In this document: positions 1 to 33,510 of the stretch, one piece after another
How the letters are laid out: each line of letters opens with the position of its first letter
How positions within the stretch are numbered: the first letter of the stretch is position 1
Assembly (NCBI GenBank): GCA_025361425.1
Contig: JANYAH010000362.1
Span: 1 to 33,510, forward strand
Origin: Candidatus Solibacter sp.
GTDB lineage: Bacteria; Acidobacteriota; Terriglobia; Bryobacterales; Bryobacteraceae
Direction of reading: 5' to 3'
Length of the DNA: 33,510 bases
Notes under the pieces: model-generated
What the model was told of the DNA's origin: nothing
The model's input: only the letters and a program-made list of their open reading frames with translations
Database searches by the model: none
Program-made: the position numbers and the translations under genes

Positions 1-73
1 CCCTGCCAGAACAGCAATCCCCGGCTTACGGAATCGCTGGCCGGTAGCGGGGCCGCGGAGGAGACACCTCTGG
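1..73. other. Unassigned left edge
   Basis: This stretch lies downstream of the rfaE1-like gene. One plus-strand frame is open from the edge to a TAG at 45-47, which could be the last 14 codons of a convergent gene entering from the left. It is far too short to recognise, and no terminator is evident. Confidence 0.2.
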
Positions 74-1075
74 TTAACTTACCGCAGCGGCGCCGGGCTG
101 CACGGCAGCGTTCATGGCGGTTTCCAACTGGAGCAGTTTCACGGTGGCGGTACCCATCGTGCCGATGGCAATGGCAGCCGCTTCGGTAGCCAACTCCATG
201 GCGTCGCGATAGGATGCCCCGGCGGAAATCGCCAGTGACAGGGTAGCCATTACCGTGTCCCCCGCGCCGGTGACGTCGTAGACCTGCCGGGGCGCGGAGG
301 CATGATGCTCGGCCGGACCTGTGCCCGCAAATAGCGTCATGCCATCGGCGCCTTCGGTGACCAGAATCATGGCGCCGGGCATGAGCGCCGACAAGCGGCT
401 GCCCGCCATCAGGGTTTCCTCGTGATTGCGTGCCGGCAACCCAGTGAGCACACTGAGTTCCAGACGATTCGGCTTCATGAGGAAGCAGCCCTGATAGCGG
501 GCGTAGTCCGCGCCTTTGGGATCGATGAAAACGCGCTTGCCGGCGCGTCCCGCGGCGCCGGTCACAAAGTGCAGCAGAGACGGCGTCAGGAAACCCTTGG
601 CATAGTCGGAGACCACCACCGCGCTGGCCGATTCCAGGCGTTCGGCAATCACTGTCCGCGCACGCTCTTCGGCTGCGCGCGATATGGGGGCGATGTCCTC
701 TTCGTCCACGCGCACAATTTGCTGGTGAGAAGCAATGACCCGGGTTTTGGTGGTGGTGAGGCGCGCGGTTTCGGAGATCAGAGAGTCTACCGCAACGCCA
801 CATTCCAGCAAGGCTCCCTGCAGTTCCAGGGATTCGCGATCGGTTCCCACCAAACCAATCAGAAGTGGCGTGGCCCCGAGTGCGGCCAGATTGGCAGCCG
901 TATTGGCCGCTCCGCCGGGCCGGACGGTAGAGCGCTGCTTGCGGACCACGGGAACCGGAGCTTCCGGGGACAGCCGCGACGCCTCGCCCCACCAGTACCG
1001 GTCCAGGATCACATCGCCGATGATCAGGATTCTTTGGCCGGGAAAGTGTCGTAAAACAGCAGAAAAGTTGCGCAC
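74..1075 (-). CDS. rfaE1: RfaE1/HldA-type D-glycero-beta-D-manno-heptose-7-phosphate kinase (PfkB family)
   Basis: The 333-aa protein is a ribokinase/PfkB-fold sugar kinase. Residues 54-67 hold the glycine-rich GGAANTAANLAALG substrate and nucleotide region, and residues 267-275 (DVTGAGDTV) are the PfkB signature with the catalytic Asp in GAGD. The N-terminus (ILIIGDVILDRYWWGE) and SPEAPVPVV at 36-44 are typical of RfaE domain I, which phosphorylates heptose 7-phosphate at C1 in the ADP-heptose pathway. Bifunctional HldE is about 475 aa, so the C-terminal nucleotidyltransferase domain is missing and must be a separate gene, as in RfaE1/RfaE2 organisms. The start is GTG, with an AGGG a few bases upstream. 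It is the last gene of the minus-strand polysaccharide run, 90 bases after the methyltransferase, and fits LPS core or EPS sugar supply. A different PfkB sugar kinase is possible but less likely. Confidence 0.85.
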   Translation of the reverse strand: MRNFSAVLRHFPGQRILIIGDVILDRYWWGEASRLSPEAPVPVVRKQRSTVRPGGAANTAANLAALGATPLLIGLVGTDRESLELQGALLECGVAVDSLISETARLTTTKTRVIASHQQIVRVDEEDIAPISRAAEERARTVIAERLESASAVVVSDYAKGFLTPSLLHFVTGAAGRAGKRVFIDPKGADYARYQGCFLMKPNRLELSVLTGLPARNHEETLMAGSRLSALMPGAMILVTEGADGMTLFAGTGPAEHHASAPRQVYDVTGAGDTVMATLSLAISAGASYRDAMELATEAAAIAIGTMGTATVKLLQLETAMNAAVQPGAAAVS

Positions 1076-1165
1076 TTCGCCCTAATGTAACATGACGGTC
1101 CGGAGCGCCCGAAGCACCCGACGCTGCGGTGTGGGTGCGCAAAGCGGACCGCGCTCGGGCCAGAC

Positions 1166-1978
1166 TCAGCCGATGGGCTTCAGGATGCAAGTCAGCGCGC
1201 CGGTCATCAGTTCCCGCACCACCGGGATCCGGGTGACGAACGGCACGCGTTTTACGCTGTGCAGGGTGAGGTGTTCGAGGCGCATTCCCGGAGCGGCGGC
1301 GATCAGCTTTTCAAAGCGGCGAACCGTCATTTTGTTCAGACCGCCGCGAATATCCTCGAACCGTTTAGCGCCGTCGCTTCCGTCGGGATAGAGATTGCGC
1401 ACGTTGAGCAGGGTTCGCTCCGAAAACCACAGGTTCAGCCAGGGCAGCTTGGTGGTGCCGTTGAGGTGGGTGCCGTATGGCGAATACCAGGGCTCGGCGA
1501 AGGAGATGAGGAGTTCCTTTCCGGTGAAGGAGCACATCCGGATCAGATGCTCGCCCGGGTCGCCGAAGTGTTCCATGGCACCGAGACTGAGGACAATGTC
1601 ATATTTCTCCGCGCCGGTTGTCTTGGCGAACGTGACGCCATCCACGCCGGCGCGGGCGGCAAGATCCCGGCCGTGAGAGAGCCACTCGTCATTGATGTCC
1701 AGCCCGTGTACGCTCCGGGCGCCGGCCAGACGCATGGCGACGGATTGCCAACCCGGGCCGCAACCGTAGTCCAGGACAGTCTTACCCTGAATGCGTTCCA
1801 GAAACCGGGGGATCATGCGCGTGGCATAATCCAGCGCGTTGTCCAGTGTATAGGAGACGGTGGGGACGGAAAGGGATGGGGCTTCCACGGGCCGGCAGAC
1901 CGCCAGCAACATTCTTTCGGGAAGGCGCAACTTCTCGCCGTGGCGAGTCTGGGTGAATGTGAGTGCTTGGCGGTTCAT
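1166..1978 (-). CDS. Class I SAM-dependent methyltransferase
   Basis: The 270-aa protein has a Rossmann-type methyltransferase core. Motif I is VLDYGCGPG at residues 68-76, an acidic loop follows (VHGLDIND, about 90-97), and the post-motif segment YDIVLSLGAMEHFGDPGEHL is typical of small-molecule methyltransferases. The ATG at 1978 was chosen because upstream in-frame sequence overlaps the end of the preceding gene (stop at 2020) and reads as an arginine- and proline-rich shadow. The Shine-Dalgarno is weak. The gene sits between the TIGR03790 gene (41-base gap) and rfaE1, so a role in modifying a sugar or lipid of the surface polysaccharide is plausible. The substrate cannot be read from the sequence. 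Confidence 0.8.
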   Translation of the reverse strand: MNRQALTFTQTRHGEKLRLPERMLLAVCRPVEAPSLSVPTVSYTLDNALDYATRMIPRFLERIQGKTVLDYGCGPGWQSVAMRLAGARSVHGLDINDEWLSHGRDLAARAGVDGVTFAKTTGAEKYDIVLSLGAMEHFGDPGEHLIRMCSFTGKELLISFAEPWYSPYGTHLNGTTKLPWLNLWFSERTLLNVRNLYPDGSDGAKRFEDIRGGLNKMTVRRFEKLIAAAPGMRLEHLTLHSVKRVPFVTRIPVVRELMTGALTCILKPIG

Positions 1979-2019
1979 AGGAGCGGGGCCTGGAAAGTAG
2001 TATAAGTCAGCATGCGCGA

Positions 2020-3729
2020 TTATTGCGGGCGGGTGAACAGGCGCGGGCTGTAGAGCGGGTCGCCGATGGCGACCATCACCCAGCGCACGGCGTTCTGGGC
2101 GATATAAAAGCTGTCGCCGAAATTGTAGCCCGCCCAAAGATGGTCAAAGACGTTGCCGCCGGGGGCGTAGTAGACGGCGTACGGTTCGGTGACGGCTCCC
2201 CAGGTTGCGGTGACGCCCTGCTCCAGCATCCGCGGCACCCAGTTTCCTCCCCACCGCACGGCAATATGGCTGTACATTTTGGGGTCGGCATTGAGAGGGG
2301 TGCGGATGGTAAGTGCGGTGAAGGATGTAAGTTGGGCGCCCACCGCGCCGGGCACAAAGCGGTAGGAGTCGAAAGCCCCGCCGTACCACCCCCAGGCCCA
2401 CAGGGCGTTAAGTCCGGGACGGGGCGAAGTTTGCCACTGGTAGCGCGCCGTGCTGTCGGTGGTGAATCGGTCGTCCCAGACCGCGACGCCGGCGGCATCG
2501 GTCACGGTCAGGCCCTTGATGGAGAAGCCCCAGCAGTTGGCGCTCAACGAGGCTTTTGTCAGGTTGAGAGGCTTGCCGCTTTTGTCGTCCACGGCAGCGA
2601 TCTCGACACCGTCGCGATACACGGCAAGGCGGGTGTTGCGCACCGAAAGCCGCAAGGCGCCAAACTGGTTCATCGCTTTTTCGTCCTTCTTCACGGGTAC
2701 CGCGATGCGCGCCGACACCACGCCATCCACGGTTTTTTCGAGCACGATTTCGTCGCTGGTATTCCATTGTTTGTAGGGAACGAACGGATAGAAGAGGCGG
2801 ACACGGCTCTTGTCCGAGGTGCTCCCCAGCGTGAGTGTGATGCTGTTGCCCGTATTCTGAACTCCGCCCTCGGCCACTTGAAACGTCAGATCGCCCTCGG
2901 CGATGGGTGGAAACGCCCAGGCGGCGGCAGCGGTGGCGCCTTGCGCGCTGACCGCGATCCGCTGCTTTGCGGCTTCATAGAGATACTGTGGGGGCGGTGG
3001 AAACGTAGATCCGCAGAGGGCGCCCGCCTGGACGTTCAGCACGGTACTGAAGCCTGCTTGGAGGCTCAATTCCGATGCGGCTTTGATCTCCGCGTCGATG
3101 GCGAATTGCCATTCTTCCGGGTGGCGGGTTCCCTGGGAATCGAAGTACCCGATGCCGCTTGTCATGCTGAGCGAGGTCTCGGCTTGGATGGCCTTGTCGA
3201 CCAGGCCTTTGGCAATTTCGGCGCTCGGTCCATCGAGGCGGGTGACGGCGAACATCTTGAAATTGTTGGCGGCCGCGACGGTATCGCTCCACTCGGCGAA
3301 ATGCGGGGGACGGCTGCCGGTGGCTGCGGAGTAGGGGTTGCGCAGCGGGGGCTTCTGGTCTTCATGTCCCGCATACATCATGGTGAGCACCGAATCCACG
3401 GCAAACTGCTGGCCGATCTTCACCGGCACGCCGTAGGTGGGAACGATGTAGAGGATCTTCTTGCGCATAGCCCCGCCGTTGGCGTCCAGCAACTTGCGTA
3501 CGGGGTTTTCGATCTGGTCCTTGAACTCTTCCTGCGAGATCTGTTCGGTGGCCAGGGTTTTGAGATGCAAAATGTTGGCGGTGGGGATATTTCGTTTAGC
3601 GGCGTAGTACTGGCCCACCGAGACGCTTTCCGGCACGCGTGCATTAACCAGGATGAGGACGCGATCTTTGAGGGGGACGGACTGAGGGAATGCGGCGATA
3701 GCGAAGAACAGCGTGCAGAGAACGCGCAT
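2020..3729 (-). CDS. TIGR03790 family secreted protein with an extra beta-rich middle domain
   Basis: The 569-aa protein has a short N-terminal signal-like segment (hydrophobic residues 3-15). Residues 22-105 (RVLILVNARVPESVSVGQYY, KRNIPTANILHL, ILYIVPTYGVPVKI) and the tail (LWAWGWYGG at 443-451, RFVPGAVGAQLTSF at 457-470, GDPLYSPRLF at 557-566) match what I recall of TIGR03790. That family has unknown function and is reported to occur almost only in genomes with exosortase. Between the two halves, residues about 275-435 form a beta-rich, lectin/laminin-G-like stretch that looks like an insertion. A GGAAGG Shine-Dalgarno precedes the ATG. The gene starts one base after the deacetylase stop, so translation is probably coupled. 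Likely exported and linked to the exosortase/EPS system; no catalytic role is assigned. Confidence 0.75.
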   Translation of the reverse strand: MRVLCTLFFAIAAFPQSVPLKDRVLILVNARVPESVSVGQYYAAKRNIPTANILHLKTLATEQISQEEFKDQIENPVRKLLDANGGAMRKKILYIVPTYGVPVKIGQQFAVDSVLTMMYAGHEDQKPPLRNPYSAATGSRPPHFAEWSDTVAAANNFKMFAVTRLDGPSAEIAKGLVDKAIQAETSLSMTSGIGYFDSQGTRHPEEWQFAIDAEIKAASELSLQAGFSTVLNVQAGALCGSTFPPPPQYLYEAAKQRIAVSAQGATAAAAWAFPPIAEGDLTFQVAEGGVQNTGNSITLTLGSTSDKSRVRLFYPFVPYKQWNTSDEIVLEKTVDGVVSARIAVPVKKDEKAMNQFGALRLSVRNTRLAVYRDGVEIAAVDDKSGKPLNLTKASLSANCWGFSIKGLTVTDAAGVAVWDDRFTTDSTARYQWQTSPRPGLNALWAWGWYGGAFDSYRFVPGAVGAQLTSFTALTIRTPLNADPKMYSHIAVRWGGNWVPRMLEQGVTATWGAVTEPYAVYYAPGGNVFDHLWAGYNFGDSFYIAQNAVRWVMVAIGDPLYSPRLFTRPQ

Positions 3730-3730
3730 G

Positions 3731-4507
3731 TCATCCCTTCCTTTCCAGGATGGCCTGGCGTAGTTGCAGGTATTTGCCGCCGCCCAGGGTTTTGGCGATG
3801 CGCTTGGCTTTCCATAGGGCGCTTTGACGCCAGCAATGCGAGGGACTGCCGGTGGCGAAACCGGCGGACCACTCTGGCGACATACCGCGCTGGACTACGT
3901 AGCGGCCCAGCACGCGGCAGCCGCTCAGCACGCCAACCCGGGCGGTAGGCTCGGAGGTGAACAAGGCTTCCACGCCCGCCGCGGCGGCCGATTCCGCCAC
4001 CTCGCGCGAGTAATATCCGCCGGGAACGGAGGCCACTTTCACGGCGTCGCCAAGCACCCCCGAGAGGCGGGCGATACTCTGCCGCCACTCGTGGTCCAAA
4101 TCGGCGCGAGCCAGCGCCGCCATACGGGTGGGATGCGAGCAGGAATGGCTGCCGATGATGTGGCCGCGGCGGTGTAGTTCGCGCAACTGCGTTTCCGTCA
4201 AGAACCCGGGTGTGCCGATACGGTCCGTGGCGATGAAGAAATGGCCGCGCCAGCCGCGGCTTTCCAGCAGGTCCGCGATGGGGTGATGGAAGCTCACGCC
4301 GCCATCGTCGAAGGTCAGCAGGACGGGGCGGCCTTCGAGTTTGCACACGGTGCTCACGGCCGCTGTGGCGGCGGCGATGGCATCCAGGTGGCGAACGAAT
4401 TCCTCGCGGCGCAATTTGTAAACGTGGGCGCCTTCGCCGGGAAAACCGCTGGACTCGAAATCGCCGTTTTCCACAACGTCGTGGTACATGATGGCAAGCG
4501 CCTGCAT
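3731..4507 (-). CDS. Polysaccharide deacetylase (NodB homology domain)
   Basis: The 258-aa protein is a carbohydrate esterase 4-type deacetylase. Residues 65-70 (TFDDGG) give the catalytic base Asp and the metal Asp. Residues 121-126 (HSCSHP) supply the two metal-binding His residues. VPGGYYS at 161-167 corresponds to the third NodB motif. Such enzymes remove N-acetyl (or O-acetyl) groups from polysaccharide amino sugars using a divalent metal. There is no signal peptide, so it would act on a cytoplasmic or lipid-linked intermediate, as is common for the NodB proteins of exosortase-linked EPS clusters. It lies 14 bases after the GNAT-like gene and one base before the TIGR03790 gene. The upstream Shine-Dalgarno is weak (GAGA). 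Confidence 0.88.
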   Translation of the reverse strand: MQALAIMYHDVVENGDFESSGFPGEGAHVYKLRREEFVRHLDAIAAATAAVSTVCKLEGRPVLLTFDDGGVSFHHPIADLLESRGWRGHFFIATDRIGTPGFLTETQLRELHRRGHIIGSHSCSHPTRMAALARADLDHEWRQSIARLSGVLGDAVKVASVPGGYYSREVAESAAAAGVEALFTSEPTARVGVLSGCRVLGRYVVQRGMSPEWSAGFATGSPSHCWRQSALWKAKRIAKTLGGGKYLQLRQAILERKG

Positions 4508-4521
4508 GGTGTCTCTTTCTA

Positions 4522-5583
4522 TTAGAGATGAATTGGACCGTCGCCGTCACCGCGGTTGATGTGAAACTGGTCGTGGTTGTCACCGGCGGCTTGGGCAAAC
4601 GCGGGCGAAAGGGCCAGCAGATAGTTGGACGGGCCAGTGCGGAAGCCGCTCTCGAGCAGCGCTCTCGACCAGGCGGCGTGCAACTGGTTGGAGACGATCA
4701 AATCGACGCCGCGCTGCTCTAGCAAAATGGCGGTTGCCCGGACAACGGCACCGGCAAATTCCGGCCGGGCCAGGCAATCCACGATGGCGCCGACCCGCAT
4801 GTCGCCGAACTGCTTGTGGTTTCGCATCTGCGTGTCCAGCAGGACGGCCCATCCCCCGGCAGCCCGCACGCGGAGAAAGCGCGGGTCGGAAGGTGGATAG
4901 AGTTGGTCCAGGGTGGCGGCGTCGCGCTGCGCCAGCAGGCCGTAGGCGGGGCGCGCGCGTTCCCAGACTTCATCGGCCCATGGGGCGAAAGCGGGCGCGA
5001 GATCTACGGGCGCGGGCGGCAGGCGGCGGGCCAAGCCGAGCGCTTTCATGCCCAGCCAACCGGCGCCGGTGAAGGCGGCGGCGTCGAACGCGGCGCGGCG
5101 CAGCGGGCTGCTACGGAGGGCGCGAATGTGGCGCAGGAATCGCCCGGGATGGACCACTTTGAAGTGGAACGGAACGGCGCACAGGGTCCAGCCGAGGCGT
5201 TGCAGCATCCGCGGCAGTGGCTTGTCCCATCCGCCCATTCCCAGGGCGTAGAGCCGGGGTTCCCGGCAGAGGGCGTCGCGCACCATGCGCAGGCCCAGCA
5301 TGGCGTAGGTGCGGTTGATGACCCCTTCGGAAAGCGGCAGCCGGTAGTGGGCCGCGGGGAGGGGGGCGCCGGCTGCGGAGAACATCTGACGGCGCAGGAT
5401 GTAGCCGCCTCGAACCAGGCTTTCTTCCACCGCCAGAAAAAGTTCCATACCGGGCATCCAGCCCGGGTCGGGAGTTTCGGGAAACTGCTGGTCGGCTGCG
5501 GCGCCGCCGGCCAGCAGCCTTTGATTGAATTCGCGGACGGCGGAAACGGCGGGCTGCGCGAAGGGCAGAATCTGGAGAGACAT
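4522..5583 (-). CDS. GNAT/FemAB-like acyl- or aminoacyltransferase
   Basis: The 353-aa protein resembles a two-half GNAT or FemAB-type transferase. The first half contains HYRLPLSEG, YAMLGLRMV, YALGMGG and a PFHF segment. The second half holds GWAVLLDTQMRNHKQFGDMR and a helix plus LLESGFRTGPSNYLLAL, the usual end of a GNAT fold. I recognise this as a family common in Acidobacteria but know of no proven reaction. The ATG at 5583 is preferred because it overlaps the ACP stop by one base (TGATG); a longer frame would start inside the ACP gene. The coupling suggests that an acyl group carried by the ACP could be the donor. An aminoacyl-tRNA-using FemAB activity is the main alternative. Confidence 0.65.
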   Translation of the reverse strand: MSLQILPFAQPAVSAVREFNQRLLAGGAAADQQFPETPDPGWMPGMELFLAVEESLVRGGYILRRQMFSAAGAPLPAAHYRLPLSEGVINRTYAMLGLRMVRDALCREPRLYALGMGGWDKPLPRMLQRLGWTLCAVPFHFKVVHPGRFLRHIRALRSSPLRRAAFDAAAFTGAGWLGMKALGLARRLPPAPVDLAPAFAPWADEVWERARPAYGLLAQRDAATLDQLYPPSDPRFLRVRAAGGWAVLLDTQMRNHKQFGDMRVGAIVDCLARPEFAGAVVRATAILLEQRGVDLIVSNQLHAAWSRALLESGFRTGPSNYLLALSPAFAQAAGDNHDQFHINRGDGDGPIHL

Positions 5584-5816
5584 CAGGCGCCGCGCTTGGC
5601 GGAAACCAGGCCGGCGAGACACCCGACGGTCTTCGCCTGGTCCATTTCCTCGGGTGAAAACTGGAAACCGTATTCCTCTTCGATCGCCAGCACGAGGTTC
5701 AAGTGCTGCACGGAATCCCAGCTCTCGACGGTCTCTGGGGAGGATTCGGAGGTGACGTCAGCCTGTAAAACGTCGGAGGCGATTTCGCGAACACGAGTAA
5801 GAACTTGCTCGTTCAT
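5583..5816 (-). CDS. Acyl carrier protein (phosphopantetheine attachment)
   Basis: The 77-aa acidic four-helix protein is of normal ACP length. Ser35 in WDSVQHLNLV is the expected 4'-phosphopantetheine site; the motif is DSV rather than the DSL of fatty-acid AcpP. The helix III region EEYGFQFSPEEM is typical of the family. It is the first gene of the minus-strand polysaccharide operon and overlaps the GNAT-like transferase by TGATG, so it is probably a dedicated carrier and not the housekeeping AcpP. No fabF or fabD neighbour is present. No Shine-Dalgarno is visible before the ATG. Confidence 0.88.
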   Translation of the reverse strand: MNEQVLTRVREIASDVLQADVTSESSPETVESWDSVQHLNLVLAIEEEYGFQFSPEEMDQAKTVGCLAGLVSAKRGA

Positions 5817-5824
5817 AGGTCAGT

Positions 5825-6931
5825 TTGTTTCATTATGACATTGTGAGGCACAAGGTTCTACTAATGGCGAGAGAGTTGGGGTTGGGCGGCACGGAGCGGC
5901 AACTGGCGGAGATTGCGCTGGCGCTAAACCGCGATCGGTTTGAGCCTCACGTGGGCTGCTTCACCGACGGCGGGTTCCGCGCCAGGGAACTGCGCGAGGC
6001 GGGGGTGCCGATTCTGGAACTGGGAGTCCGGTCGTTGCTGTCGGGGTCGGTGGTAGCCGGCGCGCGGCGGATGGGCGCGTACCTGGCGCGGCACGGAATC
6101 GGGCTGGTGCATGCCTTCGACGTGCCGCTGGATCTGTTTGCGGTGCCGGTGGCGCGGTGGTACCGGACACCGGTCGTGCTTTCGAGCCAGCGCGCGCATC
6201 GCCATCTGACGCCGGGCGTGACGCGCCATCTGCTGCGAGTGACGGATCGAATTGTGGACGGGATTGTGGTCAATTCGCGGGCGGTCGCGCGGGAACTGGT
6301 GGAGCAGGACGGGGTGCCGCCTTCCATGGTGCGGCTGGCTTACAACGGGCTGGATACGAGGGTGTTCCGCCCGGACGGGGAACGGGCGGCACTCCCGTGG
6401 GCCGGGGCGGCGGTGATCGGGACGGTCTGCGCGCTGCGGCCGGAGAAGGGGCTGGGCACCTTGATGGAGGCTTTTCGGAAGGTGAAAGTAGCGCACCCCG
6501 GGGTGAAGCTGGTGATTGTGGGGAGCGGGCCCATGCTGGCGGAGTTAGAGGCGGGCGGGGATGCCGATTGCCACTTCCAGCCGGCGGAACGGAATGTAGC
6601 GCCGTGGCTGCGGGCGATGGACATTTTCGTGCTGCCTTCCTTATCGGAAGCGTTGTCCAATTCGCTGATGGAAGCCATGGGGTGCGGTTGCTGCCCGGTG
6701 GCGTCGGATACGGGCGGGAATCCCGAACTGGTCACGGATGGCGAAACGGGGCTGTTGTTTCCGACGGGCGATGCGGAGGCGCTGGCGGAGCGGTTGGCGC
6801 TGTTGTTGGACAGGCCGGAGCACCGGCGCCGGTTGGCGGCGAGCGCGCAGCGGCGGATCGAGCGGCATTTTACGCGCGAGCAAGCGGCGCGCGCGATGGG
6901 GGCAATCTACGAGGAGTTTCTGGCGCCGTAG
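5825..6931 (+). CDS. Glycosyltransferase family 4 (GT-B)
   Basis: The 368-aa protein is a retaining GT-B glycosyltransferase. The N-terminal half has KVLLMARELGLGGTERQ (10-26), the first beta strand and glycine loop. The C-terminal half has VIGTVCALRPEKGL (197-210), LVIVGSGPM (229-237) and the E-x7-E donor motif at Glu275 and Glu283 within PSLSEALSNSLMEAMGCG. It transfers a nucleotide-activated sugar during polysaccharide assembly. The start is uncertain. TTG at 5825 has an AGGT just upstream; GTG at 5843 keeps the first beta strand and is a good alternative; ATG at 5864 would delete that strand. It is the only plus-strand gene here and is divergent from the ACP-led operon. A hairpin with a T run follows the stop. 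Confidence 0.85.
   Translation: MFHYDIVRHKVLLMARELGLGGTERQLAEIALALNRDRFEPHVGCFTDGGFRARELREAGVPILELGVRSLLSGSVVAGARRMGAYLARHGIGLVHAFDVPLDLFAVPVARWYRTPVVLSSQRAHRHLTPGVTRHLLRVTDRIVDGIVVNSRAVARELVEQDGVPPSMVRLAYNGLDTRVFRPDGERAALPWAGAAVIGTVCALRPEKGLGTLMEAFRKVKVAHPGVKLVIVGSGPMLAELEAGGDADCHFQPAERNVAPWLRAMDIFVLPSLSEALSNSLMEAMGCGCCPVASDTGGNPELVTDGETGLLFPTGDAEALAERLALLLDRPEHRRRLAASAQRRIERHFTREQAARAMGAIYEEFLAP
5832..5860 (-). promoter_or_regulatory. Possible promoter for the ACP-led polysaccharide operon
   Basis: On the minus strand a -10-like CATAAT (5832-5837) lies 17 bases downstream of a weak -35 TAGAAC (5855-5860) and 15 bases before the ACP start codon. The -10 differs from consensus at one position; the -35 is poor. 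It sits inside the first codons of the divergent glycosyltransferase, as it must if the 8-base gap between the genes is real. Confidence 0.3.
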
Positions 6932-6948
6932 CTCACCGCCTGCCGGTT

Positions 6949-6979
6949 TTGCGGGGCGGGCAATCTTGCCTGCAGCCGC
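6949..6979. repeat. Intergenic palindromic repeat, copy 1
   Basis: The element reads TTGCGGGGCGGG, then an arm pair GCGGGCAA (6956-6963) and TTGCCTGC (6966-6973) around TC, then a trailing GCCGC. The same framework, with a different arm core, occurs at 28718-28750. This suggests a dispersed REP-like family. Confidence 0.45.
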
Positions 6980-6996
6980 CTTTCAGCCGGCTTTTT
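6974..6996 (+). terminator. Weak rho-independent-like terminator after the glycosyltransferase
   Basis: AGCCG (6974-6978) can pair with CGGCT (6988-6992) around a 9-base loop, followed by a run of five T (6992-6996). The stem is short. It lies 43 bases after the glycosyltransferase stop, between convergent genes. Confidence 0.4.
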
Positions 6997-7025
6997 CGGG
7001 CAAAGCGCGCGCCTGCCCGCTCCCA

Positions 7026-8459
7026 CTAGCGCCCAATTTGAGTGGTCCTGCCGGGGGCCACGGGTTGTGTGCCCTGGTTCATGCGGTCGGCTGGGGTTCC
7101 GCCGGGTCCGGTGACGTTGGGGTTGGGGATCAGCTTCTGCTTTTGCGCGTCGTAAATGAATTCCCACTCCTGGTACAGGGTGCGATCATTGTAGACCTTG
7201 ACTCCCTCGCCTTCGGCAGTGCTGGCTACGCCGGCGATGCCGCCGCCGATGGTCAGGCCTCCGGGATTGCTTTGCGGCATGCCTCCCGGGCGGGCACTGC
7301 CCAGTATGCCGCGAATCATGTCGGCTGCCGCGTTACCCGTGCCCGGCGCCATGCCAGGCTGGGGAAAGCCGGGGGGAATGCCGTTCGACCCTGGCGCGGT
7401 CGGATACGGGTAGACTCCGGGCGCTTGTGAATTGATCGGCGGTCCCGGTTGGCCGGGGAGGGGTTGGCCGGGATAAGTGGGTTGGCCGGTGTAGCCGGGC
7501 TGGCCGGGCTGGCCGGGATAGCCAGGCTGGGATCCGGTGACCGACCCGCCACCTACGAATGAACCACCGCCGCCCACGAAGGAACTGCCCGGGTTCAAGG
7601 TGGCGCCGGGTATTGTCAGGGTGCGGCCACTGGGCATGCCGGGAATACCAGGAATCCCTTGTTGGCCAAGCATTCCCTGCTGAGGAGGAAACCCCTGCTG
7701 AGGAGGAATCCCTTGCTGAGGAGGGAACCCCTGCTGTCCTGGAAACCCCTGCTGTCCCGCGATAGTCACGCCGGCTGGATAGGCGGGCTGCCCGGGTTGT
7801 CCGGTGGGGTAGCTGGTGCCGGGAAGCGGCGGCGGTCCGTTGTCCGGTCCCTGGCCGGGAAGAGGAGGCACTGTGGAACTCTGCCCGCCCGACAGGTTGG
7901 CGCCGGGGAGTGCGTCGCCCGGCATGGTCCCGTTGGCGCCTTCGGTAGTCCGCCGGCGGTCCCGCGCGTTGGCGGCGCCACCACCCGGGGTGGCGTTCTG
8001 CGAACTGCCTAGTCCGGCCAATTCACCGACGAATCCGTTGGGCGCCTTGGGCTCTTCCTTGCCGCCCGGGCCATTGGGTTTGGTCAGCTTGGAATCCGTC
8101 AGCATGCCGTTCTGGATATGGATGAGGCGCCACTCGTCTTTTCCCGTCATGGGGTCCACGTAGCGGTGGCGCAGGAAGCGCTGATTCTGGAAGCTCTCCA
8201 AGTCCTTGATATCGCTGGGGTATCGTTTGGCCTTGGCGACAAAAAGCTGAATGGCCCGTTTGTACTGCTCGCCGCGGTCGATCAGCGTCTGTTCCTTATC
8301 GCGCTGCGACTGCATGGCAACCCGCGGAAGCTCCATATACAAGGTGATGGCCACCACGCTGGCCATGAGAAAGACCAGCAAGAGAGCAAAACCTTGCTGG
8401 TTCTTGCGACGGTGAGGTCCAAGATGACATGCCAGGAGGCCTGTCTTACGCAGTGCCAC
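7026..8459 (-). CDS. Type II secretion/type IV pilus pseudopilin split by a collagen-like insertion
   Basis: The 477-aa protein starts with a basic leader and a prepilin site G23|F24, followed by a hydrophobic helix (24-42). Position +5 is Leu, not the Glu of major pilins, as in GspK-type minor pseudopilins. Residues 50-120 (SQRDKEQTLIDRGEQYKRAI, RFLRHRYVDPMTGKDEW) and 405-437 (GGIAGVAS, YQEWEFIYD) match the two ends of the small PulG-like pseudopilins of secretion operons. Between them, residues about 127-403 are Pro/Gly/Gln-rich and include QQGFPP-type repeats. The start is GTG, overlapping the preceding gene by 14 bases, and no better start follows. It is the last gene of the pil operon. 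The insert may project from the pilus tip or be a spacer; its function is unknown. Confidence 0.8.
   Translation of the reverse strand: MALRKTGLLACHLGPHRRKNQQGFALLLVFLMASVVAITLYMELPRVAMQSQRDKEQTLIDRGEQYKRAIQLFVAKAKRYPSDIKDLESFQNQRFLRHRYVDPMTGKDEWRLIHIQNGMLTDSKLTKPNGPGGKEEPKAPNGFVGELAGLGSSQNATPGGGAANARDRRRTTEGANGTMPGDALPGANLSGGQSSTVPPLPGQGPDNGPPPLPGTSYPTGQPGQPAYPAGVTIAGQQGFPGQQGFPPQQGIPPQQGFPPQQGMLGQQGIPGIPGMPSGRTLTIPGATLNPGSSFVGGGGSFVGGGSVTGSQPGYPGQPGQPGYTGQPTYPGQPLPGQPGPPINSQAPGVYPYPTAPGSNGIPPGFPQPGMAPGTGNAAADMIRGILGSARPGGMPQSNPGGLTIGGGIAGVASTAEGEGVKVYNDRTLYQEWEFIYDAQKQKLIPNPNVTGPGGTPADRMNQGTQPVAPGRTTQIGR
7657..7764. repeat. 18-bp coding tandem repeat (six units)
   Basis: Six units of 18 bp run from 7657 to 7764. 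The three central units share CCCTGCTGAGGAGGAAAC with few changes, and the outer units are more diverged. Translated on the minus strand they give six-residue QQGFPP-like repeats of the pseudopilin insert. An array this homogeneous could change in copy number by slippage. Confidence 0.75.
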
Positions 8460-9207
8460 CGGCGTCCTCCGAGATCTTGAGAGTTTGTTCGCGTTTCACG
8501 TCGGTGTCTTCAATCACCACCGACTCGGCATTGATGCGCACGATTTTGTAACGCTTTTTCACGGTCATGCCCTCGGTGGCGAGAATGATCTCTTCGCCAT
8601 CCAGGAAAAAAGCGGTCTTCTTGCCATCTATGCGCTTGGCGGCGAGACCATAATACTTCATCGTGATGGGCGGGGGAGGCGGGACCACCGGCGGACCCGG
8701 CGGTGGCGGCGGAGGGGGTGCTGCCGGGGGGCCCATTCTCTCCTTCACCTTGGGCACGATTTTGGGTTCGTTGCCGGCTAGGCCTGCCACCAGCTCCGCC
8801 TTGCCGAACTGAAATAGATTGCGTTGGCCGCCATCGAGCTTCACGCCTTGCACCTTGGCCAGCAGATCGAGGCGCAGGGTGGGATCGACGGTCCCGGGGT
8901 CGATCTGATCTTCCTTGCGTTTGGAGCGCAGCGAGGGGTGAAACTCGTCGCCCCGCGAGCGGCTGGCGGCTCCCAGTTGACGCGGCGGCGTTGTGGGCTG
9001 GGAGGCGGGCAGCGGCGCCAGTACGGCAGCGGGCGCGCCCCCGCTGGCCTCATCGGCACGAGTGCGTTCGGTGACGGTGGCTCGCGACGGCGCCACGGGC
9101 GCGGTGGAGGAATCCGACAGAAGGTTGGTGTAGACAAAGTAGGCCGCCACTACACCGAGCACGGCGAGCGCCCAAACCGATTTCTTATTCTCGGAACCCA
9201 GCTTCAT
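8446..9207 (-). CDS. PilP/GspC-like pilus assembly protein
   Basis: The 253-aa protein has a short cytoplasmic N-terminus, one membrane helix (about 11-30), a long low-complexity periplasmic linker with a polyproline run (about 160-180), and a compact beta domain at 181-246 (YYGLAAKRIDGKKTAFFLDGEE, then YKIVRINAESVVIED). That domain pattern fits PilP/GspC homology-region proteins that link the inner-membrane complex to the secretin. True PilP is usually a lipoprotein, and no lipobox is seen, so this is closer in topology to GspC. The ATG at 9207 overlaps the PilO stop as ATGA; the longer upstream frame is a shadow of pilO. The order after PilO supports the call. Confidence 0.7.
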   Translation of the reverse strand: MKLGSENKKSVWALAVLGVVAAYFVYTNLLSDSSTAPVAPSRATVTERTRADEASGGAPAAVLAPLPASQPTTPPRQLGAASRSRGDEFHPSLRSKRKEDQIDPGTVDPTLRLDLLAKVQGVKLDGGQRNLFQFGKAELVAGLAGNEPKIVPKVKERMGPPAAPPPPPPPGPPVVPPPPPITMKYYGLAAKRIDGKKTAFFLDGEEIILATEGMTVKKRYKIVRINAESVVIEDTDVKREQTLKISEDAGGTA

Positions 9208-9899
9208 AGTCCGGCTCCCGGCGCCGCGCTTGCGGGAGGCGCGGCGGTGGCCGGAGCCGCGGCGTTTGCCGGAGCCGGCGCGGCAACTTCCCTTTCTGGC
9301 GACCCACCTAATCCCTGTTCCTTCACGAAGGTGTCCACCTTCACCGTGACGTTGAGAATCTGCCCGGTCTGCTGGGGGGCGGCCACCATGCTTTCGATGA
9401 TCAGGAAACGCGGCGACTTGTCCACCAGGTTGACGAACTTGGAGAGCGCGGCGTAGGTTCCCTGGCATCCGGCATTGATGGTCATCATGGCGAGGGTGTC
9501 GGAGCCTTCAATCGCTTCCGGGGTCCAGGTGGTGGGCTGATAGGTGATGCCGGCATCCTTGGCGATCTGCACCAGTTCGCCCTGAATGGTGGAGGTCACA
9601 ATGCGGCGCTCCGTGAAGAACTTCGCCAGGAACTGATCGCCCTGGCTGCGCGCGGTCTCGACCTTTTCCACCAACTTCCGGTTCTTCGAGACCTGCGCCT
9701 GCAACTGGGCGAGTTGCTGTTGGAGGACGTTGCGGTCGCGGCGCAGATCCTCCGCGCCGCCGCCAAACGGCTTAAGGGCGACGACGGCGGCCACCAAATT
9801 GGCGACCAGGAGAACACCCAGAACCGCGCGCATGGCGACGCGGGGATCCTTCCACTTGAGTCCGGAGAGGCTTCCGGAGAGGTTAAAGTTTCTGGGCAT
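9204..9899 (-). CDS. pilO: PilO-like type IV pilus inner-membrane protein
   Basis: The 231-aa protein has one N-terminal membrane helix (about 22-43) and a coiled coil (about 50-85, LRRDRNVLQQQLAQLQAQVSK). A ferredoxin-like periplasmic domain follows (TWTPEAIEGSDTLAMMTINAGCQGTYAALSKFVNLVDKSPRFLIIESM), then an Ala/Pro-rich tail. PilO pairs with PilN in the inner-membrane alignment complex. It overlaps pilN upstream by 17 bases and the pilP-like gene downstream by 4 bases. Confidence 0.8.
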   Translation of the reverse strand: MPRNFNLSGSLSGLKWKDPRVAMRAVLGVLLVANLVAAVVALKPFGGGAEDLRRDRNVLQQQLAQLQAQVSKNRKLVEKVETARSQGDQFLAKFFTERRIVTSTIQGELVQIAKDAGITYQPTTWTPEAIEGSDTLAMMTINAGCQGTYAALSKFVNLVDKSPRFLIIESMVAAPQQTGQILNVTVKVDTFVKEQGLGGSPEREVAAPAPANAAAPATAAPPASAAPGAGL

Positions 9900-10449
9900 A
9901 ATTGACGGTAAAGCGGTAGCGGTACAACGGCTCGGCCTGGGAAGGCGGCTGATAAATGTTCTGGGTGACGCCGCCGAACAAGTCCGAACCCTCCAGCGCT
10001 TTATAAAACACGATCACCGGCTCGGGACCCTCCGCGCCTACCTGCAAACTCAAGATCACCTGATTGCGTCCGGTGACGTAGGGTTGGATATTGAGCACCT
10101 TGACGTTGGCCGGCATGGTTCTTTCAAGGTCGGCGAGAATGCGCGTCCAACTGATGCCTTTGCGGCTCAGCAGGGTATTGAGGAAGACGCTGAGTTCCAA
10201 CACCTGGGCGTTCTCGGGCTTGCGGATTACGGACTCGAAATCGGCCTGCTGTCTGCCCGCCGCGGCGATCTGGGTGCGCAGTTGCGTGACCTCCTTGCGC
10301 ACATCGGCCAACTGCGCGCTATCGGCGTTGGCGAGGGTCACGAGCGCGGTGAGCGAAGCCACCAGCAGGGCGCCGGCCGCAAGCGAGGCCACGAACATGG
10401 CGCGATCGCGGCGGAAGGGTTGGCTGGCGAGATTGATGGGAATCTTCAT
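9883..10449 (-). CDS. pilN: PilN-like type IV pilus inner-membrane protein
   Basis: The 188-aa protein begins with MKIPINLASQPF, the short cytoplasmic PilN motif that binds PilM, followed by one membrane helix (about 18-40). A coiled coil comes next (QLADVRKEVTQLRTQI), then a ferredoxin-like periplasmic domain (ISWTRILADLERTMPANVKVLNIQPYV). The ATG at 10449 places the INL motif at the N-terminus; the longer frame overlaps pilM as a shadow. It lies 13 bases after pilM and overlaps pilO. Confidence 0.82.
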   Translation of the reverse strand: MKIPINLASQPFRRDRAMFVASLAAGALLVASLTALVTLANADSAQLADVRKEVTQLRTQIAAAGRQQADFESVIRKPENAQVLELSVFLNTLLSRKGISWTRILADLERTMPANVKVLNIQPYVTGRNQVILSLQVGAEGPEPVIVFYKALEGSDLFGGVTQNIYQPPSQAEPLYRYRFTVNYAQKL

Positions 10450-10462
10450 TTCAGTTTTGACT

Positions 10463-11350
10463 TCAATTGTTCCTGGCGATGGACCGCAAATACCCCAACA
10501 ATCCGGCGTTATTCTCCCCCGGGGTGCCCAGCGGCGACCGCAGTGGCTCCACTTCCACACCCAACTCTCCGGCGAACCGGCTCTCCGCCTCCGCGGTGGA
10601 GGCGCCAAATCCGCAGAGCAGTAACTTTTCGGCGCGGCGCCCCAGGTTGTCTTCGATGTAGACGAAAGTGGGCACCAGCACGGCGGCGATATCCTCCAGA
10701 CCCGGGGAAGGCAATTCCAGGCAGCGCACCAGTTTCAGCTGGATCTTGTCGCGCACCACCACGGTGAGCACGCGTCCGGTTAGCTTGGCCAGAACGCTGA
10801 GTCCGGCCTCTGGCGCCAGTTCCAGGGCGGCGAGGCAAGAGGTTGTGACCATGCCGGGATTCATTCCGGCGGTGCGGAACGGCGATTCATAGCGCGACAC
10901 AATCTCCAGGGGGGCCATGACCACGACGACATCGGTCTTGCCCTTGGCGCCGTTCTGCGCCCAGTAGCTCATGGCGGCCGATTCCACGTCGAAGGGTACG
11001 CTGCGCTTGAGACGGAAGCGGATGAGCGAGGCCTGCTCCTTGGGGTCTTTGGGGAACGAGTCGAAATCCAGGACGGAAATGCGCGCGCTGAAATCAGGCA
11101 GAATGAGGGTGATATCCCGGCGTTTGCGGGCCGCCTGCGTGCCCGCCAGGCTGCGCACGGCCATCACGAACTCGTCGGGATCGAGGACATTTTCCTTCAG
11201 CGGCGAAACGCAGAGCGTACCGGGTTTCAGGGGCAGGAAATCCAACTCCGCTCGGGCGCCAATGCGGGCCGCGGCGATACCGGCTTCGGAGATCTCGAAG
11301 GCCATCGCGGGCGGCGCTTCCTGCAATATCGATTTAAGTTTGTCGAACAT
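10463..11350 (-). CDS. pilM: PilM-like actin-fold pilus assembly protein
   Basis: The 295-aa cytoplasmic protein has an actin/FtsA-like layout. An opening strand (AFEISEAGIAAARIG) is followed by ITLILPDFSARISVLDFDSFP and by a helix with FRLKRSVPFDVESAAMSYW, a hallmark of PilM/GspL cytoplasmic domains. The second half has VLTVVVRDKIQLKLVRCLEL and ends with EKLLLCGFG. It is shorter than typical PilM (about 350 aa), so part of a subdomain may be reduced. PilM links the ATPase to PilN. Its ATG overlaps the pilB stop by one base (TAATG), implying translational coupling. Confidence 0.78.
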   Translation of the reverse strand: MFDKLKSILQEAPPAMAFEISEAGIAAARIGARAELDFLPLKPGTLCVSPLKENVLDPDEFVMAVRSLAGTQAARKRRDITLILPDFSARISVLDFDSFPKDPKEQASLIRFRLKRSVPFDVESAAMSYWAQNGAKGKTDVVVVMAPLEIVSRYESPFRTAGMNPGMVTTSCLAALELAPEAGLSVLAKLTGRVLTVVVRDKIQLKLVRCLELPSPGLEDIAAVLVPTFVYIEDNLGRRAEKLLLCGFGASTAEAESRFAGELGVEVEPLRSPLGTPGENNAGLLGYLRSIARNN

Positions 11351-12984
11351 TACCCCTCAATAAACGTGACCTTGTTGATTTCCCGCAAGGTGGTGATTCC
11401 CCGGCGCATTTTTTCCACCGCCGAATCGCGCAGGAAAGTCATGCCGTCTTCCTTGGCGGCGCGCTTGATCTCCGAGGTGGGGCGGCGGTTCAAAATCATT
11501 TCGCGAATACCGTCCGTCAGGTCCAGCAGTTCATGAATCGCGGAACGGCCGCGGAAGCCCGTGCCGCCGCACTCGAAGCAGCCGGTACCTTCCATCATCG
11601 GCACATCGCGCCATTCATCTGGGTTGAGGCCGCTTTCGACCAGCAGCGAATCGGGATACTTGACTTCGCGCTTGCAGTGCTCGCAGATCTGGCGTACCAG
11701 GCGCTGGGCGAGGATGCAGTTGAGCGCGGACACAAAATTGTAGGGCTCCACGCCCATGTTGAGGAAGCGCCCGAGCACGTCCAGCACGTTGTTGGCGTGG
11801 ACTGTGGTAAACACGAGGTGGCCCGTGAGGGCGGAGTTGATGGCGATCTGCGCGGTTTCCTGATCGCGGATTTCGCCCACCATGATCTTGTCGGGATCGT
11901 GACGCAGAATAGAGCGTAAGCCGCGCGCAAAGGTAAGGCCCTTCTTCTCATTCACCGGAATCTGGGTAATGCCCTTGATCTGGTACTCCACCGGGTCTTC
12001 GATGGTGATGATCTTGTCTTCGTCGTTCTTGATCTCGCTGAGAGCGGCGTACAGCGTGGTGGTTTTGCCGGACCCGGTAGGCCCGGTGACCAGCACCATG
12101 CCATACGGCTCCATGATGTAGCGGCGGAACTTGACCAGGTCGTTTTCCGTGAAGCCCACGACGTCGAGCGAGAGTTTCTGGAACTTCTCGCTCATGGATT
12201 CTTTGTCGAGCACGCGCAACACGGCGTCCTCCCCGTGGATGGTGGGCATGATGGAGACGCGGAAATCGATCAGGCGGTTCTTGTAGCGCACGCGGAAGCG
12301 CCCGTCCTGAGGGACGCGCTTCTCGGCGATATCGAGTTCGCTCATGACCTTGATGCGCGAGATGATGGTGCTCTGCCAGTCCTTGGAGATGGGCGGCATG
12401 GCATAATGCAAAACGCCATCGATGCGATACTTGATGGCCACTTCCTGGTCTCGCGATTCAATGTGAATATCGCTGGCGCGGCGTTCGAGGGCGTTAAAAA
12501 TCGTGGTATCGACCAGCTTGATGACCGGCGCGATATCGGAATTGGTGGCGGTCAGTTTGTCGATGGAGAGGGTCTCGTCGGAGTCCCCGTCCTCGGCGAT
12601 GACGTCGAGGGCGAACCCCTCGGTGACTTCCTCCAGGACGCGCTGCGATTGCTCGGTCTTCTTCAGCAGTTCGGAAATCTGCGAGAGAGTGGCCACCTTG
12701 ACGCGCAGTTTCTTGTTCAGCAGCAGGGTCAATTCATCGATCAGGTTCAGGTTGCGCGGATCGGAGAGGGCGATATCGAGCGTGCCGTTCTGGGCGTGCA
12801 GCGGCACGAAATTGTAGCGGAACATCAGATCCACCGGGATCGAGCGGAAAAGATCGTGATCGATGCCCGCTTCCCGCAGATCGATATACTCGCAGCGGTA
12901 GCGCGCCGCAATTGCCCGTGCCTGCTCCGCATCTGCCCCGGGTTCCGATAATTTGGTTCTATCCGTCGTCGCCATTCCTTCCAC
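11350..12984 (-). CDS. pilB: PilB/GspE-type assembly ATPase
   Basis: The 544-aa secretion ATPase has an N-terminal GspE-N domain (about 20-110), then the core. Walker A is GPTGSGKT (301-308), the Asp box is IITIEDPVEY (325-334), and Walker B is IMVGEIRD (367-374) followed by a conserved His segment (TGHLVFTTVHANN). The tetracysteine zinc motif is C434-x2-C437 and C469-x2-C472. It powers pseudopilin polymerisation at the inner membrane. GTG at 12984 is used; ATG three codons later is equally possible. It follows pilC by 6 bases and is coupled to pilM. The zinc motif and full N-domain point to an extension ATPase and not a PilT-type retraction ATPase. Confidence 0.92.
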   Translation of the reverse strand: MEGMATTDRTKLSEPGADAEQARAIAARYRCEYIDLREAGIDHDLFRSIPVDLMFRYNFVPLHAQNGTLDIALSDPRNLNLIDELTLLLNKKLRVKVATLSQISELLKKTEQSQRVLEEVTEGFALDVIAEDGDSDETLSIDKLTATNSDIAPVIKLVDTTIFNALERRASDIHIESRDQEVAIKYRIDGVLHYAMPPISKDWQSTIISRIKVMSELDIAEKRVPQDGRFRVRYKNRLIDFRVSIMPTIHGEDAVLRVLDKESMSEKFQKLSLDVVGFTENDLVKFRRYIMEPYGMVLVTGPTGSGKTTTLYAALSEIKNDEDKIITIEDPVEYQIKGITQIPVNEKKGLTFARGLRSILRHDPDKIMVGEIRDQETAQIAINSALTGHLVFTTVHANNVLDVLGRFLNMGVEPYNFVSALNCILAQRLVRQICEHCKREVKYPDSLLVESGLNPDEWRDVPMMEGTGCFECGGTGFRGRSAIHELLDLTDGIREMILNRRPTSEIKRAAKEDGMTFLRDSAVEKMRRGITTLREINKVTFIEG

Positions 12985-12990
12985 TCATCC

Positions 12991-14199
12991 TTATCGAATC
13001 GTGTCCGCCAGGGAGAAGATCGGCAGATACAAGGCGATCAACACAAACGCCACGAAGCCACCCATGACGATCATGATCGCCGGTTCGATCAGCGACAGCG
13101 TGGCCGCCATTTTGGTATTCACATCCTCTTCGAAAAACTCCGCCACGCTGCTGAGCATGGCGGGCAGCGCGCCGGTGGATTCGCCCACCTCGATCATGTC
13201 GATGGCCAGCGGGGGGAAAAGCTTGGATTGCTTCAGCGAACCGGAGAGCGGCTGGCCTTCGCGCACGCTCTTGCCCGCGGCCTCCACGGCGCGCTGCAGC
13301 AGGCGCGTGCCCAGGGAATCGGCGGCCGTTTCCATGGCCTGGACCAGCGGGATGCCGCCCACCAGCAAGGTGCTCAAAATGCGCGCCAGTTGGGCCACCT
13401 GGTATTTTAGCCAGATCTCGCCCACTAGGGGCAGGCGCAACTTTATGCGGTCCAACGTTTCCTGGGCCGAATCGCGCCGCGCCCACCAGCGGAACAGAAA
13501 GATGGAGCCGGCGACCGCCGCCGCAAACAATACGATGTACTTCTGCGCCGCGCTGCCGATGGCGATCAGGTACACGGTCATGATGGGGAGTTTCGCCTGC
13601 ATGCTGCTGTAAAGGTTTGCGAACGTCGGCACCACGTAGGTGACCAGGAAGACCATCAACAGGACCACGAGAACCACCAGCACGCTCGGGTACATCAGCG
13701 AAACCATGATTTTCTTGCGCACCGCCAGGGAAAGTTTCTGGTAGTTCACGTAGCGGTCCATGACTTCGGTCAGGCTGCCGCTCTTCTCTCCGGCCATCAC
13801 CGAGGTGACGTAGATTTTGGGGAAAATGCCCTGCTGGCGGAAGGCCTCGCTCAGCAGTGTGCCGCCGCGTACTTCATCGCGGACCGACTTTATGTAGGGT
13901 CCCAGCTTGGGATCGGTCAACCGCTCGGCCAGCAGGTCCAAGGCTTTGAGGATGGGCAAGCCGGCGCGGATGAGGGTGACAAACTGCTGGTTGAAGATGA
14001 GGAACTTCTCCAGGTTGAGCTTCTTGCGGCCGCCGAGCAATCCGGTTCCGCCGACGCCACCGGAGCGGGGCTTGATGGAATAGATCAGGAAGCCTTGCTG
14101 GGCGTACTTCTCGCGGATTTCCTTCTCGGAGGTCGCGCTGGTTACCTGGTGGTGGATCTGCCCGCGCCCGTCTGCGTACTTGAGCACAAAATCGGCCAT
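12991..14199 (-). CDS. pilC: PilC/GspF inner-membrane platform protein
   Basis: The 402-aa protein has two T2SSF domains (about 68-190 and 270-390). Each contains the family loop: AGEKSGSL at 136-143 and VGESTGALP at 338-346. Membrane helices lie at about 168-190, 218-236 and 373-393. An N-terminal extension (1-60) has the usual Y-x-A-x-D-G-like strand. It forms the platform on which the ATPase acts. It starts 2 bases after the lolA stop and ends 6 bases before pilB. Confidence 0.92.
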   Translation of the reverse strand: MADFVLKYADGRGQIHHQVTSATSEKEIREKYAQQGFLIYSIKPRSGGVGGTGLLGGRKKLNLEKFLIFNQQFVTLIRAGLPILKALDLLAERLTDPKLGPYIKSVRDEVRGGTLLSEAFRQQGIFPKIYVTSVMAGEKSGSLTEVMDRYVNYQKLSLAVRKKIMVSLMYPSVLVVLVVLLMVFLVTYVVPTFANLYSSMQAKLPIMTVYLIAIGSAAQKYIVLFAAAVAGSIFLFRWWARRDSAQETLDRIKLRLPLVGEIWLKYQVAQLARILSTLLVGGIPLVQAMETAADSLGTRLLQRAVEAAGKSVREGQPLSGSLKQSKLFPPLAIDMIEVGESTGALPAMLSSVAEFFEEDVNTKMAATLSLIEPAIMIVMGGFVAFVLIALYLPIFSLADTIR

Positions 14200-14201
14200 T
14201 G

Positions 14202-14834
14202 CTACTGCCCGCCCTCCACCAGTTGTGTCCCTTTAGGCGCCTGAAATTGGAACAACTTACCATCCAATGGGGGGTCCACCTTCTCCTGATCGAGCCGGAA
14301 CTCCAGCACGGAGTGGTCGAAGCCGGTTACCTTCACCACCTTGATGCGCTGGTCCGGGGCGACCAGGAATTCGACGGCGGAATAGGGCAGGTTGTCGGTT
14401 TTGGGCTCCGCGGTAATCCTCATGTCGGGGCCTTCGGGTTTCGCCTGTAGATTGCGGAACTCCTTCTGGAAGTCTAGTCTACCTAGAAGGAAGGCGAGTG
14501 GCGCGCGCATGTCGTCGCTCTCTTTGAGCTTCATTTTTTCGGCGCGGTTTTCCAGCGGGGTGTACAGCCAGAGGTATTTCCCGTCACTGACGAAGAGTTT
14601 GCCTTTCGGTTGATCGTAGTCCCAGCGCATTTTCCCCGGCTTGCGGAGGACCAGCGTGCCGCTTTCTGTCCTCTTAGCCCGGCCGGGCGGCGTATAGTCC
14701 TCATGGAAAAGGACTTGCAGCGTTTTGGTCTTGTTGTAGCGTGCCTCAACGCCCTTCAGAAGCGTATCCAGCGCCGCATCCCCGGCGAAAGCCGACACTG
14801 CGAGTAACCCTATCAGGAGCCGAAAAACTCTCAC
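14202..14834 (-). CDS. lolA: LolA-like outer-membrane lipoprotein carrier protein
   Basis: The 210-aa protein has a signal peptide (residues 1-17, AFA|GD) and the LolA half-barrel pattern. Key segments are LLKGVEARYNKTKTLQVLF, GTLVLRKPGKMRWDYDQPKGKLFVSDGKYLWLYTP and FLLGRLDFQKEF. LolA shuttles lipoproteins from LolCDE across the periplasm. The start is GTG; a nearby ATG at 14836 is in another frame and stops at once. It is the first gene of the pil operon, 2 bases ahead of pilC, a placement that could serve lipoproteins of the machine (a pilotin, for example). No convincing promoter was found in the 79 bases upstream. Confidence 0.82.
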   Translation of the reverse strand: MRVFRLLIGLLAVSAFAGDAALDTLLKGVEARYNKTKTLQVLFHEDYTPPGRAKRTESGTLVLRKPGKMRWDYDQPKGKLFVSDGKYLWLYTPLENRAEKMKLKESDDMRAPLAFLLGRLDFQKEFRNLQAKPEGPDMRITAEPKTDNLPYSAVEFLVAPDQRIKVVKVTGFDHSVLEFRLDQEKVDPPLDGKLFQFQAPKGTQLVEGGQ

Positions 14835-14913
14835 ATTAGCTTAGACGCACGCCACCGTCCAAACGTGTAGGGCGAGATGGGGGGCTCAGCTAACGACCTC
14901 CCGTTCACCAGCG

Positions 14914-15771
14914 CTAATCCTTCGGCGGCCGGCGCTGCGTCGCAGCGGGCTTCTTTTTCGGCTTGGGCTTTGCCACAGGCGCCGCTGCCGCCTTCTTGAC
15001 CAGCTTTTTCTTGGCCGGCTTGCGCTTGGCCGGCCTAGCTTCGGGACTGGCGCTCTGCGCCATGTCGAGGCCGAAAATCTCGGAGAGGTCCTGGCCGGCG
15101 AGACGCTTGCCGGCGGCCGGTGCCTGCTTTGACAGCGGAGCCGCCTTGCCCGCGTTGGCGATCAGTTCCATCTCGTCCACCCCACGCAAGCGGAACAGAA
15201 GCTCGGGTTGGTGATCGAAGCGGGCGCCGATGCCATACAGGACCGCCGCGACGTGCTTGCACATGTCGGCCCAGTCCGGGCAACTGCACGAAAGCTGGAT
15301 CTCCCCCGGTGAGGGGAACAGGCCGTGGTTCTGCCGGCAGATCCGCTCCATGACACCCTTGGACAACCGGCCTTGCAGCAACTCCACCAGCGAATCGATC
15401 GCGCCGCCGCAATCCTGGCAGATGGATTTCCACTGCGCTTTGGTGACTGGCGCCACTGTCAGCGCGACCTTGTAGAGCTCTGACCCGCTGACGTGGGCAT
15501 GGATGGCGCCGGGCGTAATCTGCAGATCGACCACCGACCCGTTGCGCACGTAGGTCCGCCCGCGCGGCAGCCGGTTTTCATAGTCGCTGTACCCCTCCAG
15601 GTTCTCGCACCAGGCCTTGCCCCAGAAGGTCTTGGCGATGGCGCGGCCTTCAATGCTGACGGGTGAGACGGCATGCCCTTGCTTCTTACGCTTCTCCATC
15701 TCGCGCGCAGCCTTGCGGCGCTTCTCCGCCACCGGAACATAGGGCTTCCATCCATAATCGTAAAACGCCAT
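14914..15771 (-). CDS. SWIM zinc-finger protein with histone H1-like basic tail
   Basis: The 285-aa protein carries a SWIM zinc motif, C162-x-C164-x6-C171-x-H173, in LSCSCPDWADMCKHVAAVLYG. The N-terminal half (GRAIAKTFWGKAWCENLEGYSDYENRLPRGR, shown here only as landmarks from about 42 to 72) is the conserved region seen in bacterial SWIM partners of SNF2 helicases. Residues about 245-285 are Lys/Ala/Pro-rich, like histone H1 tails, and should bind nucleic acid non-specifically. It starts 3 bases after the helicase stop, so the two are co-expressed and probably act together on DNA. The exact task is not known for the family. Confidence 0.88.
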   Translation of the reverse strand: MAFYDYGWKPYVPVAEKRRKAAREMEKRKKQGHAVSPVSIEGRAIAKTFWGKAWCENLEGYSDYENRLPRGRTYVRNGSVVDLQITPGAIHAHVSGSELYKVALTVAPVTKAQWKSICQDCGGAIDSLVELLQGRLSKGVMERICRQNHGLFPSPGEIQLSCSCPDWADMCKHVAAVLYGIGARFDHQPELLFRLRGVDEMELIANAGKAAPLSKQAPAAGKRLAGQDLSEIFGLDMAQSASPEARPAKRKPAKKKLVKKAAAAPVAKPKPKKKPAATQRRPPKD

Positions 15772-15774
15772 CGA

Positions 15775-18483
15775 TCATGCCTCCTTAAGCGCCTTATTGA
15801 TATCCAGCGCAACCAGCTTGAGCAATTCGTCGTCTTTCAACTCCGTCAACAGAACGTCGGCGCCCCCCTCCAGTAACTCCTGCGACAGGTGGCGCTTGCC
15901 CTCAATCATCTGGTCGATTTTCTCTTCCACGGTACCGCGGCAGACGAATTTATGCACCAGCACGTTTTTGGTCTGGCCAATGCGGAAGGCCCGGTCCGTG
16001 GCCTGGTTCTCCACGGCCGGGTTCCACCATCGGTCGAAATGCACCACGTGCGATGCGGCGGTCAGGTTGAGTCCGGCGCCCCCGGCCTTTAGCGAAAGCA
16101 CGAAGAAGGGCACGGCTTCGTCTTCCTGGAATTGGCGAACCAGGTGCTTGCGCTTCCTGACTTCGGTTTCTCCGTGAAGCACCAGCCCGGGCCGTTCAAA
16201 AATCGAGCCCAGGAAAGCGGCCAGCGGTGGGATGACCTCGCGGAACTGGGTAAAGACGAGCATCTTCTCCTGCCTGGCGGCGACCACCTCGGCAATGTCG
16301 CGCAGACGCGCCCATTTGCCGCTGTCGCCTTCGCCCCAGGCGCCGTCTCCCAACCATTGCGAGGGATGGTTGCAGATCTGCTTGAAGCGCATCAGGAACG
16401 ATAGCACCAGCCCTTTGCGCCCTATGCCGCTGGCATCGTCCAGTTGTTCGGCCAACTCCCGTACCGCCTGCTGGTAGAGTCCTGCCTGCTGGCGGCTGAG
16501 CGGGCAGAATACCTTGATTTCGGTTTTGTCCGGCAGGTCCGAGATTACTGTCTTATCCGTCTTCAGGCGTCGCAGAATATACGGCCGCACCAGCTCGCGC
16601 AGTGGCCCGTAGGAGCCATGCGGCCCGTCGGCCAGACGCTTGGCGAAGCTGCCGAACTGCTTCGCCGTGCCGAGCAGTCCCGGGTTGACGAAGTCGAAAA
16701 TGGACCACAAATCGCCCAGCCGGTTCTCTACCGGGGTGCCGGTGAGCGCCAGTCTGGCGCCGGCCTTGAGCTTCTTGACGGCGCGGGTCTGTTTGGCATC
16801 GGGGTTCTTGATGGCCTGGGCTTCGTCGAGCACGGCCAGCCGCCAGGGAACCTCCGTAATCCAAGGCATGCGGAGCAGCGTGCCGTAGCTGGTGATGACC
16901 AGGTCGATGTCGCGCAGCCGTGCCGCTTCAAGAGCCTTCAGTTCGGCCGCCGGCATAGCCGATGGATGGGCGATGAGCGCCTTCAGCCCCGGTGCAAAGC
17001 GTTCGATTTCGGCCGCCCAGTTGGCCAGCAGCGAGGCCGGCGCCACCAGCAGGCTCGGTTGCGGCCTGGCGCTGTCCTGGCGCTTGAGCACGAGCAGCAG
17101 CGAAAGCACCTGAATGGTCTTGCCGAGTCCCATATCGTCGGCAAGACAGGCTCCGAGACCGAGTTTCGTGAGCAGATAAAGCCAGCGCACGCCCACCTGC
17201 TGGTAGGGCCGCAGCACGCCTTGCAACTCATCGCCGGGGTCGATTTGGGCCAACCCCCGCGGGCTGCGCAGACCCTTCAAGGTTTCCGCCAGCCAGGGGC
17301 CGGCGACCACTTCCGCCCAGTCGGCGTCGGGCGCGGCGCCCGTATCCTTGGCATCGACCTCCGCGCCGGCCAGCAACCGCATGGCCTCGCCGAAGGCCAG
17401 GCCGTTGTTCTGCGCCGAGCGCTCTGCTTCGCCGAAGCGCGCGATGATGCCTTGCAGGTGCTCCCGGTCGAGTTCGATCCACCGCCCTCGCACCAGCGCG
17501 AGCCCATCCGTCCTAGCCAGAAGATCGCGGATTTCTTCGGATGTCAGCGGTTCCCCTTCCAGCGTGACTTCCATCCGGAAATCCAGCAGCGCATTCTGTC
17601 CCAGCCCCGACGGCGGCTTAGCGCCCACGGTGCCGGTGACTCGCGGCCGCGGCGGACGGTTGCCCCGCCAAGCCGCCGGCATGCGAACCACTACGCCCGC
17701 CGTCTCTAGCTGGGGGACGTCTCGGAGAAGCTGTAATGCCTCCCGCGGCGTCCACCGCAGCGGATGAAAAACCTCACCCGCGTCGACCATGGCCTTCAGC
17801 CACGGGCACGTCTCCGACGCGCGCTGCACCGGAACCAGCAGAGACAGAAGGCGTTCCTTGTTGGCCGCGCCCGCGTACTCGCGCAGCGCCTGCCCCAGCG
17901 GCAGATGTTGCGCCTTGGCCTGCGCCGATAACCGCGTGGTATAGGTGGCGAGAAAGGCGAACGGGGCATCCAAATCCTTGCGGTTCTCGGCAACATTGAA
18001 ATGCACCCGCCCCACCAGGTTCCATGCCGGATTGCGGTGCCGCAAAAAATCCTGGACGCCGTATTTGGATTCGGACAACTCAACGCCAAAGGCCGCGTCA
18101 ACTTCCTGCCACAACGCCTGCAGCACCGCGGCTGTCAGATACTCCGCGCCAATCATGGGCGGCGCTGCCAGTGCCATGCGCTCCAGTTCTTCGTCCGGAG
18201 GGGCCGCAACGCGCACTCTCTCCGAAGGCGGATCGCTACCCTGCCGGGTGCGGAGCGCGGTCACGTAGTGCGCCCCGAATTCGCGCCAATAGGAGTGCAG
18301 CGGTGGCAGCGGGGTTCCGGTTTCGTCCGCTCCCAGCAGCAGAAGCCCGTGGCCAGATCCGCGTTCGAAAGCCTTCAGCAAACGGTCTCGAAGCCCGCTG
18401 TCAAGATGCGGTGCGTCGGCGTCGTGAGTCAAGACCAGCCGGCCGTGTGGAGTGAGGCCCAAACAAAGCGGGAGAGAATCCAT
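15775..18483 (-). CDS. SNF2/Rad54-family DNA helicase/translocase
   Basis: The 902-aa protein has a long N-terminal region (1-415) of the bacterial SNF2-associated type and a full two-lobe motor. Motif I is DDMGLGKT (449-456), motif II is DEAQ (553-556), motif III is LTGTPVEN (580-587), motif V begins SLKAGGAGLNLT (797-808), and motif VI is QATDRAFRIGQ (827-837). All ATPase residues appear intact. It should translocate on double-stranded DNA and remodel protein-DNA complexes. The ATG at 18483 has AAGGG about 8 bases upstream. It is followed after 3 bases by the SWIM protein. There is no nuclease or methylase neighbour to suggest a DISARM-like defence system. Confidence 0.93.
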   Translation of the reverse strand: MDSLPLCLGLTPHGRLVLTHDADAPHLDSGLRDRLLKAFERGSGHGLLLLGADETGTPLPPLHSYWREFGAHYVTALRTRQGSDPPSERVRVAAPPDEELERMALAAPPMIGAEYLTAAVLQALWQEVDAAFGVELSESKYGVQDFLRHRNPAWNLVGRVHFNVAENRKDLDAPFAFLATYTTRLSAQAKAQHLPLGQALREYAGAANKERLLSLLVPVQRASETCPWLKAMVDAGEVFHPLRWTPREALQLLRDVPQLETAGVVVRMPAAWRGNRPPRPRVTGTVGAKPPSGLGQNALLDFRMEVTLEGEPLTSEEIRDLLARTDGLALVRGRWIELDREHLQGIIARFGEAERSAQNNGLAFGEAMRLLAGAEVDAKDTGAAPDADWAEVVAGPWLAETLKGLRSPRGLAQIDPGDELQGVLRPYQQVGVRWLYLLTKLGLGACLADDMGLGKTIQVLSLLLVLKRQDSARPQPSLLVAPASLLANWAAEIERFAPGLKALIAHPSAMPAAELKALEAARLRDIDLVITSYGTLLRMPWITEVPWRLAVLDEAQAIKNPDAKQTRAVKKLKAGARLALTGTPVENRLGDLWSIFDFVNPGLLGTAKQFGSFAKRLADGPHGSYGPLRELVRPYILRRLKTDKTVISDLPDKTEIKVFCPLSRQQAGLYQQAVRELAEQLDDASGIGRKGLVLSFLMRFKQICNHPSQWLGDGAWGEGDSGKWARLRDIAEVVAARQEKMLVFTQFREVIPPLAAFLGSIFERPGLVLHGETEVRKRKHLVRQFQEDEAVPFFVLSLKAGGAGLNLTAASHVVHFDRWWNPAVENQATDRAFRIGQTKNVLVHKFVCRGTVEEKIDQMIEGKRHLSQELLEGGADVLLTELKDDELLKLVALDINKALKEA

Positions 18484-18566
18484 GTGCGGACCCTTCAGCT
18501 TAGCAGGCGACCGGGTGGGGTGGATTCAATTTGGCAGGGTCGGTCAGGGTCGGCGCCGCGCATTGA

Positions 18567-18596
18567 GCAGGCGAAACCGCCGGTGGTTTCGTCTGC
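18567..18596 (-). terminator. Strong stem-loop downstream of the BACON protein gene
   Basis: GCAGGCGAAACC (18567-18578) and GGTTTCGTCTGC (18585-18596) pair over 12 positions, with one wobble or mismatch, around a 6-base loop. It lies 24 bases after the stop of the minus-strand gene and before the helicase start. There is no T run, so it may be a 3'-end stabiliser or a factor-assisted terminator. Confidence 0.5.
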
Positions 18597-18620
18597 CCAA
18601 TGACACCATGCGCGCCGGGG

Positions 18621-21600
18621 TTAGCGGACGGAGATGGTGACGCCTGGCTGGCTCTGGTTGCCTCCGATGGTGACCACAATGAACTGGTCGCCGGCCGCGA
18701 TATTGGTCGGGACCGCTACGTTCAACTGCATGAGGCCAGAGATGAATCCGGGGGCTTCGCCGGCGAAGCTCCAGTTGGCTGGCTGACCGCCGATGGTGAC
18801 GGAAATGGGCAGCAGCGGCGCGGGGGTGAGGGGCTGCGGAGCCGCAGCCACCGTGGTCACCTTGCCGGTCACACCGGCCGGCGAGGTCTCGCCTTCACCC
18901 GTGACGTAGACCACCACGGTGTCGCCCCGGGTGGCCGGGAAGGCCGCGGAGTTGGGGGTGGTGCTGTCGGAATTCAAAATGGCTCCGGGACCAGTGCCTG
19001 AAGAGCTGGCGGTAAACATTCCCGGCGCCGTGGTGGCCACATTCACCGCTACGCCATTGGATGTCTGGCCGAGGAACTTCACCAGGACGGTGGCGGTAGT
19101 GAACAACTTGAGCTCATAAGGCACCACGGCGGATACCTGCGAAGCGCTGACGTAGATCATGGGGCAGGCAAACCCGTTGATCAGCACCTGCACGCCACCC
19201 ATGGTAGTGGAGAGCTTGCCGGAGGAATCGAGTGTGATGAGAGACACCGCGGTTGCCGGGCCGATGGGGTGTGTGGGGTCGCTGGCGAAGAGAGTGATGA
19301 TTTCTCCGGGCGCGATGGACCCGACGGCGTAACTGGCCGCGTTGGTCACCTTGGTGATGGTGGGCAGCGGGACGGTTACGTTCAGGGTAACGGTGACAGT
19401 GCTGGAACCGGGCGCACTGCCGGTGCCGGCCACGAGTATGGTGCCGATGTAGCTGCCGGTGGAGAGGCCGGCCGGGTTGATGGAAACGTTCACCGTCGCG
19501 GGCGTGGTACCGGTGGCGGGCGAGACCACCAGCCAATTGCCGTTGCTGGATGGCGTGGCGCTGAAGGCCAGCGCGGCGCCGCCGCCGGAAACGGTGAGTG
19601 GTTTCGCGGCCGGTACGGCAGCGCCGGCGCGGTAGTCGAAGGTGAATGTGGTGGGCGTGGCGGTAACGGTCGTCGCCCCAGTCAAGATGGTCAGATACAC
19701 TGGAACGTTAACCGGGCTACCGCCGGTGGGCGTAATGAGAATGTTGCCGAGGTACGAGTTGGGCCCCAGTATGCCCGTATTGACCGAGACCGTCAAGTTA
19801 GTCAACGGAGTCGTATTAGTGCCGCTGGCATTGGTGGAAAGCCAATTGGCGCCGGTTGTCACCTGCACGGTGAAGGGGACGCCGGCAGAGCCGGAAGCGC
19901 TGTTCACTTTCAGGGTTTGGGCTGCCGGGTTAGACCCGGACGGCGCCGAGAAGGTGAGCGACCCGGGCGTCACGTTGACGTCGCTAGGGCCGCCGGTGCC
20001 CCCGCCGGTGCCACCGCTGCCGCCGCCGTTGACCACCAGGAGGATCGGAATCGTGGTCGGGCTATTGGCAGCGCCCGTCTGGCTGACCGCGACGGAACCG
20101 CTGTACACGCCCGTGGTCAATCCCGTTTGATCCACCTGAACCGTTATAGACCTTTCGTCGTGGGTCACCGCGATCCAGCTATTGTTGGACACAGCGGTGA
20201 TCGCCAGCGGATTGAGAGTGCCATCGGAGCTGCTGAAATATACCGGCTGGACGGCGGGATTCCCCTGGCCGGTCTGCGCGGTAAAGATCAAGTCGCCCGG
20301 GGTGGGAAGCAGAATGGCTCCAGTCACGACGGTCAGGGAAACCTTGATGCTCTGGGTGCCGCCGGCTGTGTTGATGGTAATGATGCCGCCGTAAATGTCG
20401 GCGGTCAGGCCAGTGGCGTCCAGAGTTACAACAGGCGCTTCACTGGCATTGGCCGGGTTCGGCAGCGAGGTGCCGTTCGAGGGAGTAAGTTTCAGCCAAT
20501 TGCCGCCGTTGGTGGTGGCAATGGAGGACGACCAGGCGCCCTTCGGTCCCGTGATGACCAGCTTTTGCCGGGCGACGAAATTGGTCGGGTCGGTGCCGAG
20601 TTGGTAGGAAAAGTTGAGAGCGGTTGGCGCCACCGCGGTAGTGCCGGTTCCGCCGCCGCCAACCACCATGGTTACGGTGAGCGTGGCGGACTGCGCCCCC
20701 ACCGCCACCAACAAGGTGCCGGTGTAGGTGTTGGCCACCAATCCGGCCGGATTGCCAGTGACTGTGAAGCCGAGAGTCCCCCCGGGCGCGACGCTAATGT
20801 TGGTAGGGAGCTGATACGTCATGCCGGTGGGGAGGGTTCCGGACACCGAAAGGTTCCCGCCGACGCTGCTGGTCACATTGACGGTCTGGCTCTGCGGAAT
20901 ACCGTTCAACGGGGCGGCCAAAGAGACGGGATTGGGGGTGACGGTGAGCGCCGGCCCATTGCCGCTGGTCACATTAAGGGTAACGGCCACCGAGATCTGG
21001 TAATTTCCAGCCGAATCGTAGATATCGACCCTGCCAGGGTATTGGCCTGCCGGCAAGGCGTTGGCTGAGGTATCGAGCTTCAGCGCGAATGGGGTACCCA
21101 CGCCGATTCCGGTGAGAGACGTGACATCGGCGACGCTGCCGGCAGATACTCGCAGCCAGCCATTGCCGCTGTAGGCGTTTACGCCATAGGTAAACGATCC
21201 ACTGGTGGAGTTGACCGTGATCGCCTGACTCGCCGGGTAGACCCCGCTGTTGATGACGAAATTCCACCCGACGGCGCCTGGGGTCGCAATCCAGGCACCA
21301 TTGGTGACGCCGGCGCTCACCGCGAAGGTCACAGGAATGGTTAGCGGCGTGCCAGTCGATGGCGTTACGATGACGCTGCCCTGATAGGTCAATCCGGACG
21401 TCAAACTGGTCCCGTCCGCGGTGATGGTGAGAGTGCTGCCACCGCTCGAATCCAGGGCGCTAGCGAACGGAGAAACGCTCAGCCAGTTGGCCGCGCCGGA
21501 ACTCACTGACGTGCTTTGGTTAATAGTGATGGTGCTCACACTATTGGTTGTGATGTTGACGGTGGTGGAGGCCGGGCTGTTCACGGCCGCGGTCAAATTC

Positions 21601-22055
21601 ACAGTGGTCGGGGAGGCGGTGAGGGTAGTACTACCGGTGCCGCCACCGCCTGTACTGTCAAAAGTCACCGCAATCGTCACGGCCGCGACGCCGGATGGAA
21701 TGGTCGGCATCAGCGTGACCGTGGCCGACGCCCCACTGTTCACTCCAGCAAAGGAATCGTTCCGCAGGCCGAAAGTCAGGTACGCCGTGAGCGCCGTGCT
21801 CGTGGTGCCGCTTGGCTTGACTCTCAGCCAATCTCCGGAGGAATTACCCATCGGATACGAGATTGCGGCCACGTAGGTGATTGTCGTCCCCGCGGGGAAA
21901 CTCGTCACGGAGGCGGGGAAGGAACCGGAAGTCCCAATCGTCACGGTGGCGGGGGCGACTAGTGTGGGCGTCACTGCCCAACCGGGCGCTGCCATCAGCA
22001 ACGCGACTACAAATAAAAGAGCGGAAGTCTTGAAAAGTTTTTGAGCGGTGTCCAT
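18621..22055 (-). CDS. Very large secreted BACON-repeat protein with Solibacter-type C-terminal domain (TIGR03437)
   Basis: The 1144-aa protein has a signal peptide (hydrophobic about 10-28, ending GWA). It then has many Ser/Thr/Gly-rich beta-sandwich repeats of about 90-100 aa, with recurring NWLSVSP/NWLKLTPS-like Trp motifs and TTPATVNVSINPAGLSTGSY-type segments, the pattern of BACON (carbohydrate or mucin-associated) domains. Residues 900-1144 (starting ITKVTNAASYAVGSIAPGEI) match the C-terminal domain catalogued as TIGR03437, abundant in Solibacter. The ATG at 22055 follows a GAGG Shine-Dalgarno. It is probably an extracellular or surface adhesin or carbohydrate-binding protein. No enzyme domain is visible. 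It stands alone, 115 bases from its upstream neighbour and followed by a stem-loop. Confidence 0.85.
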   Translation of the reverse strand: MDTAQKLFKTSALLFVVALLMAAPGWAVTPTLVAPATVTIGTSGSFPASVTSFPAGTTITYVAAISYPMGNSSGDWLRVKPSGTTSTALTAYLTFGLRNDSFAGVNSGASATVTLMPTIPSGVAAVTIAVTFDSTGGGGTGSTTLTASPTTVNLTAAVNSPASTTVNITTNSVSTITINQSTSVSSGAANWLSVSPFASALDSSGGSTLTITADGTSLTSGLTYQGSVIVTPSTGTPLTIPVTFAVSAGVTNGAWIATPGAVGWNFVINSGVYPASQAITVNSTSGSFTYGVNAYSGNGWLRVSAGSVADVTSLTGIGVGTPFALKLDTSANALPAGQYPGRVDIYDSAGNYQISVAVTLNVTSGNGPALTVTPNPVSLAAPLNGIPQSQTVNVTSSVGGNLSVSGTLPTGMTYQLPTNISVAPGGTLGFTVTGNPAGLVANTYTGTLLVAVGAQSATLTVTMVVGGGGTGTTAVAPTALNFSYQLGTDPTNFVARQKLVITGPKGAWSSSIATTNGGNWLKLTPSNGTSLPNPANASEAPVVTLDATGLTADIYGGIITINTAGGTQSIKVSLTVVTGAILLPTPGDLIFTAQTGQGNPAVQPVYFSSSDGTLNPLAITAVSNNSWIAVTHDERSITVQVDQTGLTTGVYSGSVAVSQTGAANSPTTIPILLVVNGGGSGGTGGGTGGPSDVNVTPGSLTFSAPSGSNPAAQTLKVNSASGSAGVPFTVQVTTGANWLSTNASGTNTTPLTNLTVSVNTGILGPNSYLGNILITPTGGSPVNVPVYLTILTGATTVTATPTTFTFDYRAGAAVPAAKPLTVSGGGAALAFSATPSSNGNWLVVSPATGTTPATVNVSINPAGLSTGSYIGTILVAGTGSAPGSSTVTVTLNVTVPLPTITKVTNAASYAVGSIAPGEIITLFASDPTHPIGPATAVSLITLDSSGKLSTTMGGVQVLINGFACPMIYVSASQVSAVVPYELKLFTTATVLVKFLGQTSNGVAVNVATTAPGMFTASSSGTGPGAILNSDSTTPNSAAFPATRGDTVVVYVTGEGETSPAGVTGKVTTVAAAPQPLTPAPLLPISVTIGGQPANWSFAGEAPGFISGLMQLNVAVPTNIAAGDQFIVVTIGGNQSQPGVTISVR

Positions 22056-22076
22056 AATTTGTCCTCGGCCAAGTTG

Positions 22077-22102
22077 ATCATACAACAACAGCTTCCTGCC
22101 AA
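22077..22102 (-). promoter_or_regulatory. Weak promoter candidate for the BACON protein gene
   Basis: On the minus strand TTGGCA (22097-22102) and TATGAT (22077-22082) each differ from the sigma-70 consensus at one base, but the spacer is only 14 bases. The site sits 21 bases upstream of the ATG. The short spacer makes this doubtful. Confidence 0.25.
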
Positions 22103-22170
22103 ACAGACCCTATGCTCTGTTTCAGCATTACAACAAGGGAGATACGGACGCGGCTATTTGTATCCTAACC

Positions 22171-24291
22171 CTATTTCAGTATTTTGAAAAGGTTACTGTA
22201 GTCGTCCGTCCACAATCGCACAGTTCTTTTGGAATCCAGCGGCGCCGAATTACTCAGAACCTCCCCCTTAAATCCAGTTGCAGGTGAGGTAATCAGCACC
22301 CATGTGGCGCCAAAAACTCCCTGCGTATCGTCGTCGTCGGTGTCCACCACCCGGGCGAGTTTTTGGGTGGCATGCACCTCTCCCTCCAGCACCGGCTGGA
22401 GATTCAAGTAACGGTTCGAAATGTGAACCGCGAGAATGCCATCCGGCCGGAGGTGGCGGAAATAGAGTTCCATCGCCTCTTTGGTCAACAGGTGGACCGG
22501 GATGGAGTCGCTCGAAAATGCGTCGACCGCGAGAACGTCGAAATTCTGCGCGTTTCCGTCCTTCAACTCCTGCTCCAGCGACAAGCGCGCATCGCCCATG
22601 GCGACGTCCAGCTTGGCCTTGCAATCCGCCAGGTAGAAGAATTCCTTTTTCGCCAATTCCAGAACCAGCGGATTGATCTCGTAGTAGCGTATGTAATCGC
22701 CCAGCCGCCCGTACGCGGCCGTGGTGCCGGTGCCCAAACCAATCACACCGATGCGAATCGCGCCGGCCTGCTGTTTGTCGCGGATGGCCAGCCCGATTCC
22801 AGTATTCGGCCCGTAGTAGGTGGTGGGCAGGTTGCGCCGCGCGATATGGAGATATTCCTCGCCGTGATTGATGGTGCCGTGGGTCAGTGTACGTGTCTCT
22901 TCCAAAGAACCCGGGTCGCCCGTATCCTTAACTTTCAGTCCGCCGTAAAAGTTACGGACTAATAAGCGGGATCCGCTGACCATCTGTCTGATTTGCCACC
23001 CCACGAATCCGGCCAATGCCAGCGTCAAAACGGCGGTCACGACGACGCCGGGCCATCGCCGCACCCACTTAAGTTCCACATCCTGACGGAGCACGTAGGC
23101 AACCAATGCCGCACAGGCAACCAGACTGACAGGCATTTCGTACAGGGCATTCAGGAAATGCGGCGCAAGAAGGGCCACCAGTAACCCGCCCAGCGCCCCG
23201 CCCGCGGACATCATGAGATAGAAGTGAGTGAGGTATTTCGGGTCGGGCTTGAGTCGGGCCAACTCACCGTGGCACACCATGCAGCAGGTGAACAGTCCCA
23301 GTGAAAACAGGAATACGGCAATCGCCACCGCTGGAATGTGGGTCTTCCCCAGTAACGGCAGCGTCAAATCCATGCTCTTATCCAGCGTGTCGTTTAGCGT
23401 GTAGGCCATGCTGCCCAAGGCCACGGCGAGCAGTTGGAGGTACGGGTTGCGCCGGTACCAGCCGTCGCCCTCGAAGCAGAGGATAAAGGTGAGCAGGTAA
23501 ATGCTCAGCGGCAGCACCCAGAGGAAGGGAATGGCCGCGACGTTCTGCGAAAGGTGATTGGTGATGGCGAGCAGCAGCACCGAAGCCACCGCGGGGAGCA
23601 GCAGCCACATCAGGTAGGTTTTGGCGACCGGCGCCATGGCCGCCGCAGGCGCCACTTGGGCCTCGGCTTCCATCCGTTGGGCTTCCGGTTGCGGAAGCGT
23701 GCCTGCCGCGGCCGGGTTTGATTTGAACGCGGTAAACGCGCACAGAGCGACGAAAAGCCCATAGCTCCAGCTCCACATACCGGATTGCTGGTGGCTGGTG
23801 AAGGACGGTTCGAACAGGACCGGATAGCTGAGTAACGCGAACATGGAGCCGGCGTTCGAGAGGGCGTACAAACGGTAGGGCATGGCGCCGTGGAAGCGCC
23901 GCGTGTACCAGGCCTGCAATAGCGGCCCGGTAGTGGACAGCAAAAAGTACGGCAGCCCGATACTGACCGCCAGGAGGCCGAGGATTTGCAGCGTCGGTTC
24001 CGCGGCGGCGCCCGACGGCTTCCACGACGCGTTGGGGTAGATGGGGAGCGCCAATGCACTGACCACCAGGAGGCTCGCATGAAGCAGCATCTGGGCGCGC
24101 GGTTTGAGATAGCGGATGACCGCATGGGAGTAGAGGTAGCCCAATAAGAGCGCCATCTGGAAAAAAAGCAGGCAGGTGGTCCAGACGGCGGCGGATCCGC
24201 CGAACCAGGGCAGGATGATCTTGGCAATCACAGGCTGCACCTGGAAGAGTAGGAAGGCACTCACCAGAATCGTCAAGGCGTAAAGAATCAT
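22171..24291 (-). CDS. Membrane-fused spermidine synthase-like protein
   Basis: The 706-aa protein combines an N-terminal membrane part (about ten or more hydrophobic segments between residues 1 and 435) with a C-terminal Rossmann domain like spermidine synthases. Key motifs are GLGTGT (518-523), YYEINP (536-541), GDARLSLE (566-573) and DVLAVDAFSSDSIPVHLLT (585-603). These fusions are common in Acidobacteria and other soil bacteria, and their substrate is unproven. An aminopropyltransferase-like or methyltransferase-like reaction on a membrane-associated substrate is possible. It starts 22 bases after the acyl-CoA dehydrogenase stop, so it is probably co-transcribed. A GGAG lies somewhat far upstream of the ATG. 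Confidence 0.82.
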   Translation of the reverse strand: MILYALTILVSAFLLFQVQPVIAKIILPWFGGSAAVWTTCLLFFQMALLLGYLYSHAVIRYLKPRAQMLLHASLLVVSALALPIYPNASWKPSGAAAEPTLQILGLLAVSIGLPYFLLSTTGPLLQAWYTRRFHGAMPYRLYALSNAGSMFALLSYPVLFEPSFTSHQQSGMWSWSYGLFVALCAFTAFKSNPAAAGTLPQPEAQRMEAEAQVAPAAAMAPVAKTYLMWLLLPAVASVLLLAITNHLSQNVAAIPFLWVLPLSIYLLTFILCFEGDGWYRRNPYLQLLAVALGSMAYTLNDTLDKSMDLTLPLLGKTHIPAVAIAVFLFSLGLFTCCMVCHGELARLKPDPKYLTHFYLMMSAGGALGGLLVALLAPHFLNALYEMPVSLVACAALVAYVLRQDVELKWVRRWPGVVVTAVLTLALAGFVGWQIRQMVSGSRLLVRNFYGGLKVKDTGDPGSLEETRTLTHGTINHGEEYLHIARRNLPTTYYGPNTGIGLAIRDKQQAGAIRIGVIGLGTGTTAAYGRLGDYIRYYEINPLVLELAKKEFFYLADCKAKLDVAMGDARLSLEQELKDGNAQNFDVLAVDAFSSDSIPVHLLTKEAMELYFRHLRPDGILAVHISNRYLNLQPVLEGEVHATQKLARVVDTDDDDTQGVFGATWVLITSPATGFKGEVLSNSAPLDSKRTVRLWTDDYSNLFKILK

Positions 24292-24313
24292 GGGAAAAAA
24301 TTTGCTCCGAACC

Positions 24314-25480
24314 TTATTTGTACGCTGCCACGCCCGTAATCTTTTCGCCGATCACCAGGGCGTGGATATGGTCCGTTCCCTCGTAAGTCTTCACGGATTC
24401 CAGGTTGCAAAGGTGACGCATGATTGAATATTCGTCGGTGATCCCGTTGGCGCCGAGCAGATCGCGGCTGATGCGCGCGCAATCGAGCGCCATGGCGACG
24501 TTGTTCCGCTTGAGCATGGAAATGTGTGCCGGTTCAAGCTTGTTGCGATCCTTCAGGCGTCCAGCCTGGACGGCCAGCAGTTGCGCTTTCGTGATCTCGG
24601 TGATCATGCCGGCGAGTTTTTCCTGGACGAGTTGGTGCGAGGCAATGGGCCGGTCGTCAAACTGTTTGCGCAGCACCGCATAGGCGCGCGCGGTTTCGTA
24701 GCAATCCATGGCCGCGCCGATCACGCCCCAGCCGATTCCATAGCGCGCCTGGGAAAGGCAGGAAAGCGGCGCCTTGAGCCCCTTGGCCCCAGGCAGGCGG
24801 TCACTCTCCGCCACGCGGCAATCGGCGAACGCCAGGCTGGAAGTCACCGAGGCCCGCATGGACCATTTGCCGTGGATGTCCGATGTTGTGTATCCCGGCG
24901 TGCCGCGCTCCACCAGGAAGCCGGCGAGGCCCTCTGGGGCGCGCGCCCACACCACGGCCACATCCGCCGTGCTGCCGTTGGTGATCCAGGTCTTCTCGCC
25001 ATTCAGCACCCAGGCATCGCCGTCGCGCCGCGCCGTGGCGCGCATGCCGGCGGGGTTAGATCCGAAATCCGGCTCGGTCAACCCGAAGCACCCGATGGCC
25101 TTACCGCTCTGCAGGGCGGGTAGCCACTTCTGCTTCTGCTCCTCGCTGCCGTACGTATGGATGGGGTACATGACCAGCGCGCCCTGAACGGAAACAAAGC
25201 TGCGCACGCCGGAATCCACGCGCTCCAGTTCCTGCATGACCAGGCCGTACTCCGTATTGCTCATGCCGGCGCAGCCGTAACCTTCCAGATTGGCGCCCAG
25301 GAAGCCGAGTTCCGCCATCTCCGGCACAATCTCCGCGGGAAAGCGCCCGTCACGGTAGCAATCGCGAATCAACGGCAGAATCCGTTCCTCGGCGAACCGC
25401 CGCGCGGTCTGCCGTACCATCAACTCCTCTTCGGTGAAGAGCGAGTCGACGCAAAAATAGTCTACGCCCCGAAAAGCCAT
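24314..25480 (-). CDS. gcdH: Glutaryl-CoA dehydrogenase-like acyl-CoA dehydrogenase
   Basis: The 388-aa protein is a complete acyl-CoA dehydrogenase. Glu367 in KTYEGTDHIHALVIG matches the catalytic Glu of glutaryl-CoA dehydrogenase. Arg93 in RVDSGVRSFVSVQ matches the Arg that binds the free carboxylate of glutaryl-CoA. Other FAD-contact segments include FGLTEPDFGSNPAGM and WITNGSTAD. The predicted reaction is glutaryl-CoA to crotonyl-CoA plus CO2 with FAD, in lysine, tryptophan or benzoate breakdown. The ATG at 25480 has a GGAGG upstream, which decides it over an in-frame start 45 bases earlier. A non-decarboxylating glutaryl-CoA dehydrogenase cannot be excluded by eye. Confidence 0.85.
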   Translation of the reverse strand: MAFRGVDYFCVDSLFTEEELMVRQTARRFAEERILPLIRDCYRDGRFPAEIVPEMAELGFLGANLEGYGCAGMSNTEYGLVMQELERVDSGVRSFVSVQGALVMYPIHTYGSEEQKQKWLPALQSGKAIGCFGLTEPDFGSNPAGMRATARRDGDAWVLNGEKTWITNGSTADVAVVWARAPEGLAGFLVERGTPGYTTSDIHGKWSMRASVTSSLAFADCRVAESDRLPGAKGLKAPLSCLSQARYGIGWGVIGAAMDCYETARAYAVLRKQFDDRPIASHQLVQEKLAGMITEITKAQLLAVQAGRLKDRNKLEPAHISMLKRNNVAMALDCARISRDLLGANGITDEYSIMRHLCNLESVKTYEGTDHIHALVIGEKITGVAAYK

Positions 25481-25520
25481 TTTGAATTCTTTCCTCCCTA
25501 TTTGAACACGGTACGGGCCA

Positions 25521-25539
25521 GGCATGCGGCAGGCGTGCC
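25521..25539. terminator. Stem-loop between the TonB receptor and gcdH-like genes
   Basis: GGCATGC (25521-25527) pairs with GCGTGCC (25533-25539) over seven positions, one of them a wobble, around a 5-base loop. It lies 41 bases after the receptor stop on the minus strand. There is no T run, so termination is only possible, not shown. Confidence 0.3.
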
Positions 25540-25580
25540 CAGGGGCGTGAGGGAAGAGAAACGCGTGTGCCCGCGCACCG

Positions 25581-28500
25581 TCAGAAGACGAATTTCATCC
25601 CCAATTGTATCTGTCGCGACGAACCCAGATCGCCGCGCACCGTACGGGTGGCGGTGATCTGCCCGAACTGCGCGCTATTGAAGGTGTTGATGGGCTGGCC
25701 CAGGTTGGGATGGTTGAAGAGGTTGAATACCTCTGCGCGGAACTGCAATTGCCGGCTCTCGTGGATCACGGTGGTCTTGGCCAGAGAGAAGTCCACGTCC
25801 TGGAACGCCGGGGCGGTCAGGATGTTACGCCCGGCGTTGCCGAAATGCCCGCGTTGGTTGGCCACGAAGGCCGCTTTGTTGATCCACTGTGCCGGATCCT
25901 TGGCGGCTGGGTAGAGCGCTTGGACATAGACGTAATCCGGCCGGTCAAAGGCCTTCAGGCTGCCGGAATTCAGCGTCGACATGATCGGGCTGAACGGGTT
26001 GCCGGATTGCAAATTGACAATCGGCGCTACGCTCCAGCCCTGCACCAGGCGGCTGAGTGCGCCCTTGGCCTGGAAGGGCAACTGATACACCAGGCTGGCC
26101 ACGTAGCGGTGACGTGCGTCGAAATCTGAGAGGGCATGCTCCAGGCCGAGGTGGTAAGCGTCCTGCACCTGCGGGTTGCTGCTGCCCACCGAGTTCAAAT
26201 CTATCGATTTGGATAGAGTGTAGGACGTGGTGAAAGTGAGGCCCCGCGAGAAGCGCCGGTTGGCGCTGACCCACAGGGAATTGTAGTTAGAGCGGGAACT
26301 GCTCTCATTCATATTGATAATCCCCCAGGTGGTCAGCGGGCGGACGCTGTTGACTCCCTGGTTGACGTCCCGCACCAGGCGCAGGCGGCGCCCTTGCGAG
26401 CCAACGTAGCCGATCTGGAAGACCGTGCCCTTGGCCTCGTGCTGCAGGTTGAAATTGTACTGGAAGACGCGGCCGCTGCGCATATTGGGCGCCACCGCGT
26501 TCGCGTCGAAGATGGCTGGACCGCCGCCGGGCAGGTTAAAGGGCGAGGTCAGGTCGATATTGAGCGGCTTCTGCGGCGTGCTGGTGAAAGTAACCGAACT
26601 GGAAAACGGCGGGTTGCTGCCCAGCGGCGTGATGATGTTGGTCACCGGCTGGTCATAGTAGAGGCCCACACCGCCGCGCACCGCCGTCGTGTTCTTGGCG
26701 CCAGGGTTGAAGGCGAAGCCGAAGCGCGGTCCGAAGTTGGTGAACTCGCGCGCGTACGGCCGGTCCCACCCTCCGCTCCCCAAGGCGAACAGCTTACTCT
26801 GCGTGAAGTCGAAGACGGAGAGGCGGCCGTACTTCTCCGACGGCACACCGTTGTATTCCCAGCGGATGCCGTAGTTGAGTGTCAGCCTGGGGCTGACCTT
26901 GTAGTCGTCCTGGGCAAAGAAGCTCAGCGCGTTCACTCGCAGCGCGGGGTTGGCGGCTACAGTCTGCTGGGTGGTGGACGTGGCCACGCCGTTCAGGAAA
27001 TCGGTCAGTGTGGCGAACGTGAGGGTGCCGCCGGTTCCGCCATTAAAACTGTTATTGCGGAAGCGCCGAAACTCCGTGCCGAACTTCAGCGAGTGGCGGG
27101 ATTTCACCCACGTCAAGGCATCGCTATACTGCATCGTAGTGTCGCCGCGTCCCTGGGGGAAGCCGGGAATGCCGCCGAACGCCATGCCGCCGGAAATGGC
27201 GATGCGCGGCAGTATCGTGGAGAGCGAGTTGATGCCGAATTCCGTCGGGTTCTGTAAGGCCTCCGCGAGGAAGTCTATGCGCACGCGGTTGAGCCCGGCG
27301 TGGAAATCGTTGGTCAACGTGGGAGCCAGCAGCCTCGTATAACCTATGGCCAGGAAGTACCGCTTGGCCGGACGCGAGTCGCCCGCGCCCGCCAGGTTGC
27401 CACCCTGCAGGTTGGGTTCTGTGCGCTCATCCCGGTTGGAGATGAACGTGCCAAAGAGGAAATTGCGCTCGTTGATGGTGTGGTCGAGCCGCCCGCTGAA
27501 CTGGTTCAGCGTGCGCTTCTTGGGAACCGCCCCGGTAAAGAAGCCGTCGGCGCCGCCGGCCGGAACCAAAGTGAGTAACTTGGCGATCACCGGATTAGTG
27601 ACGCCGGCGCGCTGCCCGGCACTGGGAACGGCCGTGCGCAGGCTGACGGATTCGCGTCCCTGACGGCCTTCGTAGCTATGGTAGAAAAACGTCTTGTTGC
27701 GCCGGATCGGGCCGCCCACGGCGTAACCGTAGATGTTGCGCTTAAAGGGCGCGATGGGGCGGCTGCCGGCGTCGAAGAAGTTCTTGGCGTCGAATTTTTC
27801 GTTGCGCACGAATTCGTAGGCCGTGCCGTGCAACCCGTTGCCTCCCTGCTTGGAAACGGCGTTGATGATGATCCCGGCGTTGCGCCCGTATTCGGCGCTG
27901 AAGGCGTTGGTCTGCACCTTGAATTCCTGGATCATGTCGACGTTGGGCTGGAAGGTGATCTGGTTCTGCACCATGTCCGACAGGTTGATGCCGTCGAACA
28001 GGTAGTTGGTGGAATCCTCGCGCGCGCCCGATGCGTTGATGCCGCTCGCGCCGATGCCGCTGGGCGCGGCCAGGAAGGTGCGGTTGCTGGTGGAGGGCAC
28101 CACGGTGCCCGGCGTCAACAGCGCAAGGTCCAGAAAAAAGCGCCCGTTGAGCGGGATCTCAACAATCTTCTTGTTCTCAATCACCTCGCCGACACTGCTG
28201 TTCTCTGTCTGCACGCCCATGCTTTCGCCCTGCACGGTAACCATGGTCGTGGAGTCGCCCACTTCGAGCGAGGCATCCACGCGCCCGCGCTGATCCACCG
28301 CCAGCGCGACCGTGTCGCGCCGGTACGTGCGGAAGCCGGATTGTTCCACCTTCAGCGAATATCCGCCCGGACGCACCACGGAGAACTCGTAGTTGCCGTT
28401 CTCATCGGTCTGCGTGGACTGGCTGACTTTGGTTGCGGAATTGACAAGAGTGACGTGGGCGCGTGGCACCAAGGCACCCTGAGGATCTTTGACGGTTCCC

Positions 28501-28586
28501 ACCAGCGACGAGTTCTGCGCGGCAAGGGGCAGAGATACAAGCAACAAAGCCGAAGTCGCTAGCAGGGCGGTTTTGACAGCTTGCAT
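25581..28586 (-). CDS. Oar-like TonB-dependent receptor with carboxypeptidase-regulatory-like N-terminus
   Basis: The 1001-aa outer-membrane protein has a signal peptide (1-24, ending LAAQ). A carboxypeptidase regulatory-like beta sandwich follows (about 27-107, GTVKDPQGALVPRAHVTLVN, DENGNYEFSVVRPGGYSLKV), then a plug domain (about 135-250, IVEIPLNGRFFLDLALLTPG, AEYGRNAGIIINAVSKQGGN) and a large beta barrel ending in Phe (QLGMKFVF). This is the Oar/CarboxypepD_reg-TonB type that is very abundant in Solibacter-like Acidobacteria. It probably takes up or senses oligosaccharides, peptides or plant polymers; the substrate cannot be read. An AGGGGG Shine-Dalgarno precedes the ATG. No SusD-like partner or TonB gene lies nearby. 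Confidence 0.9.
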   Translation of the reverse strand: MQAVKTALLATSALLLVSLPLAAQNSSLVGTVKDPQGALVPRAHVTLVNSATKVSQSTQTDENGNYEFSVVRPGGYSLKVEQSGFRTYRRDTVALAVDQRGRVDASLEVGDSTTMVTVQGESMGVQTENSSVGEVIENKKIVEIPLNGRFFLDLALLTPGTVVPSTSNRTFLAAPSGIGASGINASGAREDSTNYLFDGINLSDMVQNQITFQPNVDMIQEFKVQTNAFSAEYGRNAGIIINAVSKQGGNGLHGTAYEFVRNEKFDAKNFFDAGSRPIAPFKRNIYGYAVGGPIRRNKTFFYHSYEGRQGRESVSLRTAVPSAGQRAGVTNPVIAKLLTLVPAGGADGFFTGAVPKKRTLNQFSGRLDHTINERNFLFGTFISNRDERTEPNLQGGNLAGAGDSRPAKRYFLAIGYTRLLAPTLTNDFHAGLNRVRIDFLAEALQNPTEFGINSLSTILPRIAISGGMAFGGIPGFPQGRGDTTMQYSDALTWVKSRHSLKFGTEFRRFRNNSFNGGTGGTLTFATLTDFLNGVATSTTQQTVAANPALRVNALSFFAQDDYKVSPRLTLNYGIRWEYNGVPSEKYGRLSVFDFTQSKLFALGSGGWDRPYAREFTNFGPRFGFAFNPGAKNTTAVRGGVGLYYDQPVTNIITPLGSNPPFSSSVTFTSTPQKPLNIDLTSPFNLPGGGPAIFDANAVAPNMRSGRVFQYNFNLQHEAKGTVFQIGYVGSQGRRLRLVRDVNQGVNSVRPLTTWGIINMNESSSRSNYNSLWVSANRRFSRGLTFTTSYTLSKSIDLNSVGSSNPQVQDAYHLGLEHALSDFDARHRYVASLVYQLPFQAKGALSRLVQGWSVAPIVNLQSGNPFSPIMSTLNSGSLKAFDRPDYVYVQALYPAAKDPAQWINKAAFVANQRGHFGNAGRNILTAPAFQDVDFSLAKTTVIHESRQLQFRAEVFNLFNHPNLGQPINTFNSAQFGQITATRTVRGDLGSSRQIQLGMKFVF

Positions 28587-28616
28587 GGAAAACCCCCTAC
28601 GAATTTTGATTGCACT

Positions 28617-28645
28617 ATCATGCCACGCTACGGACCGCGGTGCAA
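28617..28645 (-). promoter_or_regulatory. Possible promoter for the TonB-dependent receptor
   Basis: On the minus strand TTGCAC (28640-28645) and CATGAT (28617-28622) are separated by 17 bases and lie 30 bases upstream of the receptor ATG. The hexamers match consensus at 3 and 4 of 6 positions, so support is mainly from spacing and position. Confidence 0.3.
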
Positions 28646-28717
28646 ATCGGCGCGCGGAAGTTCACAGTTTGCATCCGGCGCCAGTCACTTCTCCCAAACC
28701 TGCGAATCCAGCGGCAA

Positions 28718-28750
28718 TTGTGGGGCGGGTCCCCCTGGACCCGCGGCCGC
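28718..28750. repeat. Intergenic palindromic repeat, copy 2
   Basis: A perfect 8-bp arm pair, GCGGGTCC (28725-28732) and GGACCCGC (28737-28744), flanks a CCCT loop. It is preceded by TTGTGGGG and followed by GGCCGC. The framework matches the element at 6949-6979. It lies in the 240-base divergent spacer between the TonB receptor and the amidohydrolase. Confidence 0.6.
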
Positions 28751-28789
28751 AGCAACGATATCCACATCATGCAAGGTGCGGCAGCCCCC

Positions 28790-28819
28790 TAGACGCGCTC
28801 CCCTGGGAATCAGTATCCT
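28790..28819 (+). promoter_or_regulatory. Possible promoter giving a leaderless amidohydrolase transcript
   Basis: TAGACG (28790-28795) and TATCCT (28814-28819) are 18 bases apart. The -10-like box ends 7 bases before the ATG at 28827, and no Shine-Dalgarno is visible, so transcription would start at or near the initiation codon. An identical AGTATCCT occurs upstream of the cupin gene. Confidence 0.35.
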
Positions 28820-28826
28820 GTACTCC

Positions 28827-30533
28827 ATGCGCGTATCCGTGCCCTTCCTCCTCACCGCCTTCGCCGCGTCTCTTCAGGCCCAGCCCGCGGACCTCGTCCT
28901 CCGCAACGGCAAGATCGTCACCATGAACCCCGCCGCGCCCACCGCTCAGGCCATCGCCGTCCGCGCCGGCAAGGTCACCGCCCTCGGTGCCGACCGCGCC
29001 GCCGCCCAGTGGATCGGCCCCCACACCAAGGTCATCGATCTCCACGGCATGCTCGCCATTCCCGGCTTCATCGAAGGCCACGGACATTTCACCGGCGTCG
29101 GCGAATTCCGCATGGGCCTCGACCTCCGCGAAGCCCGCACCTGGGACGACATCGTCGCTCAGGTGGCGCGCGCCGTCAGACAGGCCAAACCCGGCGAATG
29201 GATTGTCGGCCGCGGCTGGCACCAGTCCAAGTGGACCGCCCCGCCCACGCCCAACATCGAGGGCTTCCCGCTCCACGATTCGCTCGACAAGGTCTCGCCC
29301 AACAACCCCGTAATCCTCACCCACGCCAGCGGCCACGCTGCTTTCGTCAACGGCAAAGCCCTCGATCTGGCCGGCGTCAACCGCCAGACGCCCAACCCTT
29401 CCGGCGGAGAAATCCTCAAGGACGCCAAAGGCGCACCCACCGGCCTGCTCCGCGAACGCGCCCAAGGCGTGGTCGGCCCCGCCCGCGCCGACTACGAATC
29501 CAAACGCACCCCCGCCGACCGCCTCGCCGAAACCAATAAAGCTATCCGCCTCGCCATCGACGAATCCCTCTCCAAAGGCATCACCACATTCCAGGACGCC
29601 GGCTCCTCCCTCGCCACCGTGGACATCCTTAAAAAGATGGCCGACTCTCACCAACTCCGCATGCGCATCTGGATGATGCTGCGCGCCTCCAACAGCCAGC
29701 TCGCCGCCAATCTCGACCGCTACAAGATCATCGGCGCCGGCGGCGATTTCTTTACAGTGCGCGCCATCAAACGCGCCATCGATGGCGCCCTCGGCCCCCG
29801 CGGCGCCTGGCTCCTCGCCCCCTACACCGATAAGCCGGATAGCAGCGGGCTCAACACCGACGACCCGGCCGACATTCGCCAAACCGCCGAACTCGCCATC
29901 CAGCACGGCTTCCAGCTCTGCGTCCACGCCATCGGCGACCGCGCCAATCGCGAAACCCTCAACATCTTCGAGGACGCCTTCAAAGCGCACCCCGATAAAA
30001 AGGACCTCCGCTGGCGCATCGAGCACGCCCAGCACATAAACCCCGCCGATATCCCCCGCTTCGGACAACTCGGCGTCATCGCAGCCATGCAGGGCATACA
30101 TTGCACCTCCGACGCGCCTTACGTTTTGCTACGCCTGGGCCCGCAACGCGCCGGGGAAGGGGCGTACGTGTGGCAAAAGCTGATGAAGACCGGCGCGGTA
30201 GTGGGCAACGGCACCGACGCGCCGGTGGAGGATGTGAGCCCGCTGGCCAGCTTCTATGCGAGCGTCAGCCGCAAGCTGAAGGACGGCACGGTTTTCTACC
30301 CGGAGCAGCGCATGTCGCGCGTGGAAGCGCTGCAATCCTACACGGTCAACAACGCCTACGCGGCCTTCGAAGAGAAGCTGAAAGGTACGCTCGAGCCCGG
30401 TAAACTGGCCGACATCACCGTTCTCTCGCGCGACATTATGACCATCCCCGAAGACGAAATCCTGGCCACCGACGTGGTCTACACCATCGTGGGCGGCAAG
30501 GTCGCCTTCGACCGCACCGCGGCTTGGCGGTGA
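28827..30533 (+). CDS. Secreted YtcJ-like metal-dependent amidohydrolase (amidohydrolase 3 family)
   Basis: The 568-aa protein has a signal peptide (1-18, ASLQA|QP). A composite beta sandwich (LVLRNGKIVTMNP, IAVRAGKVTALGAD) comes next, then a TIM-barrel. H85-x-H87 in FIEGHGHFTG is the metal pair, and VGNGTDAPVEDVSPL near the C-terminus contains the catalytic Asp region. It hydrolyses an unknown amide, formamide or cyclic substrate in the periplasm. The ATG at 28827 was chosen because it begins the signal peptide; upstream in-frame sequence is intergenic. Codon choice changes sharply near position 30120: before it Leu is CTC 31 times and CTG 3 times, after it CTC 2 and CTG 8 (hand counts). The gene converges on the PEP-CTERM gene with a 13-base gap. 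Confidence 0.88.
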   Translation: MRVSVPFLLTAFAASLQAQPADLVLRNGKIVTMNPAAPTAQAIAVRAGKVTALGADRAAAQWIGPHTKVIDLHGMLAIPGFIEGHGHFTGVGEFRMGLDLREARTWDDIVAQVARAVRQAKPGEWIVGRGWHQSKWTAPPTPNIEGFPLHDSLDKVSPNNPVILTHASGHAAFVNGKALDLAGVNRQTPNPSGGEILKDAKGAPTGLLRERAQGVVGPARADYESKRTPADRLAETNKAIRLAIDESLSKGITTFQDAGSSLATVDILKKMADSHQLRMRIWMMLRASNSQLAANLDRYKIIGAGGDFFTVRAIKRAIDGALGPRGAWLLAPYTDKPDSSGLNTDDPADIRQTAELAIQHGFQLCVHAIGDRANRETLNIFEDAFKAHPDKKDLRWRIEHAQHINPADIPRFGQLGVIAAMQGIHCTSDAPYVLLRLGPQRAGEGAYVWQKLMKTGAVVGNGTDAPVEDVSPLASFYASVSRKLKDGTVFYPEQRMSRVEALQSYTVNNAYAAFEEKLKGTLEPGKLADITVLSRDIMTIPEDEILATDVVYTIVGGKVAFDRTAAWR

Positions 30534-30546
30534 GCGGGCGGCACAG

Positions 30547-31602
30547 CTACCTGCGTGCCAGACGGCGCCGCGCCAGCCCGAGCGCCAGAATCCCGCACCC
30601 CAACAGGACCACGCTGCCCGGTTCCGGCGCACCTGTATCGGCGATCCGCTGCGCGGTGACAAAGACTCCGTCCTCTGCCTGGGCGGGAAGGTTTCCAGTG
30701 TAGGCCGCGGCGGCAAAGCTGGTGCCGTTGTATGTGATATCCCATGCCGTGGAACCGCCGCTCTGTTCGCTGGTGCTCAGCAGATGCCCCCCCAGTGACT
30801 GTGCCAGGAACTGGGACGCCGACACTTTTTGGATGTTGAACGGGTAGCTTGCCGCGTAATAGCCTTCCAGCGGATTTCCAGACAGGCCAATATCCAGAGG
30901 CACGAAGTTTACAGTTTCGAGCGACGGGATTGTCAGCCCACTGTCAATCACAGCGCCGCCCGGGGTGATCACGCGCAACTTCCCGCTGCCCTCGGAGGTC
31001 ACCACCAAATCGCCTCCCAGAGCTCCCCAACCCGGTGCGCCTACCGGAATGATGTCCAATCCTTCGGTGTCTTCGCCAGTGCTCGCGATCAGCGTTGCGA
31101 CACCAGTACTGGTCACCGAGTAGATGCTCCCCGTGGTTGTGACCACCAGCAACTTGCCCCCGAAACTGCTGCCCGGGTCGAACAACATGCCACGCACACC
31201 GCCATTCAATCCGCTCACGAACAAGGACGGGCTTCCGCCGGCGTCGGCGTATCGATAGATATCGCCGCCAGTGCCGGCATAGACCGTACCGGCGGCGAAC
31301 CCACCTTGGCCTAAGGAGCCGGCCACGGCGATTTCGCCCCCGCCTGTGGGAAGTGGAGCGCCAAACTTCTGCGCGCTGCCCCCATTCAGGTCTGTCGAGT
31401 AAAGCTGGAGGTTGTTAATCCCAACATAGACGCTCCCGACGAACTTGTCCCCGGCGTAGGTAAAACCGATGGTAGCGTTTTGTCCCTCCACTGCGCTGAT
31501 GGCCGCGCTCGAGACGAATGTGTTGAAAGTGATGGTGGCGCCGAAACAGGTCATCGAAAGACACGCCAGCAGCACTCCGCAACGTAATTGACACCTTCTC
31601 AT
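30547..31602 (-). CDS. PEP-CTERM sorting-domain protein, probable beta-propeller
   Basis: The 351-aa protein has a signal peptide (1-21, cleavage near CFGA). Repeated propeller-like blades follow (GTVYAGTGGDIYRYADAGG, GKLLVVTTTGSIYSVTSTG, GGDLVVTSEGSGKLRVITPGG). The tail is a classic PEP-CTERM anchor: PEP at 326-328, a hydrophobic helix (VVLLGCGILALGLA) and a terminal Arg cluster (RRRLARR). Exosortase would cut at this tail and release or attach the protein to the surface with EPS. The ATG at 31602 is supported by GGAGGGG about 8 bases upstream. A strong sigma-70-like promoter lies about 115 bases upstream. No exosortase gene is in the window. Confidence 0.88.
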   Translation of the reverse strand: MRRCQLRCGVLLACLSMTCFGATITFNTFVSSAAISAVEGQNATIGFTYAGDKFVGSVYVGINNLQLYSTDLNGGSAQKFGAPLPTGGGEIAVAGSLGQGGFAAGTVYAGTGGDIYRYADAGGSPSLFVSGLNGGVRGMLFDPGSSFGGKLLVVTTTGSIYSVTSTGVATLIASTGEDTEGLDIIPVGAPGWGALGGDLVVTSEGSGKLRVITPGGAVIDSGLTIPSLETVNFVPLDIGLSGNPLEGYYAASYPFNIQKVSASQFLAQSLGGHLLSTSEQSGGSTAWDITYNGTSFAAAAYTGNLPAQAEDGVFVTAQRIADTGAPEPGSVVLLGCGILALGLARRRLARR

Positions 31603-31692
31603 GCTGTTCCCCTCCGGACTCATCGCGCTGCCCCCATTGAGCACCATAGGTGGGAACTCAACTTGCAGCGCGGTGAGAAAAAATGCTTCCCT

Positions 31693-31711
31693 CCATGGGC
31701 GACGCCCAAGG
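31693..31711. promoter_or_regulatory. 19-bp palindrome at the predicted PEP-CTERM transcription start
   Basis: CCATGGGCG and CGCCCAAGG are 9-base arms around a central A at 31702, with one mismatched pair. The core TGGGCG/CGCCCA is perfect. It lies just downstream of the -10 box (31719-31724), about +1 to +19 of the transcript, a usual place for a repressor site. Confidence 0.45.
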
Positions 31712-31718
31712 TTGCACG

Positions 31719-31763
31719 ATTATAACTTGTTCGTATTGCCCTTTTCAATAAAAAACTTTTTAT
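31719..31763 (-). promoter_or_regulatory. Sigma-70-like promoter with UP-like element for the PEP-CTERM gene
   Basis: On the minus strand a consensus TATAAT (31719-31724) lies 18 bases from TTGAAA (31743-31748), which matches TTGACA at five of six positions. Immediately upstream, 31748-31763 is an A/T palindrome (ATAAAAAACTTTTTAT), a candidate UP element. The predicted start near 31712 gives a leader of about 110 bases. Confidence 0.7.
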
Positions 31764-31928
31764 CAAGTACCATGACCCTTCTCATCTGTTACGAGCTGCT
31801 TCCTGGCGCCAATCCAGACCGGCCCGTCGGCCTCCTCGACCGAGCGCCATGGTGGCCGGCTTGGTCATCGAGTTTCCACCTGCTGAGGCTGCGCTAGTGG
31901 GATAGGTCTCCTCGCTCCTCCTCGCCTG

Positions 31929-31956
31929 TCGACTGAACCGCGCCGTTTAGTATCCT
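31929..31956 (+). promoter_or_regulatory. Possible promoter of the cupin-oxidoreductase operon
   Basis: TCGACT (31929-31934) and TATCCT (31951-31956) are 16 bases apart, with an AGTATCCT octamer also found before the amidohydrolase. A strong Shine-Dalgarno, GGGAGG (31966-31971), lies 7 bases before the cupin ATG. Confidence 0.4.
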
Positions 31957-31978
31957 AATCTCTTAGGGAGGAAATCTC

Positions 31979-32428
31979 ATGACCATCGCCGATCTTGCCC
32001 GGATTGCAGGACGCACTTACCCCGCGCGGCGCCGCACGCAGAATTTGGTGGGGGGCGCGAGCCCCATCCAAGCCGCCAATTTCTCCATCGGCAACGTCAC
32101 CCTGGAGCCCAACGGGGGGCAAGTGCCGTGGCACAACCAGGAGCAGGAAGAGGTCTACTTCATCATTGAAGGCACGGGGGAAATGTGCCTGGGCGAGGAG
32201 CGCATGACGCTGCACGCCGGGCAGGCGGTCTACATACCGCATCAGGTCTTCCATCAGTTGACGAATACCGGCGACACAGCGCTGCGCATGCTCTACTGCT
32301 ACGGACCCGCCGGCGACGTGGCCCACTGGCGCCAGGAACTGGAGGGCACGCTCCCCCGAGCCGGCGTCGATAGCCCCGCGCTGCCCGCCGGAGCCCACCC
32401 GCAATGCACCGAGAAACCGAAAGCGTAA
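31979..32428 (+). CDS. Single-domain cupin protein
   Basis: The 149-aa protein has both cupin motifs. Motif 1 is in VPWHNQEQEEVYFIIEGTG, with His52, Gln54 in place of the second His, and Glu58. Motif 2 is GQAVYIPHQVFHQLTN (81-96), with Pro87 and His92. The metal set would be His/Gln/Glu/His, as in many sugar-related cupins. It is probably a small isomerase, epimerase or binding protein. The start has a strong Shine-Dalgarno. It is 9 bases ahead of the Gfo/Idh/MocA gene, so a shared role in sugar or carboxylate breakdown is likely. Confidence 0.85.
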   Translation: MTIADLARIAGRTYPARRRTQNLVGGASPIQAANFSIGNVTLEPNGGQVPWHNQEQEEVYFIIEGTGEMCLGEERMTLHAGQAVYIPHQVFHQLTNTGDTALRMLYCYGPAGDVAHWRQELEGTLPRAGVDSPALPAGAHPQCTEKPKA

Positions 32429-32437
32429 CCCAACTCC

Positions 32438-33510
32438 ATGAGCGATAAAACCATCCACTCCGTAGGCATCATCATGAACGGCGTCACCGGACGCATGGGG
32501 TTGAACCAGCACCTGCGCCGGTCCATCTACGCCATCATGAAGCAGGGCGGCGTCCAGCTTGGCCCGAGCGAGACCATCATGCCGCAGCCGATTCTGGTGG
32601 GCCGCAACGCCGCCAAGCTGGAGGCTATCAGCGCGGACTGCGGCGGCATCCCGTGGACCACCGATCTTGATCGCGTCCTCGACAGCCCGGACTATTCCAT
32701 CTATTTCGACTCGCAGACCACCGACCGCCGCGCCGCCGACGTCAAAAAGGCCGTCGCCAGCGGCAAGCACATCTACTGCGAGAAGCCGGTTTCGAACAGT
32801 CTCGAGGCCGCGCTGGAACTGCTCTCTTTAGCGGAAAAAGCAGGCGTCAAGCACGGCGTGGTACAGGACAAACTCTGGCTGCCCGGCCTGCTGAAACTGA
32901 AGACGCTGATGGACCTGGGCTTCTTCGGCCGTATCTTCAGCGTGCGCGGCGAATTCGGCTATTGGGTCTTCGAAGGCGACACCGTCCCCATACAGCGCCC
33001 CTCCTGGAACTATCGCAAGGAAGCGGGCGGCGGCATCATTTTGGACATGCTCTGCCACTGGCGTTACGTTTTGGACAACCTTTTCGGACCGGTGAAGGCG
33101 GTCTCCTGCCTGGGCGCCACCCACATTCCGACGCGCTGGGACGAAGCCGGCAAGCCGTACAGTTGCACGGCCGACGATTCGGCCTACGCCACTTTCGACA
33201 TTGCGGGCAAAGACGGCGCCATTGTGGCCCACTTTAATTCGTCCTGGGCCGTCCGCGTGCGCCGCGACGACCTGCTCACCATCCAGGTGGACGGCACCAA
33301 GGGCACCGCGGTCGCCGGTCTGCGCCACTGCTGGACGCAGCACTACGGCAACACTCCGCGCCCGGTTTGGAACCCCGATGTGGACAGCCCGCTCAACTAT
33401 TTCGATGGCTGGCAGAAGGTCCCGGAGCAGGACACGTTCGATAACGCATTCAAGCGCCAGTGGGAGCTTTTCCTGCGCCACGTGGTCAAGGACGAGCCTT
33501 GGAGTTGGGG
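32438..33510 (+). CDS. Gfo/Idh/MocA-family NAD(P)-dependent oxidoreductase, 3' end off the window
   Basis: The frame is open from the ATG at 32438 to the right edge (357 codons seen, no stop). The N-terminal Rossmann loop is GVTGRMG (15-21), closer in wording to DapB than to typical Gfo/Idh. The family motif CEKP is at 114-117 (Lys116 is the likely catalytic Lys). GGGIILDMLCHW at 197-208 provides the Asp203 and His207 of the active site, with Cys206 where Gly is usual. The enzyme probably oxidises a sugar, sugar acid or inositol-type substrate using NAD(P). It follows the cupin by 9 bases in one operon. The full length is probably about 380-400 aa. Confidence 0.88.
   Translation, partial: MSDKTIHSVGIIMNGVTGRMGLNQHLRRSIYAIMKQGGVQLGPSETIMPQPILVGRNAAKLEAISADCGGIPWTTDLDRVLDSPDYSIYFDSQTTDRRAADVKKAVASGKHIYCEKPVSNSLEAALELLSLAEKAGVKHGVVQDKLWLPGLLKLKTLMDLGFFGRIFSVRGEFGYWVFEGDTVPIQRPSWNYRKEAGGGIILDMLCHWRYVLDNLFGPVKAVSCLGATHIPTRWDEAGKPYSCTADDSAYATFDIAGKDGAIVAHFNSSWAVRVRRDDLLTIQVDGTKGTAVAGLRHCWTQHYGNTPRPVWNPDVDSPLNYFDGWQKVPEQDTFDNAFKRQWELFLRHVVKDEPWSW

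Follow-up and report, generated by a model that had tools for sequence, protein, structure and literature searches.

A pseudopilin with a long, predicted disordered head loop at the end of a type II secretion-like operon of Bryobacterales

The window, i.e. the whole 33,510-nt stretch of DNA that was analysed, carries on its minus strand an operon with the gene order lolA, gspF, gspE, pilM-, pilN-, pilO- and gspC/pilP-like, followed by the gene for a 477-aa pseudopilin. The pseudopilin gene is the last of this seven- to eight-gene operon. Its open reading frame (7026-8459, minus strand) is intact and begins with GTG; the stop codon occupies 7026-7028 and the coding codons stop at 7029. The preceding genes are:

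14202-14834, minus strand: LolA-like lipoprotein-carrier gene, which heads the operon (PF03548, 1e-20)
12991-14199, minus strand: GspF/PilC platform protein (TIGR02120, 1e-99)
11350-12984, minus strand: GspE/PilB ATPase (PF00437, 2e-129; TIGR02538, 546 bits; TIGR02533, 533 bits)
10463-11350, minus strand: PilM/GspL-like protein (TIGR01175, 2.2e-4)
9883-10608, minus strand: PilN-like protein, assigned by its position in the conserved operon; no Pfam match, start probably internal
9204-9899, minus strand: PilO/GspM-like assembly-platform protein (PF04350, 2.8e-6; NF040576, 4e-9)
8446-9468, minus strand: GspC/PilP-like protein with a Pro-rich linker, assigned by operon position and similarity; no Pfam match, true start probably internal

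The engine genes are collinear with the pseudopilin gene in 67 of 80 Bryobacterales loci. Within the pseudopilin gene the following parts were distinguished:

8394-8459, minus strand: leader peptide, residues 1-22, with the prepilin-peptidase cut predicted after Gly23, between QQG and FALLL
8088-8390, minus strand: N-terminal pseudopilin part, residues 24-124, a hydrophobic helix with a head segment that resembles GspG (AlphaFold2 pLDDT 78-96 per block to residue 120)
7254-8087, minus strand: Pro/Gly/Gln-rich insert, residues 125-402 (~280 residues), predicted to be disordered
7941-7973, minus strand: motif i of the insert, residues 163-173, DRRRTTE here, RRRxS[DE]-like
7647-7754, minus strand: six tandem hexapeptide units QQG(F/I/M)(P/L)(P/G), residues 236-271, encoded by a degenerate 18-bp array
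7284-7343, minus strand: motif ii of the insert, close to its C-terminal end, residues 373-392, NAAADMIRGILGSARPG, I..(I/L)LT.PRPGG-like
7140-7253, minus strand: C-terminal pseudopilin part, residues 403-440, GGGIAGVAS...VYNDRTLYQEWEFIYD (AlphaFold2 pLDDT 80-86)
7029-7139, minus strand: Pro/Gly-rich C-terminal tail, residues 441-477, short and weakly constrained

The leader is of class III, with a terminal Gly followed by a hydrophobic helix (predicted cleavage between QQG and FALLLVFLMASVVAITLY), and Gly occupies the predicted cleavage column in all 151 family members; the Pfam model PF07963 gave no score on the 477-aa protein. The C-terminal tail has a median length of 66 aa in Bryobacterales. 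Against the four nearest relatives, dN/dS was ~0.1-0.2 for the N-domain, ~0.1 for the C-motif and ~0.2-0.3 for the insert. These values indicate that purifying selection acts on the gene and that the insert is coding and constrained, as judged from sequence comparison. The matched orthologue frames of three genomes from a single genus (G022, G034 and G082; genus g9) each contain one TAG, which probably sits upstream of the true start.

A sequence-only reading of this DNA had taken the two ends of the protein for one small pseudopilin split by an insert. This is borne out by homologues without insert, by the predicted fold and by a structural alignment across the insert. The insert-free homologues are continuous over both conserved motifs, as in '...DPMTQDGTWEVVTAVQAGLTGDKTGLPIVGVHSKSTQDSFRTYQGKTLYCDWVF' of locus L185 and '...DPLTGKADWLLVTTPTGEIMGISSASDQ...KKRYSEWVFYY' of the Burkholderia protein P0002, and the C-terminal motif is common to them. 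In one family of the phylum (f24, 7 of 7 sampled members) and in the Burkholderia homologues, the motifs are joined by about 13 residues or fewer; one of these proteins, of 172 aa, is encoded on a Burkholderia ambifaria plasmid. In an AlphaFold2 model built on a 60-sequence alignment, the insert is preceded by helix and a single strand and followed by three to four short strands (N-flank: helices 22-77 and 84-92, strand 110-116; C-flank: strands 407-413, 418-423, 426-428 and 433-435), so that the long helix 22-77 is predicted to pack on an antiparallel beta-sheet made of strands of both flanks. Foldseek returned a single, weak match in the PDB (E 9.5), the major pseudopilin EpsG. VIA-align superposed residues 49-435 of the model, spanning the insert, on EpsG with a Z of 7.8 and an rmsd of 2.5 over 89 residues, where a Z below 8 can reflect a common arrangement and is alone not proof. 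Taken together, the homologues and the EpsG alignment make a convincing case that both ends of the modelled protein belong to one pseudopilin domain. The flanks thus align as one domain, as the proposed alignment of the joined flanks and modelling of the structure had been meant to establish; the C-terminal part resumes at about residue 403 and not at 405. Searches of the complete protein with Pfam and NCBIfam, and of the joined flanks with Pfam, assigned no family, and a profile search of the PDB sequences yielded just a marginal match to a Geobacter pilin (E 0.28).

The insert is placed after the first strand of the head in the AlphaFold2 model. Its pLDDT is mostly below 50, the predicted disordered stretch covers residues ~131-402, and residues 125-400 (276 residues) include 65 G, 54 P and 26 Q. 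The six 18-bp repeats described earlier are present as the units QQGFPG, QQGFPP, QQGIPP, QQGFPP, QQGMLG and QQGIPG; TRF counted 4.4 copies of 18 bp, and shuffled inserts contained at most two such hexapeptides in tandem. The array differs among close relatives: it is absent in L062 and exists in a GQQGFP version in L075. The description of the insert as collagen-like had to be given up. A collagen-like protein was rejected for want of long uninterrupted Gly-X-Y tracts, the longest run here being 5 triplets; among 71 orthologues, 34 do not reach even 4 triplets in a row.

Two short motifs are conserved near the ends of the insert. With patterns written post hoc from the inspected alignment, motif i was matched in 65 of 75 orthologues, against about 1 expected from shuffled inserts, and motif ii in 58 of 75, against about 3. 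Motif i lies a median of 53 aa past the N-domain and motif ii about 26 aa ahead of the C-domain. Within motif ii, L386 and P389 are nearly invariant in alignment A2, and a low-confidence helix is predicted at 377-387 (pLDDT about 57). The variable part between the two motifs measures 86-265 aa.

The long loop is lineage-wide in Bryobacterales and not a one-off. The family was matched in 119 of 120 genomes of the order, and the long form and the conserved N-terminal pseudopilin part were each found in 117; G084 and G096 have a short paralogue only, and in G112 the long form is cut by a contig end. In the Acidobacteriota as a whole the family profile matched 251 of the 297 genomes scanned, where some matches may be paralogues. 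A spacer of 13 aa separates the two conserved pseudopilin motifs in f24. Its length is mostly 19-79 aa in other families (149 aa in one case), 37-158 aa (median 110) in f4, the sister family within the same class, and 172-390 aa (median 258) in 75 of 75 Bryobacterales orthologues. In a tree of the flanks only, which rests on 133 columns and whose deep forks are unsure, Bryobacterales (support 99/91), f4 (81/80) and f24 (100/98) each form a clade. Because the spacer lengths are graded in this way and the flank tree resolves these clades, the loop was lengthened stepwise or more than once; it was not a ready-made domain gained by a single species. The comparison of orthologues that had been suggested for the insertion therefore gives a divided answer: the term insertion holds against other classes and Betaproteobacteria, but fails inside the order, where the long form is the rule.

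At locus L174 (G305:C2, family f25), where the spacer is 149 aa, the corresponding loop contains an independent and very regular tandem repeat of the GGGLQ type, and its sequence suggests that the loop has grown by repeats more than once. In the f4 loci L035-L061 the shorter inserts mostly start with a different conserved motif, KTTVKGFFGQPL, which is absent from the Bryobacterales orthologues read.

In other classes a secretin gene lies downstream of the pseudopilin gene; none was found there in the 33,510-nt window. In the source genome the genes of the machine are split between contigs C210 and C220, and C220 codes for a TPR-secretin-cohesin protein and, directly after it, for two short pseudopilins with Glu5 (154 and 147 aa). 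These are likely the partners of the window operon because of co-occurrence and of gene adjacency elsewhere. Across 36 genomes, psp1, the first of the short pseudopilins, was strongly matched (E about 1e-36 or better) in 18 of 18 with the family and in 2 of 18 without it (Fisher p 4e-8, kinship ignored). Several other families of the phylum have all the genes in one cluster, gspF-gspE-pilM-pilN-pilO-gspC-secretin-psp1-psp2-this pseudopilin family, which is fullest in L212, and Burkholderia ambifaria has the same gene order with a secretin that carries TPR and cohesin. GspE, GspF, a secretin and three pseudopilins, as expected of a three-pseudopilin type II secretion system (T2SS), are linked in these families and in Burkholderia.

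In Acidobacteriota and Burkholderia alike, the secretins of this machine (L208:5643-8402 on G000:C220, L165:5730-8234, L218:6728-9097) bear TPR repeats at the N-terminus and a cohesin domain at the C-terminus. The source genome (G000) has six secretin genes, on contigs C184, C258, C328, C28, C220 and C317. Contig C28 holds a separate cluster with its own gspE/F, pseudopilin and secretin genes and a GspK-like gene (57.4 bits, cut-off 130); therefore the window operon encodes a machine distinct from that of C28. Elsewhere in the window, 18621-22088, near the secretion operon, codes for a possibly exported protein of 1155 aa that combines BACON/Ig-like repeats with the Solibacter C-terminal domain TIGR03437, and 25581-28586 for a large carboxypeptidase-regulatory/TonB-like outer-membrane barrel (PF25183, 3.5e-197).

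At mature position 5, none of the 151 family members has Glu or Asp, the residue being Leu in the 477-aa pseudopilin; Glu5 was present in all four partner pseudopilin sequences inspected. Absence of Glu5 is an accepted exception among type IV pilins, for tip subunits, and it is a subunit without Glu5 that caps the tip complex of minor pilins (reviewed in PMC10191384). Placement at the tip is favoured because no family member has Glu5. Of the earlier proposal that the insert hangs off the filament or its tip, the tip is the favoured part; exposure at the cell surface is unsupported.

A possible interpretation, to which we assign a probability of roughly one half, is that the 477-aa protein, which lacks Glu5, serves a T2SS-like machine as its third pseudopilin, of the tip type, and that its long disordered head loop projects as a flexible brush. 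The machine would be made of GspE, GspF, a PilM/N/O-like platform, the GspC/PilP-like protein, the TPR-cohesin secretin and the two Glu5-bearing short pseudopilins. The 477-aa pseudopilin would assemble first and cap the pseudopilus, and its disordered loop would project from the tip within the periplasm or the secretin. The conserved end motifs of the loop could be docking sites for partner proteins or substrate, and its variable middle would do no more than set reach and bulk. The extra bulk would also hold the subunit at the tip, as has been argued for GspK, whose bulky insertion may confine it there (PMC7248040). A more specific version, in which the tip subunit of Bryobacterales has an obligatory disordered loop of 170-390 residues that has a conserved docking motif towards either end and acts inside the secretin as a brush to catch substrate or fill the channel, seems rather unlikely. 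If true, the brush loop would be a natively disordered tip module undescribed for any type IV filament.

The main rival is that the loop is neutral filler: a head loop and a C-tail that tolerate low-complexity DNA would have grown by slippage and unequal exchange in GC-rich genomes, with no function of their own. This is possible, although we hold it to be doubtful. Loop length ranges widely within the order (172-390 aa) and does not correlate with the length of the GspC-like protein (rho 0.14, p 0.23), the 18-bp array varies between close relatives, and loop and tail, both rich in Pro and Gly, change at the protein level two to three times as fast as the flanks. Much of the middle of the insert behaves as tolerated filler would. 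Yet a short loop was never found in the 117 Bryobacterales genomes or among the 75 orthologues, the motifs near both loop ends are conserved, and dN/dS of the insert is still about 0.2-0.3.

Display of the insert on the outside of the cell, where it would act as an adhesive arm or a stalk, is the role first suggested for it and is quite improbable. Modular pilins with adhesive tip domains are widespread (PMC8179133), and with about 280 residues the insert would have a long contour. However, Pfam and NCBIfam recognised no binding domain in the insert, or indeed any domain of the kind that marks a modular pilin; it has no triple-helix tract and no cysteine, and there is no sign that the T2SS-like fibre leaves the periplasm. 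That the protein is simply a T2SS GspK is very unlikely. Absence of Glu5, the insertion in the head and a weak NCBIfam match (0.26) are as one would expect of GspK, but the NF037980 score of 10.8 bits misses the cut-off of 130, contig C28 offers a better candidate with the same model, itself under the cut-off, and the insert is predicted to be disordered and to follow the first strand, with no alpha-domain between strands 3 and 4; this identity was rejected. Misassembly, a frameshift or a fusion of neighbouring genes, conceivable in a fragmented source assembly of 377 contigs, has practically no chance and is refuted by the orthologues, since the same architecture recurs in dozens of assemblies made independently, some of them of near-complete genomes (AP025252.1, for example).

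The 477-aa subunit is therefore a familiar type of component in a genuinely elaborated form, which is shared across its lineage. With spacers from 13 to 390 aa, the family provides a graded natural series of one secretion-fibre subunit, and because some members of the series lack the insert although they belong to a machine of the same kind, the effect of bulk at the pseudopilus tip becomes testable. The matches to the family profile in 251 of 297 genomes also suggest that a T2SS-like system, as yet uncharacterised, is widespread in Acidobacteriota.

The gene set resembles two described or sequenced systems. The atypical Pul T2SS of Geobacter and Pelobacter, likened here by gene set and not by sequence, is needed for OmpB secretion and has the three pseudopilins PulG, OxpG and TklG; the accessible portion of its description reports no insert for them (PMC3543383). 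The Burkholderia ambifaria plasmid cluster of NZ_CP086300.1 has the order gspF-gspE-four small genes-secretin (TPR, cohesin)-psp-psp-this pseudopilin family, but its third 'type II secretion system protein' (WP_229083877.1) has 172 aa and no insert.

Pilins with extra domains inserted in the head are known from GspK and ComZ (PMC8179133, PMC6561018, PMC7248040). Like the 477-aa protein, GspK, the tip minor pseudopilin of the T2SS, lacks Glu5, is larger than the other subunits and caps the tip, as the 477-aa protein presumably does; its alpha-domain, however, is folded and lies between strands 3 and 4, whereas the insert here is of low complexity, predicted to be disordered and placed after the first strand. 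ComZ, a minor pilin of Thermus thermophilus, likened by description and not by sequence, has a head split by an insertion of ~380 residues, Gly instead of Glu at position 5 and a proposed tip location, but its insertion is a folded, DNA-binding beta-solenoid between the last two strands. Grafted modules are also known from PilB and PilC of Streptococcus sanguinis, modular type IV pilins that carry an extra module for display (PMC8179133, PMC6561018); in these a recognised domain is fused C-terminally, unlike the internal insertion without recognised domain found here. The layout, of which the sequence-only reading knew no described case, is commonplace within Bryobacterales (117 of 120 genomes). 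No pilin whose head contains a long disordered insertion came up in a literature search that reached few subscription journals. Pilin heads with insertions are known, and what appears to be new is a long disordered insertion with a short conserved motif towards either end.
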